Of a DNA stretch of 64,000 bases, positions 1 through 64,000 are shown one piece after another. Source of the stretch: an uncultured Polaribacter sp. (GTDB lineage: Bacteria; Bacteroidota; Bacteroidia; Flavobacteriales; Flavobacteriaceae); contig NZ_CANMBY010000001.1 of assembly GCF_947496195.1 (NCBI RefSeq), positions 558,001 through 622,000 on the forward strand, read 5' to 3'. The position numbers and the translations under genes are program-made. Below the pieces are notes generated by a model. It did not search any database, had not been told where the DNA came from, and saw nothing but the letters and a program-made list of their open reading frames with translations. Within the stretch, counting starts at the first letter, position 1; each line of letters starts with the position of its first letter.

Positions 1-1143
1 GGCTAAAGCCACTTTTAAACCTGTTGCATCTAATTGAACAGCTCCTTGTTTTTTAGCAACTGATAACAATCTTGGATCTTGGTTACCATAATAATAAGCA
101 ATATCAACTGCAGAAATTAAAGAAGGAGTGAAGTATGACATGCCTTTTTGACCATCATTTAATGGAAAAAACTCGCCATCTGCATCTGTTAAATTTAATA
201 AAGCATTCACAGCTTTTATTAACACACCATTTTTATATTCAAATATTTTTAGTTCAGGTTTTTTATTTTGTAAAGCTTCTGCAAAAATTAAAAAAGGATA
301 CATAGCATATCTTTGATAATAAGGCCCTTCTGTGTAAAATCCATCAGGTGAAAAAGGGGAATCTATATTTGCTAAAAAACCTGCTTTTCCATCTTTATCA
401 TAAATAAAACCCCCATCATTATCTTTCTCATTTAAATCTACATCCTTTTTATCTAAACCATACAAAGACCTATTAATAAGTTCTTCATCATCCATTACCA
501 AACCAATCATTCCAACAGCTACATTACCCCAAGTTGAGTGGTTATGTACTCTATTAAAATATTTTGGGTTATTTACAGACAAAAAATCTGCATAAGGTCT
601 AAATAAATTTTTATTTAAAAAAGCTGTATCTTCTTTAGAGAGCCAATCGTAAATACAATCGTAAGCCTGACTTGTAAAAACTAGCCAATTTGAGTCATTT
701 AAACATTGCCAAAAAAACTTACCTCTGGCATAACTTCTAATTACTGGATGTCTATCGAATTTTGGAAATAACTTAGCATATGCAAACAACATATCTTTAA
801 TAAAGATTGCATACTTTTCATCACCCAATAACTGGAATAACACACCAGCTTTCTGCATATTTGCATAGTTAAGTTTATGCTGGGTATGTGTATAACCACC
901 AGCCATATCTTTTGGAGCTGGTACATCTATGCCTTTACTTATAGCTAAATCTATTTCTTCTTTTGCCTTTTTTAAAGTTTCATCGAAAACAGGAATACTA
1001 CCTAATTTTGATTTGATATCAGCAACACTTTTTGTAGTTAAAATTAAATTTGGATGTGATTTAATAGAAGAAACTTCTTCTTGCTTTGCAGTGCAAGAAA
1101 AAAACAACAAAGCAAACAAGCTTAATTTTAAAAATTTTAGCAT
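1..1143 (-). CDS. PL17 oligoalginate lyase, lipoprotein (C-terminal part cut by window edge)
   Basis: Heparinase II/III-fold exo-lyase that cleaves alginate oligomers to the unsaturated monouronate that becomes DEH. The frame is open from ATG at 1143 to base 1 (381 codons) and has no stop, so the C-terminal part lies outside the window. Residues 1-17 form a lipoprotein signal ending in LFFSC. The pattern matches the PL17 enzyme Alg17C: KDMAGGYTHTQHKLNYANMQ (about 78-97), VHNHSTW with N201/H202 at the positions known to be catalytic in that family, and FYTEGPYYQRYAM (269-281) with the catalytic Tyr region. It is the last visible gene of the alginate cluster and acts after the PL6 and PL7 endo-lyases. 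Family assignment is firm; exo mode and substrate are inferred from family members. Confidence 0.9.
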   Translation of the reverse strand, partial: MLKFLKLSLFALLFFSCTAKQEEVSSIKSHPNLILTTKSVADIKSKLGSIPVFDETLKKAKEEIDLAISKGIDVPAPKDMAGGYTHTQHKLNYANMQKAGVLFQLLGDEKYAIFIKDMLFAYAKLFPKFDRHPVIRSYARGKFFWQCLNDSNWLVFTSQAYDCIYDWLSKEDTAFLNKNLFRPYADFLSVNNPKYFNRVHNHSTWGNVAVGMIGLVMDDEELINRSLYGLDKKDVDLNEKDNDGGFIYDKDGKAGFLANIDSPFSPDGFYTEGPYYQRYAMYPFLIFAEALQNKKPELKIFEYKNGVLIKAVNALLNLTDADGEFFPLNDGQKGMSYFTPSLISAVDIAYYYGNQDPRLLSVAKKQGAVQLDATGLKVALA

Positions 1144-1224
1144 TTTTAGATTTTTGGTTGATGTATAAAAGTAAGAACTTCATAATAAAATTATGAAGCT
1201 CTTAAAGGTGTTAAATATTAATTA

Positions 1225-2133
1225 CTAGTTTTTGATAAACTTTTTAGTTGCTACAGAGTTGCCATTTGTTAATTTTAGCATATAAATTCCTTTAGATAAA
1301 GAATTAATATTAACTGTTTTTGAATTAGAAGTTATTACTTTTTTACCAAGTAAATTAAAAACTTCTATAGTGTTAATTGTTTCTTGAGTGTCTATATTTA
1401 ATATAGAACTAGCAGGATTAGGATAAATAGAAACTTTTGAAGCAAATATATCATTCACTGATGCAGTTGCTCCTAAATTAACTAATACCAAATTATCTAT
1501 TCTTACTTCAGTATCTCCATTCATCCAACCTTTATCTTTACCAGAATCTCCATGAGCACCAGCATCATAAGGTCCAACAGCTCTAATAAATATTGCTATA
1601 CTAGTTTCTGACCCTGTATTAAATGTTAATTGAGTCATACTATTTTTGTCTGTATTTCCTGGAGGAGTTATAGTTGTTCTAGCTACGTGATTATTTGTAT
1701 CATCTACAGCTGTTAAGCTATCATATCCAAAACCATCTTGTTCTGCAGTTGCAGGTGGAGCATAAGCAGGTGTATAACCAGACACATAGCCACTTCCTTT
1801 TAAAATTAAAACTTCTATATGTTGTGTTGTTGTTGTTGCATCAGAAAACCAATATTCTAAATCTAATGTATAATTACTATTAGCCTCTACTGCTACTTCT
1901 TGATAAACACCATCAGACTCTACATTATCAAATTTAACAACATCATTGCTATCTTTTGTAGAAGACTCACCTTGATCTGCTACAGATTTATTTATCCATC
2001 CAGAACAAGAACAATCTGATCCAGAATTTTTTGCAATTTTAGTAAATGTTGCATTATGAACAGTAGGCTGTGTCTGTGAGTACATAAAAGCGCTTACTAA
2101 AATAAAGCTTAAAAAAAGTAATGTTTTTTTCAT
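1225..2133 (-). CDS. T9SS-exported carbohydrate-binding-like protein
   Basis: 302 residues. It has a signal peptide (MKKTLLFLSFILVSAFMYSQ), then a single beta-rich domain at about 25-225, and a type A type IX sorting domain at about 232-302 (ISIYPNP-like VSIYPNPASS, then GKKV, LSKGIYMLKL and a basic end). The middle domain has the look of a jelly-roll carbohydrate-binding module: it holds YTLDLEYWF near residue 85-93 and ends in TEVRIDNLVLVNLG. I cannot name its family. It has no visible lyase motif. It sits between the PL17 and PL7 genes and its promoter carries three tandem palindromes shared with the T9SS lyase-like gene at 6745, so both are probably co-regulated. A role in holding or presenting alginate at the cell surface is an inference. 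Confidence 0.75.
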   Translation of the reverse strand: MKKTLLFLSFILVSAFMYSQTQPTVHNATFTKIAKNSGSDCSCSGWINKSVADQGESSTKDSNDVVKFDNVESDGVYQEVAVEANSNYTLDLEYWFSDATTTTQHIEVLILKGSGYVSGYTPAYAPPATAEQDGFGYDSLTAVDDTNNHVARTTITPPGNTDKNSMTQLTFNTGSETSIAIFIRAVGPYDAGAHGDSGKDKGWMNGDTEVRIDNLVLVNLGATASVNDIFASKVSIYPNPASSILNIDTQETINTIEVFNLLGKKVITSNSKTVNINSLSKGIYMLKLTNGNSVATKKFIKN

Positions 2134-2155
2134 AAAAGTGATTTTAAATTATTAA

Positions 2156-2219
2156 TTGGAAATCCAAACTGGTTTACCAATTTGGTTTACCAAAAATACA
2201 AATAAAAATGAATTATCAA
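2156..2219 (-). promoter_or_regulatory. Promoter with three tandem 12-bp palindromes (FadR/GntR-like operator)
   Basis: Read on the minus strand: TTG (2219-2217), an 18-bp gap, then TATTTTTG (2198-2191), the Bacteroidota -33/-7 elements. Three palindromes follow at exact 13-bp steps: TTGGTTTACCAA (2182-2193, overlapping the -7 element), CTGGTTTACCAA (2169-2180) and TTGGAAATCCAA (2156-2167). TGGT-N-ACCA is the half-site pattern of FadR-type GntR regulators; the regulator itself is not in the window. Overlap with the -7 box fits repression. Confidence 0.75.
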
Positions 2220-2272
2220 AATTTATTTTAAAAAACTACACTGATATTGAGTGAATTAATGTATTTGTAACA

Positions 2273-3277
2273 TTAATTTTTTATGATTTTGATACCTTTA
2301 CTCAAATCTATTTCTTTAAACCAAACTTCTGCATAACTCCCATTTTTGTATTGTTTTGCAATATCTCCATTGTAAGTTTTTGATTTAGTGCTTTTACCAT
2401 TAGCTTGATTGTAGGCGCCTGCCTTAAAATATTGTAACTCTTTATTGTAGGCGTTTTCTTTTTCTTCGCTTATTGCTCTTCTTGAAGCATAGTTATCTAT
2501 TACTTGTTTTGGAATATCGCTTTTAGAAGCAAATTTTGTTTTTATAAGGCTTTTTGTAAATCTTACAGTTTTGTGATTAAGACTTGAGAAAGTAAGATGC
2601 ATCTCACCATCTACAACATTAACTTCGTAGCTAAATTCTTCTCCTAACTCAATTCCGTTTTTTGGTTCTATTGGATTTGTATTAGCATCTTTACCAACAA
2701 CAGACCAATCATACCCCCAAACAGCAGTTGAAAAATCCCATCTACCAGAATTGTCTCCTTTTGTATTTATTTCATAATTCCAAAAAACAGAACCTTTTGT
2801 ATGGCCAGGAAATTTCTTATAATAAATTTTTAATGGCTCGTTTTCATGACCATCATCACTATGAATTTGACCAATAACGACAGAAAAAGCAGAAGCTACT
2901 GTTGCATCGCCTGTTGTAGAAACATGTTTTACTTTTAAGGTTGCATTTAATCGACCACCTTCTTCTGGAAGCCAATATTCTTTTTGATGTAGTTCTGTTC
3001 TTGTATTTTTAGAAGTTTTAGAAGTAATTCCAGAATTTGGAGTTTTAAAAACTACCCAATCTTTTGATGAATCTTGTTCTGCATAAAAAAAATCATCTTT
3101 TTTATAGTTTATCAAACTATCTATATGAGTACCATCACCTAATAGTATTTTCCATTTTTCTAATGAGGATACAATATCACTTGGGTATTTAGTTTTTATA
3201 ATGTCTAATTTGTTTTCTTCATTTTTACATGCTAAAATTGACAAGAACACATAACAAATACATAGTACTTTCTTCAT
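2273..3277 (-). CDS. PL7 alginate lyase, lipoprotein
   Basis: 334 residues; endo-acting alginate lyase of the alginate_lyase2 jelly-roll fold. A lipoprotein signal ends in ILAC17. All three PL7 signature regions are present: RTELHQ (93-98), QIH (137-139) with the catalytic Gln and His, and YFKAGAYNQ (283-291) with the catalytic Tyr. In characterised PL7 enzymes QIH rather than QVH goes with acceptance of guluronate at the cleavage site, so G- or MG-rich substrate is likely. The usual RxELR motif reads RTELH here, a small departure. It lies 24 bp downstream of the kdgK1 stop, so it probably shares the PL6-kdgK1 transcript. Surface anchoring is inferred from the lipobox. Confidence 0.92.
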   Translation of the reverse strand: MKKVLCICYVFLSILACKNEENKLDIIKTKYPSDIVSSLEKWKILLGDGTHIDSLINYKKDDFFYAEQDSSKDWVVFKTPNSGITSKTSKNTRTELHQKEYWLPEEGGRLNATLKVKHVSTTGDATVASAFSVVIGQIHSDDGHENEPLKIYYKKFPGHTKGSVFWNYEINTKGDNSGRWDFSTAVWGYDWSVVGKDANTNPIEPKNGIELGEEFSYEVNVVDGEMHLTFSSLNHKTVRFTKSLIKTKFASKSDIPKQVIDNYASRRAISEEKENAYNKELQYFKAGAYNQANGKSTKSKTYNGDIAKQYKNGSYAEVWFKEIDLSKGIKIIKN

Positions 3278-3301
3278 TTTGGTTGATTTATAATCTTAGT
3301 T

Positions 3302-4303
3302 TTATCTCTTAATTGCGCCAGAAGTGTTGCCTTGCATTAAGCTTTCTACATTTTCTAAAGAAACCATATTGACATCACCAGGAATTGTATGCTTTAAAGC
3401 ACAGGCTGCAGAAGCAAACTCAATAGCTTGTTCATCATTATAATGCAATAAACCATATATTAAACCTGCTGCAAAAGCATCACCTGTTCCAACTCGATCT
3501 ATAATGTGTGTTATGTTTAACATTTCTGATTTAATATACTCTTTACCATTATAAATTTTACCTTGAATTTGATGGTGTGAGGCACTTAATGTTCTTCTTG
3601 TTTTTTTAACCACTTTTTTAATTTGTGGAAATTCTTTTATTAGTTTTTTGGCTAAAAATTTAAAACTGTCATCAATTTCTCCTATGTGAAACATTTCACG
3701 AATTCCACGACTACTTGTTATTACAACATCTGAATGCTTTACCAACTCAGGAATAACTTCTTGCATGGTTTTACCATATTTCCACATATTATTTCTAGAA
3801 TTTATGTCTCCAGAAACTGTAATACCTAATTTATTTGCAGTTTTAATTGCATCTAAACAGCATTGTGCTGCTCCTTCAGAAATTGCAGGAGTAATACCTG
3901 TCCAGTGAAACCAATCTGCATCTTGTAAAACGTTTTCCCAATTTATCATAGAAGGTTTAATTAAAGAAAATGCAGATCCTTCTCTTTCATAAATTACTTC
4001 ACTTGGTCTGTGTACTGCACCTTTTTCTAGAAAATATTTTCCCATCATTTGGTCTCCGTAAATAACATGTTCTGTACTTAACCAATTTTGACGTAAAAAT
4101 TGTGTTGCTGCTTTTCCTAAGGCATTGTCTGGAAAACGTGTAATATGAGCAGCTTTCATACCTAAATAAGCACAAGAAATAGCTACGTTAGCTTCTCCAC
4201 CACCATAAACCAATTCTAATGAAGATGCTTGAGAAAATTTTTCATATCCTGGAGGTGATAATCGCATCATTACTTCACCAAATGTCACCAGTTTTTTAGT
4301 CAT
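3302..4303 (-). CDS. kdgK: PfkB-family 2-keto-3-deoxygluconate kinase paralogue 1
   Basis: 333 residues; ribokinase-fold sugar kinase that would phosphorylate KDG to KDPG in the cytoplasm after alginate breakdown. N-terminal VYGGGEANVA (32-41) and C-terminal DRVGTGDAFAAGLIYGLL carry the PfkB signatures, including the catalytic Asp of GTGD. It resembles the second kinase at 8632-9678 throughout (for example FHWTGITPAIS in both). It lacks the conserved N-x-x-E stretch: where the paralogue reads GNEEDAEKHFGI this one reads TSSRGIREMFHI, and the KxRG region is KKTRRT. Altered substrate, regulation or reduced activity is therefore possible. The stop of the PL6 gene lies only 5 bp upstream of the start, so the two are co-transcribed. 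Confidence 0.8.
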   Translation of the reverse strand: MTKKLVTFGEVMMRLSPPGYEKFSQASSLELVYGGGEANVAISCAYLGMKAAHITRFPDNALGKAATQFLRQNWLSTEHVIYGDQMMGKYFLEKGAVHRPSEVIYEREGSAFSLIKPSMINWENVLQDADWFHWTGITPAISEGAAQCCLDAIKTANKLGITVSGDINSRNNMWKYGKTMQEVIPELVKHSDVVITSSRGIREMFHIGEIDDSFKFLAKKLIKEFPQIKKVVKKTRRTLSASHHQIQGKIYNGKEYIKSEMLNITHIIDRVGTGDAFAAGLIYGLLHYNDEQAIEFASAACALKHTIPGDVNMVSLENVESLMQGNTSGAIKR

Positions 4304-4308
4304 AATTT

Positions 4309-6621
4309 CTAATACATTAATGTTAACTTTAGATTTTGCTCAGTTTTAATTTCTCCAGAATTTATGACAGTATTATTTGATGCTGTATTATTTTTTGCAC
4401 CCCAAAGCAATGAAACAAGTTTAACTTTATTGTTCTTAAAAGTGTTATTACTAATATTTACATTAATTATACCTCTATGATTTAAAAGTATTTTATTAGG
4501 TTCTTTAGCTCCAGAATTTATAAATGTATTGTTGGTAACTAAAAGATTTCCACCAATTGTAGACTCATCATAACCTCCTCTATAATAATCAATTACATTT
4601 TTAGCAACATTGTTAAAAGTACAATTATCAACTGTTAAATATTCTGTATTGTAGTCTCCTTTATCATTGGTTTCTTCTGATAATTCTAAACCATTATTAC
4701 AGTTTGTTATTGAAGAATTTTTAAATGTTATTCTTTCTGCAAAAGACTCTTTGTAAACTTTTAAAACAAAATCAAAATTGCTTATTTCACATCCTGAAAC
4801 CTCTAAGCCAAAGTGATTTGACATATTTTTTTGTAAACTGGCAAACAGATAATTTGTATTATTTCCTTGTAGAATTATATTTTCTATAGTCAATTTACCT
4901 TTTGATTGTAAAGAAAATAATGGTGTTTCTTTTTCACCATTATAAACTAAAGTTGATTTTCCATCAGCTTGAGAAGTAATTGTAATCTTTTTATTTATAA
5001 TGATTGGCTTATCAATTTTCCTAACGCCTAAGTTTAGATCTATAATGTCTCCATCTTGTGCTGCGTCAATTTTTTCTTGAAGATTGTCTTCTAATGTCAA
5101 TTTATGAATTATAGGTTCTCTAGGTGATACTTCATTAGAAAACCATGAAACACCATACTTAGATTTGTCTAATATATTTGGATCTGCAACATCATTAGTA
5201 ACAGTTGCACCAATACTATTTGTATTTATTCTAGAATTACCAAATAAATCTTTTTTAATTGTATTAAAATCAAAGCCTTCAAAAGGTTTTATTTCTTTTG
5301 ATACACCTGTTGGTAAATATATATTATCTGATATTTTTTTTAATTCTAAAGAAGCAGATTGTAAACCTTTATCAAAATCTTTGAATGCTTTACTTTGATT
5401 ATCTATTATATTACTTACAAACTTTACACCATCTACTTTATCATGTTCTACAACAATATCTTTATATCCTTTATCATTATAAATGATGTTATTGGCTACA
5501 GTTGTTCTAATTGGTCTTGCTGAACGAATTTCTGATTTTGGCAAAACATCTTTTTGATCAATATTTGTTCCTACACCAAATTGCCAAGGAGATAAACAAT
5601 TAACATAAGTATTATAGGCAACTACAACATCTGTAACTTGATTATATCTATTCTGTGGTGATTTTGGTATACCATTCATAACAGCTAATGGACTTCTAAA
5701 ACTTTTACCTTTAAGATTAAAAAAGTAGTTGTTGGTAACCCAATGCCCTGTATTTATTAATCGAATTCCTCCAATATTTTCATTTATACCATCACCTATA
5801 AAATAATTACCATCTATGGTACAATAATTACCATGTCTTGTAACAACAGATCCTTCACTCATGTAAAACACATTATTTCTAAATTCGTTGTAATTGGTTT
5901 TACTTGATATTATTTCTACTTCTCCATTACATTCTTCGAATAAATTATTTGCAACCATAGTATAACTAGGTGACATAGATGTGTAACTATTGCCTAATTG
6001 AATGGTTTCTCCACTTGGACCTCCTTTTACTGGTCTTGGACCAAAATGATTGTTAATTATTTGATGATAATTATTTATACTTTCTATACCTTCTATACTT
6101 ACTCTAACTGTTGGTCCTCTATTGGTTTTACCTGCAATATAACAGTTGCTTAATTCGTTATTTCTACCCCAAAATTGCACCCATAAATCACTATCATCTC
6201 TTTTAGGTTTATTAAAATCTTCTATAACTGAATTTGTTAGTTTACAGTTATTTGCAATTTCTTCTTTATTAATTCTAAAATCTACAACAGCATTAGATGG
6301 AGAAAAACCGTTTTTAAAATGTAAGTTTTTTGCAACTAAAAATTGTCCTCCAAATTTTAAATAAGATTTACCCTCTATTGTAACTTTACCCTCTGTTTCT
6401 GCAGAAATAACAATAGGTTTTTCTTTAGTTCCTTTTCCTCTAAACTTTATTTCTACATCTTTCCAAATTCCGTTTTTAAGAAGAATAATATCACCCGCTT
6501 TTGCTTCTTTTATAGCTTTATAAAGTTCTGAATTATTCGAAACTAAAATTGTATTTGATGTATCTACATTACAAGATGTTAGTAAAAGAATTAAACCAAA
6601 AAGTATATATATATGTTTCAT
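4309..6621 (-). CDS. PL6 alginate lyase (chondroitinase B-like), two-domain lipoprotein
   Basis: 770 residues; lipoprotein signal MKHIYILFGLILLLTSC (Cys17). The N-terminal half (about 25-400) is a right-handed beta-helix of the PL6 family. The motif NGEVEIISSK at 232-241 followed by VVTRHG at 259-264 places the Lys base at 241 and the Arg at 262, the same 21-residue spacing as K220/R241 of AlyGC. The C-terminal half (about 510-770) is a second beta-helix rich in NNTF-type turns, as in full-length two-domain PL6 enzymes. It probably depolymerises alginate at the cell surface or in the periplasm and supplies PL7 and PL17. It heads the PL6-kdgK1-PL7 gene group. Poly-M, poly-G or MG preference cannot be read from the sequence. 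Confidence 0.92.
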   Translation of the reverse strand: MKHIYILFGLILLLTSCNVDTSNTILVSNNSELYKAIKEAKAGDIILLKNGIWKDVEIKFRGKGTKEKPIVISAETEGKVTIEGKSYLKFGGQFLVAKNLHFKNGFSPSNAVVDFRINKEEIANNCKLTNSVIEDFNKPKRDDSDLWVQFWGRNNELSNCYIAGKTNRGPTVRVSIEGIESINNYHQIINNHFGPRPVKGGPSGETIQLGNSYTSMSPSYTMVANNLFEECNGEVEIISSKTNYNEFRNNVFYMSEGSVVTRHGNYCTIDGNYFIGDGINENIGGIRLINTGHWVTNNYFFNLKGKSFRSPLAVMNGIPKSPQNRYNQVTDVVVAYNTYVNCLSPWQFGVGTNIDQKDVLPKSEIRSARPIRTTVANNIIYNDKGYKDIVVEHDKVDGVKFVSNIIDNQSKAFKDFDKGLQSASLELKKISDNIYLPTGVSKEIKPFEGFDFNTIKKDLFGNSRINTNSIGATVTNDVADPNILDKSKYGVSWFSNEVSPREPIIHKLTLEDNLQEKIDAAQDGDIIDLNLGVRKIDKPIIINKKITITSQADGKSTLVYNGEKETPLFSLQSKGKLTIENIILQGNNTNYLFASLQKNMSNHFGLEVSGCEISNFDFVLKVYKESFAERITFKNSSITNCNNGLELSEETNDKGDYNTEYLTVDNCTFNNVAKNVIDYYRGGYDESTIGGNLLVTNNTFINSGAKEPNKILLNHRGIINVNISNNTFKNNKVKLVSLLWGAKNNTASNNTVINSGEIKTEQNLKLTLMY

Positions 6622-6744
6622 AAAAATTTAGATTAATATTATTTAGAGGATGTGATGTTTTTAGACTTGTTTTTTTAACTTTTTTAAATAACTCTGATAA
6701 AATTTTATTTAAAGTAATTTAAAAGATTAATTATAAATGTATTG

Positions 6745-7818
6745 TTATTTTATATAGCACTTTAATACTTTGGTTGTTAGTGTGTCTTTTTTGAAAACTA
6801 TAAAATATAATCCTTTTGCAAATCCAGAAACATCCATAGAATTATTTGTTAGTCTATCTTTTACAGAAAGTTTTTTTCCTAAACTATTATATAATTCTAC
6901 TTTATTAAAATTAGTAGGATTTGCATTTTTAAATTCAACAATAGATGATACAGGGTTTGGAACAAGTTGTATTTTATCTGCCTTTAATTTTAAATCTTCT
7001 ATTGATAGTGAAGCAGGATTTTCTTCTATACTAAAATCTGCAAACCTAACTTCTTCGTCTCTTAAGTCTTGTTGATTATTTAAACTCCTGTAGATACCCC
7101 ATTTTGGTCTGGCAAATTGAGCTCCATCTTGCCACATATCAATAGCATTGTTGCTATAATTAAAAAGCAAACTATTATCACTTATTTTTCTAATCTCTAT
7201 AAAGTAAAAACCATTATCACCAAACTTAATTACTTCTTTTACAGAAACCCATAGCCCTTTTAAAGTATCTAAATTTAGTGTTTTTAGAGTATTTTGATCG
7301 TTTGTTGGTGTGTATCTTAACTCCATTCTATCAGGATTTGATTTTCTTAAAGTTAAGGTTATCATAGGTATAGATGCATAAGAACCTCCTACAGATTTTA
7401 TTTGATGTATATGCGTAAAACTAGAAGAAGGTTTAAAACCAGCATCTAATTTAAACTTCCAGTTATATTCAACTGTTTCACCAATATTCGCTTTTACATT
7501 TTCTGGAGAATCATCAAAAGATTTAATTTCATTTCTTTGTCTATCAAATTTTTGACATCTATCATTATCTGGAGTTACATGAATAAAAAATCTAAATACA
7601 TTTTTATTTAATTCATTATCAAAAACCTCATCTATGTGTCTGCCAAAATCATTATGATTACAATCTGGTACTTCAACAATACTTCTACCAGGATTTGCTA
7701 ATACTGAGTTTATTAATTCATAAGTATCGCCTGCACCATTTGCTTCTAAAACAACTTGAGCATAAGAATAACTAAATAAAAAAAATAATAATTGAAAAGT
7801 TATGAGTTTGATTTTCAT
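6745..7818 (-). CDS. T9SS-exported polysaccharide-lyase-like protein
   Basis: 357 residues from ATG at 7818. An upstream in-frame start at 7851 is rejected because it falls inside the operator and promoter, and because MKIKLITFQLLFFLFSYSYAQ is a clean signal peptide. The body (about 25-270) has a jelly-roll character with a lyase-like set of motifs: RQRNEIK, FTHIHQIKS and LTLRKSNPDRMELRY, spaced rather like the RxE / QxH / Tyr motifs of PL7 or PL13-type lyases. I cannot assign a CAZy family; the broad Polysacc_lyase family (PF14099) is the best guess. A type A sorting tail follows (LVPNPVSS, GKKL, FAKGLYFIVFKK). It lies between the kdgA terminator and the PL6 gene and shares a tandem operator with the CBM-like gene at 1225. 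Confidence 0.65.
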   Translation of the reverse strand: MKIKLITFQLLFFLFSYSYAQVVLEANGAGDTYELINSVLANPGRSIVEVPDCNHNDFGRHIDEVFDNELNKNVFRFFIHVTPDNDRCQKFDRQRNEIKSFDDSPENVKANIGETVEYNWKFKLDAGFKPSSSFTHIHQIKSVGGSYASIPMITLTLRKSNPDRMELRYTPTNDQNTLKTLNLDTLKGLWVSVKEVIKFGDNGFYFIEIRKISDNSLLFNYSNNAIDMWQDGAQFARPKWGIYRSLNNQQDLRDEEVRFADFSIEENPASLSIEDLKLKADKIQLVPNPVSSIVEFKNANPTNFNKVELYNSLGKKLSVKDRLTNNSMDVSGFAKGLYFIVFKKDTLTTKVLKCYIK

Positions 7819-7826
7819 TAATTTAA

Positions 7827-7856
7827 TTGGTTTACCAGTTTGGTTTACCAAATATA
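7827..7856 (-). promoter_or_regulatory. -7 element overlapped by two tandem TTGGTTTACCAA palindromes
   Basis: On the minus strand TATATTTG (7856-7849) is directly overlapped by the palindrome TTGGTTTACCAA (7840-7851). A second copy, TTGGTTTACCAG (7827-7838), follows 13 bp further on, just before the start codon at 7818. Spacing and sequence match the operator in front of the gene ending at 1225. No good -33 TTG was found at the usual distance. A FadR/GntR-type regulator, perhaps released by an alginate breakdown product, is inferred. Confidence 0.7.
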
Positions 7857-7894
7857 TATTTATTTTTATAAAAAACCTAAAAAAATAGAGGTTA

Positions 7895-7925
7895 TAAAAA
7901 AACTCTAGCTTTCGCTAGAGTTTTT
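7895..7925 (-). terminator. Rho-independent terminator after kdgA
   Basis: Perfect 9-bp stem AACTCTAGC / GCTAGAGTT with TTTC loop, flanked by a run of A on one side and T on the other. It lies 26 bp past the kdgA stop and separates the kdgK2-kdgA operon from the next promoter. Confidence 0.85.
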
Positions 7926-7950
7926 CAGTCTTAAAATAATCAAATTATGC

Positions 7951-8619
7951 CTAGTTTTTCAAATCTTGGATGATTTGCATTGCTTCTCTAGTCATGTTTT
8001 CAATTTTGTTATAGTCGTAATTACCACTATTATCTTTTGCTATAAGTTTAGAGCCCATACCCACACAAGTTACACCTGCATTAAACCAGCCTTCTAAATT
8101 TTCTTTAGTTGGTGAAACACCACCTGTTGGCATTATACTTGTCCATTGACAAGGACCTTTTATTGCTTTTACGAAATCAGGCCCATAGATTCCTCCTGGA
8201 AATAATTTTACAATTTCGCAACCTAATTCTTCTGCTCTTGCTATTTCTGTTAAAGACCCACAACCTGGAGACCATAATACTTTTCTTCTATTACAAACAA
8301 GGGCAATATCTTCTCTTAAAACTGGAGTTACAATAAAATTCGCACCATTTTGCATGTATAAAGAAGCTGCTGCTGCATCTGTTACAGAACCAACACCCAT
8401 AATCATACCTGGTAATTCTGCTATTGCATATTTTGTTAATGCTGTAAAAACTTCTAAAGCAAAATCTCCACGAGCTGTAAACTCTAATAATCTTGCACCA
8501 CCATCATAACATGCTTTTAATACTTTTTTACTAACTTCTATATCACTATTAAAAAATAAAGGAACTAAGCCTGTATCTTTCATTACTTGAGCTACTTCTA
8601 ATCTTGAATATTGTGCCAT
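7951..8619 (-). CDS. kdgA: KDPG/KHG aldolase (Entner-Doudoroff)
   Basis: 222 residues; class I aldolase splitting 2-keto-3-deoxy-6-phosphogluconate into pyruvate and glyceraldehyde-3-phosphate. Key residues are visible: E46 in LLEFTARG, and the Schiff-base Lys K138 in CEIVKLFPGG, close to E45 and K133 of E. coli Eda. PTGGVSP (164-170) forms the phosphate-binding loop. It lies 12 bp after the second KDG kinase, so kinase and aldolase make one operon of consecutive pathway steps. Expression is likely set by the LacI-type operator upstream of kdgK2, and transcription ends at the hairpin just downstream. Length and motifs are typical of the family; confidence in function is high. Confidence 0.93.
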   Translation of the reverse strand: MAQYSRLEVAQVMKDTGLVPLFFNSDIEVSKKVLKACYDGGARLLEFTARGDFALEVFTALTKYAIAELPGMIMGVGSVTDAAAASLYMQNGANFIVTPVLREDIALVCNRRKVLWSPGCGSLTEIARAEELGCEIVKLFPGGIYGPDFVKAIKGPCQWTSIMPTGGVSPTKENLEGWFNAGVTCVGMGSKLIAKDNSGNYDYNKIENMTREAMQIIQDLKN

Positions 8620-8631
8620 AATTTCTTGGTT

Positions 8632-9678
8632 TTATCTTGCTACTCTACCAGAAGCATCACCTCCCATTAATTTTTCTACTTCAGAAACTGTAACTAGGTT
8701 AGCATCTCCTTTTATTGTATGTTTTAAACAAGAAGCAGCTACTGCAAAATCTAATGCATTTTGATCATCTTCTGGGTATTTTAATAATCCATAGATTAAT
8801 CCTCCCATAAAAGAATCTCCTCCACCAACTCTATCTACAATATCAGTAATTTGATACTGGCGAGTTTCGTACATTTTTTCTCCATCATATAAAACTCCTG
8901 CCCAAGTATTATGAGAAGCAGAAATTGATCCTCTTAATGTTGTGATTACTTTTTTAGCTCTTGGAAACTTTTCCATCATTTGTTTACAAACCGATAAGAA
9001 AGCTTCTGCTTTTACATCATGACCATGTTTATGAACATCTAAACCTTCTGGATGAATTCCAAAATGTTTTTCAGCATCTTCTTCATTTCCTAAAACTACA
9101 TCACAATAAGAGGTAAGTTCTGTCATCACTTTTTCTCTATGAGCATCATCACAATATTTCCAAAGTTTAGCTCTATAATTTAAATCTGTAGAAATAGTAA
9201 CTCCTTTAGCACTAGCAGCTTTAACAGCTTCTAAACAAGCATCTGCTGCACCTTGAGAAATAGCTGGTGTAATACCTGTCCAATGAAACCATTCTACACC
9301 TTCAAACACAGTATCCCAATCTATCATTCCAGATTCTATTTCTGCAATTGCAGAATGTGCTCTATCATAAACCACTTTAGAACCTCTAGAAACTGCACCA
9401 GTTTCTAAAAAATAAATTCCTAAACGATCTCCTCCCCAAACAATTTTATTAACATTAACTCCTCTTTTACGCATTTCCATCATTGCACACTCACCAATAT
9501 CGTTTTTTGGTAATCTTGTTACAAAATCTACATCTACACCATAATTTGCTAAAGAAACTGCTACATTCGATTCTCCTCCACCATAAACTACATCAAAATT
9601 ATTGGCTTGCGAAAATCTTAAAAACCCTTGTGGAGCTAATCTTAACATGATTTCTCCAAACGTTACTACTTTACCCAT
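8632..9678 (-). CDS. kdgK: PfkB-family 2-keto-3-deoxygluconate kinase paralogue 2
   Basis: 348 residues; phosphorylates KDG to KDPG, which the adjacent aldolase then cleaves. VYGGGESNVAVS (about 31-42), the intact N-x-x-E region GNEEDAEKHFGI (about 201-212), the anion-binding Arg context TTLRGSISASH, and DRVGGGDSFMGGLIYGLL with its catalytic Asp are all present. This is the canonical copy; paralogue 1 at 3302 has lost the N-x-x-E region. The gene heads the kdgK2-kdgA operon, divergent from the LacI-type regulator, and an operator palindrome sits 31 bp before its start. Substrate is inferred from family and location. Confidence 0.9.
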   Translation of the reverse strand: MGKVVTFGEIMLRLAPQGFLRFSQANNFDVVYGGGESNVAVSLANYGVDVDFVTRLPKNDIGECAMMEMRKRGVNVNKIVWGGDRLGIYFLETGAVSRGSKVVYDRAHSAIAEIESGMIDWDTVFEGVEWFHWTGITPAISQGAADACLEAVKAASAKGVTISTDLNYRAKLWKYCDDAHREKVMTELTSYCDVVLGNEEDAEKHFGIHPEGLDVHKHGHDVKAEAFLSVCKQMMEKFPRAKKVITTLRGSISASHNTWAGVLYDGEKMYETRQYQITDIVDRVGGGDSFMGGLIYGLLKYPEDDQNALDFAVAASCLKHTIKGDANLVTVSEVEKLMGGDASGRVAR

Positions 9679-9708
9679 TTTTGTATAAATTTTAATTGGT
9701 TAATTATC

Positions 9709-9727
9709 TGCTTAAACGTTTAACCAA
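9709..9727. promoter_or_regulatory. LacI-family operator, kdgK2 side
   Basis: TGCTTAAACGTTTAACCAA contains the perfect palindrome TTAAACGTTTAA (9712-9723) centred on CG, the typical LacI-family form. It lies 31 bp upstream of the kdgK2 start. The operator on the lacI side is an inverted near-copy. Confidence 0.8.
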
Positions 9728-9768
9728 ATATTTAAATAAAAATCAAAACCTTTATTTTAATAATTGTT

Positions 9769-9816
9769 TTGATTGTTCTAATTGAAACAGTATATTTGTT
9801 TAAACGATTAAGCAAA
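9769..9816 (+). promoter_or_regulatory. lacI-type gene promoter and autoregulatory operator
   Basis: TTG (9769-9771), a 19-bp gap and TATATTTG (9791-9798) give a full Bacteroidota promoter. TTGTTTAAACGATTAAGCAAA (9796-9816) overlaps the -7 box and is the reverse-complement near-match of the operator at 9709-9727. It ends 11 bp before the start codon, so the regulator probably represses itself. Confidence 0.8.
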
Positions 9817-9827
9817 TATATAAAAAT

Positions 9828-10856
9828 TTGGCAAAAAAAAACAAAACAACCATAAAAGATATTGCAAATGTCTTAAATATATCTGCTGCAGCTGTTTCTA
9901 AAGCACTCCATAACGACTCTAGAATAAGCGAAAAAACTAAAAAAGCTGTAAGGCAAGTTGCAGAAAATTTAAATTACCAACCTAATCATCTTGCTAGTGC
10001 TTTAAGAAGTGGTAAAAGTAAATTAGTTGGCGTAATTGTACCAAAAACCAATAGTAATTTTTTCTCTGCTACAATACATAATATAGAAGAAGTACTTAAT
10101 AAAGAAGGCTATAATATTATCATTACCCAATCTAACGAGTCGTATAAAAAAGAATGTGAAAATATAGACACTTTGTTGTTTACACAAGTTGATGGTATTA
10201 TTGTTTCTATGGCTAATGAAACTGTAGATTTACAACATTTTGAAAAAGTAAAACAAGCTGGTATACCTTTAATTACTTTTGATAGAGGTGAAAATGATTT
10301 AAATGTAGATTATATTGGTATTGATGACTATGATAGTAGTCATAGAATCGTTGATCATTTAGTTGAACAAGGCTGTAAACGTATTGCTCATATTGGAGGT
10401 TTTAAGCATACCAGAATTTATAATAATAGAATTAGAGGTTATATAGATGCTTTAGAAAAACATAATTTACCTTTAGAAAAAGAACTTTTGCTTGAGAGTA
10501 ATTTATCTACAGAAGATGGTAGAAATAAAATGCAAGAATTATTAGCCTTAGATAAAAAACCTGATGCAGTTTATGTTGCTGGAGATTATGCAGCACTAGG
10601 AGCATTGCAAGTTTTAAATGAAAAAAATATTAAAATACCTGATGAGATTGCTTTAGTAGGTTTTGGTGATGAGCCTTTTGCAAATATGGTAACTCCCAAA
10701 ATGACTAGTGTAAATCAACACAGTTATCAAATAGGAAAAATAGCTGCAGAAAAATTTTTAGAATACACAAAACAAAATCAAATACAACAAACTTTACAAA
10801 AACATATTTTAAAGGCTGAATTAATTATTAGAGAATCTTCTTTAAAGAAAAAATAA
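9828..10856 (+). CDS. LacI-family transcriptional regulator of the KDG/KDPG operon
   Basis: 342 residues starting at TTG; no suitable ATG lies upstream and the HTH begins within a few residues. Residues about 7-55 form the LacI helix-turn-helix and hinge (TIKDIANVLNISAAAVSKAL, then LNYQPNHLASALRSGKSKLVG). The rest is a periplasmic-binding-protein-like effector domain (IGVIVP-like GVIVPKTNSNFF, DGIIVS, ITFDRG, YIGIDDY, PDAVYVAGDYAALGAL, GFGDEPFANMVTPKMTSVNQ). It is divergent from kdgK2-kdgA with mirrored operators between them, so the most likely job is control of that operon and of itself. The effector is unknown; KDG, KDPG or DEH are reasonable guesses. Confidence 0.9.
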   Translation: MAKKNKTTIKDIANVLNISAAAVSKALHNDSRISEKTKKAVRQVAENLNYQPNHLASALRSGKSKLVGVIVPKTNSNFFSATIHNIEEVLNKEGYNIIITQSNESYKKECENIDTLLFTQVDGIIVSMANETVDLQHFEKVKQAGIPLITFDRGENDLNVDYIGIDDYDSSHRIVDHLVEQGCKRIAHIGGFKHTRIYNNRIRGYIDALEKHNLPLEKELLLESNLSTEDGRNKMQELLALDKKPDAVYVAGDYAALGALQVLNEKNIKIPDEIALVGFGDEPFANMVTPKMTSVNQHSYQIGKIAAEKFLEYTKQNQIQQTLQKHILKAELIIRESSLKKK

Positions 10857-10888
10857 AAAAGGCCAGATATAAAATCTGACCTTTTTTT
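10855..10888. terminator. Bidirectional terminator between lacI-type gene and ssb
   Basis: AAAAAAGGCCAGAT / ATCTGACCTTTTTTT, one C-A mismatch in the stem, A-run before and T-run after. It serves the two convergent genes. Confidence 0.85.
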
Positions 10889-10889
10889 G

Positions 10890-11222
10890 CTAATTGCCTA
10901 ACATTAACAACTCATTACAAACAATTTCTGTGACATATCGTTTATCACCTTCTTTTGTTTCATAACTTCTAGAAGTTAATTTACCTTCTATAGCTACTTC
11001 TTTTCCTTTTTCTAAATACTTTTCAATAATATCTGCTGTTTTATTCCAAGCTACAATATTGTGCCATTGTGTGTCTGTTACTTTTTCTCCTTTTGCATTT
11101 TTATAATTTTCATTTGTTGCTAAAGAGAATTTTGCAAGTTTTTTACCACTTTCTAAAGTGATGATTTCTGGAGCGTTTCCTAAATTTCCAATTAACTGAA
11201 CTTTGTTTCTTAACGTACTCAT
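10890..11222 (-). CDS. ssb: Short single-stranded DNA-binding protein without acidic tail
   Basis: 110 residues from MSTLRNKVQLIGNLG at 11222; a 16-residue upstream extension is unlikely because the OB fold begins at residue 4. The OB-fold pattern is clear: VQLIGNLGNAPEI, GKKLAKFSLATNE, DTQWHNIVAWNKTADIIEKYLEKGKEVAIEGKL and YVTEIVCNELLML. The protein ends in LLMLGN straight after the last strand, with no Gly/Pro-rich linker and no DDDIPF-type tip for recruiting repair proteins. It is therefore more likely a secondary SSB than the replicative one. Convergent with the lacI-type gene, sharing a terminator. Confidence 0.88.
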   Translation of the reverse strand: MSTLRNKVQLIGNLGNAPEIITLESGKKLAKFSLATNENYKNAKGEKVTDTQWHNIVAWNKTADIIEKYLEKGKEVAIEGKLTSRSYETKEGDKRYVTEIVCNELLMLGN

Positions 11223-11354
11223 AAGATAAGGTTTTAAATTATTATTTGTCAATTCGTTTTGACACTGCAAAGATGAAACTGATTAGAAACAAAAATCGGT
11301 TGTTAATCGTTTGTTTTCGTTTGTAAATGAATGTAATCGTTTATTATTTTTTAA

Positions 11355-11362
11355 TATATTTG
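11355..11362 (+). promoter_or_regulatory. -7 element for the zinc-ribbon gene
   Basis: TATATTTG lies 37 bp before the TTG start at 11400. No TTG is found at the proper -33 distance, so only the -7 half is supported. Confidence 0.5.
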
Positions 11363-11399
11363 TAATCAGAAAGTTAGTGTTAATTAAAATTGTTGTTTT

Positions 11400-11750
11400 T
11401 TGGAAGAAAGAATTTGTTTGGAGTGTTCAGAAAAAGTTGTGGGTAGAATAGATAAAAAATTCTGTTCTGATTATTGCAGAAATGCCTACAACAACAAAGT
11501 AAATAAAGAGAGTAAAAACTTAATAAGAAATACAAACAATAGGCTTAGAAAAAATTACAATATTCTTTCGAAACTTAATGTTTCTGGCAAAACTAAAGTA
11601 ACTCGAAGAAAATTGTTTGATAAAGGTTTTGACTTTAACTTTTTTACATCTATCTACACTACAAAAACTGGTAATGTTTATTATTATGTTTATGATGAAG
11701 GTTATTTACCTTTAGAAAATGAAGTTTTTTTGTTAATTAAACGAGACTAA
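11400..11750 (+). CDS. Small zinc-ribbon protein of unknown function
   Basis: 116 residues, TTG start. The N-terminus holds a four-cysteine zinc ribbon: CLEC (6-9) and FCSDYC (21-26), of the DUF2116-like type. A basic, asparagine-rich stretch follows, then a C-terminal part with TTKTGNVYYYVYDEGYLPL. The second half has no family I can name, although such proteins are common in Flavobacteriia. It is single, with its stop 4 bp from the convergent CBS gene. Nucleic-acid binding is possible from the basic charge but not shown. Confidence 0.65.
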   Translation: MEERICLECSEKVVGRIDKKFCSDYCRNAYNNKVNKESKNLIRNTNNRLRKNYNILSKLNVSGKTKVTRRKLFDKGFDFNFFTSIYTTKTGNVYYYVYDEGYLPLENEVFLLIKRD

Positions 11751-11753
11751 TAT

Positions 11754-12221
11754 TTACTTCCAAGTATTTCCTTTTACTTTTAAAGCTGCTTTTAATACAT
11801 CTTTTTGACTCAATTGCCCAATTAATTTACCATTATCACAAACAGGAAAACGTCTTCTTCTAGAACTTAAAAACTTAAAGGCTGCATCAAAAATATTCAT
11901 ATCCTTATCAATTGTATCTACATCAGTAACCATATATTTACCAACAATGTTGTTTCTATCTGAAGGCATATTGTAGTATTTACTTTCAGATATATGCTTT
12001 ATACAGTCTGTCTCAGAAATAATACCAACAAGTTCGTTTTTATCATTTACAACAGGACCTCCAGAAATTTTATATTTAATAAGTTGACTAATTACATGAT
12101 CTAAAGAATCTTCTGCTTTAAAAGTAATAAGCTTAGTTGTCATATAATCTGACACTAAAATTTGCTCTTCGTTTTTACCTTGAGAGGTGTCTCTTTTTCC
12201 TTGAAAGCTTTTGATTCCCAT
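11754..12221 (-). CDS. Two-CBS-domain protein
   Basis: 155 residues made of a tandem CBS (Bateman) pair: first CBS at about 24-82 (VSDYMTTKLITFKAEDSL, GGPVVNDKNELVGIISETD), second at about 90-150 (GKYMVTDVDTIDKDMNIF, RRRRFPVCDNGKLIGQLSQKDVL). There is no fused effector domain. Such stand-alone modules bind adenosine nucleotides and modulate partner proteins. The partner cannot be told from the neighbours, which are a convergent zinc-ribbon gene and a divergent M28 peptidase. Confidence 0.85.
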   Translation of the reverse strand: MGIKSFQGKRDTSQGKNEEQILVSDYMTTKLITFKAEDSLDHVISQLIKYKISGGPVVNDKNELVGIISETDCIKHISESKYYNMPSDRNNIVGKYMVTDVDTIDKDMNIFDAAFKFLSSRRRRFPVCDNGKLIGQLSQKDVLKAALKVKGNTWK

Positions 12222-12328
12222 AGTTTTAAATTTTAAGTTGATTTTAAATTTACAGATTTTTCTGTTTTGTTCAACATTTGTTTTAAGTTTTTTTTATTTA
12301 GTACTTTTATAAAAATCAATTTTTAACC

Positions 12329-14626
12329 ATGAAAAAATTCTCTTCTTTACTTTCTATACTCATCATTTTAGGTGTTATATATTGGAGTTTTTACGATTTA
12401 AAGCCTTCTTTACCTGAAGAAGATAATACTGCAGAAACTGAATTCTCTCTAAATAACGCATTAAATCACCTTAAAATAATTAGTGAAAAATCACATCATG
12501 TAGGCTCATCAGAACATAAAAGAGTGCAAGACTATATCGTTTCTGAACTTCGAAAAATGGGACTTGAAACTGAAATTCAAACTCAAACTGCCGTTAATAA
12601 AAAATGGTTTGCAGCAACTACTGCAGAAAATATATTAGCTAGAATTAAGGGAAGTAATAATAGTAAAGCACTTATGCTATTAACTCATTACGATTCTAAT
12701 CCTCATTCTTCTAAAGGTGCAAGTGATGCAGGCTCTGGAGTTGTTACTATTCTTGAAGGAATAAGGTCTTTTTTAGCAAAAAACAAAACACCAAAAAACG
12801 ATATTGTTATATTAATTTCTGATGCAGAAGAACTAGGTTTACTAGGTGCACAAGCATTTGTAGATTCACATCCTTGGACAAAAGACATTGGTCTTGTTTT
12901 AAATTTTGAGGCTAGAGGTAGTGGAGGTCCAAGCTACATGTTGATGGAAACTAATGGTAAAAACAGTAAATTATTATCAGAACTTATTGCTGCTAAACCA
13001 AACTTTTTAGCTGCAAATTCTTTAATGTATAGTATTTACAAAAAGTTACCAAATGATACAGATTTAACTGTTTTTAGAGAAGATGCCAATATAAACGGAT
13101 TTAATTTTGCTTTTATTGGAGATCATTTTGATTATCATACAGCACAAGATTCTTACGAAAGATTAGATAGAGAAACATTACTACATCAAGCAGATTATTT
13201 TACAACCTCTTTTCATTATTTTGCTAATGCAGACTTAACCAATTTAAATTCTGAAGAAGATTATGTCTATGTAAACTTTCCGTTTACAACTTTATTAACA
13301 TATCCTTTTTCTTGGGTATTACCCATGTTGATTTTTGCTGCTGTATTATTTTTAATATTCATTTATTTTGGAATTTCTTTAGGAAAATTAACTCTAAAAG
13401 GAATTTTTAAAGGGTTTATACCCTTTTTAACTGCAACCATTTTATGTGGTGGAGTTTCTTTTTATTTATGGAAGTTATTGGTAATAGTTCACCCAGCTTA
13501 TAAAGATATGCTTCATGGTTTTACCTATAATGGCTACACATATATAGTAGCTTTTGTGTTTCTAAACTTATGGATTACTTTAAAGATTTATAAATACTTT
13601 AAAAAACAAGACAAAGAAACTGATTTAATTATTGCACCTATTTTTGTTTGGTTAATTATCAACTTTTTAATTAGTGATTCATTAAAAGGTGCAGGGTTTT
13701 TTATTATTCCTGTTTTTTGTGCACTTTTAATTTTGGGGATTTCTGTTTTTATGAATCTAGAAAAACGTGCTAAAAGAATCTTATTTACAATCTTATCTGT
13801 ACCTACAATTTACATTTTTGCACCAATGATTAAGATGTTTCCTGTTGGTTTAGGATTAAAAAATTTAATGATTAGTGGAGTTTTAATAGCCTTACTTTTT
13901 GGTTTACTAGTCTTTAGTTTTTATCAAAAAAAGTCTTTTTGGTTTCTAAAGTTAAGTGGATTTTTTACACTGCTATTTTTTGGCTTAGCAACCTACAATA
14001 GTGGTTTTTCAGTAGACAACAAAAAACCAAATAGTATTGTTTACATTCAAAACTCAGATGATAATTCAGCTTATTTTGGTACCTATAACAACACTTTAGA
14101 CAATTATACCAAACAAGTTTTTGATGAAAGCTCAATTAAAGGAAGTATTATAAATGCAGAAACTAAAAGTAAATATAATACAAGATTTACCTATCATAAG
14201 AAAACTGAATCTAGAAATATATCATCCTCTAGTTTTAATATCAATTTAGATACTATAATTGATAATAAGCGATTTATTGAATTCGAAATTACACCTGAAA
14301 GAACTATTAATAAATTGGAATTTATAACTAATAATAAAATTAGTTTAAATCAATTTAAAGTTAATGATGCTTTGGTTAATAAAGGGAAAAGCTTTAGTGT
14401 TAAAAGAGGAACTTTTTTAGTATATCATGTAGCAAATTCAGACAAAGAAATTACACTTTCTTTTACAGTCGATAAAAATCAAACATTAGATATAATCTTA
14501 AATGAAATCTCTTACGATTTATTATCTAACCCAAGTTTTTCTTTTACTTCTAGAACTGAAGAAATGATGCCTATGCCATTTGTTACCAATGATGCTATTA
14601 TACTATCAAAAAAATTAAACTTTTAG
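12329..14626 (+). CDS. M28-family zinc peptidase with C-terminal multi-span membrane domain
   Basis: 765 residues. An N-terminal membrane anchor (about 5-22) is followed by an M28 aminopeptidase domain (about 40-300). Zinc ligands and catalytic residues fit the family: H120 and D122 in LLTHYDSN, D133 in GASDAGSG, E167/E168 in DAEELGLLG, E194 in NFEARG and H270 in FDYHTAQD. Several hydrophobic helices follow between about 315 and 570, and a soluble C-terminal domain ends the protein. This architecture matches membrane-bound M28 peptidases of the Fxna/ERMP1 type found in Bacteroidota. The active site is probably extracytoplasmic. The gene is single and ends in a bidirectional hairpin shared with pyk. 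Confidence 0.88.
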   Translation: MKKFSSLLSILIILGVIYWSFYDLKPSLPEEDNTAETEFSLNNALNHLKIISEKSHHVGSSEHKRVQDYIVSELRKMGLETEIQTQTAVNKKWFAATTAENILARIKGSNNSKALMLLTHYDSNPHSSKGASDAGSGVVTILEGIRSFLAKNKTPKNDIVILISDAEELGLLGAQAFVDSHPWTKDIGLVLNFEARGSGGPSYMLMETNGKNSKLLSELIAAKPNFLAANSLMYSIYKKLPNDTDLTVFREDANINGFNFAFIGDHFDYHTAQDSYERLDRETLLHQADYFTTSFHYFANADLTNLNSEEDYVYVNFPFTTLLTYPFSWVLPMLIFAAVLFLIFIYFGISLGKLTLKGIFKGFIPFLTATILCGGVSFYLWKLLVIVHPAYKDMLHGFTYNGYTYIVAFVFLNLWITLKIYKYFKKQDKETDLIIAPIFVWLIINFLISDSLKGAGFFIIPVFCALLILGISVFMNLEKRAKRILFTILSVPTIYIFAPMIKMFPVGLGLKNLMISGVLIALLFGLLVFSFYQKKSFWFLKLSGFFTLLFFGLATYNSGFSVDNKKPNSIVYIQNSDDNSAYFGTYNNTLDNYTKQVFDESSIKGSIINAETKSKYNTRFTYHKKTESRNISSSSFNINLDTIIDNKRFIEFEITPERTINKLEFITNNKISLNQFKVNDALVNKGKSFSVKRGTFLVYHVANSDKEITLSFTVDKNQTLDIILNEISYDLLSNPSFSFTSRTEEMMPMPFVTNDAIILSKKLNF

Positions 14627-14630
14627 TAAT

Positions 14631-14664
14631 AAAAAAAAGCGCTTTTAATAAAAGCGCTTTTTTT
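14631..14664. terminator. Bidirectional terminator between M28 peptidase gene and pyk
   Basis: AAAAGCGCTTTT / AAAAGCGCTTTT stem with a 3-4 nt loop, flanked by long A and T runs, between convergent genes. Confidence 0.9.
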
Positions 14665-14680
14665 ACTTGTTAAAGTTGTA

Positions 14681-16108
14681 TTATTCTATTTCAGAAACTC
14701 TTAAAGTATTAACCATACCTCTTGCTTCTGCTGGCATAGAAGCTAAGTTTATAATTAAATCTCCAGGTTTTACAAAACCTTTTTCTTGAGCAATTCTATT
14801 AATATCTTCTACAGTATCATCTGTGCTTAAATTCTTATCATAATAATAAGCTTTAACACCCCAAAGTAAATTAAGTTTCCCTAATATTCTTTTATCTGTA
14901 GAGAAAGCTAAAATATGAGTTCTTGGTCTCCAAGCAGAAATTTGAAATGCAGTATAACCACTATTTGTTAAAGTTGAAATAGCAGCTGCATCTGTATGAT
15001 TTGCCATTAATGCTGCATGATGACAAATAGACTTGGTAACAAATCTATTAGTTCTAATATGTGGTGCTTCTTGTGGCACTTTAATCATTCTAGAATTTTC
15101 AACACTTTTTATTATTTCAGACATTTTTTGAATAACTCTAATAGGGTTTTTACCTACTGAAGTTTCACCAGATAACATTACTGCATCTGCACCATCCATA
15201 ATTGAGTTGGCAACATCATTTACCTCTGCTCTAGTTGGCACAGGATTATCAATCATAGTTTCCATCATCTGAGTAGCAATAATTACAGGAATTCTTGCTC
15301 TTTTTGCTCTTCTTACTAACTTCTTTTGGATTAAAGGAACTTCCTGCATTGGTATTTCTACTCCTAAATCTCCTCTTGCAACCATTAAACCATCACAATA
15401 AGGAATTAATGCGTCTAAGTTTTTAACAGCCTCTGGCTTTTCTATTTTAGCAACAATTGGTATTCTATAATCTGAATGTTGAGCAATTAAATCTCTTAAC
15501 ATTCTTAAATCTTCTGGAGTTCTAACAAAAGATAATGCAATCCAATCTACATTTTGCCCAACAGCAAAAACTGCATCTTCCATATCTTTTTCTGTTAAAG
15601 CTGGTAAAGAAATAGCTGTATTTGGTAAGTTTACTCCTTTTTTAGATTTTAAAGGACCTCCAACAATCACTTTTACAACAACCTCATCTTCTTTATTTGT
15701 AGAAACTACTTCGAAAAGTAGTTTACCATCATCAACTAAAATATGTTCTCCTACTTTTACGTCTTTAGGAAAACGTTGGTAGGTCATAAATGCCTTTTCT
15801 TTAGTTCCTGTACACTTATTTGTAGTAAATGTAAAGTGGTCTCCAGCCTCTAACTCAACACCTTCTTCCATTACACCTACTCTTAACTTAGGACCTTGTA
15901 GATCAGCTAAAATTGCGATATTTAAGTTCTTTTCTTCATTAATTTCTCTGATGATTCTAATTTTATTTTTTACATCTTCATAATCAGCATGAGAAAAATT
16001 AATTCTAAAAACATTAACTCCATTAAGAGCAAGTTCTGTTAATATTTCTTTAGTATTTGTTGCTGGCCCTAAGGTTGCAACAATTTTTGTTTTATTACTA
16101 TTTGGCAT
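14681..16108 (-). CDS. pyk: Pyruvate kinase
   Basis: 475 residues; converts phosphoenolpyruvate and ADP to pyruvate and ATP. The N-terminal NKTKIVATLGPATN, the substrate region MVARGDLGVEIP with the preceding PIVAKIEKPEAVKN (catalytic Lys), and MDGADAVMLSGETSVGKNP are all standard. Length is that of bacterial type enzymes without an extra C-terminal domain. It follows the IPExxxVDY gene by 5 bp at the end of the acpP-fabF-rnc cluster, an order common in Flavobacteriia. Confidence 0.97.
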   Translation of the reverse strand: MPNSNKTKIVATLGPATNTKEILTELALNGVNVFRINFSHADYEDVKNKIRIIREINEEKNLNIAILADLQGPKLRVGVMEEGVELEAGDHFTFTTNKCTGTKEKAFMTYQRFPKDVKVGEHILVDDGKLLFEVVSTNKEDEVVVKVIVGGPLKSKKGVNLPNTAISLPALTEKDMEDAVFAVGQNVDWIALSFVRTPEDLRMLRDLIAQHSDYRIPIVAKIEKPEAVKNLDALIPYCDGLMVARGDLGVEIPMQEVPLIQKKLVRRAKRARIPVIIATQMMETMIDNPVPTRAEVNDVANSIMDGADAVMLSGETSVGKNPIRVIQKMSEIIKSVENSRMIKVPQEAPHIRTNRFVTKSICHHAALMANHTDAAAISTLTNSGYTAFQISAWRPRTHILAFSTDKRILGKLNLLWGVKAYYYDKNLSTDDTVEDINRIAQEKGFVKPGDLIINLASMPAEARGMVNTLRVSEIE

Positions 16109-16113
16109 ATTTT

Positions 16114-16584
16114 TTAAAATATTAAAAAGTCTTTAGACTTTAATGTGTTTTTATCTATAGGATAAGAGGTAATTACTTGTTCTATTTTTTTTACTTTATC
16201 TATAATTTTTGTTACAAAATCGAACCCTAACTCTCCAGAGACTTTAATAAAAAAGTCTACTTTTTTCTTTTCAGGAATTAAATATGTTTTTGTTTCGGTT
16301 GTTAACAAAAGCTCATTAGATTCTGTTTGATTTTCTCTCTTAGAACTGTTTGCTATTAGTACCCAATCAGAATCGTATTCTTTATTATAATAGTTAAATA
16401 TTGAGAATGAAGAAGGTTTTTCTGTCTTTTCAAAATTTAAGTTTTCTTTAGATTTAATAAAGTTTATTTTTAAGTTTTTATTTAATAAATAAGCTAATTT
16501 ATAATCTTCTAAAGTGGTATGAATTCCAATTAAAGAAAAATCATCTTCATAAAAATCATTAAAACCTAAAGAATGAATTTGCAT
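16114..16584 (-). CDS. IPExxxVDY family protein
   Basis: 156 residues with the defining motif LIPEKKKVDFFIKVSGE near residues 108-124 (VDF in place of VDY). No signal peptide or membrane span is visible and no catalytic motif can be named. The family is restricted to Bacteroidota and typically lies beside pyk and rnc, as here. Function unknown. Confidence 0.85.
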   Translation of the reverse strand: MQIHSLGFNDFYEDDFSLIGIHTTLEDYKLAYLLNKNLKINFIKSKENLNFEKTEKPSSFSIFNYYNKEYDSDWVLIANSSKRENQTESNELLLTTETKTYLIPEKKKVDFFIKVSGELGFDFVTKIIDKVKKIEQVITSYPIDKNTLKSKDFLIF

Positions 16585-16675
16585 AAACTATCTTTAATTT
16601 TAGTTCTTTTCCAAGTGCTAAATTACTAATAGTTTGTGAGTTTTGTACGAATTTTAACGAAAACGTTGTCGTTGT

Positions 16676-17413
16676 TTAGTTAATAGAAATTTGATTTTGA
16701 AAAGCATAATAGACTCTTTTAGAAGCTTGTTCTTCTGCTTTTTTCTTAGAAGTAGACCTTCCTTTAGCTACAAGTTCTCCATCTATACTTACTTTTACAC
16801 TAAAGTGTTTTATGTTTTCGTTTCCTGAGTCTTCGTAAGTATCAAACTTGTATTTTTTCTTTTGTTTTTGACACCATTCTATAATTAATCCTTTGTAGCT
16901 AGTTATTTTACCTTCTAACTTTTCGATATCTACATAAGGATCTATTACATTTTCATAGATAAATTTTTGACAAGTTTGGTATCCTTTATCTAAATAAATA
17001 GCTCCTATTAAGGCTTCAAATATATTACCATGAATATTGTCTCCAACATTGGCTTCATCTACATTACTTTTTACAAAGCTTAATAAATTTAAGTCTTTAC
17101 CCAACTCATTTAAATGCTCTCTACTCACTATTTTAGAACGCATTTTAGTAAGGTAACCTTCTGTACCTGTTGGTACTTTTTTATACAAATAAGCAGAAAT
17201 AACAGAACCTAATATAGAATCTCCTAAAAACTCTAAACGTTCGTAATTTACTGGGTTGCCATTAATATCTTGTATTTGTAATGAGCTATGAGTAAATGCT
17301 TTTTTGTATTTGCTTATTTTTCTTGGAGAAAAATTGAGTAGTTGTTTTAATTCGTTAAATAATTTTTCGTCCTCTTCAGATCGAGTTTTAACTATTTTTC
17401 GAATAAAATTCAT
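16676..17413 (-). CDS. rnc: Ribonuclease III
   Basis: 245 residues; cuts double-stranded RNA in rRNA and mRNA processing. The nuclease domain holds the signature YERLEFLGDSILG (57-69) with E61 and D65, and GNIFEALIGAIYLDKG (129-144) with E133. The position of E. coli D114 is Asn130 here, which I recall as usual in Bacteroidota homologues. A double-stranded RNA-binding domain occupies about 170-240 and ends with SKKKAEEQASKRVYYAF. It starts 10 bp after the fabF stop, so it belongs to the acpP-fabF operon. Confidence 0.95.
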   Translation of the reverse strand: MNFIRKIVKTRSEEDEKLFNELKQLLNFSPRKISKYKKAFTHSSLQIQDINGNPVNYERLEFLGDSILGSVISAYLYKKVPTGTEGYLTKMRSKIVSREHLNELGKDLNLLSFVKSNVDEANVGDNIHGNIFEALIGAIYLDKGYQTCQKFIYENVIDPYVDIEKLEGKITSYKGLIIEWCQKQKKKYKFDTYEDSGNENIKHFSVKVSIDGELVAKGRSTSKKKAEEQASKRVYYAFQNQISIN

Positions 17414-17423
17414 TGGCTATTAT

Positions 17424-18677
17424 CTATTCCTCAAACTTCTTAAAAGCAACACAAGCATTATGACCACCAAATCCAAAAGTATTACTCATTGCTATTTTTA
17501 TATCTCTTTTTTGAGCTTTATTTAGCGTTAAGTTTAAATCTGGATTAATATTTTCATCTACAGTAGTATGATTAATTGTAGGTGGAATAATCCCATTTTC
17601 CATTGCTAGTATAGAAGCAATAGATTCTATAGCTCCTGCTGCACCTAATAAGTGCCCAGTCATAGATTTAGTAGAATTGATGTTGATATTCTTAGCATGA
17701 TCTCCAAAAACTTCAGAAATAGCTTTTAACTCTGCAACATCTCCTAAAGGTGTAGAAGTACCATGAGTATTAATATGGTCTACATCTTCTGGTTTAATAC
17801 CTGCATTTTCTAAACAGTTTTTCATCACAGCAATAACTCCAATTCCTTCTGGATGTGGAGCTGTCATGTGATACGCATCAGAAGACATACCTCCTCCAAT
17901 AACTTCTGCATAAATTTTTGCCCCTCTAGCTTTTGCGTGTTCGTATTCTTCTAAAATAATAGCACCTGCTCCTTCACCTAATACAAAACCATCTCGTTCT
18001 GCATCAAATGGTCTAGAAGCTGTTTCTGGGCTTTCATTTCTTGTAGATAATGCATGCATAGCATTAAAACCTCCCATACCTGCAATTGTAACTGCTGCTT
18101 CTGAACCTCCTGTAACTATTACGTCACAATGACCTAATCTTACATAGTTTAAAGCATCAATCATTGCATTTGCAGAAGATGCGCAAGCTGATACTGTTGT
18201 ATAATTAGGCCCCATAAATCCATTTTTAATAGAAATAAGTCCTGGAGCTATATCAGGTATCATTTTAGGAATAAAGAAAGGGTTGAATCTTGGAGTGCCA
18301 TCACCAGAGGCAAAGTTTAAAACTTCGTTTTGAAAAGTTTCTAAACCTCCAATACCTGCTCCCCAAATTACACCAACTCTTAATTTGTTAATTGTGTCTA
18401 GATCTAGACCAGAATTTAATATAGCTTCATCTGAAGCTACAATAGCATACTGTGTAAATCTATCCATTTTGCGAGCCTCTTTTCTATCAATAAAATCGGT
18501 CGCGTTAAAGTTTTTTAATTCACATGCAAAACGAGTTTTGAACTTGGTAGCATCATAATATGTTACAGGTGCAGCTCCGCTAACTCCGTTAACTAAACCA
18601 TTCCAATACTCTTCTATATTATTACCAATTGGCGTTAATGCGCCAAGTCCAGTAACTACTACTCGTTTTAACTGCAT
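17424..18677 (-). CDS. fabF: 3-oxoacyl-ACP synthase II
   Basis: 417 residues; condenses malonyl-ACP with acyl-ACP in fatty-acid elongation. The catalytic triad is visible: C165 in TVSACASSANA, H305 in HINTHGTSTPLGD and H342 in NSTKSMTGHLLGAAG. The glycine-rich end SNTFGFGGHNACVAF is typical. It lies 11 bp downstream of acpP, its substrate carrier, and upstream of rnc. Confidence 0.97.
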   Translation of the reverse strand: MQLKRVVVTGLGALTPIGNNIEEYWNGLVNGVSGAAPVTYYDATKFKTRFACELKNFNATDFIDRKEARKMDRFTQYAIVASDEAILNSGLDLDTINKLRVGVIWGAGIGGLETFQNEVLNFASGDGTPRFNPFFIPKMIPDIAPGLISIKNGFMGPNYTTVSACASSANAMIDALNYVRLGHCDVIVTGGSEAAVTIAGMGGFNAMHALSTRNESPETASRPFDAERDGFVLGEGAGAIILEEYEHAKARGAKIYAEVIGGGMSSDAYHMTAPHPEGIGVIAVMKNCLENAGIKPEDVDHINTHGTSTPLGDVAELKAISEVFGDHAKNININSTKSMTGHLLGAAGAIESIASILAMENGIIPPTINHTTVDENINPDLNLTLNKAQKRDIKIAMSNTFGFGGHNACVAFKKFEE

Positions 18678-18688
18678 ATAAATATTAC

Positions 18689-18925
18689 TTATTTTTTTGC
18701 TTCTTCAATATAGCTAACTGCCTGACCAACAGTTCCAATATTTTCTGCTTGATCATCTGGAATTTGAATATCAAATTCTTTTTCGAACTCCATAATTAAC
18801 TCAACAGTATCTAAAGAATCTGCTCCTAAGTCGTTTGTGAAGCTAGCTTCTGATGTTACTTCGTTATCGTCTACGCCTAATTTGTCTACAATAATCGCTT
18901 TTACTCTTGATGCAATGTCTGACAT
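18689..18925 (-). CDS. acpP: Acyl carrier protein
   Basis: 78 residues, acidic. The phosphopantetheine site is Ser37 in [15 protein letters not shown]. It carries growing acyl chains for the FabF encoded next in the operon. A TATTTTTG -7 element lies about 32 bp upstream of the start. Confidence 0.97.
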
Positions 18926-18956
18926 AATTTACTATTTTTTAAAATTTAAATCGGGG

Positions 18957-18964
18957 CAAAAATA
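18957..18964 (-). promoter_or_regulatory. -7 element of the acpP-fabF-rnc operon
   Basis: TATTTTTG on the minus strand, 32 bp before the acpP start. No clear TTG lies at -33. The rest of the 174-bp gap to purN shows nothing else recognisable. Confidence 0.55.
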
Positions 18965-19099
18965 CAAATCTTATTAATTATTTCTAATTTTTAACCGAAA
19001 AATGATTTTAAATATACTTAAAAAGCACAAACTCTTCTTTAAAAACCTTCTTTTTCTTAATAATTATTCTTTTTTTTGTGATAGATCTTTACAAAAATT

Positions 19100-19672
19100 A
19101 TGAAACGAATTATTGTTTTTGCTTCTGGCTCAGGTTCGAATGCAGAAAATATTATCAATTATTTTAAACATACTAAAACTGCAGAAGTAACTAAGGTTTT
19201 ATGTAATAATAAAAACGCAAAAGTTTTTGAAAGATGTAAAAGACTTAATGTAGAGTGCTTATTATTTGATAGAGAAGACTTTACAACATCTGATACAGTA
19301 TTAAATATTATAAAAAATCATGGAGATTTTATAGTATTGGCTGGTTTTTTATGGAAAATACCTCAAAATTTAATTACTGAATTCCCTAATAAGATTATTA
19401 ATATTCATCCAGCATTATTACCAAAATATGGTGGAAAAGGCATGTATGGTATGCATGTTCATAATGCTGTTTTTGAAAATAAAGAAACAGAAACAGGTAT
19501 CACTATTCATTTTGTAAACGAAAATTACGATGAAGGTGCTATTATTTTTCAAGCTAAAGCCAAATTAGATGAAAATGATACTCCAACATCTATAGCTTCA
19601 AAAATTCATAAATTAGAACAACAATATTTCCCAAGAATTATTGAACAGGTTATTTTACAAATAAATGAGTAA
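19100..19672 (+). CDS. purN: Phosphoribosylglycinamide formyltransferase
   Basis: 190 residues; transfers a formyl group from 10-formyl-THF to GAR in purine synthesis. N-terminal IIVFASGSGSNAENII is the GAR-binding loop, NIHPALLPKYGGKGMYG holds the catalytic Asn and His, and ETGITIHFVNENYDEGAII carries the conserved Asp region. It is divergent from acpP. Its 3' end overlaps the next gene by 8 bp, so translation of the two is probably coupled. Confidence 0.96.
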   Translation: MKRIIVFASGSGSNAENIINYFKHTKTAEVTKVLCNNKNAKVFERCKRLNVECLLFDREDFTTSDTVLNIIKNHGDFIVLAGFLWKIPQNLITEFPNKIINIHPALLPKYGGKGMYGMHVHNAVFENKETETGITIHFVNENYDEGAIIFQAKAKLDENDTPTSIASKIHKLEQQYFPRIIEQVILQINE

Positions 19673-20300
19673 AAAAAAGTTTTATGTAGTTTGGAAAGGT
19701 AAAAAACCTGGTATTTACTCTTCTTGGAATGTTTGCAAAAGCCAAATTGATGCGTTTGAAGGAGCACAATATAAATCTTTTGCTAGTATAGAAGATGCTG
19801 AAATAGCTTTTAAAAAAAAATACGAAGACTATAAAGGTCTTAATACAAAAAAACCAACTTTATCTTCTATAGATAAAGCAAAGTATGGAAAACCAATTTT
19901 AGAAAGTATTTCTGTAGACGCTGCTTGTTCTGGGAATCCAGGAAAATTAGAATATAGAGGTGTTTTAACACATAATAAACAAGAAATTTTTAGAAAAGGA
20001 CCTTACCCAAAAGGAACAAATAATATTGGTGAATTCTTGGCTTTAGTCCATGGAATTGCATTGCTAAAAAAGAACAATAATACTACAACACCCATTTATT
20101 CTGACTCTAAAATTGCCATGAGTTGGATTCGTCAAAAAAAATGTAAAACCAATATTCAGTTTGATGCTTCAAATAAAGATTTGCTCGAATTAATTAAAAG
20201 AGCAGAACAATGGTTACAAAACAATTCTTTTAAAAACCCGATTCTAAAATGGGAAACCAAAGCTTGGGGGGAAATTCCTGCTGATTTTGGCAGAAAATAA
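19665..20300 (+). CDS. rnhA: Ribonuclease H1 with N-terminal viroplasmin-type hybrid-binding domain
   Basis: 211 residues; removes RNA from RNA-DNA hybrids. Residues about 4-50 form the viroplasmin/HBD domain (KFYVVWKGKKPGIYSSWNVC, QYKSFASIEDAE). The nuclease domain follows with catalytic acids in ISVDAACSGNPG, GEFLALVHG, IYSDSKIAMSWI and the final GEIPADFGRK. The start overlaps purN by 8 bp, an unrelated pathway sharing a transcript. Length is normal for bacterial HBD-type RNase H1. Confidence 0.95.
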   Translation: MSKKKFYVVWKGKKPGIYSSWNVCKSQIDAFEGAQYKSFASIEDAEIAFKKKYEDYKGLNTKKPTLSSIDKAKYGKPILESISVDAACSGNPGKLEYRGVLTHNKQEIFRKGPYPKGTNNIGEFLALVHGIALLKKNNNTTTPIYSDSKIAMSWIRQKKCKTNIQFDASNKDLLELIKRAEQWLQNNSFKNPILKWETKAWGEIPADFGRK

Positions 20301-20326
20301 AGCATTTGACATTACTTCTTAACTAT

Positions 20327-20356
20327 TTGTTAATTATTTGTTAATTGTTATATTTG
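20327..20356 (+). promoter_or_regulatory. Promoter of the FG-GAP lipoprotein and haloperoxidase pair
   Basis: TTG (20327-20329), a 19-bp gap and TATATTTG (20349-20356) match the Bacteroidota consensus exactly, 22 bp before the start codon at 20379. A direct repeat TTTGTTAATTA lies around the -33 element. Confidence 0.75.
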
Positions 20357-20378
20357 TTAGACCTAATCTCAAATATAA

Positions 20379-23300
20379 ATGTCAAAAAAAACCTTTTTTT
20401 TGATGCTTTTCTTTTCTGGTTTTATCATTTTTTCATCATGTAAAGATCCTATTGAAGAGCAAACAAATTATTTATTTAAAGAACTTTCTACAAAGCAAAC
20501 TAATATAGGTTTTGCAAATACATTAAAAGAAGATAAAGATCATAGTATAATAAACTATATCTATTTTTATAATGGTGGTGGTGTTGCTGTTGGAGATATA
20601 AACAATGATGGTTTGCCTGATTTATATTTTGTTTCTAATCAAAATGAAAATAAATTATTTCTAAATAAAGGAAACTTAAAGTTTGAAGACGTTACTAAAA
20701 AAGCAAACGTTTCTGGAAATTCTGACTGGAGTACAGGTGCAACTATGGTTGACATAAATAATGATGGTTTATTAGATATTTATGTATGTGCAGTTTCAGA
20801 ACTATTAGATTTTAAAGGTCACAACGAACTTTTTATCAATAATGGTGATGGCACATTTAGCGAAGAATCTAAAAAGTATGGCTTAGACTTTAAAGGTTAT
20901 TCTACACAAGCTTACTTTTTTGATTACGATAAAGACAATGACTTAGATGTGTATCTTGTAAACCATGCCATTCACACTAATTTATCTCATGGTAAAGCAA
21001 GTCAAAGAAATAAAAGACAACCTTTGGTTGGTGATGTTTTATTGAAAAATGAAAGTGGTGTTTTTAAAGATGTAAGTGATTTTGCTGGCATTTATGGTGG
21101 AGTAAACAGTTATGGTTTAAGCGCTTCTATTTCTGATTTTAACAATGATGGTTGGGATGATATCTATGTTAGCAACGATTTTCATGAAGATGATTATTAT
21201 TATATCAATAATAAAAACGGAACCTTTACAGAACAATTATCTACATCATTTTCTACAATCAGTAGATTTTCTATGGGAAGTGATGCTGCAGATATAAATG
21301 CAGATGGTTTTCAAGATATTATAACTTTAGACATGTTACCAAATGATGAGAAGAGCTTAAAAGAAACAGAGGGTGATGATGCTATGTTAAACATGCAAAC
21401 AAATCTTAAGAATTTAGGGTATAAAGATCAGTTTTCTAGAAACATGTTACAAATAAATAGTGGTTTAGGTTATTTATATGAAACTGCTTTTTATAATAAT
21501 ATTTCAGATACAGACTGGAGCTGGTCTCCATTAATTGCAGACTTTAATAATGATGGCATACAAGATGTATTTATTAGCAATGGTATTTTAAGAAGACCTA
21601 ATAGTTTAGACTTTAAAAAATATGTTTCTAGTACTTTTAAAAAGTATGGAGAAAAAGAAGGTGTAAATTGGTTATTTAATTCTATAAACGAAATGCCAAG
21701 TGGTAGTGTGCCAAATCAAATATTTAAAGGTACAAATACAAAACTTGAAGATGTAACTGGTAATTGGATTGAAAAAAAACCATCTCTATCTAATGGTGCT
21801 GTTTATGTAGATTTAGATTTAGATGGCGATTTAGACATTGTTACCAATAACGTAAATACAACTGCTAGTATTTTAGAAAACAAAACAAATAATAAAAACT
21901 ATTTACAAGTTCTTTTAAATTATAAAGAAGGAAATAAAGAAGCAATAGGTAGTAAATTAATACTACATAATAAAGGTAAAATTTTAAAGAAAGAAGTTTA
22001 TAAATCTAGAGGATTTATATCATCTATTTCGTCTAAAATACACTTTGGTCTAGATACTGTTTCTACTATTGATTCTCTAAAAATTGTATGGCCAAACAAT
22101 AAAGTAAAAACGCTAAAAAACATTAAAGTTAATCAGCTTTTAACAATTGATTTTTCAGATGAAGAAAAAGAGTATTCTCCAATAAAAATCAATAAAGAAC
22201 AAATATTTAATAAAGCAGATATATTAAATTATGTACACAAAGAAGACAGATATAATGACTTTTTTAATGAGCGTTTAATTCCTTATAAAGTCTCTACTTT
22301 AGGACCTGCATTTGCAATTGGAGACATAGATAAAAATGGTTTTGACGATATTTTTGTTGGAAGTGCTTCTGGAAAAGAATCTGGAATTTATTTAAACAAT
22401 GGAGTATCGTTTAAAAAATCTAAACAAGAAGCTATAGAAAAAGATGTTGATTTTGAAGATAATGATGCTTGTTTTTTTGATGCAGACAATGATGGTGATT
22501 TAGATTTATATGTAGCTTCTGGTATTAATGAAAATAGAAACAATAATTTTGAATACGATAGGCTTTACATTAATAATAATTCAATATTCACAAGGGCTAA
22601 AGAAAAGATTATTTTTAACCCCTTAAACACTTCAACTGTTACAAGTTCTGACTTTGATAAAGATGGAGACACAGATCTTTTTATTGGTAATTTGTCTAAC
22701 CCTTTAAACTATGGAGAATTTGTAAACTCAGCAGTTTTAAAAAATAAAAATGGTGTTTTAAATGCAGATCCAAAATATATCATCAACTCAAAAATTACAC
22801 AATCTTCATTTCAAGATATTAATAATGATGGTTTAGACGATTTGTTAATTGCAACAGAATGGGATGCTCCTATCATTTTTATAAATAATAATGGTGAGTT
22901 AGAAAAAATAGAAATACCAAAAAACTTAAATGGTTTATGGCAGTCAATTACCGCTTTTGACATTGATAATGATGGTGATAAAGACATTGTTCTTGGTAAT
23001 TGGGGAGAAAATACTAAACTTCAAAAATACATAGAAAACCCTATTTATCTATATTTTGGAGATTTTGATGGTAATAATAAAAAAGAGTCTATAATTGCCT
23101 ATAAAGTAGGAGATAATTATTACCCTTTAAACACAAAAGACGAGCTTGCATCACAAATGAATATTATGAGTAAGCGTTTTGTAAATCATAAAGATTTTGC
23201 TCTACAGCCCATAGAAAAAGTCCTCACAGAAGAAAAATTAAAAGGAGCAATTAAAAGACAAATAGATGTGTTGTCCTCTGGTTATTTAGAAAATAATAAT

Positions 23301-23624
23301 GGTAGTTTTAATAAGTTTGTAAAACTAAATTCTAAATTACAAATGGGGCCTATTAACCATTTTTTAAATTTAGAAATGGACAACTCATCATATTTATTAG
23401 TTAGTGGAAATTCAGAAAAACCATCTACTTATCATGGATATTACAACTCTTTAAAAGGGTTTTTAGTAAAAAGTAATACTGAAGTTACAGAACTAAGTGC
23501 TTTAGGTGTAGAGCCATTTAACAAACAAATAAAACAAACTGCAGTTGTTAAAATGAAAAACAAAAACCTACTCTTTGTTTTAGCAAATAACGATAGTTTA
23601 AAAACATATACTTTTAAAAAATAA
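20379..23624 (+). CDS. Large FG-GAP/VCBS-repeat lipoprotein with ASPIC/UnbV domain
   Basis: 1081 residues; lipoprotein signal ending FIIFSSC. The body is a series of FG-GAP/VCBS propeller repeats with acidic calcium-type loops such as GDINNDGLPDLYFVSN, VDINNDGLLDIYVC, ADFNNDGIQDVFISN, VDLDLDGDLDIVTNN, DFDKDGDTDLFIGN and DIDNDGDKDIVLGN. In the middle (about 520-595) lies an ASPIC/UnbV domain (IGSKLILHNKGKILKKEVYKSRGF followed by IHFGLDT and WPNNKVKTL). The family is related to CRTAC1 proteins. It is probably anchored in the outer membrane and faces outward. The haloperoxidase gene begins 3 bp after its stop, so the two form an operon. Function unknown; a scaffold or binding role for the enzyme is an inference. 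Confidence 0.88.
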   Translation: MSKKTFFLMLFFSGFIIFSSCKDPIEEQTNYLFKELSTKQTNIGFANTLKEDKDHSIINYIYFYNGGGVAVGDINNDGLPDLYFVSNQNENKLFLNKGNLKFEDVTKKANVSGNSDWSTGATMVDINNDGLLDIYVCAVSELLDFKGHNELFINNGDGTFSEESKKYGLDFKGYSTQAYFFDYDKDNDLDVYLVNHAIHTNLSHGKASQRNKRQPLVGDVLLKNESGVFKDVSDFAGIYGGVNSYGLSASISDFNNDGWDDIYVSNDFHEDDYYYINNKNGTFTEQLSTSFSTISRFSMGSDAADINADGFQDIITLDMLPNDEKSLKETEGDDAMLNMQTNLKNLGYKDQFSRNMLQINSGLGYLYETAFYNNISDTDWSWSPLIADFNNDGIQDVFISNGILRRPNSLDFKKYVSSTFKKYGEKEGVNWLFNSINEMPSGSVPNQIFKGTNTKLEDVTGNWIEKKPSLSNGAVYVDLDLDGDLDIVTNNVNTTASILENKTNNKNYLQVLLNYKEGNKEAIGSKLILHNKGKILKKEVYKSRGFISSISSKIHFGLDTVSTIDSLKIVWPNNKVKTLKNIKVNQLLTIDFSDEEKEYSPIKINKEQIFNKADILNYVHKEDRYNDFFNERLIPYKVSTLGPAFAIGDIDKNGFDDIFVGSASGKESGIYLNNGVSFKKSKQEAIEKDVDFEDNDACFFDADNDGDLDLYVASGINENRNNNFEYDRLYINNNSIFTRAKEKIIFNPLNTSTVTSSDFDKDGDTDLFIGNLSNPLNYGEFVNSAVLKNKNGVLNADPKYIINSKITQSSFQDINNDGLDDLLIATEWDAPIIFINNNGELEKIEIPKNLNGLWQSITAFDIDNDGDKDIVLGNWGENTKLQKYIENPIYLYFGDFDGNNKKESIIAYKVGDNYYPLNTKDELASQMNIMSKRFVNHKDFALQPIEKVLTEEKLKGAIKRQIDVLSSGYLENNNGSFNKFVKLNSKLQMGPINHFLNLEMDNSSYLLVSGNSEKPSTYHGYYNSLKGFLVKSNTEVTELSALGVEPFNKQIKQTAVVKMKNKNLLFVLANNDSLKTYTFKK

Positions 23625-23627
23625 ACA

Positions 23628-24944
23628 ATGAAGAATATTAAAATTATTCTATGTTTTCTTGCAATAGTTTCATGTACAAAAGAGCCTATAACTGTTACTA
23701 CAGAAGATTATCACCTTTTGGTTGATAAGCTAACTGAAGTAATGATTCACGATATTTTTTCACCTCCTGTTGCTAGTAGAATTTATGCTTATCCAAATAT
23801 TGCTGCTTACCAAGTTTTAAATAACACTAATGGTAATTATGCGTCTCTTTCTGGTAAATTAAATGGTTTAAATATTTCAAATTCTATTTTGATAAATGAA
23901 AATACAAACAAAGAACTTGCTGCTTTAATAGCTTATTTAGATGTTGCAAAAGAACTTGTTTTTTCTAAAGAAAAAATTACAACTTTTAGAGATAGTTTGT
24001 ATAATAATTGGGAGGCTAAAAACAATACTGAATTTAACTTAGCAAAAAAAGAAGCTTTAAAAGTATCGTCAAACATAATTAGTTGGATGAATAACGATCA
24101 ATACAAAGAAACTAGAACTATGCCAGAATTTACAGTGTATAGTGATGATCCTTCTCGTTGGCAACCTACACCACCTGCTTATATGAAAGGTATAGAACCT
24201 CATTGGAATAAAATTAGAACTTTTGTATTGGATTCTGCTGCTCAATTTAAACCAATTCCACCTCCAAAATTTTCTTTAGAAAAAGGAAGTGACTTTTATA
24301 ATGAGCTAATTGATTTATATAATTTGACAAATAAAATTACTGAAAAAGGTAATGAATCAGAAGAGGTTGCTATTGCTCAATTTTGGGATTGTAATCCTTA
24401 TGTTGCTGTCAATAAAGGCCATTTTATGTTTGCTTCTAAAAAAATAACACCTGGTGCACACTGGATTGGTATTTGTAAAATAGCAACTCAAAAAACAAAT
24501 TCTGATTTTAATAAAACTGTTTTTGCTTATACAAAAACATCAATTGCTATTGCTGATGCTTTTATAAGTTGTTGGGATGAAAAGTACAGAAGTAACTTAA
24601 TAAGACCAGAGACTTTGATAAATAAATATATTGATGAAAACTGGAATCCATTATTACAAACACCTCCTTTTCCTGAATATACTAGTGGCCATTCTGTAGT
24701 TTCTGGAGCAGCTTCTAGAGTATTAACCAATATTTTTGGCGATAATTTTCAGTTTGATGATACCACAGAAATTCCTTACGGATTACCTGTTAGAAGTTAT
24801 GACTCTTTTAACAAAGCTGCTGATGAAGCTGCAATAAGTAGAGTTTATGGTGGTATACATTATAATTCTGCAGTGGTTGAGGGTTTAACACAAGGTATAA
24901 ATGTGGGTAATTTTGTGATAGATCATTTACAATTAACCAAATAA
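23628..24944 (+). CDS. Vanadium-dependent haloperoxidase-type lipoprotein (PAP2 fold)
   Basis: 438 residues; lipoprotein signal ending AIVSC16. The C-terminal half has the vanadate/phosphate pocket of vanadium haloperoxidases and PAP2 phosphatases: an Arg region with LIRPETL (about 323-329), PEYTSGHSVVSGAASRVL (about 347-364) with the Ser-Gly-His motif, and SRVYGGIHYNSAVVEG (about 404-419) with the final Arg and His. In true haloperoxidases this pocket binds vanadate and oxidises halides with peroxide; related proteins act as phosphatases. Sequence alone does not settle metal or halide. It is co-transcribed with the FG-GAP lipoprotein, and a bidirectional terminator follows. Confidence 0.85.
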   Translation: MKNIKIILCFLAIVSCTKEPITVTTEDYHLLVDKLTEVMIHDIFSPPVASRIYAYPNIAAYQVLNNTNGNYASLSGKLNGLNISNSILINENTNKELAALIAYLDVAKELVFSKEKITTFRDSLYNNWEAKNNTEFNLAKKEALKVSSNIISWMNNDQYKETRTMPEFTVYSDDPSRWQPTPPAYMKGIEPHWNKIRTFVLDSAAQFKPIPPPKFSLEKGSDFYNELIDLYNLTNKITEKGNESEEVAIAQFWDCNPYVAVNKGHFMFASKKITPGAHWIGICKIATQKTNSDFNKTVFAYTKTSIAIADAFISCWDEKYRSNLIRPETLINKYIDENWNPLLQTPPFPEYTSGHSVVSGAASRVLTNIFGDNFQFDDTTEIPYGLPVRSYDSFNKAADEAAISRVYGGIHYNSAVVEGLTQGINVGNFVIDHLQLTK

Positions 24945-24979
24945 AAAAAACCTGATTTTTTTCAAAATCAGGTTTTTTT
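24943..24979. terminator. Bidirectional terminator between haloperoxidase gene and sdhB
   Basis: AAAACCTGATTTT / AAAATCAGGTTTT stem with short loop, A-run on one side and T-run on the other, between convergent operons. Confidence 0.9.
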
Positions 24980-24999
24980 AAAATTACTTTATTCTTTAA

Positions 25000-25740
25000 T
25001 TAAATAGAAGCTTTCATTAACTCTCTATTCATTCTTGCGATATTGTCTAAAGAAATTCCTTTAGGACATTCTACTTCACAAGCTCCTGTATTTGTACAGT
25101 TTCCAAATCCTTCTAAATCCATCTGAGCAACCATGTTTTTTACACGATCTGCAGCTTCTACTTGTCCTTGTGGTAATAAAGCATACTGAGATACTTTTGC
25201 TCCAACAAATAACATTGCAGAACTGTTTTTACAAGTTGCCACACATGCTCCACAACCAATACAAGTTGCTGCATCCATAGCTGTATCTGCTGCATGCTTA
25301 GAAATTGGAGTTGCATTTGCATCTTGAGTATTACCTGATGTATTTACAGAAATATAACCACCTGCATGTTGTATTCTATCAAAAGCAGATCTATCTACTA
25401 CTAAATCTTTTATTACTGGAAAAGCAGCAGCTCTAAATGGCTCTATAGTAATAGTATCACCATCATTAAACATACGCATATGTAATTGGCAAGTAGTAAC
25501 CCCTCTATCAGGTCCATGAGCTTCACCATTTATATACATAGAACACATACCACAAATACCTTCTCTACAGTCATGATCAAATGCAACTGGCTCTTCTCCT
25601 TTAGATACTAAGCCTTCGTTTAAAACATCTATCATTTCTAAAAAAGACATATGTTCTGAAATATCAGTCACTTTGTAATCTACCATTTGACCCTTTGAAC
25701 TTGAGTCTTTCTGTCTCCAAATTTTAAGTGTTAAATTCAT
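25000..25740 (-). CDS. sdhB: Succinate dehydrogenase/fumarate reductase iron-sulfur subunit
   Basis: 246 residues; passes electrons from SdhA to the membrane subunit. Cluster ligands are visible: the 2Fe-2S set in [20 protein letters not shown] with the later TTCQ, the 4Fe-4S set in [13 protein letters not shown], and the 3Fe-4S set in [15 protein letters not shown]. It is the last gene of sdhCAB, 12 bp after sdhA. Soluble, attached to the inner face of the cytoplasmic membrane. Confidence 0.96.
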
Positions 25741-25752
25741 ATTGTCTTTATT

Positions 25753-27750
25753 TTATTTATAACTTCTTTCTTTTACTTCTATATTTTCATACACTAAAGG
25801 CTCTTTGTGTAAAACAGCATCTTTAGGCTCTCCTTTATACTCCCAAGCAGAAACAAATTGGAATTCTTTTAATCTTTTTGCTTCTCCTTCTGGAGTTTGG
25901 TACTCTTCTCTAAAGTGTCCTCCTGCAGATTCTTCTCTTACTAAAGCATCTTTTGCAAATAATTCTCCTAACTCTAAGAAATCTGCAACTCTTCCTGCTT
26001 TTGCTAATTCTTCATTATACTCATTAGCTCCTCCAGGAACAGAAACATTTGTCCAGAAATCTTTTCTTAAATCAGAAATCTCTTGAATAGCTTCTTTAAG
26101 TCCTTCTTCGTTTCTAGACATTCCACATTTGTCCCACATAATTTTACCTAATTTCTTGTGGTAATAGTCTACAGAATGTTTTCCTTTATTATTGATGAAA
26201 AAGTCGATACTGTCTTTTACAGCTTTTTCTGCTTCATCAAATTCTGGAGTATCAGTTGATATTTTTCCTGTTCTAATATCATCAGCTAAATAATCACCAA
26301 TTGTATATGGTAACACAAAATAACCATCTGCTAAACCTTGCATTAATGCAGAAGCTCCTAATCTATTTGCTCCATGATCAGAGAAATTGGCTTCACCAAT
26401 ACAATATAAACCTGGCACTGTAGTCATTAAGTTATAATCAACCCAAACACCTCCCATTGTATAATGAACAGCTGGGTAAATCATCATTGGAGTTTCATAT
26501 GGATTTTCATCTACAATCTTCTCATACATTTGGAATAAGTTACCATATTTTGCTTTTACGATTTCTTTTCCTAACTCTTTAATTTTAGCCTCTGTTGGAT
26601 TTTGAATGTTTTTAATTTTCGCTTGCTCTGTTCCATAACGAATAATTGCAGCAGCAAAATCTAAATACACAGCTTCACCAGTTGCATTTACACCATAACC
26701 AGCATCACAACGTTCTTTAGCTGCCCTAGAAGCAACATCTCTTGGAACTAAGTTACCAAATGCTGGGTAACGTCTTTCTAAATAATAATCTCTTTCGTCT
26801 TCAGATAATTCTGTAGGTTTTTTCTTTCCTTCACGAATTAATTTTACATCCTCTAAATTCTTTGGTACCCAAATACGACCATCATTTCTAAGAGATTCTG
26901 ACATCAAAGTTAATTTTGATTGATAATCTCCAGAACGTGGAATACAAGTTGGGTGAATTTGTGTATAACAAGGGTTTGCAAAATATGCTCCTTTCTTATG
27001 AATTTTCCAAGCAGCAGTTACGTTAGAACCCATTGCGTTTGTAGATAAGAAATATACATTTCCATATCCTCCAGAAGCTACAACAACTGCATGAGCAGAA
27101 TGTCTTTCTATTTCTCCTGTAACTAAATTACGTGCTATGATTCCTCTTGCTTTTCCATCAACAATAACAACATCTAACATTTCATGTCTGTTAAACATCT
27201 CTATTTTACCACGAGCAATTTGACGGTTCATTGCAGAATAGGCTCCTAATAATAATTGCTGACCAGTTTGTCCTTTTGCATAAAAAGTTCTAGAAACTAA
27301 AACTCCACCAAAAGAACGGTTGTCTAACAAACCTCCATAATCACGTGCAAAAGGAACACCCTGTGCAACACATTGATCGATAATGTTTGCAGAAACTTCT
27401 GCTAATCTATATACGTTTGCTTCACGAGATCTATAGTCTCCACCTTTTACAGTATCATAGAATAATCTGTAAGTAGAATCTCCATCTCCTTGATAGTTTT
27501 TTGCTGCGTTTATACCTCCTTGAGCTGCAATCGAATGTGCTCTTCTTGGAGAATCTTGGTAAGCAAAAGCTTTTACGTTGTAGCCTAATTCTGCTAAAGT
27601 TGCAGAAGCAGAACCACCTGCTAATCCTGTACCTACAACAATAACATCTATATGACGTTTGTTGGCAGGATTTACCAAGTTAATTTTATTTTTATATTCT
27701 GTCCATTTATCTTTTAGTGGACCCTGAGGTACTTTTGAATCTAAAGCCAT
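25753..27750 (-). CDS. sdhA: Succinate dehydrogenase/fumarate reductase flavoprotein subunit
   Basis: 665 residues; oxidises succinate to fumarate. The Rossmann loop is [19 protein letters not shown], the covalent FAD His lies in [17 protein letters not shown], and the substrate and FAD region reads [23 protein letters not shown]. Length and order suit the single-membrane-anchor class that works with menaquinone. sdhC lies 10 bp upstream and sdhB 12 bp downstream. Confidence 0.97.
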
Positions 27751-27760
27751 AGTGTTAAGA

Positions 27761-28435
27761 TTAATGGTTATGATTTAAATGATGATACAATGCGATGATA
27801 ATAAATCCTAATGGAACTAAAATAGCATACGCTTTTCCTAAAGTGCCTAATTTTTTACGCAATGATGCTGCACCAACAGATTGAAAAGCAGAAGTAAATC
27901 CGTGAGCTAAATGTAATCCTAAGAAAACAAATGCAACACAATACGCTGCTACTCTTGCAGGATTAACAAATTTCTCTTGTAATTCATGATAGTATCTTAA
28001 TTGCCCATCATGTAATCCAGACCAATCTCCTTGTATAAATTTTGTATTTATTTCTGGAAACCAAAAATCAATAAAGTGTAAAACAATAAATGCTAAAATA
28101 GCAACTCCACTCCAAATCATATTTCTACTCATCCAAGTTGAATTTGCTCCTCCATTGTTTTTAGCATAAGAAACATTTCTTGCTTTGTTGTTCTGAATTT
28201 CTAGAATAAAACCCATAACAAAATGAAATACAACACCAAAAATTAAAACAGGCTGTAAAGCAAATTGCACAACTGGGTTAGTCCCCATGAAATGAGAAAC
28301 TTCATTAAATAAGTCTGCACTAAAAACAGACATCATATTTATGGTTAAATGCTGTAAAAGGAAGATCATTAAGAAAAATGCAGAAAGTGCCATTGACACT
28401 TTTCTTCCAATTGAAGATTTGAAAAATCCGCTCAT
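27761..28435 (-). CDS. sdhC: Succinate dehydrogenase cytochrome b subunit
   Basis: 224 residues with about five transmembrane helices (for example 17-37, 58-80, 105-125, 165-187 and 200-218). Histidines in the helices ([38 protein letters not shown]) fit two b-type hemes. It is a single large anchor as in the Bacillus-type succinate:menaquinone reductase, with no SdhD. It is the first gene of the sdhCAB operon, with a well-formed promoter just upstream. Confidence 0.93.
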
Positions 28436-28461
28436 TGTATAATTAGTTAAAATTTTGGATA

Positions 28462-28492
28462 CAAAAATACGGCTTAACAGAGTGTATTACAA
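28462..28492 (-). promoter_or_regulatory. Promoter of sdhCAB
   Basis: On the minus strand TTG (28492-28490), a 20-bp gap and TATTTTTG (28469-28462), 27 bp upstream of the sdhC start. Confidence 0.75.
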
Positions 28493-28529
28493 AGAATTTA
28501 CAACGTTTTCGATAGTATTTAGAACAATT

Positions 28530-29147
28530 TTAAATAATTTTATTAGAATTGACCAAACACTTATTATTTTTCCATTTCCCTATTAGTTTTTGTGGGTCTA
28601 TTTTTTTTCCTTCACAAGTTAAAAAATTACCATTTGTGTCTTTTTTAATGACTTTCATTTTTCCTTGATGAATGGCATTAATTACTCTAAATATCAATCC
28701 TTTTTTAGAAATAGCACTACCTTTTCTTGTTAATTCTAAACCTTTTTCATTATTCCACAAATCCATGGTTGATGAAATTTCATCTGGCACAACACCATCT
28801 TCTAACTTTCTTTTTTTAAAGGTTTGATAATTTTCTTTTTCGTGAGCTCTGCCTAAAGAACGTGCTGCTGTTTTACCAATTTCTTGTCGTAAACGAGCCA
28901 TCCAATAGGCATGCCTAAAAGCATCTACTTGACCTCCATTTCCATCTCCATCTAATAAACTTGTTTTTTTTATAGAATCTGCGACCCTATTTGTTTCATT
29001 AGAAATTTCTAAAGATTTTTTAGCTTTAAAAGGATGTAATAATACCCAAGTTTTTTTAGGCCCAGAAAGCTTAAAAAAATCATCTAAGTTAGATTGTGAA
29101 AATATTTGAGTTGATAAAAAAAGTAATAAGAATACTAATTTTCTCAT
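28530..29147 (-). CDS. Secreted DUF6973-like protein
   Basis: 205 residues with a signal peptide (MRKLVFLLLFLSTQIFSQ). The central part reads GDGNGGQVDAFRHAYWMARL, then GRAHEKENYQ and DEISSTMDLWNNEKGLEL, a His/Asp/Glu-rich pattern I associate with the DUF6973 family; this naming is from memory. An enzyme-like active site (RHAYW plus AHE) is plausible but unproven. Its ATG follows directly on the TAG of the BNR-propeller gene, so translation is probably coupled. Export to the periplasm or beyond is inferred from the signal. Confidence 0.6.
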   Translation of the reverse strand: MRKLVFLLLFLSTQIFSQSNLDDFFKLSGPKKTWVLLHPFKAKKSLEISNETNRVADSIKKTSLLDGDGNGGQVDAFRHAYWMARLRQEIGKTAARSLGRAHEKENYQTFKKRKLEDGVVPDEISSTMDLWNNEKGLELTRKGSAISKKGLIFRVINAIHQGKMKVIKKDTNGNFLTCEGKKIDPQKLIGKWKNNKCLVNSNKII

Positions 29148-31973
29148 CTATTTAATTTCAAAACTAGAAGAAGCATCACCAATTTTCACTACATATTTAC
29201 CTTTTGGTAAATAATACTCACCATTTTGAGCTTTACTAATTTTACTATTAGAATTTGCTTTTTGATAATTTTTTAATCCTTTTTTAGAGAATGATAAATT
29301 AAAGATAGCTTCATTATATCCTTTATCTGCTTTTACAGAAATTGAATTTACAAGTGTTTCTCCTTGATAGATATCTAAAGAAATTGTATTAGCTGTTTCT
29401 GTATAAAAAGGAATAGTTAATTCTGGTGTATAAGCATCACTCCAACTAGTTCTTGAGCTTCCCCAATTACCTCTTTTTCTAATATTATCTATACTAAAAA
29501 CATGTTCTTTTTTTGCTAATATTTCATCAGTTAATAACTGTAAGTTAGAAATGTCAGCAATATATAAACTACGACCATGTGTACCCACTACCAAGTGCTT
29601 AGCTTTTGGCTGAATTACTAAATCATGCACTGCAACATTTGGTAAATTTTTGTCAAAAACTTGCCAAGAATCACCTTGATTTAAAGAAACATACAATCCA
29701 TTATCTGTACCTAAATACAATATATTTTCGTTTACAGGATCTTCCTTAATTACGTTAACTGAAGATGTTGGAATTGATTCTCCTATATTTTTCCAAGTCT
29801 GCCCATAATCATTAGACATATACACATAAGGTGTAAAATCATCAAATCTATAGCCATTTAAAGTTACATAAACTCTTTCTTTTTTATGTGATGAAGCTAC
29901 AACTCTAGAAACCCATAAATTTTGTGGTAGGTTGTTAGAAATACGTGTCCAACTTCCACCACCATTTTTAGTAAGGTTGATGTATCCATCATCTGAACCA
30001 ACATATAATAATCCAAATTGAAAAGGGCTTTCACTTATTGAAGTTAAGGTGCCATAAGCTACATTCCCTTTTTTACCTCCTGTAGTTAAATCTTCTGAAA
30101 TAGTTTCCCAATCATCTCCTTGATTTAATGATCTGTGCAATTTATTACCTCCTAAATATAAGATGTCTTGATTGTGCTTTGACAATAAAATTGGAGTTTG
30201 CCAATTAAAACGATATGGATTTTCACCTAAAGTATGTTTAGGCTGAATATATTTATTTCTACCTTCTCTATCTACTCTAAAATAATTTCCAAATTGGTAT
30301 CCTGTATAAACAATATTTGGATTTCTATCATCTACTTGCACTTGCATTCCATCACCTCCCATAATAGATTCATAAGGATTTTGACCTGATGCTTGCCATC
30401 TTTTATTTACTCTTGCATTATGGTCTGCAACCCAAACACCATTGTCTTGTAAACCTCCATAAACCTTGTAAGATCTTTGGTTATCTGCATACACTGAGTA
30501 AAACTGACCCACAGCAGGATTGTTTAATTTTACCCAACTTTCTCCATCATCATAAGAAAGATTTAAACCTCCATCATTACCATTTAATATATGTCCTTTT
30601 TTATTAGGATTAACCCATAGAGCTTGATGATCTGAATGTACATTTTCTCTACTTATAGAAGTAAAGGATTTTCCACCATCTTTAGATTTTAGAATAGGTA
30701 CACCTAACACATAAATAGCGTTTACATCTTGTGGATCTACTCTAATTTCTCCAAAATAATATCCATAAGAATAATATAAACCATCTATATAACCTTCATG
30801 TGTTCTTTTCCAAGATTTACCACCATTTGTAGTTTTAAAAACTTCTGCACCAATAACAGGTGTATCAAATAATAAAGAGTTTGCGTCTTCTAAATATTTA
30901 GCTAAATCAATAGGCTTTACAGAACCTACTCTTACCATTTGTTTTACATTTTCTGCTCTATATTTTTCTTGAAAACCATTTGTTTTTAAATACGCGTTTA
31001 ACTCTTTGTCAGATAATTTTAAAAAGTCTTCTTTAGACATGGTTTTAAAATCTTCTTTTGTTAATCCATTAGAACTTTTGCTTTTTTTATCACTAGGTCT
31101 TCTAAACTGGCTATCATGCAAAGCATAAACTGTATTTTCATCATAAACAGCTAAACCTATTCTACCAACTCCATCACCTTCAGGAAAACCATTTTTCTCA
31201 GAAATTTTTGTCCAAGTATTTCCTGCATCTGTACTTTTATAAATAGCAGAGTGTTTTCCAGAACCATCAAAATTCCACGCTTTACGTTCACGTTGCCAAG
31301 AAGCAGCGTAAATAATGTTGAAATTTTGTGGAGCAGCCTCTACATCTATAATACCTGTATCATTATTTATAAATAAGGTTTTGCTCCATGTTTTTCCTCC
31401 ATCAGTAGTTTTAAAAATTCCTCTTTCTTTATTTGGAGAATACAAATGTCCAATAACACCTATAATAACCTCATCACTATTTTTTGGGTTAATTAAAATT
31501 CTACTTACATGATGAGAATCTGGTAATCCCATATTTTGCCATGTTTTTCCTTGATCTGTAGATTTTAAAATTCCAATTCCTGCATAAGAAGATCGTGAAG
31601 AGTTTTTCTCTCCTGTTCCTACCCAAATCGTACCAGATTTCCAGTCAATTGCTATATCACCTACATTTTGTGTTGGTGAATTATCTAAAACTGGTGTAAA
31701 AGTTGTTCCGTTATTATTGGTGTACCATAAACCTCCAGATGCATAACCCACGTAAAATTCTGTAGGATTATCTGGATTTACATCCACATCTGCAACACGT
31801 CCACTCATTATAGTAGGTCCAATATTGTTGAAATTGATGTTTTTTACGATTGATTTTTTATGAAGTTGCTCTTTCTGAATTAATGATTCCTGAACTTCTT
31901 TGGCTTCTGTAATATTCTGTGCTACAATATTTAATGATAATAATGCACACAAAGTAAAAACTATATTTCTCAT
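29148..31973 (-). CDS. Sortilin/BNR-type beta-propeller secreted protein
   Basis: 941 residues from ATG at 31973; a 13-residue upstream extension is rejected because MRNIVFTLCALLSLNIVAQ is the signal peptide. At least ten Asp-box (S-x-D-x-G-x-T-W-like) repeats are visible, such as STDQGKTWQNM, TTDGGKTWSK, STDAGNTWTK, SYDDGESWVK, TKNGGGSWTR and SNDYGQTWKN, giving a large VPS10/sortilin-like propeller. A charged helical insert lies at about 300-370. The C-terminal 120 residues form a separate beta domain ending in YVVKIGDASSSFEIK, with no T9SS tail. Such proteins are often labelled glycosyl hydrolases, but no sialidase catalytic set is evident. Paired with the DUF6973-like gene. Confidence 0.85.
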   Translation of the reverse strand: MRNIVFTLCALLSLNIVAQNITEAKEVQESLIQKEQLHKKSIVKNINFNNIGPTIMSGRVADVDVNPDNPTEFYVGYASGGLWYTNNNGTTFTPVLDNSPTQNVGDIAIDWKSGTIWVGTGEKNSSRSSYAGIGILKSTDQGKTWQNMGLPDSHHVSRILINPKNSDEVIIGVIGHLYSPNKERGIFKTTDGGKTWSKTLFINNDTGIIDVEAAPQNFNIIYAASWQRERKAWNFDGSGKHSAIYKSTDAGNTWTKISEKNGFPEGDGVGRIGLAVYDENTVYALHDSQFRRPSDKKSKSSNGLTKEDFKTMSKEDFLKLSDKELNAYLKTNGFQEKYRAENVKQMVRVGSVKPIDLAKYLEDANSLLFDTPVIGAEVFKTTNGGKSWKRTHEGYIDGLYYSYGYYFGEIRVDPQDVNAIYVLGVPILKSKDGGKSFTSISRENVHSDHQALWVNPNKKGHILNGNDGGLNLSYDDGESWVKLNNPAVGQFYSVYADNQRSYKVYGGLQDNGVWVADHNARVNKRWQASGQNPYESIMGGDGMQVQVDDRNPNIVYTGYQFGNYFRVDREGRNKYIQPKHTLGENPYRFNWQTPILLSKHNQDILYLGGNKLHRSLNQGDDWETISEDLTTGGKKGNVAYGTLTSISESPFQFGLLYVGSDDGYINLTKNGGGSWTRISNNLPQNLWVSRVVASSHKKERVYVTLNGYRFDDFTPYVYMSNDYGQTWKNIGESIPTSSVNVIKEDPVNENILYLGTDNGLYVSLNQGDSWQVFDKNLPNVAVHDLVIQPKAKHLVVGTHGRSLYIADISNLQLLTDEILAKKEHVFSIDNIRKRGNWGSSRTSWSDAYTPELTIPFYTETANTISLDIYQGETLVNSISVKADKGYNEAIFNLSFSKKGLKNYQKANSNSKISKAQNGEYYLPKGKYVVKIGDASSSFEIK

Positions 31974-31997
31974 AAAAATGGTGGTTTGTTGATGTAT

Positions 31998-32011
31998 TGT
32001 TGTTAACAACA
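31998..32011. promoter_or_regulatory. 14-bp perfect palindrome upstream of the BNR-propeller gene
   Basis: TGTTGTTAACAACA is perfectly self-complementary and ends 25 bp before the start codon at 31973. It is a candidate operator; no regulator can be assigned. Confidence 0.35.
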
Positions 32012-32113
32012 TTTAAATTATTTTACTAAAATATTAGTTTTTAAATACATCTTTTAGCAATTATTGTTAATTTTTCTTAAATTGGACTCAATTAATCAAT
32101 TAAATTTTTAAAA

Positions 32114-32380
32114 ATGGGACTTTTATACACAATTATTATTGGAGCAATTTGCGGTTATATTGCAGATGTTTTAATGAGAGATAATGGCTTTGGGCTAATT
32201 GTAAATATTATTATTGGTATTGCAGGTAGTTTTGTAGGTAAGTGGTTGTATGGAGAATTAGGTATTCATGTTAATGTTGGTATTGCTTGGCTAGAAGACA
32301 TTATTGTTGGAGCTACTGGAGCTATTGTAATTTTATTTTTAGTTGGTGTGCTTAGAGGCACTAGACGTAGAAGAAGATAA
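32114..32380 (+). CDS. GlsB/YeaQ/YmgE-family small membrane protein
   Basis: 88 residues, glycine-rich, with three hydrophobic segments (about 3-20, 28-48 and 60-80) and an RRRRR end. IIGAICGYIADVLMR, GIAGSFVGKWLYGELG and DIIVGATGAIVILFLVGVL match the transglycosylase-associated/YmgE family. Members are often linked to stress response, but the molecular role is unknown. The gene is single and has its own terminator. Confidence 0.85.
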   Translation: MGLLYTIIIGAICGYIADVLMRDNGFGLIVNIIIGIAGSFVGKWLYGELGIHVNVGIAWLEDIIVGATGAIVILFLVGVLRGTRRRRR

Positions 32381-32404
32381 AACAAATAAATTCAACTATA
32401 TTTT

Positions 32405-32433
32405 TAAAAGATGCTTAAAAAGCATCTTTTTTT
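32405..32433 (+). terminator. Terminator after the YmgE-family gene
   Basis: AAAAGATGCTT / AAGCATCTTTT stem with a 3-nt loop and seven or more T at the end. Confidence 0.88.
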
Positions 32434-32532
32434 ATTTTCTGTATATTTTTCTTTTAAGAGAAAGAATCAAACTACATTTGCAACTACTTAGAAGAGACAT
32501 ATATTTAGTTTGTTTCTTAATAAAACAATACT

Positions 32533-33849
32533 ATGTCATTTGAATCTTTAGGATTATCAAAAGCTTTATTGAAAGCTATACAAGAGAAAGGTTACACTAC
32601 TCCATCACCTATACAAGAAAAAGCAATTCCTCATATATTAGAGGGTAAAGATGTGTTAGCTTCTGCACAAACAGGAACAGGAAAAACAGCGGGTTTTACT
32701 TTGCCAATATTACAGTTTTTATCTGAAACAAAACACCCAAAATATAGGCCTTTACGTGCTTTAGTACTTACACCTACAAGAGAATTAGCTGCACAAGTTT
32801 ATGATAATGTTAGAGAGTATAGCAAATATGTAAATATAAAATCTGCTGTAGTTTTTGGTGGTGTAAAACCTGCATCTCAAATAGCAACACTTAAAAAAGG
32901 TGTTGATATTTTAGTAGCCACACCTGGAAGATTATTAGATCTACATGATAGAAAAGCAGTCTCTTTTAAGAGAATTGATGTTTTAATATTAGATGAAGCA
33001 GACCGAATGTTAGACATGGGATTTGCAAGAGATTTGAATAAACTTATCAGCTTTATGCCTGCTAAACGTCAAAATTTATTGTTTTCAGCAACATTTTCTA
33101 AAGAAATTAAAAAATTAGCTGAAGGAATTTTAAGAAATCCTGTGGAAGTTGAAACTGCTCCAAAAAACTCTACTGCAAAAAAAGTTTCTCATCAAGTTTA
33201 TAAAATTGATAAAAAAAGAAAAACTGAATTTACTATAGAGCTTATTAAAGAAAATAATTGGAGTCAAGTTCTAATTTTTACAAGAACCAAACATGGAGCA
33301 AATAGACTAACAGAAAAATTAGTAAAGTCTAAAATTTCGGCAGCTGCTATTCATGGAAATAAAAGTCAAGGAGCAAGAACAAAAGCTTTAAAAAACTTTA
33401 AAGAAAATTCTATAAAAGTTTTAGTGGCAACAGATATTGCAGCTCGTGGTTTAGACATCCCTTTATTGCCTCATGTTATCAATTACGAATTACCAAATGT
33501 ACCCGAAGATTATGTACATAGAATTGGTAGAACAGGTAGAGCAGGTGCAGAAGGCGAGGCTATTTCTTTTGTTTGTAGTGAAGAAACAGAATACCAAAAA
33601 GAAATAGAAAAACTTTTAGGAGAAAAACTAAAAAGCTCTGTTGTAGAAGGCTATGAACCAACAGATACAGCTGCACCAAAAAGAGCAGCTACCCAAAGTA
33701 AAGGTTCTTTTGGTAAAAAGAAAAAAGGATCTAATACAACTTCATCTGAAAAGAAAAAACCTAGAAAAAAATCTCATTTTAAAGGTAATAAACCATCCAA
33801 TTCTTTAGGAAGAAAAAGACCTAATAAATCGTCTAAAAAACGTTTTTAA
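32533..33849 (+). CDS. DEAD-box ATP-dependent RNA helicase
   Basis: 438 residues, RhlE-like. All core motifs are present in order: Q-motif [61 protein letters not shown] and [11 protein letters not shown] basic tail of about 60 residues (rich in K, S and G) probably adds RNA binding. It unwinds RNA in cold adaptation, ribosome assembly or decay; the exact substrate is not visible. Confidence 0.95.
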
Positions 33850-33878
33850 GTTGATTTTTTCTTGGTGTTTTTTATTGT

Positions 33879-33886
33879 TACATTTG
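33879..33886 (+). promoter_or_regulatory. -7 element upstream of the aminopeptidase P gene
   Basis: TACATTTG matches TAnnTTTG and lies 20 bp before the ATG at 33907. This supports that start over the longer in-frame one at 33862. No TTG has ideal -33 spacing. Confidence 0.5.
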
Positions 33887-33906
33887 TGTCTCAAACAAAA
33901 TTTAAC

Positions 33907-35199
33907 ATGAAATACCATTCTATAAACTCAGCATTATTTATTAAAAATCGTAAAAACTTTATGGCTCAAATGAAGCCAAAAAGCATGGCTGTTTTTAATG
34001 CTAATGACATTTATCCTATTGGAGCAGATAGCACAATGCCTTTCGAACAAAATAGAGATTTATTTTATTTAAGTGGAGTAGATCAAGAAGAAAGTGTTTT
34101 AATCCTTTTTCCTGATTGTCCAAATTCTGAACTAAGAGAAGTGTTATTTGTTAGAGAGACCAATGAGCATATTGCTGTTTGGGAAGGTGAAAAATTAACC
34201 AAAGAAGCTGCCACAAAAACAAGTGGTGTACAAACTGTTTATTGGCTTCAAGATTTACATAAAGTTTTGTTTGAAATGAGCTCTTATGCAGAGACGTTTT
34301 ATATAAACACCAATGAACATTATAGAGCTGCAGTTGAAACTGAAACTCGTGAAGATAGATTTAACAAATGGTTATTGGCTAAATATCCTGCACATGCTGT
34401 AGCTAAAAGTAACCCTATTTTACAACGCTTACGTTCTGTAAAAGACAATATTGAATTAGACTTAATACAGCATGCTTGTAATATTACAGAAAAAGGGTTT
34501 AGAAGAATTTTAAATTTTGTAAAACCAGGTGTTTGGGAATATGAAATTGAAGCTGAATTATTACATGAATTTGTTAGAAATAGATCTAAAGGTTTTGCAT
34601 ATACTCCAATAATTGCAAGTGGTAACAATGCAAATGTGTTGCATTATATAGAAAACAACCAACAATGTAAAGATGGTGACTTAATCTTATTTGATATTGC
34701 TGCAGAATATGCTAATTATAAAAGTGATTTATCAAGAACAATTCCTGTAAATGGTCGTTTTACAGAAAGACAAAAAGCAGTTTATAATGCAGTAAATCAC
34801 GTAAAAAAAGAAGCAACAAAATTATTAGTGCCAGGTACTATTTGGAAAGAATATCATGTAGAGGTTGGTAAAATAATGACAGCTGAATTATTAAAACTTG
34901 GATTAATAGACAAAGCAGATGTGCAAAATGAAGACCCAAAATGGCCTGCATATAAAAAATACTTTATGCATGGCACCTCACATCATATTGGTTTAGATAC
35001 ACATGATTATGGTTTATTGCATGAGCCTATGCAAGCAAATATGGTTTTTACAGTTGAACCTGGAATTTATATTCCTGAAGAAGGTTTTGGTATTAGACTA
35101 GAAGATGATGTTGTTGTGCAAGAAAAAGGAGAACCTTTTAATTTAATGGGTAATATACCTATTGAAGCCGAAGAAATTGAAGATTTGATGAACAAATAA
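33907..35199 (+). CDS. pepP: Xaa-Pro aminopeptidase (M24B)
   Basis: 430 residues from MKYHSINSALFIKNRKNF. An upstream extension to 33862 is rejected because a -7 element lies inside it. An N-terminal aminopeptidase P domain (about 1-165) is followed by the pita-bread metallopeptidase domain. Metal ligands are visible: FDIAAEYANYKSDLSRTIP (two Asp), HGTSHHIGLDTHDYG (His), EPGIYIPEEGFGIRLEDDVVV (two Glu). It removes N-terminal residues before proline. Cytoplasmic; single gene. Confidence 0.93.
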   Translation: MKYHSINSALFIKNRKNFMAQMKPKSMAVFNANDIYPIGADSTMPFEQNRDLFYLSGVDQEESVLILFPDCPNSELREVLFVRETNEHIAVWEGEKLTKEAATKTSGVQTVYWLQDLHKVLFEMSSYAETFYINTNEHYRAAVETETREDRFNKWLLAKYPAHAVAKSNPILQRLRSVKDNIELDLIQHACNITEKGFRRILNFVKPGVWEYEIEAELLHEFVRNRSKGFAYTPIIASGNNANVLHYIENNQQCKDGDLILFDIAAEYANYKSDLSRTIPVNGRFTERQKAVYNAVNHVKKEATKLLVPGTIWKEYHVEVGKIMTAELLKLGLIDKADVQNEDPKWPAYKKYFMHGTSHHIGLDTHDYGLLHEPMQANMVFTVEPGIYIPEEGFGIRLEDDVVVQEKGEPFNLMGNIPIEAEEIEDLMNK

Positions 35200-35228
35200 A
35201 GATTAAAAATCGAAGTTACTTTAAAGCT

Positions 35229-36011
35229 TTAAGCTAAAGAATTTATAAAACCGATTGTTTGAGTATTAAACGTTTCTGGTTGTTCTACATTTACTACATG
35301 CCCACATTTATCTATGACATATAAAGATGCTTTTTTGTGCATTTTTACAATGTTTTTTATCGAAGGTAAAAACAAATGATCTTCTGCACCCATAATATAT
35401 AATGTAGGTATTTTTATATCTTTTGCTCTAAAGAAGCGTAATAATGGATTTATTTCAGAAGTTAATTTAAACCATCTTAAAAACTCTTTTTGATATAATT
35501 TCTTAGCTTCATTTACAAACAATGATCTAGATTTCTTATGGTTTTTTCTTGGCATTATTATAAAAGCAAAAAACTTATACAACAACATATAAGGTACTAC
35601 AGATTTAAAAATAACACCTAACCTCATTAATATTTGAGAACGAACATTTAGCTTTATAATAGCACCACCCATAATCATACTTTGTACTAATTCTGGCTTT
35701 TTTTCTGCTAAATTTCTAATTAAAATGGTACCTAAAGAAATACCTATGAAGTGTGATTTTTCAATATTTAAATGATCTATTACCTCAACAATATCATTAG
35801 TAATTGAATCAAAAGTGTATTTGGGATTAAATGTATCTTTTAATTTAGGCTTACTATTTCCATGACCTCGTAAATCTAAAATTAAAACATTAAAATGTTT
35901 TTTAAAATCACGTATTTGCTTAAACCAAATAGAGCTGCTACCTCCTGCACCATGTACAAATGTTACCCATTCTTTAGAGGTTTCGTGCAAATATGTATAA
36001 TAGTTTAGCAT
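35229..36011 (-). CDS. Alpha/beta hydrolase
   Basis: 260 residues from the internal Met at 36011; a start at 36029 is also possible. The oxyanion region is VHGAGGSSSIWF, then LDLRGHGNSKP, the nucleophile elbow HFIGISLGTIL with the catalytic Ser, an Asp in YIMGAEDHLFLP, and the His in DKCGHVVNVEQP. A cap-like segment lies at about 130-185. Substrate unknown. It is convergent with pepP, and upstream lies a structured non-coding stretch with a minus-strand terminator. Confidence 0.85.
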   Translation of the reverse strand: MLNYYTYLHETSKEWVTFVHGAGGSSSIWFKQIRDFKKHFNVLILDLRGHGNSKPKLKDTFNPKYTFDSITNDIVEVIDHLNIEKSHFIGISLGTILIRNLAEKKPELVQSMIMGGAIIKLNVRSQILMRLGVIFKSVVPYMLLYKFFAFIIMPRKNHKKSRSLFVNEAKKLYQKEFLRWFKLTSEINPLLRFFRAKDIKIPTLYIMGAEDHLFLPSIKNIVKMHKKASLYVIDKCGHVVNVEQPETFNTQTIGFINSLA

Positions 36012-36083
36012 GTGTTTTAAAAACTCCAAAAATACTGTTTTTATTTTTGAAGCTTATTAAAGATATATTAATTTATAGTAATG

Positions 36084-36111
36084 AAAAAAAGGCGAGTTTA
36101 CACTCGCCTTT
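36084..36111 (-). terminator. Strong hairpin terminator upstream of the hydrolase gene
   Basis: On the minus strand GGCGAGT-GTAA-ACTCGCC is followed by seven T; on the plus strand only three T follow. It therefore acts as a minus-strand terminator, yet no open frame precedes it on that strand. Confidence 0.75.
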
Positions 36112-36250
36112 CCTCTCTCAATCAACCACGATTTACTATTCTTTTCGACGTCATTCTACCACTAACGTATATTGTGGTTTTTCGTTTATAGGAAAGAAAT
36201 AAATTTACTCTCCTTAAGTTAGGTCTAATTCTTTAGACGTTTAATTTGTG
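36084..36250 (-). ncRNA. Candidate small RNA or leader/attenuator (unassigned)
   Basis: A gene-free stretch on the minus strand ends in the terminator at 36084-36111. Before it lie CTTTCC (36196-36191) and GGAAAG (36113-36108), which can pair and enclose about 80 nt, and an internal hairpin CCAC...GTGG (about 36177-36159). The AAAG of GGAAAG is also part of the terminator stem, so two structures could exclude each other. No known Rfam family was recognised. The alternative is chance pairing in spacer DNA. Confidence 0.35.
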
Positions 36251-36455
36251 TTATTCTTACAAGACTATTTACGTATAAATCATTAATATGGTTTTTTTAA
36301 AAGCCTATATTTTTTATTTTCTCCAAAAAAAACTGTTTTAATTTTCTGCTGAGTTTGTTAGAAATTATAAAATCATTTGATGCTAAAATTCCAATAGTTT
36401 CTTTTTAGTTATCTTTAACATGCTGATTCTGTAAAAAATAATCTTATTTTATTGA
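36251..36455. other. AT-rich spacer before the Crp/Fnr-type gene
   Basis: No frame, RNA gene or clean promoter was recognised here. It probably contains the promoter of the regulator gene starting at 36456. Confidence 0.5.
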
Positions 36456-37034
36456 ATGAAATCTAATAATTCAATCGCTTTAGAAATCTTTAAAAACATA
36501 TCTCTTTCTAAAAAAGAGATTGATTTTATTGATAGCAAATTTGAAAAAATTAGTTTAACTAAAGGAGATGTTTTATTAAGTTCAGATACTCATGTAACCA
36601 ATCAATATTATGTTTTTAGTGGCTGCTTACGTTCTTTCTTCTTAAATAGTTTAGGTAAAGATCACACTACACAATTTGCAGTAAAAGACTGGTGGATTAG
36701 CGATTATATTTCTTTTTTTACAGAAGAAAAATCGGTAATGACTATTGAGTGTCTGCAAGATGCTGAAATTTATAGGCTTTCTAGAAAAGACATGAATAGC
36801 TTATGTGAAGAGATTCCTAAAATAGAAACTTTTTTTAGAAATAAAATGGAAAAAGCATTTGCAAGTTTTCAAAAAAGAATTCTAGAATATTTATCACTTA
36901 CTGCAAAAGAAAGGTATATAAAATTCATAACTACCTATCCAGAAATAGAACAGTGTGTTAAAAACTATCATATAGCTTCTTATTTGGGTATTACTACTGA
37001 AAGTTTAAGTAGAATAAGAAAGATCATTATTTAG
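36456..37034 (+). CDS. Crp/Fnr-family transcriptional regulator
   Basis: 192 residues. A cyclic-nucleotide-binding-like beta-roll covers about 10-115 (LTKGDVLLSSDTHVTNQYYVFSG and ECLQDAEIYRLSRKDM), then a long dimer helix and a C-terminal winged helix with AKERYIKFITTYPEI and IASYLGITTESLSRIRK as recognition region. The cAMP-binding residues of true Crp are not evident, and no cysteines suit an Fe-S cluster as in Fnr. Regulators of this type are common in Bacteroidota. Targets unknown; no operator is visible nearby. Confidence 0.88.
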   Translation: MKSNNSIALEIFKNISLSKKEIDFIDSKFEKISLTKGDVLLSSDTHVTNQYYVFSGCLRSFFLNSLGKDHTTQFAVKDWWISDYISFFTEEKSVMTIECLQDAEIYRLSRKDMNSLCEEIPKIETFFRNKMEKAFASFQKRILEYLSLTAKERYIKFITTYPEIEQCVKNYHIASYLGITTESLSRIRKIII

Positions 37035-37128
37035 TTTTATTAACATACATCAATTTTTTTGGGAAAAATATGTTTTATTTTTGGAGAAAATATATTCCCC
37101 AACTCTATTATATAGATTTAGTAAACTA

Positions 37129-37163
37129 GCACAAGTAATATTCATTATTATTTGTGCTTTTTT
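37129..37163 (+). terminator. Terminator after the Crp/Fnr-type gene
   Basis: GCACAAGTAATA / TTATTATTTGTGC with TTCA loop and a run of six T. It lies between convergent genes, but the T-run is only on the plus strand. Confidence 0.75.
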
Positions 37164-37166
37164 ATG

Positions 37167-38450
37167 CTACGTTGTTTCAAAATTTTTATGCTTTACCAAT
37201 AAATTTGTGATTGTAAATACAATAATTGAAGGTAATACCCATCCTAAACTGTAGTTTGCTAAAGGAATTATATTTTTGATGCCTGTTAAGCTCTCTCTTG
37301 GTATAATAAACCCTAAAAAATCTGGAATACTAAACACAAAAGTTACCAAAACTACAGCCCTAAAAACCAATTTAGTTGCATACTTATTAGGCACAATGTT
37401 TAATAAAATTAAGACAATTGTTATCGGGTACAAAAACATTAAAGAAGGTACTGCTAAAGTGATGATAAAATCTACTTGATAACTACCAACTACAACTCCA
37501 ATAATACAAGCAATGACTGCTGTAATTATGTATGCTTTTTGTGAGTCTTTACAAATGCCTTTTATATAGTCTGCTGTTCCAGTTACAATACCAACTGCAG
37601 TTGTAAAACAAGCTAAAGCCACTAAAACACTTAAAAAAGTAGTACCTAAAGTGCCTAAAGTTTGAGTACTTAACTCTGTTAAAACTGTTGTTCTAGAAGC
37701 GTTTTCTGCAAAAGTTGATGACAATAAAGAGCCACTTAAAATTAAACCTCCATAAATTAATAACAAACCAGTACCAGCAATTAAACCTGCTTTTCTAATT
37801 AAGTTTCTTCTAGCATCAAAAGTTTGATGACTACTATAGTTTAAAGAAATAATAATTACTGCACCCACAACTACACCTCCAATAGCATCAAAAGTTTGAT
37901 AGCCTTCTAAAATACCATCTACAAAAGGTGTAGTAAAAGAAGTTGCTTTTATAGTTTCTGGAGCTATAAAAATGGCAACTACAATAATTACCAATAAAAT
38001 AAGTACAATTATTGGTGTTAAAAACTTACCAATTAAACCAATGATTCTAGATCTATTTATCGCAAAAATAAATACAAAAACAAAGTAAATAATACTGGTT
38101 AATAAAGGTGTTGTATCAAAAAAAGGTTGTACAGTCATCTCATGAGTAACTGCTGCTGTTCTAGGTGAAGGTATAGCAATTGCAATAATATAAATGAGAA
38201 AACAATAAATAGTACTAAAAACTGGCGATACTTTTTTACCAAAATCATATAAAGTTCCTTGTAATTTGGCATGTGCAAAAATGGCAAGAATAGGTATTGT
38301 AACAGCTGTAAGCACAAAACCAAAAACAACAATCCACCAATCTACACCAGATTTAACGCCTAATGTTGGTGGTAATATTAAATTTCCTGCTCCAAAAAAA
38401 AGTGAAAAGAGTGCAAAACCTGCAATCCAAATTTCTTTTGTTTTGTTCAT
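37167..38450 (-). CDS. brnQ: Branched-chain amino acid transport protein (LIVCS family)
   Basis: 427 residues from MNKTKEIWIAGFALFSLFFGAGNLILPP at 38450; an 11-residue upstream extension lacks support. About twelve transmembrane helices are visible. The N-terminal FFGAGNLILPP is characteristic of BrnQ-type cation symporters of leucine, isoleucine and valine. It lies in the cytoplasmic membrane. It is divergent from the hydrolase gene at 38495, with only 44 bp between starts. Confidence 0.93.
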   Translation of the reverse strand: MNKTKEIWIAGFALFSLFFGAGNLILPPTLGVKSGVDWWIVVFGFVLTAVTIPILAIFAHAKLQGTLYDFGKKVSPVFSTIYCFLIYIIAIAIPSPRTAAVTHEMTVQPFFDTTPLLTSIIYFVFVFIFAINRSRIIGLIGKFLTPIIVLILLVIIVVAIFIAPETIKATSFTTPFVDGILEGYQTFDAIGGVVVGAVIIISLNYSSHQTFDARRNLIRKAGLIAGTGLLLIYGGLILSGSLLSSTFAENASRTTVLTELSTQTLGTLGTTFLSVLVALACFTTAVGIVTGTADYIKGICKDSQKAYIITAVIACIIGVVVGSYQVDFIITLAVPSLMFLYPITIVLILLNIVPNKYATKLVFRAVVLVTFVFSIPDFLGFIIPRESLTGIKNIIPLANYSLGWVLPSIIVFTITNLLVKHKNFETT

Positions 38451-38457
38451 CTTTTGG

Positions 38458-38490
38458 TTGATTTTTATTCTTGAAATATACATATTTTTG
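38458..38490 (+). promoter_or_regulatory. Promoter giving a near-leaderless hydrolase mRNA
   Basis: TTG (38458-38460), a 22-bp gap and TATTTTTG (38483-38490). The ATG at 38495 is 4 bp after the -7 box, so transcription would start at or very near the start codon. Confidence 0.6.
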
Positions 38491-38494
38491 TGTG

Positions 38495-39271
38495 ATGCAA
38501 AAATCTATCTCTTTTAAAAACGCTAACATTTCTTTTTCTGATGTTGGCAATGGACCAACTGTTGTTTTGATTCATGGTTTTTTAGAAAATGCTACTATGT
38601 GGAATGATATAACACCACATTTAACTACAAAAAATAGAATCATAACTATTGATTTGTTAGGTCATGGAAAATCTGATTGTTTAGGCTATTTGCATTCTAT
38701 GGAGCTTTTTGCAGAATCCATTGACGTTATTTTAAAACATTTGAGAATTAGAAAATGTACTTTAATTGGGCACTCTTTAGGAGGTTATGTTGCTTTGGCT
38801 TTTGCAGAGAAACATCCACAAAAAGTAAAGGGTTTGTGTTTACTAAACTCTACCTCTAATGAAGACTCAATAGAGCGAAAAGAATTAAGAGCTAGAGCTA
38901 ATAAAATGGTGCAAACAAATTTTACAAATATGGTAAGAATGTCTTTTGTAAATTTATTTGGCCCAACAAGTAAAGAACGCTATAAGAATGAAATAAACTT
39001 AGCATTACAAGAAGCTTTACAAACTCCAATTCAAGGTTATTTAGCAGCTAATGAAGGCATGAGAATTAGACCCAACAGAAATCATGTTTTAGCAAATAAC
39101 ACCTTTAAAAAATTAATTATTATTGGTGAAAAAGACCCTGTTTTAGATTATAAAACTTCTTTAGCTGAAGCTAAAAAAACAAATACAGAGCTTGTTATTT
39201 TTAAAAACGGTCATATGAGTCATATAGAAAATAAAGAAGAACTTATACAGGTTTTAAAAGGTTTTATATAG
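38495..39271 (+). CDS. Alpha/beta hydrolase
   Basis: 258 residues from MQKSISFKNANISFSDVG; the in-frame TTG at 38471 would place the promoter inside the gene. Motifs: VVLIHGFLENATMW (oxyanion), IDLLGHGKSD, LIGHSLGGYVALAF (nucleophile Ser), IIGEKDPVLDY (Asp) and NGHMSHIENKEEL (His). This resembles MenH-like or general esterase-type hydrolases; no men genes are near, so substrate is open. It is not closely similar to the hydrolase at 35229. Confidence 0.87.
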   Translation: MQKSISFKNANISFSDVGNGPTVVLIHGFLENATMWNDITPHLTTKNRIITIDLLGHGKSDCLGYLHSMELFAESIDVILKHLRIRKCTLIGHSLGGYVALAFAEKHPQKVKGLCLLNSTSNEDSIERKELRARANKMVQTNFTNMVRMSFVNLFGPTSKERYKNEINLALQEALQTPIQGYLAANEGMRIRPNRNHVLANNTFKKLIIIGEKDPVLDYKTSLAEAKKTNTELVIFKNGHMSHIENKEELIQVLKGFI

Positions 39272-39322
39272 GTTATATACTTGATTTTTTAAATTTAAAA
39301 TACGTTAAATAAACCCTCTAAA

Positions 39323-40369
39323 TCAATTCTTCAAAGAATTCCAACCCTGAGCTTTCAGTTCAATTTCTTGGTTGGCTCTCGTAATTAATTGTAACCCTTG
39401 GTTTTCTTCTGTAATATGCCCTATAATCGAAAAGTTCGGATTGCCTTTTATCTTGTCAAAATCAGAAATGGGTACAGTAAATAGCAACTCATAATCTTCA
39501 CCTCCACTTAAAGCCACCATTGTTGAATCTAATTCAAATTCTTCGCAAGTAGAAATCACTTGAGGATCCAAAGGCAGTTTATCCTCATAAATTTTACATC
39601 CAACTTTACTTTGTGTACAAATATGAAATAGCTCTGAAGAAACTCCATCAGAAATATCAATCATACTTGTAGGTTTTACTTCAAGTTCTTTTAATAAACC
39701 AGAAATATCTTTACGTGCTTCAGGTTTTAATTGACGTTCAATTAAATACGTGTATGCGTCTAAATCTGGTTGATTATTTGGATCTACTTGAAACACTTGC
39801 TTTTCTCTTTCCAAAACTTGTAACCCTAAATAGGCTGCACCTAAATCTCCTGTAACTACAATTAAATCAGTTTCTTTAGCACCATTTCTATAAACCACTT
39901 CATCCTTATTTGCTTTACCAATAGCAGTAACAGAAATTAAAATTCCTTTGGTAGATGAAGTTGTATCTCCGCCAATTAAATCAACTTTATAAGTATCACA
40001 AGCTAATTGAATTCCTGCATACAACTCCTCAATCGCTTCTAATGGAAATCTATTAGAGACTGCAATAGAAACTGTAATTTGTTCTGCTGTACCATTCATA
40101 GCATACACATCAGATAAATTAACCATAACAGCTTTGTATCCTAAATGCTTTAAAGGCATATAACTTAAATCAAAATGTACACCTTCTATTAACAAATCTG
40201 TTGTTACTAAAGTTTGTTTTTCTGAGGCATCTAAAACTGCTGCATCATCACCAACTGCTTTTATGGTTGATGAATTTTCAACTTTAAAATATTTTGTAAT
40301 ATGATTAATTAAGCCAAATTCTCCTAATTCAGCCAATGAAGTTCTATTTTGGTTTTTATCTTCTAACAT
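39323..40369 (-). CDS. thiL: Thiamine-monophosphate kinase
   Basis: 348 residues; phosphorylates thiamine monophosphate to the active diphosphate. The metal/ATP motifs are AVGDDAAVLD (near 39-48), EGVHFDLSYMPLKHLGYKAVMVNLSDVYAMNG, LIGGDTTSS, VTGDLGAAYLGL and the C-terminal MIDISDGVSSELFHI and GGEDYELLFTV. Typical length. Single gene. Its promoter lies so close to the ATG that the mRNA should be leaderless, which leaves no room for a TPP riboswitch. Confidence 0.95.
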   Translation of the reverse strand: MLEDKNQNRTSLAELGEFGLINHITKYFKVENSSTIKAVGDDAAVLDASEKQTLVTTDLLIEGVHFDLSYMPLKHLGYKAVMVNLSDVYAMNGTAEQITVSIAVSNRFPLEAIEELYAGIQLACDTYKVDLIGGDTTSSTKGILISVTAIGKANKDEVVYRNGAKETDLIVVTGDLGAAYLGLQVLEREKQVFQVDPNNQPDLDAYTYLIERQLKPEARKDISGLLKELEVKPTSMIDISDGVSSELFHICTQSKVGCKIYEDKLPLDPQVISTCEEFELDSTMVALSGGEDYELLFTVPISDFDKIKGNPNFSIIGHITEENQGLQLITRANQEIELKAQGWNSLKN

Positions 40370-40373
40370 GTTG

Positions 40374-40403
40374 CAAAGATAAGTAGTTGTAGATTGATAG
40401 CAA
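40374..40403 (-). promoter_or_regulatory. Promoter of thiL giving a leaderless mRNA
   Basis: On the minus strand TTG (40403-40401), a 19-bp gap and TATCTTTG (40381-40374). The ATG begins at 40369, 4 bp past the -7 box. Confidence 0.75.
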
Positions 40404-40476
40404 TAAAATTAATACTTCTTAGTTTTAACAATACCATAAAACAATAATCAGTAATTTAGTAGCAGAAATTTATCTT

Positions 40477-41913
40477 ATGAAACTTAAATCAATTTTACTT
40501 TTATTCGCAATTTTTATACTTCACTTTTCTTGTTCTAAAGATGAAGTTAATTTAGATATCGATAATGATGGTATAGAAAATACAATAGATAACTGCCCAA
40601 ATACTGCAAATGCTAATCAATCTGATACAGATGGAGATGGTATTGGAGATACTTGTGATGATTTTAACGATTCTGATAATGATGGTGTAGAAGATTTTGA
40701 AGACAATTGTCCTAATACTGCAAACCCAAACCAAGAAGATACAGATGGTGATGGAGTTGGAGATGTTTGTGATACTACAGTTTCGAATAAAGTACCTTGT
40801 ACAAATGGTTTTGCTGGTATATATCCATGTAAAGATTACGATCTTCTATTGCATTTACCTATGTCTACTTTTGGTTCTCAAGAAGCAAATGATTCTTGGG
40901 GCTGGACAGATGTAACAACCAATAAAGAATACGCAATTATGGGTGTATTAGATGGTACTGTCTTTGTTGATATTTCTGATACAGAAAACCCAATTTACTT
41001 GGGTAAATTACCTACAAGAACTGTAAATAGTGCTTGGAGAGATGTAAAGGTTTATGAAAATCATGCTTTTATTGTAAGTGAAGCTTCAAATCATGGCATG
41101 CAAGTTTTCGATTTAACAAGATTAAGAAATGTAGCAAACCCTCCAGAAACGTTTACATCTGATGTTGATTTTACAGATTTTGGAAATGCTCATAACATCG
41201 TTATTAATGAAGATTCTGGCTTTGGATATGCTGTTGGAACAAATCAATTTGGAGGTGGGCCATTTTTTATAAATATTCAAAATCCAAAAAATCCAGTTGC
41301 AGCAGGTGGTTTTTCTTCTGGTGGATATTCTCATGATGCACAAGTAGTAACTTATAATGGCCCTGATACAGATTACACAGGTCAAGAAATTTTAATTGGC
41401 AGTAATGGTGAAAGAAATGGTGCTAATGAAGTGGTGATTACAAACGTAACAGACAAAAATTCAGTAACAAGAATTGCTAAAATAGATTATTCAAATGATG
41501 GTTACACACACCAAGGATGGTTTACAGAAGACCAGCGTTATTTTATTGTTGGTGATGAGTTAGACGAATTAGAAGGTGATGTAAATACTACTAGAATATT
41601 GATTTTTGATTTGTTAGATCTAGACAATCCTGTATTATTATCTGAATATTTTGGACCAACAGAAGCTATAGATCATAATGGTTATGTAAAAGGTAATACT
41701 TTCTTTTTAGCAAACTATAGAGCAGGAGTTAGAATGCATGATATTTCTAATATTGCAGCTGGTACTATGACAGAAACTGGGTATTTTGATACTTACCCAA
41801 ATGATGATAGCACTGCCTTTAATGGAGTTTGGAATGTATACCCTTTCTTTGATAGTGGTAAAATTTTAGTAAGTGATATAGAAAAAGGAATGTTTATCCT
41901 TCAGAAAAAATAA
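40477..41913 (+). CDS. Choice-of-anchor B lipoprotein with thrombospondin type 3 repeats
   Basis: 478 residues; lipoprotein signal ending in FSC. Residues about 25-108 hold two thrombospondin type 3 calcium-binding repeats (DIDNDGIENTIDNCPNTAN, DTDGDGIGDTCDDFNDSDND and DTDGDGVGDVCDTT). The rest is an LVIVD-type propeller of the choice-of-anchor B family (HLPMSTFGS, WGWTDVTTNKEYAIMG, DGTVFVDISDTENPIYLGKLPT, SEASNHGMQVFDLTRLR). It heads a run of four exported-protein genes ending in the MbnP/MbnH-like pair, with gaps of 9, 4 and 3 bp. A surface role is inferred; no catalytic residues are seen. Confidence 0.87.
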   Translation: MKLKSILLLFAIFILHFSCSKDEVNLDIDNDGIENTIDNCPNTANANQSDTDGDGIGDTCDDFNDSDNDGVEDFEDNCPNTANPNQEDTDGDGVGDVCDTTVSNKVPCTNGFAGIYPCKDYDLLLHLPMSTFGSQEANDSWGWTDVTTNKEYAIMGVLDGTVFVDISDTENPIYLGKLPTRTVNSAWRDVKVYENHAFIVSEASNHGMQVFDLTRLRNVANPPETFTSDVDFTDFGNAHNIVINEDSGFGYAVGTNQFGGGPFFINIQNPKNPVAAGGFSSGGYSHDAQVVTYNGPDTDYTGQEILIGSNGERNGANEVVITNVTDKNSVTRIAKIDYSNDGYTHQGWFTEDQRYFIVGDELDELEGDVNTTRILIFDLLDLDNPVLLSEYFGPTEAIDHNGYVKGNTFFLANYRAGVRMHDISNIAAGTMTETGYFDTYPNDDSTAFNGVWNVYPFFDSGKILVSDIEKGMFILQKK

Positions 41914-41922
41914 AAACCTATT

Positions 41923-43248
41923 TTGAACAAGTTTTTCTATTACATCTCTATTTGTATTATTTGTTTTTCTTGCACTAAACAAAGCGTAAATTTTGGAGGT
42001 AACACTCAATCTTTAACAATTGATGTAATAAAAACACTTGGAGGCTCTAAAAATGATGCTTTTTCATCTATAAAAAAAACTACTGATGGTGGCTTTATAG
42101 CTGTTGGCTATGCTCAAAGTTCAGATTTTGATATCAGCAATAAAAATAATGATAGTTATGACTATTGGGTAGTTAAATTTGATGCTGCAAATACTGTAGA
42201 ATGGAGTAAAACTTTTGGAGGTTCTGATGATGATAGAGCAAGAGATATTTTACAACTTTCAGATGGTTCTTTCTTAATAACTGGTTTTAGTAGAAGTAAT
42301 GATATAGATGTCACTTTAAATAGCGGAAATTACGATTTTTGGGTTCTTAAAATTAATATTGATGGAACCTTAGTTTGGGAAAAAAGTTTTGGGTTTTCTG
42401 GTGCAGATCAATCCTACATCATAAAACAAACAAGTGATGGTAATTTTCTTTTAGGAGGCTCTTTAGACGTTACTGCTTCTGGTGGCCAAGGAAACTCAAA
42501 AACAAGTAAACGTCATGCAGGAGGTGATTATTGGCTAATTAAAATAGACGAAAATGCAAATAAACTTTGGTCTAGGTATTATGGAGGTCAGTTTACAGAT
42601 ACACTTTTAGATATTGCTGAAACTGAAAAAGGAGATTATTTACTAACTGGGTATAGTGATAGCAGTGATACAGATATTTCTAACAACTTAGGCGAATACG
42701 ATTTTTGGATTGTAAAAGTAAATAAGACTGGAGATGTAATCTGGGAGAGAAATTTTGGAGGATCACAAATAGATGAAGCTTTTTCGATTACTAAAACAAC
42801 AGACAATCATTTTTTAATTGCTGGTAATACAAGAAGTGCTAACAAAGATGTAACTCTAAATAACGGTTCATCAGACATTTGGGTTATTAAAATTAACTCA
42901 GATGGAACATTAATTTGGGAACGTAATTTTGGAGGAACTTCATTTGATAATGCTAATAAAATTATTTCTGCAGAAAGAGGAGGGTTTTATGTTGTAGGTA
43001 GTTCTAGAAGTTCAGACATAGATGCAGCATCTAACTTTGGAAACAAAGATGTTTGGATTTTAAAAATAGATGCTACAGGAAATTTACAGTGGCAAAAAAA
43101 TATTGGTGGTAGTAATTTAGATGAAGCTAGCTCAGTAATAGAATTACAAAATGGTTCATTAATTGTTTCAGGAGAATCTTGGAGTTCTGATAATGATATT
43201 CTAGAAAACAAAGGCTTTTCTGATGGTTTAATAGTAGTTTTAAAATAA
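41923..43248 (+). CDS. Repeat-propeller lipoprotein
   Basis: 441 residues, TTG start 9 bp after the preceding stop. The lipoprotein signal ends in CFSC. Seven or so repeats of about 55-60 residues follow the pattern FGGS-x-D-A-x-x-I-x-x-T-x-DGG-F-x-x-GYS-x-SSD-D-x-x-NNG-x-YDFWVVKI-x-x-x-G-x-x-x-W-x-K, as expected for a beta-propeller. No T9SS tail and no catalytic motif are visible. It is the second gene of the MbnP/MbnH-like cassette. Function unknown. Confidence 0.8.
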   Translation: MNKFFYYISICIICFSCTKQSVNFGGNTQSLTIDVIKTLGGSKNDAFSSIKKTTDGGFIAVGYAQSSDFDISNKNNDSYDYWVVKFDAANTVEWSKTFGGSDDDRARDILQLSDGSFLITGFSRSNDIDVTLNSGNYDFWVLKINIDGTLVWEKSFGFSGADQSYIIKQTSDGNFLLGGSLDVTASGGQGNSKTSKRHAGGDYWLIKIDENANKLWSRYYGGQFTDTLLDIAETEKGDYLLTGYSDSSDTDISNNLGEYDFWIVKVNKTGDVIWERNFGGSQIDEAFSITKTTDNHFLIAGNTRSANKDVTLNNGSSDIWVIKINSDGTLIWERNFGGTSFDNANKIISAERGGFYVVGSSRSSDIDAASNFGNKDVWILKIDATGNLQWQKNIGGSNLDEASSVIELQNGSLIVSGESWSSDNDILENKGFSDGLIVVLK

Positions 43249-43252
43249 TACA

Positions 43253-44002
43253 GTGAAAAAAATAATTTGGTTTTTTGTCATCATCGCATTTACTTCTTGT
43301 AAAGACGATACAGATTGTTGTGTTAATCTAGAACCTGTAAATGTTACCCTAAAATTTACGCATAATTGGGATGGAACTCCTGTAACAGCATCAGATTTTA
43401 ATTCATTTAATTATGTTACAGAAAATGGAGAATCTGTGAGCATAGAAAGATTAAGATATGTAGTTTCTAATGTTAATTTAGGTGGCGAATCTAAACCTTA
43501 TCAGCTTGTTGATTTAGGAATTAATTCAGGTTTTGAAATCACCTTTAACAATGTTGCTCAGGGTGTAAATAATTTAAATTTCACATTCGGATTTTCAGAT
43601 GCAGATAACATAGATGGTGTTTATCAAGATTTAAATACAGTTTCATTTAATGTTCCAGGCATGTTAGGTGGTGGTTATCATTACATGCAATTTGATGGTA
43701 AATACAAAGACACTAACAATCTAGATGCGAATTTTAATTATCATGCAATTAGAGCTGTTAATAGATCTGACCCAAATAATTTGATTTTTGAAGACACTTC
43801 ATTTTTAGTAGATTTTGGCAGTGTAACCATTACAAATAAAGCCACAATTGAAATAAAGATGAATATTGCTGAATGGTTTAAAAATCCAAATACCTGGAAT
43901 TTAAACCAACTAAACACTGTTTTAATGCCAAATTTCGAAGCTCAAAAATTAATAAGTGCTAATGGAAAATCTGTATTTTCTTTAGGTGATATTTTACAAT
44001 AA
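43253..44002 (+). CDS. MbnP-family lipoprotein (putative copper binder)
   Basis: 249 residues, GTG start 4 bp after the preceding stop. The lipoprotein signal ends in AFTSC16. The beta-rich body matches the MbnP family: VNVTLKFTHNWDGTPVTASDFNSF (about 26-50), VSIERLRYVVSNVNL, GVNNLNFTFGFSD and GGGYHYMQFDGKYKD. In studied MbnP proteins a Trp is oxidised to kynurenine by the partner MbnH, which creates a tight copper site. Candidate Trp residues here include those in HNWDG, AEWFKNP and NTWNL, but I cannot say which would be used. The MbnH-like gene follows by 3 bp. Methanobactin genes are absent, so a wider copper role is inferred. Confidence 0.8.
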   Translation: MKKIIWFFVIIAFTSCKDDTDCCVNLEPVNVTLKFTHNWDGTPVTASDFNSFNYVTENGESVSIERLRYVVSNVNLGGESKPYQLVDLGINSGFEITFNNVAQGVNNLNFTFGFSDADNIDGVYQDLNTVSFNVPGMLGGGYHYMQFDGKYKDTNNLDANFNYHAIRAVNRSDPNNLIFEDTSFLVDFGSVTITNKATIEIKMNIAEWFKNPNTWNLNQLNTVLMPNFEAQKLISANGKSVFSLGDILQ

Positions 44003-44005
44003 AAT

Positions 44006-45061
44006 ATGAGGAAAATAGGGTTAAATTTAATTTTTATTTTTTGTCTGATGAGCTGTTCCTCTTCAGAAGAAGAGTATATACCTGTTCCTTATCAACTAGA
44101 AATACCTCAACTTTTTAAAGAAAAATTAATAGCTCCTGCTATACCAAATAATAATCCATTAACACAAGAAGGGGTTGCTTTAGGTAAAAAACTTTTTTTT
44201 GATAAAAAACTTTCTGGTGATGGTACACAATCTTGCGCAAGCTGTCATCATCCACAAAAAGCATTTACAGATAATTTACAATTTAGTGTTGGAATTGATG
44301 GTAAACAAGGAAGCAGAAATTCAATGCCATTATTTAATTTAGCTTGGAATTTTGATGAAAAATTTGCTTGGGATGGAAAAGACTTTACACTAGAAAATCA
44401 AGCTCTAGAACCTGTTGCAAACCCCATAGAATTGCATGCAGATTGGAGAAAAGTTGCAGAGCGTTTACAAAACGACGCTGAATACCCGACTTTATTTAGC
44501 CAAGCTTTTGGTACCACAAAAATCGATTCTACATTAATCACAAAAGCTTTAGCACAATTTGAAAGAACTTTAATTTCTGGAAATTCAAAATTCGATAAAT
44601 TTTTACTTGGTGAAGTTGCTCTAACTCCAGAAGAACAAAATGGATTTGACGTATTTATGGATGAAGCTAAAGGCGATTGTTTTCATTGTCATGGAAGTAA
44701 TAACAATCCTCTATGGACAGACAATCAATTTCATAACAATGGTTTAGATCGTTCTTTCACAGATTTAGGTTTGGGTGTAGTAACTGGAGATCCTGCAGAT
44801 CATGGAAAATTTAAATCGCCCTCATTAAGAAATCTAAAATTTACAGCACCATATATGCATGATGGACGATTTGCAACTTTAGAAGAAGTCATTAATCACT
44901 ATTCAGAAGGATTACAAGCTTCACCAACTATAGATCCTTTAATGAAAAAAGTAAATCAAGGAGGGGTAAACTTAACTCCAAAAGATAAAGCTGACCTAAA
45001 AGCCTTTCTACTAACACTTTCTGATGAAGAGTTTATCAACAATCCAGACTTCAAAGAATAA
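44006..45061 (+). CDS. Di-heme cytochrome c peroxidase/MauG family lipoprotein (MbnH-like)
   Basis: 351 residues; lipoprotein signal ending in LMSC. Two c-type heme sites are present: CASCH at 77-81 and CFHCH at 225-229. KAFTDNLQFSVG and AWDGKDFTLENQALEPV match the bacterial cytochrome c peroxidase/MauG family, and PYMHDGRFATLEEVINHYSEG is the C-terminal family signature. The gene follows the MbnP-like gene by 3 bp, so an MbnH-like role (oxidising a tryptophan of its partner) is more likely than peroxide detoxification. The last gene of the four-gene cassette; the suf operon begins about 100 bp later with its own promoter. Confidence 0.85.
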   Translation: MRKIGLNLIFIFCLMSCSSSEEEYIPVPYQLEIPQLFKEKLIAPAIPNNNPLTQEGVALGKKLFFDKKLSGDGTQSCASCHHPQKAFTDNLQFSVGIDGKQGSRNSMPLFNLAWNFDEKFAWDGKDFTLENQALEPVANPIELHADWRKVAERLQNDAEYPTLFSQAFGTTKIDSTLITKALAQFERTLISGNSKFDKFLLGEVALTPEEQNGFDVFMDEAKGDCFHCHGSNNNPLWTDNQFHNNGLDRSFTDLGLGVVTGDPADHGKFKSPSLRNLKFTAPYMHDGRFATLEEVINHYSEGLQASPTIDPLMKKVNQGGVNLTPKDKADLKAFLLTLSDEEFINNPDFKE

Positions 45062-45128
45062 TCAATAAAACCAATGGTTTCATTAGTCTTGTTAATACGA
45101 ATTTAACTTTTTTGTTGAAGTTATATCG

Positions 45129-45136
45129 TATATTTG
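45129..45136 (+). promoter_or_regulatory. -7 element of the suf operon
   Basis: TATATTTG, 33 bp before the ATG at 45169. The nearest TTG (45112-45114) is 14 bp away, shorter than usual. No Fur- or IscR-like site was recognised. Confidence 0.5.
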
Positions 45137-45168
45137 CAGACAATTTAGATTTAATCTATGTAAACATT

Positions 45169-45498
45169 ATGATAAAGGTATCAGACACAGCAAAGAAAAA
45201 AGTCAGAGAGTTGATGCAAGAAGATGGCTTTAACCCAAGCACAGACTACGTTAGAGTAGGTGTAAAGAGTGGTGGTTGTTCAGGTTTATCCTATGATTTA
45301 ACTTTCGATAATAAACAAGAAGAAAACGATAAGATTTTTGAAGAAAATGAGGTAAAAATCATTGTTGATAAAAAGAGCTTTTTATATTTAGTAGGTACCA
45401 CTTTAGAGTATTCAGGTGGTTTAAATGGTAAAGGCTTTGTTTTTAATAACCCAAACGCAAATAGAACTTGTGGTTGTGGAGAATCATTTTCACTTTAA
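45169..45498 (+). CDS. sufA: Iron-sulfur assembly scaffold/carrier protein, HesB/IscA type
   Basis: 109 residues from MIKVSDTAKKKVRELM at 45169; a longer start at 45112 would overlap the -7 element. The three conserved cysteines are in SGGCSGLSYDL and RTCGCGESFSL. It delivers Fe-S clusters to target enzymes. It is the first gene of the suf operon, 12 bp before sufB. Confidence 0.93.
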   Translation: MIKVSDTAKKKVRELMQEDGFNPSTDYVRVGVKSGGCSGLSYDLTFDNKQEENDKIFEENEVKIIVDKKSFLYLVGTTLEYSGGLNGKGFVFNNPNANRTCGCGESFSL

Positions 45499-45510
45499 AA
45501 AAAGACAAAC

Positions 45511-46959
45511 ATGTCAAAATATACAGAAGACGACTTAAAAGAAGAATTAAAAACCAAAGAATATGAATATGGTTTTTATACTGATATAGAAAGTGATAAG
45601 TTTGAGAAAGGTTTAAACGAAGATGTAGTTCGTGCTATTTCTAAAAAGAAAAACGAACCAGAATGGATGACTGAATGGCGTTTAGAAGCTTATAGAGTTT
45701 GGGAAAAAATGACAGAGCCAGAATGGGCTAATGTTAAATATCCTAAACCAAACTTTCAAGAAATTGCTTACTACTCAGCTCCAAAGAAAAAACCAAAATT
45801 AAATTCTTTAGACGAAGTAGATCCAGATTTATTAGAGACTTTTAAGAAACTAGGAATTTCTATAGACGAACAAAAGAAGTTAGCCAATGTTGCTGTTGAT
45901 ATTGTTATGGACTCTGTTTCTGTGGCAACAACTTTCAAGAAAACATTAGCAGAAAAAGGTATTATTTTTATGCCAATTTCTGAAGCAATTCAAGAACATC
46001 CTGAGTTGGTTAAAAAATATTTAGGAACTGTTGTACCTACAACCGATAATTTTTATGCAGCTTTAAATTCTGCAGTATTTTCTGATGGTTCTTTCTGTTA
46101 TATTCCAAAAGGCGTAAAATGTCCAATGGAATTGTCAACTTATTTTAGAATAAATGAAGGAGGTACAGGGCAGTTTGAAAGGACTTTAGTCGTTGCAGAT
46201 AAAGGAAGTTATGTTTCTTATTTAGAAGGCTGTACTGCTCCACAAAGAGATGAAAACCAATTGCATGCTGCAGTTGTAGAATTAATAGCTTTAGACGATG
46301 CAGAAATAAAATACTCTACTGTACAAAACTGGTTTCCTGGAGATGCAGAAGGTAAAGGTGGTGTATTTAACTTTGTTACCAAAAGAGGTTTATGCGAAAC
46401 CAATGCAAAAATTTCTTGGACACAGGTTGAAACTGGTTCTGCAGTCACTTGGAAATACCCAAGCTGTATTTTAAAAGGAAACAACTCTGTAGGTGAATTT
46501 TATTCGATAGCAGTAACAAATCATTTTCAACAAGCAGATACTGGAACTAAGATGATTCATTTAGGTAAGAATACCAAATCAACTATAATTTCTAAAGGTA
46601 TTTCTGCTGGTAAATCTCAAAATAGTTATAGAGGACTTGTACAGGTAAATTCTAGAGCCGAAAATGCTCGTAATTTCTCTCAATGTGATTCTCTTTTAAT
46701 GGGTAATGAATGTGGTGCACATACTTTTCCATACATAGAAGCTAAAAATAAAACGGCTCAAATAGAACACGAAGCTACCACTAGTAAAATTGGTGAAGAC
46801 CAATTATTCTACTGTAACCAAAGAGGTATAGATACAGAAAAAGCAATTGCTTTAATTGTAAACGGTTTTAGTAAAGAGGTTTTAAATAAATTACCAATGG
46901 AATTTGCTGTTGAAGCTCAAAAATTACTAGAAATTAGCCTAGAAGGTTCTGTAGGATAA
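45511..46959 (+). CDS. sufB: Fe-S cluster assembly protein SufB
   Basis: 482 residues; scaffold of the SufBCD complex where new Fe-S clusters are built. Typical stretches include [42 protein letters not shown]-like [28 protein letters not shown] and the C-terminal [21 protein letters not shown]. The family's conserved Cys appears in SQCDSLLMG. sufC follows only after an unrelated metallo-hydrolase gene. Confidence 0.97.
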
Positions 46960-46982
46960 CAAACAAATTTTAAACCAAACCC

Positions 46983-47822
46983 ATGAAAAAATTACTTTTC
47001 TTATTTATTGCTGTTAGCATTGTAAGTTGTAAAAATTCTGATAAAAAGGTTGAAGAAACTAAAAAACCAGAAGTAAAGCTATTCCAATTAGTTGGTGGTT
47101 CTATATTGGTTAAAAAATTAGAAGTTTTTTCTCAAGATACTACTTATACTGGGCAGTCTAAACAATTTACAGATGCTTACTATGTAATATCTCATCCCAA
47201 AGGAAACTTAATGTGGGATGCAGGTTTACCAGAACAATTGGTAATGCCAGAACCTTATGATGAACCAAGTGGAGTGTATAGAATTCAAAGACCAGACTCT
47301 CTAGCAAATCAATTAAAATCTATAGGTTTTAAAATTAATGATTTTAAATACTTTGCTATGTCTCACTCACATTTTGATCATACAGGACATGCAAACTATT
47401 TAAAAGACGCTACTCTATTAATTCAAGAAAACGAATATAATGCTAACCTAGCAGATACATTACAACAAAAAAATGCTGCTATGAATGCTTTAACTAATGT
47501 TAGAAAAATCAATGGAGATTATGATGTTTTTGGTGATGGTACTGTTGTCATTAAATACATGCCTGGTCATACAATTGGTCATCAAGTATTATATGTTGAA
47601 GTTGCAGGTTTAGAAAAACCAGTTCTTTTGACTGGTGATCTATATCATTTTGAAGAAAACAGAGAAAATAAAGGAGTGCCATCTTTTAATTACGATGTAA
47701 AACAAACCTTAGAAAGTATGGATAAGTTTGAGGCTTTTGCTAAAGAAAAAAATGCAACAGTTATTATTCAGCACTCTCCAAAAGATTATAAAAAATTAGA
47801 AAATTTATTAAATAGCTTATAG
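46983..47822 (+). CDS. Metallo-beta-lactamase-fold lipoprotein inside the suf operon (AHL-lactonase-like)
   Basis: 279 residues; lipoprotein signal ending in IVSC16. Zinc ligands are clear: SHSHFDHTGH (H128, H130, D132, H133), the His of MPGHTIGH, the Asp of LTGDLYHF and the His of IIQHSPKD. The pattern is closest to the N-acyl homoserine lactonase subfamily, but lactone, phosphoester or other substrates are possible. It lies between sufB (23 bp upstream) and sufC (30 bp downstream), on the same strand and probably the same transcript. Its envelope location sets it apart from the cytoplasmic Suf machinery, so a shared role is unclear. Confidence 0.87.
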   Translation: MKKLLFLFIAVSIVSCKNSDKKVEETKKPEVKLFQLVGGSILVKKLEVFSQDTTYTGQSKQFTDAYYVISHPKGNLMWDAGLPEQLVMPEPYDEPSGVYRIQRPDSLANQLKSIGFKINDFKYFAMSHSHFDHTGHANYLKDATLLIQENEYNANLADTLQQKNAAMNALTNVRKINGDYDVFGDGTVVIKYMPGHTIGHQVLYVEVAGLEKPVLLTGDLYHFEENRENKGVPSFNYDVKQTLESMDKFEAFAKEKNATVIIQHSPKDYKKLENLLNSL

Positions 47823-47852
47823 CCAAATGCTTAAGCAAATAGCTTATACAAG

Positions 47853-48602
47853 ATGTTAAAGATTAAAAATTTACATGCAGAAATAGAAGAAAAGTCAATT
47901 TTAAAAGGATTGAATATAGAAGTAAATGCAGGAGAGGTTCATGCAATTATGGGACCAAATGGAGCAGGTAAAAGTACACTTGCCAACATTATTGCTGGTA
48001 AAGAAGAATATGAAGTTACAGATGGTACTATTGAGTTAAATGGTGAAGATATTAGTGAATTAGCTCCTGAAGAAAGAGCTCATAATGGAGTGTTTTTATC
48101 ATTTCAATATCCTGTAGAAATTCCTGGAGTTTCTGTAACCAATTTTATTAAAACAGCTATCAACGAAACTAGAAAAGCAAAAGGTTTAGAAGATATGCCT
48201 GCAAAAGATATGCTTAAGAAAATTCGTGAAAAATCTGAGCTTTTAGAAATCGATAGAAAGTTCTTATCTCGTTCTTTAAATGAAGGTTTTTCTGGTGGAG
48301 AAAAGAAACGTAACGAAATCTTTCAAATGGCTATGTTAGAACCAAAATTAGCCATCTTAGATGAAACTGATTCTGGTTTAGATATTGATGCTTTAAGAAT
48401 TGTAGCAAATGGTGTTAATAAATTAAAATCTAAAGATAATGCTGTAATTGTAATTACACACTACCAAAGATTATTAGATTATATAGTGCCAGATTATGTA
48501 CATGTTTTACACGATGGTAAAATCGTAAAAACTGGTGATGCTTCTTTAGCCCTAGAGCTTGAGAAAAAAGGATATGATTGGATTAAACAAGAACTAGTAT
48601 AA
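47853..48602 (+). CDS. sufC: Fe-S cluster assembly ATPase SufC
   Basis: 249 residues; ABC-type ATPase driving the SufBCD scaffold. Walker A GPNGAGKST, Q-loop LSFQYPVEIPG, signature LNEGFSGGEKKRNEI, Walker B LAILDETDSGLD and the switch His in VITHYQRLL are all present. Usual length. Confidence 0.97.
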   Translation: MLKIKNLHAEIEEKSILKGLNIEVNAGEVHAIMGPNGAGKSTLANIIAGKEEYEVTDGTIELNGEDISELAPEERAHNGVFLSFQYPVEIPGVSVTNFIKTAINETRKAKGLEDMPAKDMLKKIREKSELLEIDRKFLSRSLNEGFSGGEKKRNEIFQMAMLEPKLAILDETDSGLDIDALRIVANGVNKLKSKDNAVIVITHYQRLLDYIVPDYVHVLHDGKIVKTGDASLALELEKKGYDWIKQELV

Positions 48603-48738
48603 GTTCACAGTATATCAGTTGCAGTATGCACTTAAAATTTGTACACTGAAACAATAAAAAATAAAAATTCAGTCTAAAAGAGGTTAAGCAACTTTAGATG
48701 CTAAACTGATAACTGAAGACTGATCACTGAAGACTGAA
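48603..48738 (+). repeat. sufC-sufD spacer with CTGAAGACTGA-type direct repeats
   Basis: 136 bp without a frame in an otherwise tight operon. Near its end ACTGATAACTGAAGACTGATC and ACTGAAGACTGAAATG repeat the unit CTGAAGACTGA; ACTGA-type units also occur earlier. It may be a spread intergenic repeat of flavobacterial genomes. No terminator is visible, so sufD is probably still co-transcribed. Confidence 0.5.
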
Positions 48739-50055
48739 ATGATGGAATTAAAAGATAAAATACTTTCTTCTTATGTTGCTTTTGAAAACGGAGTAAACAT
48801 GAACTCAGATGTTCATGAAATTCGTTCTAAAGCACTTGAGAATTTCGAAAAGCTTGGTTTCCCAACCAAAAAATTAGAAGCATGGAAATACACTTCTTTA
48901 AACACAATTTTAAAGAACGATTATAGTATTTTTCCTGATAGAGAAAAAGCCATAGAGTTAGCTGATGTAAAAAAGTATTTTATACATGATATAGATACGT
49001 ATAAAGTAATTTTTATTGACGGTAAATACAGCTCTTTTTTGTCTGCAACAACTCACGAAAATTTTGATGTTTGTTTAATGTCTTCTGCTTTAAACAAACC
49101 AAAGTATAAGCCTATTATAGAAAATTATTTCAACAAAGTTGCAAAGCAAGACAATTTAACAAGCTTAAACACAGCTTTTGCTTCTGAAGGAGCTTACATC
49201 TATATCCCAAAAAATATAGAAGTACAAAAACCAATTCAGATTATCAACTTTACAACAGGTTCTGAACCAGCAACTATGATTCAGCCAAGAAATTTAGTTG
49301 TAGTTGAAGAAAATTCGCATGTTCAAATTATAGAACGTCATCAAAGTTTAACTTCTAATGCTGTCTTAACTAATGTTGTAACTGAAGTTTTTGCTGCAAG
49401 AAATGCAACTGTAGATTACTATAAAATACAGAATGATAATGAAAAGGCATCTTTAGTTGATAATACTTATATTGATCAAAAAACAAATAGTGAGGTTTCT
49501 GTGCACACATTCTCTTTTGGAGGAAATATTACAAGAAACAATTTGAATTTTTATCAAAATGGAGAACATATTAACTCTATTTTAAAAGGGGTTACTATAA
49601 TTGAAGGTAAACAACATGTAGATCATCATACTTTAGTTCATCATATAGAGCCAAATTGTGAGTCTCATCAAGATTATAAAGGAATTTATGATGAGCGTTC
49701 AACAGGTGTTTTTAATGGTAAGGTAATTGTAGAAAAAGAAGCTCAGAAAACAAATGCTTATCAACAAAATAACAATGTTTTAGTTAGTGATAAAGCTACT
49801 ATTAATGCTAAACCTCAATTAGAAATTTTTGCAGACGATGTAAAATGTTCACATGGTTGTACCATAGGTCAATTAGATGATGACGCTTTATTTTACATGC
49901 AACAAAGAGGTATTCCACAAAAAGAAGGTAAAGGATTATTAATGTATGCCTTTGCTAATACTGTTTTAGAAAGTGTAAAAATACCAGAGGTTAAATCGAG
50001 AATTACAAAATTAATTGCCAATAAATTAGGCGTTAACATTGGTTTTGAATTATAA
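48739..50055 (+). CDS. sufD: Fe-S cluster assembly protein SufD
   Basis: 438 residues; SufB paralogue and third part of the SufBCD complex. Typical regions are KLEAWKYTSLNTIL near the N-terminus, NLVVVEENSHVQIIERH, HHIEPNCESHQDYKGIYDERSTGVFNGKVIV and the C-terminal KCSHGCTIGQLDDDALFYMQQRGI. MMELKD gives two adjacent Met choices. It ends the operon, followed by a terminator. sufS and sufE do not follow. Confidence 0.95.
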   Translation: MMELKDKILSSYVAFENGVNMNSDVHEIRSKALENFEKLGFPTKKLEAWKYTSLNTILKNDYSIFPDREKAIELADVKKYFIHDIDTYKVIFIDGKYSSFLSATTHENFDVCLMSSALNKPKYKPIIENYFNKVAKQDNLTSLNTAFASEGAYIYIPKNIEVQKPIQIINFTTGSEPATMIQPRNLVVVEENSHVQIIERHQSLTSNAVLTNVVTEVFAARNATVDYYKIQNDNEKASLVDNTYIDQKTNSEVSVHTFSFGGNITRNNLNFYQNGEHINSILKGVTIIEGKQHVDHHTLVHHIEPNCESHQDYKGIYDERSTGVFNGKVIVEKEAQKTNAYQQNNNVLVSDKATINAKPQLEIFADDVKCSHGCTIGQLDDDALFYMQQRGIPQKEGKGLLMYAFANTVLESVKIPEVKSRITKLIANKLGVNIGFEL

Positions 50056-50077
50056 AAATTAAAAAAACCTAACAATA

Positions 50078-50106
50078 TAAAACCACTTTTTTAAGTGGTT
50101 TTTTTA
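50078..50106 (+). terminator. Terminator of the suf operon
   Basis: AAAACCACTT-TTTT-AAGTGGTTTT stem-loop followed by a T-run, 23 bp after the sufD stop. Confidence 0.88.
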
Positions 50107-50137
50107 TTTTTTGTAACTTTAAGAAAACTTTTAAGAG

Positions 50138-50341
50138 ATGAATAAAAATATAAAAACAATATTGTTAGTAGTCGGCATTATATTATTAGCCTATGGTTTT
50201 TACACTATGGTTGTTCCAGAAACAAAAGTAGCTGTTGGAGATGTTAGTCTTGTAGAAGCTCAAGATAATACAAACGCCTACATAGCTATTGCATTAGGAA
50301 TTTTAGCTGTTGTTTTAAGCTTAATTAAAGGTAAAAATTAA
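50138..50341 (+). CDS. Small two-span membrane protein (DUF3185-like)
   Basis: 67 residues with two hydrophobic helices (about 6-26 and 48-62) joined by a polar loop; KTILLVVGIILLAYGFYTM and the final IALGILAVVLSLIKGKN resemble DUF3185 proteins. Function unknown. It stands alone between the suf terminator and the convergent ompA-like gene. Confidence 0.65.
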   Translation: MNKNIKTILLVVGIILLAYGFYTMVVPETKVAVGDVSLVEAQDNTNAYIAIALGILAVVLSLIKGKN

Positions 50342-50359
50342 AATAAATATTTTATCAAT

Positions 50360-51940
50360 TTAATGGCCAACTGCTGCAGGATTTAAGATAACAAACTCAG
50401 TTCTTCTGTTTGCTAAATGTTCTTCTTCTGTACATTTTACACCATTTTTACAATCATTAATTAATTGCTCTTCTCCAAAACCTATTGCCAAAATTCTTTG
50501 TCTGTTAATACCTTTTTCTAAAAGCCAAATTAAAACAGAATTTGCTCTTTTATCAGATAATATATAATTATAATCATCTCTTCCTCTGCTGTCTGTATGT
50601 GCTTTTATTTGAATAATTAATTGAGGGTATTTATTCATAATATCTGCAACTTTTTGTAATTCTTTCTCAGATTCAGATTTTATTATTGCTTTGCCTAAAT
50701 CAAAATATATAGGATCTATATTTAACATCATCTGATTTCTTACATTGATAAAATGATCGTTTTCTTCTGGTGTTAAAAGTAGGTCTACAATTAAATTACT
50801 ATTTTCATCTAAATTTTTTATTTGTTGCTTAAAGTGTTGTTTAGAGGCAACAATTTTATAATTCTTTTTGCAATTAACTTCAAATGAATAAAAGCCCTCG
50901 TTATTTGTTAAAACTGTCTCTAATTCTATATTATCATTATAGATTTTTACAGATGTGTTTAACAAGGGTTTATTATTCTTAGAGCTTCTTACAATACCTT
51001 GTATTGTCTCTAAACAAGAAAATTTAGGCGCATTTAGCTCTGTTAGAGCATAAATATCATCATCTCCTTTACCTCCTTTTCTATTTGAAGAAAAATAGCC
51101 TGTATTTTTACCTTTTTGTTTTACAAAAGCAAAATCATCTTTATTACTATTGATAGGAAAACCTAAATTTATTGGCTTAAAATAATTGCCTTGTTTATTT
51201 ATTGCTGTAGCATAAATATCTAAATCTCCCTTAGAGTCAGTAAATCCGTTAGAAGAATAGTATAAAACATTATTTTCATCTATAAATGGAAACATTTCTT
51301 TTTGAGAAGTATTTACAGTTGTTCCTAAATTTTTAGGTTCGCTGTAAGAACCATCAGTATTAATATCTACAACATAAATATCTGTTTCTCCATAAGAATC
51401 TGGTCTATCTGAAATAAAATAAAGTTTAGTGTTGTCTGAATTTAAAACTGGATGACCAGAACTAAATTCATCACTATTAAAAGGCAATCTTTCTATATCT
51501 ATCCATTTACCATCATCATTAATTGTTGCTTTATAAATTTGAATTAAATTAACCCCTTCTTTATTGGTTCTATATTCTTTATGGAAGTAGTTGTTTCTAT
51601 CAAAATAAACCGTTTTAAAATCATTTGAGAAGGTTAAATTAGACTCATGGTATTTTGTGTCTATTTTGTTTCCAAAATGTTTTATATCTATTATTTCGCC
51701 ATCATTATTTAAAGTTCCTTGATAAAGTCTTAAAAAAGGTTCATGATTTCCAGACCAAACTCTTTTCATAAAAACAGATTTTCTAGCAGAAGAAAATACT
51801 ACTAAAGAATCTTTATAAAATGTAACACCAAAGTCTTGAAATTCTTTATTAGAATTTATATTTTTTATGATATAATTCTCTTCTTGTGCACAAGTAATTG
51901 CAATGATAAAAAAGAGAAGTATTTGTATTATTTTTTTCAT
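50360..51940 (-). CDS. OmpA-family outer-membrane protein with PD40-type repeats
   Basis: 526 residues; signal peptide MKKIIQILLFFIIAITCAQ. Residues about 60-300 carry WD40/PD40-like repeats (KLYFISDRPDSYGETDIYVV, VLYYSSNGFTDSKGDLDIYA, GYFSSNRKGGKGDDDIYAL). A carboxypeptidase-regulatory-like beta domain covers about 312-390. The C-terminal OmpA domain (about 405-522) binds peptidoglycan (HTDSRGRDDYNYILSDKRAN, NRRTEFVI). It lies 9 bp after the PorP/SprF gene, as in T9SS accessory clusters where such proteins support export of a large surface protein. It lacks the TPR part of PorE. Role inferred from context. Confidence 0.88.
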   Translation of the reverse strand: MKKIIQILLFFIIAITCAQEENYIIKNINSNKEFQDFGVTFYKDSLVVFSSARKSVFMKRVWSGNHEPFLRLYQGTLNNDGEIIDIKHFGNKIDTKYHESNLTFSNDFKTVYFDRNNYFHKEYRTNKEGVNLIQIYKATINDDGKWIDIERLPFNSDEFSSGHPVLNSDNTKLYFISDRPDSYGETDIYVVDINTDGSYSEPKNLGTTVNTSQKEMFPFIDENNVLYYSSNGFTDSKGDLDIYATAINKQGNYFKPINLGFPINSNKDDFAFVKQKGKNTGYFSSNRKGGKGDDDIYALTELNAPKFSCLETIQGIVRSSKNNKPLLNTSVKIYNDNIELETVLTNNEGFYSFEVNCKKNYKIVASKQHFKQQIKNLDENSNLIVDLLLTPEENDHFINVRNQMMLNIDPIYFDLGKAIIKSESEKELQKVADIMNKYPQLIIQIKAHTDSRGRDDYNYILSDKRANSVLIWLLEKGINRQRILAIGFGEEQLINDCKNGVKCTEEEHLANRRTEFVILNPAAVGH

Positions 51941-51949
51941 AATTATATT

Positions 51950-52855
51950 TTAAAAGAATCTTGGACTTTTTAAATTTCTTCTATTAAAATCTATCAGTAA
52001 CATTAGTTCATGAGAACCAAAATTAAAGTTGCCAAAATTACCAATACTTTGATCGTAAGAATACCCTATTCTCATATCTTCATTCAATAAAAAGCCTATA
52101 ACACCAGATAAAGATTTATTAAATCTGTAAGACAGCCCAAACTCAAATTTTTCTTGCCAAAGTAAATTAGCAGAAATATCTACAGATAAAGGAGCATTTT
52201 TAACTCCTCTAATCATAGTAGAAGGTTTTAGTTTTAAATCATCATAAATATCAAAAACATAACCAGAAGTAATAAAATAGTGCATTTCTTCTGAGGCAGT
52301 AGAAACAACTCCTGCAGATTTTTCTAGATATCTTGTTTTAAGCAAATTTGGAATAGAAAAACCAGCATAAAATTTATCAGTATAAAAATAAGCTCCTGTT
52401 CCAAAGTTAGGTGCAGTTCTGTCTATGGGGATATTTAATGGATCGTTATTATTGTTTACAGTTAAGGTATTTACTTGCAAAGAAGTAACACCTGCTTTTA
52501 AACCCAAAGCTAATCTACTATTCTCTGATGTAACAATTGTAAAAGAAAAATCTCCAAAGATATTAGTTTCTCTTACTGGTCCTATTCTATCTGCTATAAC
52601 AGAAAGCCCTAAACCAACAGATCTACCTACAGGTGAATGAGCTGCTAATGTTAATGTTCTTGGACTGCCTTCTATACCTACCCATTGAGATCTACCTAAA
52701 ATACCAACACTTAAAACACCTTTAGAACCTGCATATGCAGGGTTTATAACATTCATGTTATAATTGTATTGGGTAAAGAGTGGGTCTTGTTGACCATGTA
52801 TTGAAATTGCAATCAGTAAAAGAGTACAACTTATTATATATTTAATGCTTTTCAT
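51950..52855 (-). CDS. PorP/SprF-family type IX secretion membrane protein
   Basis: 301 residues. The signal peptide ends at about residue 21 (ISIHGQQ). The family start QDPLFTQYNYNMNVINPAYAGSKG is unmistakable. The rest consists of amphipathic strands of an outer-membrane barrel (SVGILGRSQWVG, VGLGLSVIADRIGP, RIGYSYDQSIGNFG, GSHELMLLIDF). SprF of Flavobacterium johnsoniae is needed to export the adhesin SprB, and paralogues lie next to other giant type B cargo. It follows the giant gene by 15 bp and is probably the dedicated partner of that protein. Confidence 0.92.
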   Translation of the reverse strand: MKSIKYIISCTLLLIAISIHGQQDPLFTQYNYNMNVINPAYAGSKGVLSVGILGRSQWVGIEGSPRTLTLAAHSPVGRSVGLGLSVIADRIGPVRETNIFGDFSFTIVTSENSRLALGLKAGVTSLQVNTLTVNNNNDPLNIPIDRTAPNFGTGAYFYTDKFYAGFSIPNLLKTRYLEKSAGVVSTASEEMHYFITSGYVFDIYDDLKLKPSTMIRGVKNAPLSVDISANLLWQEKFEFGLSYRFNKSLSGVIGFLLNEDMRIGYSYDQSIGNFGNFNFGSHELMLLIDFNRRNLKSPRFF

Positions 52856-52870
52856 ATGCTTTTATATCTT

Positions 52871-55800
52871 TTATCTTCTTAAATAAACCCAACCTGTTTT
52901 TGGTGTTCTGTTACCATCGTTAAAATAAATGGTATAGAAATAAGTAGCAGAAGGTAAAATGCCATTATTTATTGATGTACCATCCCAATATGTTGGTTGT
53001 GAATTAGGGTTTCCATTATGTTTATAATCAAACACTTTGTCTCCATATCTATTGATAATTACAATTCGGAATTTAGGATACTCTACGTGTAAATTCGGAA
53101 TTTCAAAAGTCTCATTAATATTGTCTCCATTTGGAGAGAAACTTTGTGGAATTGTAACTTTAATATTTGGTGACACAGTACTTATTTCTGCATAATCATC
53201 TTCATTTATATCTGAGTTATTTGGTGTAGAATCTGGGTCTGATTCTGTTACATTTGTTACCTCTGCTATATTTATCCAATTACCGAAATTCAATACTTTT
53301 ACAGTAATCGCTAATGTCTCTGAAGTATTATTTGCTAAAGTTGCTAAAGACCAAATACCAGTGAAATTATCATAACTACCTAAAGATGGTGTTGCTCTAA
53401 CAAAAGCATATCCTGTAGGAATTAAGTCTGTAACTTCTATGTTTGTTGCATTACTTGGACCATTATTTGTGAGCGTTAATGTAAATACAATATTAGCATC
53501 TACTAAAGGATTATTGTTGTTTACACTCATATTTAACTCTAAATCTGCAGATGAACTTGGTGTTATAAGTACACAAGATTTATTATTGGTTACATCTGAA
53601 TCTCCTTGATTTATATTGGTTACTTCTGCACAATTTTCATAGTCTCCTGTACTCAATACTTCTGCCTGTATTATTAATACTTTACTATCTGATATAGACA
53701 CATTACCAACACTCCATAAACCTGTTCTATTGTCATAAGTTGATGAACTATTGTAACTGATAAATCTTAATCCTGATGGTAATACATCTGTAACTTCTAC
53801 ACCTGTTGCAGTATTAGGGCCTGCATTTGATACCGAAATTTCATAATTGATTATATCACCTACAATTGGTGTAGTACTTCCTAAAACTCTTTTTACAATA
53901 GCAACATCAACAACAGAACCAGGAGTTATTGAAACTGAACCTGTGTTATTAGATGAATCACTATCAGATTGATCTGCTGTTAAATTTGATGTCGTATTTG
54001 TAATGGTTAGACCTGTTGTACCTGTATTAACTGTTGCGTTTATATCTAAAGTAACAGTGTCTCCATTATTTATAGAACCAATGGTCCATAAACCTGTTGC
54101 TGGATTATATGTTCCATTTGCAGTAGAATTACTTACATAGGTTACACCTACAGGAAGCACATCTTCTATAGAAACATTAGTAGCTGTATCTGGACCATTA
54201 TTAGTAACCGTAATTTGGTAAGTAATTACTTCTGATTCATTAGGTGAATTGTTAGAAACTGTTTTAGTTACAGCTAAATCTGAACTTGTAACAGTTATTG
54301 TTTCGTCTAAATCATCTGTAGTATCATCTGTATCTGTCTGATCTTGAATTTTACTAATTGTATTAACAATGGTTTGTCCTCCTGTATTAGCATCTATACT
54401 AACTTGAATTGTTAATGTTTCAATAGTGCCAGAATCTAAGTTGCCAATATTCCAAGTAGGATTCGTCCAAATTCCTTCACTTGGTGTTGCACTTACTAGG
54501 GTTAATCCTGTTGGTAAAATATCTGTTATCACTAAACCTGTAGCTCTTGCAGGTCCTTTATTTTCTGCTTGAATTGTATAGGTAATAATATCGCCAATAT
54601 TTGGTGTATTATTATCTACAGTTTTAGAAACTACAACATCTACGTTTACTTGAGGTACAATACCTGCACAAGCATAATCATCTTCTGTTGTTACACCATT
54701 ATTAGGTGTTGAATCTGAATCATTTTGATCTGCAGCTATAACTTCTGCACAATTTACATAGTCTCCAGAACTTAAAACTTCTGCCTCTATAAATAGAATT
54801 TTTGTGTCACCATTTACTAAGGTGCCAACATTCCATTCTCCAGTAGTTTCATTATAAATTGATGAACTATTATATCTTACAAACTTCAATCCTGTTGGTA
54901 ATAAATCTTGAACAACAACTCCTGTTGCAGTATTAGGACCATCATTTTTAACTACAATTTCATAACTTACAATATCTCCTGTAATAGGTGATGTATTATT
55001 ACCTAATACTTTCTTAGTTAAGCTTAAATCTATAGAAGAACCAGGAACAATAGTTACAGTACCAACATTATTAGAACTATCTGGATCTCCTTGATCTGCT
55101 GTTAAATTTGATGTAGTATTTGTAATACTATTTAATGATGTATTTGCATCTACAGTAGCATTTATTGTTAAAGTTACATTGTCTCCATTATTTATAGAAC
55201 CAATAGTCCATAAACCTGTTGCTTGATTATAATTTCCTGTATTTGCAAAATGACCAACATAAGTAACTCCTAAAGGAAGTACATCTTCTAAACTAACTCC
55301 TGTTGCATCAGAAGGTCCTTTATTTTCTACAGTAATTCTATAAACTATGGTATCACCCTCTTTTGGAGAATTGTTAGACACAGTTTTAATAACTTCTAAA
55401 TCTGAACTTTGAACAGTTAAAGACTCTGTATTATCATCTAAAGTTTGATTAGTATCTGTTTGATCTTGAGAATTAGAAATTGTATTAATTAAGGTTAAAC
55501 CTAATGTGCCTGGATCTACTAAAACAGATAATGTTAGTGTTTCTGAACCTCCAGGAGGTAAAGTACCAACTGTCCAATTTGGAGCATTCCATAATCCTGT
55601 AGATGGAAGAGCTTGGTTATAAGTAAGACCACTTGGTAAGTTATCTGTTACCACTAAATTAGTTGCTGTAGCTCCTCCATTGTTAGTCACTGTTATTGTA
55701 TAAGTAACTATGTCTCCTTCATTAGGTGTATTATTATCTACAACTTTTGTTAAAACGATATCAGAGAAACTATTAACAGTTATCGTTTCTGTTAAATCAT

Positions 55801-58800
55801 CACTTACTAAATCTGGATCTGATTGATCTCCAGTTGCAGCTGTTGTAATATTTGTAATAGTTTGTCCACTTGTACCAGGATTTACAGAAGCAGTAATTGT
55901 TAGCACTTTAGAAGTGCCATTAGGTACTGATCCTAAGACCCATAAACCTGAACCAGGATTATATGTTCCATTGCTTGTATCACTTACATAAGTTACTCCT
56001 GAAGGTAATAAGTCTGTTAAATTTACATTAGTAGCATCAGATGGTCCTTGGTTTTCTACTGTAATTGTATATACTACAATATCTGATTCATTTACTACAC
56101 TTAAATTTGCTGTTTTTGTAGTTACCAACTCTGCATTGGTTACAGTAATTGTTTCTGTTAAATCATCTAAAGTAGCTTCAGAATCTATTTGGTCATGAGT
56201 TTTTGTTATTGTATTTACAATTGTCTTACCTGCACCATTTGCATTAACAATAGCTTGTATTGTTAGCGTTGCTGAACTACCAGAGGCTAAAGAACTTACT
56301 TGCCAATTTGGCGCTGTCCAAGTACCAACACTTGGGGTAACAACTCCATAGGTTAAATCGTTTGGTAATGCATCTGTAATTACTAAGTTAGTAAGTAATG
56401 CAGGGCCTCTATTTGTTGCTGTAATTGAATAAGTAATAATATCACCAACATTTGGAGTTGCATTGTCTACAATTTTTGTAACATGTACATCTGTTGCGTT
56501 ATCAACTATAAACCCTGCAGTTAATATATTACCATTATCTGTTGGGTCTGATTGGTCACCAATAGCTTTTGTTGCTGTATTAATAATTGTATTTCCTGCT
56601 TGACCACTATCTACAGAAGCGCTTATGTTTAAAGTAACAGCTTCTTTATTTTGTATATCTCCTATATTCCAATTACCAGATCCGTTATTATAAGATCCTT
56701 TAGAAACAGTATGAGTTAAATAAGTAGTACCAACTGGCAATACATCTGTTAATGAAACATCTGTAGCATCAGAATTTCCATCATTAAACACAGTTATTGT
56801 AAACACTACAACTTCTCCTTCATAAGCAATGTTGTTAGAACCACTAGAAGTAGATACAGTTTTTGTAGTAACTAAATTGCTACTAGTAACAATTATAATA
56901 GCATCTAAAGTATCTGTTGTTGTATCTGAATCTGTTTCTGTACCTGTTGCTGCAGTTGCAGAGTTGGTAATAACACTTCCTCCTGTGCCAGCGTTTACAG
57001 TAGCTTGTATTTTTAATACTTTGGTTTCGCCATTTACAAGAGTTCCAATTGTCCATAGACCTGTTGTGCTGTTATAAGATCCAGATGCATCATCACTAAC
57101 ATAAGTAACTCCAGCAGGAAGCACATCTGTTAAACTTACATTTGTTGCAGTACTTGGTCCATTATTTTCTACCTTAATAGAATATTCTATAGTTTCTAAT
57201 TCATTTGGATTAGAATTACTAACTGTGTTTGTTGTTACTAAATCTATACTATTCACTGTTATAGAAGCAGATAATACATCACCAATAGCAGTTGGGTCTG
57301 ATTGATCTGCAACAGCAGCTGTAGTTGTATTAATAATATCGTTTTGTAATGCACCTGTTCCTAAATCAACAGTCGCAGAAATATTTAATGTTTTAACTTC
57401 TGTATTTAAAACACTTCCAATACTCCAAACTCCACTTGTAGGATTATAAGTTCCATTAGAATCATCCGTTAAATAAGTTACTCCATTTGGTAAAATATCA
57501 ACTAATGAAACGTTTGTTGCAGTACTTGGTCCATTATTAGTTACATTAATCGTATAAATAATTGTTTCTCCCTCATTTGGAGTGCTATTATTAACTGTTT
57601 TTTCTGTAACTAAATTTACACTTGTTACATTTATTGAAACTGAAGTTATGTCTCCAACAGTTGTTGGATCTGATTGATCTGCAGTTGCAGCAGAAATTGA
57701 ATTTACAATGGTTGTACCTCCTGTTCCAGAATTTACAGTTGCTGTTATTGTTAAGGTTTCATTATCTCCATTATCTAAATTTAATCCATCCCAAATACCT
57801 GAACCTGAATTATAAGTACCATCTGTTGTATTATGTGAAACGTAGGTTAATCCTGCAGGTAAAACATCTATTAAACTTACATTGGTTGCTCTACTAACTC
57901 CATTATTGGTAATATTTACAGAAAGAGTAATTGTGTCTCCTTCATTTGGATTTGCATTATCTACTGTTACCTCAGAAACTAAATTAGAAGATGTAACAAC
58001 TACTGTTTCTGTTAAATCGTCTACAGTAGCATTAGTATCTGTTTGATTTTGTGTATGCGAAATTATATTGGTTAGTGTTAACCCTCCTGAACCAGCATCT
58101 ACTGTTGCTTGTAATGTTAATGTTTGTGGATCATTAACAGATAGTTTAGAAATTGACCAATTAGGAGCACTCCAAACACCTGAAGTAGCTGAAGCCAAAC
58201 CGAATGTTAAACCAGTTGGTAAAATATCTGTTAAAACAAAATTTGAAACCTCTGCACCAGATTTATTTTCTACTGTTATTGTGTATGTTAAAACATCACC
58301 AACATTTGGTGTAGCATTATCAACTGTTTTTGTGATAGCTATATCTGAGTTATTTGAAACAAATACATTTACAGATAAAAGATCTGGTACATTGTTTTTA
58401 TCTGTTTGGTCTCCTATAGCTGCTGTTGTTGTTGTTGTAATTGTTTTTCTATTGGTACCAACATTTACTTGTGCAGAAATTCTAAGTTCTTTAGAATCTC
58501 CAGATGTTATAGAACCAATAGACCATAACCCTGAACCTATGTTGTAATTTGTGCCTGCTGAAGCTGTAAAGCTGTCATAAGTTAAATCATTTGGTAATAA
58601 TGAGGTTAGACTAACATTAGTAGCATCATTTGGTCCTTGATTATTTACAAGAATTGTAAAGGTTACAATATCATTCTCATTTGGATTTGCATTATCAACA
58701 GAAATAGTAGTAACTAACTCTGCACTTGCTACTGTAATAGAAGCGCTTAAAACATCACCTGTTGTAATTAAATCTGTTTGGTCTCCTGTAGCTGCTGATG

Positions 58801-61800
58801 TTGTATTTACAATTGATGTACCAGCTGTACCTGCATCTACAACAGCATCTATGTTTATCGTTTTTGTTGCACCATTGGTTAAATTTCCTATAGACCAAAT
58901 ACCAGTACTTGTATTGTAAGATCCAGAAGCATTATCACTAACATAAGTAACACCTGTAGGTAATATATCTGTTAATGTTACCCCTGTTGCATCACTTGGC
59001 CCTGAATTAGTAACCGAAATTGTATATGTTATGGTGTCTCCTTCATTTGGAGAATTATTATTTACAGTTTTGGTAGTTATTAAGTTTGAACTAGTAACTG
59101 TTATACTTTCATTAAAATCGTCTTGTGTTAGATTGTTATCTGTTTGATTTTGTGTATTAGCAACAATATTCGTTAAAGTTTTTCCTCCTGTACCAGCATC
59201 AACAGTAGCACTTATTGTTAATGTTGCTGTTGCACCACTATTTAAAGTACCAATTGCCCAGTTATTTGGAGTCCAACTACCAGAACTTGTAGTACCATTT
59301 AAATATGTTAATCCTGTTGGAAGTGTGTTTACAATATTTAAATTACCAACCTGAGTAGGCCCATTATTTAAAGCTGTAATTGTAAACGTTACAGTGTCTC
59401 CAACATTTGGAGTACTATTATCTACTGTATTTGTTAATACAATATCTGCTTCATTTCTTACAGTAATACTAACACTTGCAGAGTTATTTGCTAAATTAGA
59501 ATCAGAAAAAGTAGCACTTGCATTCGTAGTTGTATTTGTAATTACAGAACCTCCTGTACCAGCATCAACAGTAGTTGTAATGTATAAGGTAGCTATCTCA
59601 TTTTTAGATAAATTACCAATATTCCAAAGACCTGTAACACTATTAAATGTTCCATAAGAAGTTGTATGACTTGAATACGTTACTCCAGAAGGTAAATTAT
59701 CTGTTATAGAAACATTAGAAGCTGTGCTTGGCCCATTATTTGTAACTGTTAAAGTATAGACAACTGAATCTCCTTCATTAGGATTTAACTTACTAGCTGT
59801 TAAATTTGTACTTAAATCGTTATTAATTACATTAAAAGTAGAAATTAAAACATCATTTACTGTTGTTATATCTACTTCTGTTGCTTCTGCTGTTTGAGTA
59901 ATTATGTTTGAAACTGTTTTACCTGCAGCTGATACATTAACCTGAGCTGTTATATATATAGTTGCTGACGATCCACTTGTTAAACTACCTATTGTCCATA
60001 ATCCAGAATTAGCATCATATGCTCCAGAACTAGTATCAGATATATAGGTAACATCTGAAGGTAATTGATCTATTAAAGTAACATTAGTGGCATCACTTGG
60101 CCCATTATTGGTAACTGTAAGCGTGTAAACCACTGAATCAGAAACATTAACTTCAGTAACATTTACAGAATTTACGGTAACTAAATCTGCACTTGTTACA
60201 TTTATAGTTGCAGATAAACTATCTCCAACACTAGTTGGGTCTTTTTGATCTGCAGTGGCTGCAAGTGCTGTATTAGTAATCGTCGTATTTGCTGTACCAG
60301 TGTTTACAGTTGCTGTTATGTTTAAAGTTTCAATTGCTCCAGCAACTAAGTTTCCAATTGTCCATATACCTGAAGTTGCATTGTACATTCCTGAATCATC
60401 AGATTTGTAGGTTACACCAGAAGGCAATCTGTCTATTAAAGCAACATTTGTCGCATCATTTCCTGCATTGTTAGTTACTGTAATTGTATAAACAACGTCT
60501 TGACCTACAGTAGGATTTGAAACATTTACAGTTTTGGTTGTTACTAAATCTGTACTTGATACTGTTAATGATGCAGATAAACTATCTGAAGTAGTATTAT
60601 TATCTGATTGATCTGAAACTAAATTACTTGCTGTATTAGTTATTGTTGTCCCAGATGTGCCAGTGTTAATTGAAGCTTCAATAATTAATAATGCACTTGA
60701 TCCACTTGATAAATCTCCTATTGTCCAAAGACCAGAACCTTGATTGTAAGAACCATTTGTTGCATTGCTATTTACATAAGTAACTCCAACTGGTAAAACA
60801 TCTGTTATAGCTACATTAGTTGCATTACTTGAGCCTGTATTATTTGTAACTGTTATAGAATAAGTAACTATATCACCTTCATTTGGTAAAGTATTATTAA
60901 CTGTTTTTGTTGCAAATAAATCAACAGAAGTAACTGTAATAGATTCTGAAATATCATCTGGTGTAGCATTAGAATCTGTTTGATCTTGAGTATTAGAAAT
61001 AGTGTTTACAATTGTATTTCCTCCTTGATCATTATCTACAGTTGCTGTTATTATTAAACTATTAGTTACACCAGAAGCTAAACTAGAAAGTGTCCAAGTA
61101 GAAGCACTTGTATCCCAAACACCAGTTCCTGCAAATTCGTTAACAAAAGTTAAACCAGATGGCAATATATCTGTAATAACCAAATTGGTAACATTTGAAG
61201 GACCATTATTTGTAACAGATATTGTGTAATTAATTGTATCTCCAGCATTTGGTGTTGCATTATCTACAGTTTTAGATAAAACAACATCTGCAAAATTACC
61301 TATATTAATTGTAGATGAAAGTACATCTGTAGTTGTGTTTGGATCTGCTTGATCTCCTGTTGCTGCTGTTGTTGTTTTAGTTATTGATGTTCCTCCTGTA
61401 CCACTGTTAACTGTTGCTGTTATTTCTAGTGTTGTAGTTGTGTTTTTGGCTATATTTCCAATAGACCAAAGACCAGAAGAATTATTATAAGTTCCACTTC
61501 CTGAATCACTAACATAAGTTAAACCTGTTGGTAAAATTGTATTTAGTGAAGCGTTTGTTTCGTTATTAGGACCATTATTGGTTACAGATATTGTGTATTT
61601 TATAGTATCTCCTTCATTTGGTGTTGGGTTATCTACACTAATAGAAGTTACCAAATCACTCTGTGTTACATTAATTACTACAGAAAGTACGTCTCCAGCA
61701 GTATTAGTATCTGCTACATTACCTTTTGCTGCAGTTGTAGTAGTTGTTATTGGATTATTTAAAGATGCTCCAGATGCAACAGTTCCAATTATTGAAAGTG

Positions 61801-64000
61801 TTGTTGAAGATCCACTTGTTAAATTTCCAATATTCCATAAACCAGTTGACAAAGCATAAGTGCCTAAACCAGCTGTTGCATTTACAAAATTAATATCTGA
61901 AGGTAATAAACTTGTTAAACTTACAGATGATTCATCATTTGGTCCATTATTGGTAACTACTATACTATAAATAATAGCATCACCTTCGTTTGGTGTTGGG
62001 TTATCTACAGAAATTACGGTTATTAAATTAGCACTAGATACTGTTAAACTTGCAGCTAAAACATCTCCTGCATTTGTTGGGTCTGTTTGGTTTCCTATTG
62101 CTCTCTGTGTTATAGTATTTGTAATGGTTTGCGCATTAGTACCAGCATCTACAGTTGCAGAAATAGTTATAGTTGCACTTGCAAATTTGTTAATTGTACC
62201 AATATTCCAAATTCCTGTTGACGATGAATAGGTACCTTGTGTACTTGATGCACTTGCAAATGTTAAACCTGTTGGAACAAAGTCTTCTAATGTTATATTA
62301 TTTTCATCATTTGGTCCATTATTAGTAACAACAATACTATAATTTACAGTATCTCCAACATTAGGATTTGTATTATCTACAGAAATAGCTGTTATTAAGT
62401 TTGAGCTTGTTACTGTTAAACTAGCAGATAATACGTCTCCAATTGTAGATATATCAGCCTCATCTGCTGTTGCAGGAGTTATAGTGCTAACTATAGTTTC
62501 TCCTCCTTTATCAGCATCTATAGTGGCAGTTACTTGTAATGTTGCAGTACCATTTGCTGCAATTGTACCTACTGTCCAGAGTTGAGTTGCATTAGAATAA
62601 CTTCCTTGACTTGCTGTATTACTTACATAAGTAACACCAGATGGTAAATTATCTGTTAAGCTAACATTTGTGTAAGATGATGGACCATTATTTGTTAAAG
62701 TTATGGTGTAATTTATAGTATCTCCTGTATTAGGTGATGTGTTGTCTACTGTTTTAACAGTAATTAAATTACCACCTGTTACTGTAATTGGTATAGATAA
62801 TACATCACCTGTACTACTTACATCTGATTGATCAGCAACAGCAGCAGTTGTTGTATTTGTAATTACACTTCCAATGGTACCTGAATCTACAGTAGCTGTT
62901 ATCGTTAATGTTGCTTTACTTCCTTTTGCAATTGTACCAATTATCCATAAACCTGAACCATTATTATACGTTCCAGAAGTTACAGATGCAGAACCTACTA
63001 AAGTAAGACCAGAAGGTAATAAACTTGTTAAAGAAACATTTGTAGCATTTGTACTACTTATATTAGAAACATTTACATTGTATTCAATTGTGTTTCCTTC
63101 ATTAGGCACTGCATTATCTACACTTATGGTTGTTATTAGATCTATACTAGTAACATTCATTACTGCACTTAACACATTAGAAGATAAAGCACTGCTAGTA
63201 TGGTCTCCATTTGCAGCAGTAGTATTTACTGTTATTGATGTACCTCCTGTATTATTATTAACGGTTGAGGTAACTACTAAAGTAGCTTGTGCTCCATTTG
63301 CTAAATTACCAATAGACCAAACTCCTGTACCAGAAGTAAAACTACCTTGAGAAGCAGTATTGCTAACAAAAGTTAATCCTGAAGGAACTAAACTTGTTAG
63401 GCTAATATTTTCGTCTGCTGTTGGTCCATTGTTTGTTACTGTGATAGTATAAGTTACAGTGTCACCTTCATTTGGTGATGCATTAGAAACAACAACATTT
63501 GTTAATAATTTTGCACCTAATACATTTATTGTAGCTGTTAAATTATCTCCATTTGTATTTGGGTCTGTTACTGTACCAGAAGCAGCAGTTGAAGTACTTA
63601 TTATTGCAGTACCTGCAGTATTTGCATCTACAGTAGCATTAATAGTTAAAGTTGCAGTACCTCCATTTGTAAGTGCTCCAATACTCCATAAACCAGTTCC
63701 TGAAGTGTAAGAACCTTGACTTGGTGAATCTGAAGCATAGGTTACTCCACTTGGTAAAAGGTTTGTTAAGTTTATACCTGATTCTGAGTTTGGCCCAGCA
63801 TTTCTAACTGATAATGTATAAACAATAGTATCTCCTTCATTTGGTGCAGTATTATCTACTGACAATTGTGTAATTAAATTTGCAGTTTGAACCACAATAT
63901 CTGATTGTAAAACATCTCCAGTTGTAGTTGGGTCTGTTTGATCTCCAGTTGCTGCTGTTATTATATTACTAATTGTACTTCCACCAGTATTAGCGTCTAC
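52871..64000 (-). CDS. Giant DUF11-repeat surface protein with type B T9SS sorting domain (N-terminus outside window)
   Basis: The reading frame is open from base 64000 to the stop at 52871, giving about 3,709 residues with the N-terminus missing. A GTG at 63895 is internal, since the same repeat pattern continues to the edge. The protein is almost entirely tandem DUF11 beta-sandwich repeats of about 120-130 residues: 29 complete copies plus a fragment. Each reads roughly [23 protein letters not shown], then [18 protein letters not shown] and ATLTITATV. The last 100 residues form a gliding-motility-type CHU_C domain ([40 protein letters not shown]-like, GWVYLRR) that directs type B T9SS export and surface attachment. 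porP/sprF and an ompA-like gene follow. A role in adhesion or gliding is inferred; it is not SprB itself. Confidence 0.93.
53170..64000 (-). repeat. Tandem array of DUF11 repeats (29 complete in window)
   Basis: Coding repeats of about 360-390 bp, diverged but in constant frame. Three subtypes can be told apart. A is the common type ending [13 protein letters not shown] has a W-x-x-x-x-W-x-(I/V) core and a Q-DQTD-x-x-x-T-x-DD-x-x-E end, in repeats 8, 13, 16, 21, 23 and 26. C contains CAEV and N-D-SDSTPNN, in repeats 25 and 28, with 29 a cysteine-free variant. Repeats 23-24-25 and 26-27-28 have the same B-A-C order. Confidence 0.9.

Follow-up and report, generated by a model that had tools for sequence, protein, structure and literature searches.

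The MbnP/MbnH pair is understood through one reaction, in which a di-heme enzyme makes kynurenine and a copper site results. Work by Manesis in 2021 is reported to place the kynurenine at the first Trp of a WxW motif; the sequence of PDB entry 7l6g (MbnP) itself aligns with a WxW. MauG has methylamine dehydrogenase as its substrate. CorA/CorB and MopE/SACCP are each described (PMC3912023) as a surface copper protein with a di-heme partner, and the CorA/MopE copper site as two His and a water with a kynurenine nearby.

The window (64,000 nucleotides of an uncultured Polaribacter sp., contig NZ_CANMBY010000001.1) contains a cassette of four ORFs, here called A, B, P and H. Reading of the sequence confirmed the predicted layout: all four lie on the + strand, spaced by 9, 4 and 3 bp, with start codons ATG, TTG, GTG and ATG (Table 1). 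Each N-terminus is closed by a lipobox-like Cys, C19, C17, C16 and C17 for A, B, P and H respectively, assigned by eye from the translations. Promoter and terminator scans were at chance level. A Bacteroidetes-type promoter pattern had no match near the cassette; the window as a whole gave 6 matches, where 7.9 were expected.

Table 1. Features of the cassette and its flanks, numbered from the first nucleotide of the window
Feature	Positions	Strand	Basis
Flank: divergent thiL-like gene with AIR synthase domain	39323..40369	-	PF00586; tblastn
A, lipoprotein, TSP3 repeats + choice-of-anchor-B (LVIVD-type) domain, 478 aa	40477..41913	+	TSP_3, TIGR04312
B, lipoprotein, predicted 7-bladed SBBP/delta-60-like propeller, 441 aa, TTG start	41923..43248	+	AF2 model, CylK match
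P, MbnP-fold lipoprotein, LGGGYH clade, 249 aa, GTG start	43253..44002	+	PF20243, 7l6g fold match, clade
P codon 132 (Phe), place of first WxW Trp	43646..43648	+	MAFFT + profile-profile alignment
P codon 134 (Val), place of second WxW Trp	43652..43654	+	MAFFT + profile-profile alignment
P residues 139-145 GGGYHYM, clade motif; H143 87/87, M145 79/87	43667..43687	+	Residue counts
P His164, 87/87 GGG clade + 26/26 WxW group	43742..43744	+	Alignment counts
P Met225, 87/87 GGG clade, plus 3 f19 + 1 f42	43925..43927	+	Residue counts
H, di-heme MauG/MbnH-type lipoprotein, 351 aa, CASCH (77-81) + CFHCH (225-229)	44006..45061	+	TIGR04039 sub-cut-off, 6e1c
H Tyr299, aligned with MauG Tyr294	44900..44902	+	Alignment; 55/55 GGG-partner H
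Flank: iscA-like gene + sufB	45112..46959	+	PF01521, PF01458

A matched the Pfam model TSP_3 (E 6e-20) and TIGR04312 choice_anch_B (E 6e-164), the latter at 545.6 bits and so above its curated cut-off of 100. For B nothing was found above cut-off among Pfam or NCBIfam models. Its AF2 model (pLDDT 89.8) matched the CylK propeller with Z 48.2 over 376 residues (rmsd 2.1), and phmmer aligned B with CylK at E 3.8e-35. B is modelled as the same 7-bladed propeller as the C-terminal part of CylK (27% identity), the match being limited to CylK residues 249-651 and the rest of CylK having no counterpart in B. Because only the propeller part is matched, alkylation chemistry is not implied for B, and CylK-like chemistry was not adopted.

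P passed the gathering cut-off of the Pfam MbnP model (PF20243; 85.8 bits against 27), and the same genome contains no second PF20243 match. The AF2 model of P (pLDDT 93.6) matched 7l6g with Z 15.6 over 207 residues (rmsd 3.8). Foldseek with this model returned 7l6g for all of the top five matches (E 4e-6 to 2e-5, TM 0.50-0.56 of query); the lower Foldseek and VIA matches (Z ≤ 7.3) were discounted as common arrangements. By sequence, the profile of the LGGGYH clade (GGG), in which P falls apart from the WxW proteins in the tree, did not match MbnP in the PDB at E 10. TIGR04052 (MbnP_like_WxW, curated cut-off 140 bits) gave nothing for P at E 0.1. Four WxW relatives reached E 2e-11 to 8e-14 with this model at only 44-52 bits, and a GGG protein of the f19 relatives E 0.0011; as the WxW relatives are also under the cut-off, the miss by P is not decisive by itself.

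The first Trp of WxW, which we take to be the kynurenine precursor in known MbnP, corresponds to position 132 of P. Alignment with hhalign (E 1.8e-31) set Phe132 and Val134 of P onto the two WxW Trp, so that P lacks the motif of the TIGR04052 group. With no Trp at this place the known Trp-to-kynurenine chemistry is impossible there, and the kynurenine copper site implied by the original prediction was rejected for the WxW place of P. The P proteins of the f19 and f42 relatives read M-x-W-P, resembling canonical M-x-W, and the canonical position could be 134 rather than 132 in this alignment register; the window P has no Trp at either, and the loss stands in both registers.

All 55 cassette P read carry GGGYH, with W at position 132 in 48 and F in 7, including the window. 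Across the wider GGG set (n=87) position 132 was W in 53 and F in 34, and position 134 V in 76 and W in 11; Phe is also the residue at 132 in the majority of the 80 closest named relatives. As 53/87 keep Trp132, kynurenine may still form in those relatives. Parsimony on the P tree requires two W-to-F changes at 132. The F132 sequences form two groups, although a single origin was left unrejected by the AU test (p 0.20). One P position varies naturally between Trp, Phe, Met and Leu, with Phe in Polaribacter, Leu in Polaribacter sp. IC073 and Trp in Lacinutrix himadriensis.

H matched the MbnH family model TIGR04039 at E 2e-82 with 277 bits, below the curated 362.85; four other H of the phylum were likewise under the cut-off (199-272 bits). 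The best solved match was 6e1c, 'Di-heme enzyme' (E 1e-60), which we take to be MbnH. Judged by alignment, H has the residues of the MbnH/MauG superfamily, namely two CXXCH, inter-heme Trp, Gln, Glu and axial Tyr, their roles in H being assumed from those in MauG. W122, Q132, E142 and Y299 align with MauG W93, Q103, E113 and Y294 and, together with H81 and H229, are kept in 55/55 H that partner a GGG-type P. The eight H of the o307-o662 context are without the Tyr at the 299 position. Glu220 stands at the place of MauG residue 199, presumably Trp in MauG, and H has no Trp there. Values of dN/dS were 0.064-0.107 (10 pairs, some with a common member), indicating purifying selection on H. GGG-type and WxW-type H are split in the H tree (SH-aLRT 100), in parallel to the P clades.

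Linkage was analyzed in 199 same-family genomes drawn across the family, which judging by named relatives is Flavobacteriaceae. Full-length B was found in 99, with P directly downstream in 67 of these, which argues that the arrangement is not chance; the predicted linkage of the propeller genes to P was borne out in many relatives, and this surface locus occurs in about one third of the genomes sampled. The remaining 32/99 have A-B without adjacent P, and the window's H as query gave 0 matches in these loci. The cassette is therefore nested, and of the predicted four-family cassette the linkage to P-H held while a fixed four-part unit was rejected. The cassette usually lies between thiL and iscA-sufB (thiL in 49/54 and iscA with sufB in 54/54 GGG cassette loci by tblastn). 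P without H directly behind it was found in seven distinct genomes, each with a 73-78% identical H elsewhere, so the two persist together when unlinked. Where a strong GGG P was missing (14 genomes of the same genus), cassette-like B was present in 0 and a cognate H in 1, truncated; the same-genus genomes behind these co-loss and unlinking counts are related and not independent. The evidence for one four-protein machine is weakened by the 32 genomes with B and no adjacent P, and by the f19 and f42 P-H pairs, which have neither A nor B within the fetched stretch.

The MbnB family (PF05114) had no match in the whole genome, in agreement with the prediction that methanobactin genes are absent; the accompanying statement on copper-transport genes was checked over the eight flanking genes only. 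What persists of the predicted separate system is that this genome, in which the MbnB family has no match, encodes an MbnP/MbnH-type pair, and that in many relatives the pair is linked to the two propeller lipoproteins.

As the pair is conserved in many relatives despite loss of the modified amino acid, the enzyme probably has a different task in this bacterium. The reading that we prefer, at a probability of roughly 0.45, is a co-evolving envelope MbnP/MbnH-type pair, probably binding Cu(I) via new His/Met residues, with a di-heme enzyme that dispenses with the canonical Trp-to-kynurenine step. The locus is a conserved one of the cell envelope, in which a two-gene A-B lipoprotein module adjoins the suf operon and is followed by P-H in two thirds of B carriers. 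Cu(I) on the cell surface would be bound by P via the candidates His143, Met145, His164 and perhaps Met225. The high-valent di-heme chemistry of H may oxidize P elsewhere, with Trp208 and Trp215 as candidates, or else the P-bound metal, and the propellers may serve to dock P-H to the outer membrane or to present it there. It is more doubtful that this is a further MauG-type maturation system, in which H swapped Trp-to-kynurenine for another oxidation and P its kynurenine copper site for a His/Met site.

One alternative, which we consider unlikely, is that H modifies a different residue by a new kind of oxidation (Trp208 or Trp215 of P, or a site in A or B) and that a new protein-derived cofactor results. 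H is intact and under selection without the canonical Trp. Trp215 is kept in 87/87 and Trp208 in 82/87 same-family GGG P, Trp208 also in the f19 and f42 relatives, and GGG-partner H have Trp of their own at 114 (51/55), 147 (53/55) and 237 (55/55), none of them Trp in 26 WxW-partner H. The f19 and f42 relatives, however, have Tyr in place of Trp215, and conserved Trp may be structural. Moreover, the 32 A-B loci have no neighbouring H, so A and B there need no modification by one.

The match of H to CCP_MauG (E 6e-60), within the di-heme CCP/MauG superfamily, would suit a surface peroxidase or redox-stress enzyme with P as scaffold and copper uninvolved. This is improbable, since Tyr at the MauG 294 position, present in H, is a mark of MauG and not of peroxidases, and P retains the MbnP fold with the conserved His/Met set.

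It is likewise improbable that the lipoprotein units A-B and P-H have nothing to do with each other and share an operon by descent only. Two deep P-H types share the slot behind A-B, canonical WxW pairs filling it in six cassettes; of 43 places with a P away from B, 37 were read and 0 are of the GGG type; and in genome G631 A, B and P are missing together with the start of H. Yet the 32 A-B-only loci form one side of one B-tree branch (SH-aLRT 99), so that a single gain or loss explains the pattern, G588 has P beside A-B and H beside suf, and the f19 pair without A-B nearby is GGG-type. The classical system, in which H converts a WxW Trp of P to kynurenine for a copper site, has hardly any chance: the MbnP fold with an MbnH-type partner, the WxWP kept by some GGG members (Trp134 in 11/87) and the six WxW cassettes speak for it, but Phe132 and Val134 refute it for the WxW place of this genome's P, and P has neither a TIGR04052 match nor a second PF20243 protein beside it in the genome.

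GGG clade members with a cognate H and no reacting Trp imply either another function of the pair or a role of P that does not depend on kynurenine. Such natural variants can be studied experimentally in marine bacteria that grow in culture. A literature search returned no title or abstract on such a choice-of-anchor-B/LVIVD and MbnP/MbnH locus, most subscription journals being outside its scope.

CorA/CorB and MopE/SACCP have, by their description, the same arrangement of a surface protein and a di-heme partner; in CorA/MopE a kynurenine is near the copper, whereas P has no Trp at the WxW place. H shares with MauG both heme motifs and the four aligned residues, and differs in the residue 199 place and in the TTQ_mauG model score (207 bits against 444). 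MbnP/MbnH of methanotrophs (Methylosinus trichosporium; 7l6g, 6e1c) are likewise an adjacent pair of an MbnP fold and a di-heme MauG-type partner. In contrast to that pair, the locus described here has no MbnB family in its genome, a P in which the WxW Trp are replaced and a four-residue insertion forms the LGGGYH loop, and two propeller partners.

The four open reading frames of the cassette lie on the + strand with gaps of 9, 4 and 3 bp and start codons ATG, TTG, GTG and ATG, as the original prediction had them. Lipoprotein signals were judged by eye to be present at the N-termini of all four products (A, B, P and H), and some A proteins of other loci carry a plain signal peptide with no lipobox. 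A contains TSP3 repeats and a choice-of-anchor-B domain. B gave no family match above the cut-off; its model is a confident 7-bladed propeller (pLDDT 89.8), with the CylK propeller as nearest match (Z 48.2 by structure, E 3.8e-35 by phmmer). P belongs to Pfam MbnP (model pLDDT 93.6) and H is of the MauG/MbnH type. Where the window has a metallo-beta-lactamase-fold gene, many relatives instead carry a 120-150 aa ORF.

Coordinates of the cassette and of neighboring or related features (L, sampled loci; G, sampled genomes)
Feature	Location	Setting
A-B-P-H cassette	window 40477-45061	between thiL-like gene and iscA-like/sufB genes
Metallo-beta-lactamase-fold gene	window 46983-47822	between sufB and sufC; lipoprotein-like by eye
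Sensor kinase (regulator-propeller repeats) and LuxR-type response regulator	L109:7969-11384 (G179)	separate P from H in a WxW-type cassette
YHYH-domain protein with type IX secretion tail	L110:8681-10030	behind a WxW P-H pair
Truncated H relic	L323:7272-8147 (G631)	between thiL and iscA; match starts at residue 58; A, B and P missing

PF20243 was found at 110 places in 99 of 199 same-family genomes. 80 loci were fetched, at most 77 of them around these places, and with the window gave 81 loci with one P each; 58 of the 81 have the order A-B-P-H, counting L109 with its two additional genes ahead of H. The B profile matched 103/199 genomes at E 1e-40, and the analysis went on with the 99 in which the match was nearly full-length (E ≤ 5e-123). 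By coordinates P lies directly behind such a B at 67/110 places, and 32/99 B genomes have no adjacent P. In the GGG cassette loci (P of the LGGGYH clade), the window's own not counted, tblastn with the window genes found sufB in 54/54 and thiL in 49/54. The 32 A-B-only loci had each of these in 30/32, and P and H in 0/32. Since both kinds of locus flank suf, this is a slot with nested contents, either A-B or A-B-P-H. A B tree of 97 rows, computed by a quick method, separates the A-B-only rows from all others at a single branch (SH-aLRT 99), which on this tree amounts to a single gain or a single loss of P-H. Four loci (L045, L050, L069, L072) have at least three tandem choice-of-anchor-B genes upstream of B.

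Known MbnP proteins reportedly have WxW, the first Trp of which is said to be converted to kynurenine (work attributed to Manesis, 2021). NCBIfam TIGR04052 is named MbnP_like_WxW, 'MbnP family copper-binding protein'. This region ends in GGGYH in 55/55 GGG cassette P, window included, and in three further cassettes (L224, L226, L227); the other 26 P of the 81-locus set are WxW. Profile-profile alignment placed the two WxW Trp opposite Phe132 and Val134 of window P, plus a four-residue insertion. At residue 132, 48 of the 55 cassette P have W and the remaining 7 have F. Among 87 same-family GGG proteins residue 132 is W in 53 and F in 34, and residue 134 is V in 76 and W in 11. In the best 80 of 469 named loci, which are biased towards the window because they were chosen by rank of likeness to it, residue 132 is F in 68, W in 10, Leu in one (L273, Polaribacter sp. 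IC073, H in place) and unparsed in one (L298, which reads as F). The named loci overlap the 199-genome sample (e.g. G163/L305), and the counts are therefore not additive. The nearest named loci point to Polaribacter or a close relative as the genus concerned. Phe147 accompanies Phe132 (32/34 F rows against 8/53 W rows), a pairing that looks like packing compensation, with a contribution from shared descent.

P and H still belong together. H81, H229, W122, Q132, E142 and Y299 of H are kept in 55/55 GGG-partner H, including the 7 F-type. W122, Q132, E142 and Y299 align with MauG W93, Q103, E113 and Y294. Ten pairs (eight of F rows and two of W rows, partly with shared members) gave dN/dS values of 0.064-0.107 for H; one further pair, whose stored sequence lacked H, was left out. 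The P tree separates a GGG clade from the WxW group, with two rows from outside the same-family set joining the GGG side, the long f33 row L121 (WxW) and f42 L175 (GGG interrupted). The H tree (88 rows) splits in the same way (SH-aLRT 100). Six cassettes have a WxW-type P behind A-B (L098, L108, L109, L209, L210, L211). Their H form one group within WxW-type H (SH-aLRT 94), and the P tree, which included three of their P, puts these in one starred group. The pair was therefore probably exchanged as one unit in the A-B slot, at least once. The insertion in L109 is possible local regulation.

No H follows P in 6 of these best 80 of 469 named loci, nor in L145 and L153. All ten genomes searched (eight with such loci, two for comparison) have an H 73-79% identical to window H. 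With G584 and G675 taken as one genome because their coordinates are identical, P and H are apart in seven distinct genomes. In G588, thiL-A-B-P and H-iscA-sufB lie ∼19 kb apart in opposite orientation (L321, L322), an apparent inversion. Breaks between P and H in the operon were seen in Polaribacter-type genomes at L230, L240, L241, L248, L253 and L262, and in G588. P of L240 is now followed by a gene for a metallophosphoesterase and by a Bat/MoxR-type operon, and L241 and L262 have genes of similar sizes there. From 22 same-genus genomes with no match or only a weak one (G639, cut short, left out), the 14 at ≥99% completeness were examined. A cassette-like B was present in 0/14 (one weak match inside a 1,329 aa frame) and a cognate H in 1/14 (G631), where a deletion appears to have removed A, B and P together with the first part of H. 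Other di-haem proteins, 32-45% identical, occur in 10/14. A is kept without B in 5/14, each time next to a divergently oriented gene of 348-349 aa, the size of thiL.

Three genomes of f19, a group outside the same-family set, have GGG-type P-H as well. No A or B lies within the stretch fetched for them, and the downstream gene, as identified in L173, encodes a TonB-dependent receptor; f42 (L175) has a relative. The A2 profile matched 71/395 phylum genomes, mostly weakly, and the 21 weaker matches read (L121-L141) were WxW. In a second WxW context (L033-L036, L038, L040, L041, L043) a ∼307 aa gene (weak YtkA-like match in L033) and a ∼662 aa gene with no Pfam family lie upstream, and all 8 H have Phe or Leu at the Tyr299 place, where others have Tyr.

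The literature search, with most subscription journals outside its scope, found no paper on the cassette locus. Passages on the pair describe it as conserved far outside methanobactin producers, with relevance to methanobactin unclear in 2013 (PMC3621798), report copper-related genes sharing operons with MbnPH-like genes (PMC9426467) and call the mbnPH role unknown or speculative (PMC9601215).

His164 of P is invariant in both GGG and WxW groups. The GGG set keeps His143 and Met225 throughout and Met145 in 79/87; none of these three is conserved in the WxW group. The P model runs from strand 145-152 through a short turn straight into strand 158-165, and residues 143-146 would adjoin 164-165 if the two strands form a hairpin. 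We infer a candidate metal site in P. P would bind Cu(I) at this predicted His/Met site without need of kynurenine; the target of H would then have to be a different residue or the metal itself, unless H works as a peroxidase. The fold of the P model is that of M. trichosporium MbnP (7l6g). CorA is described with two His, a water molecule and, at 2.9 Å in the second sphere, a kynurenine (PMC3912023).
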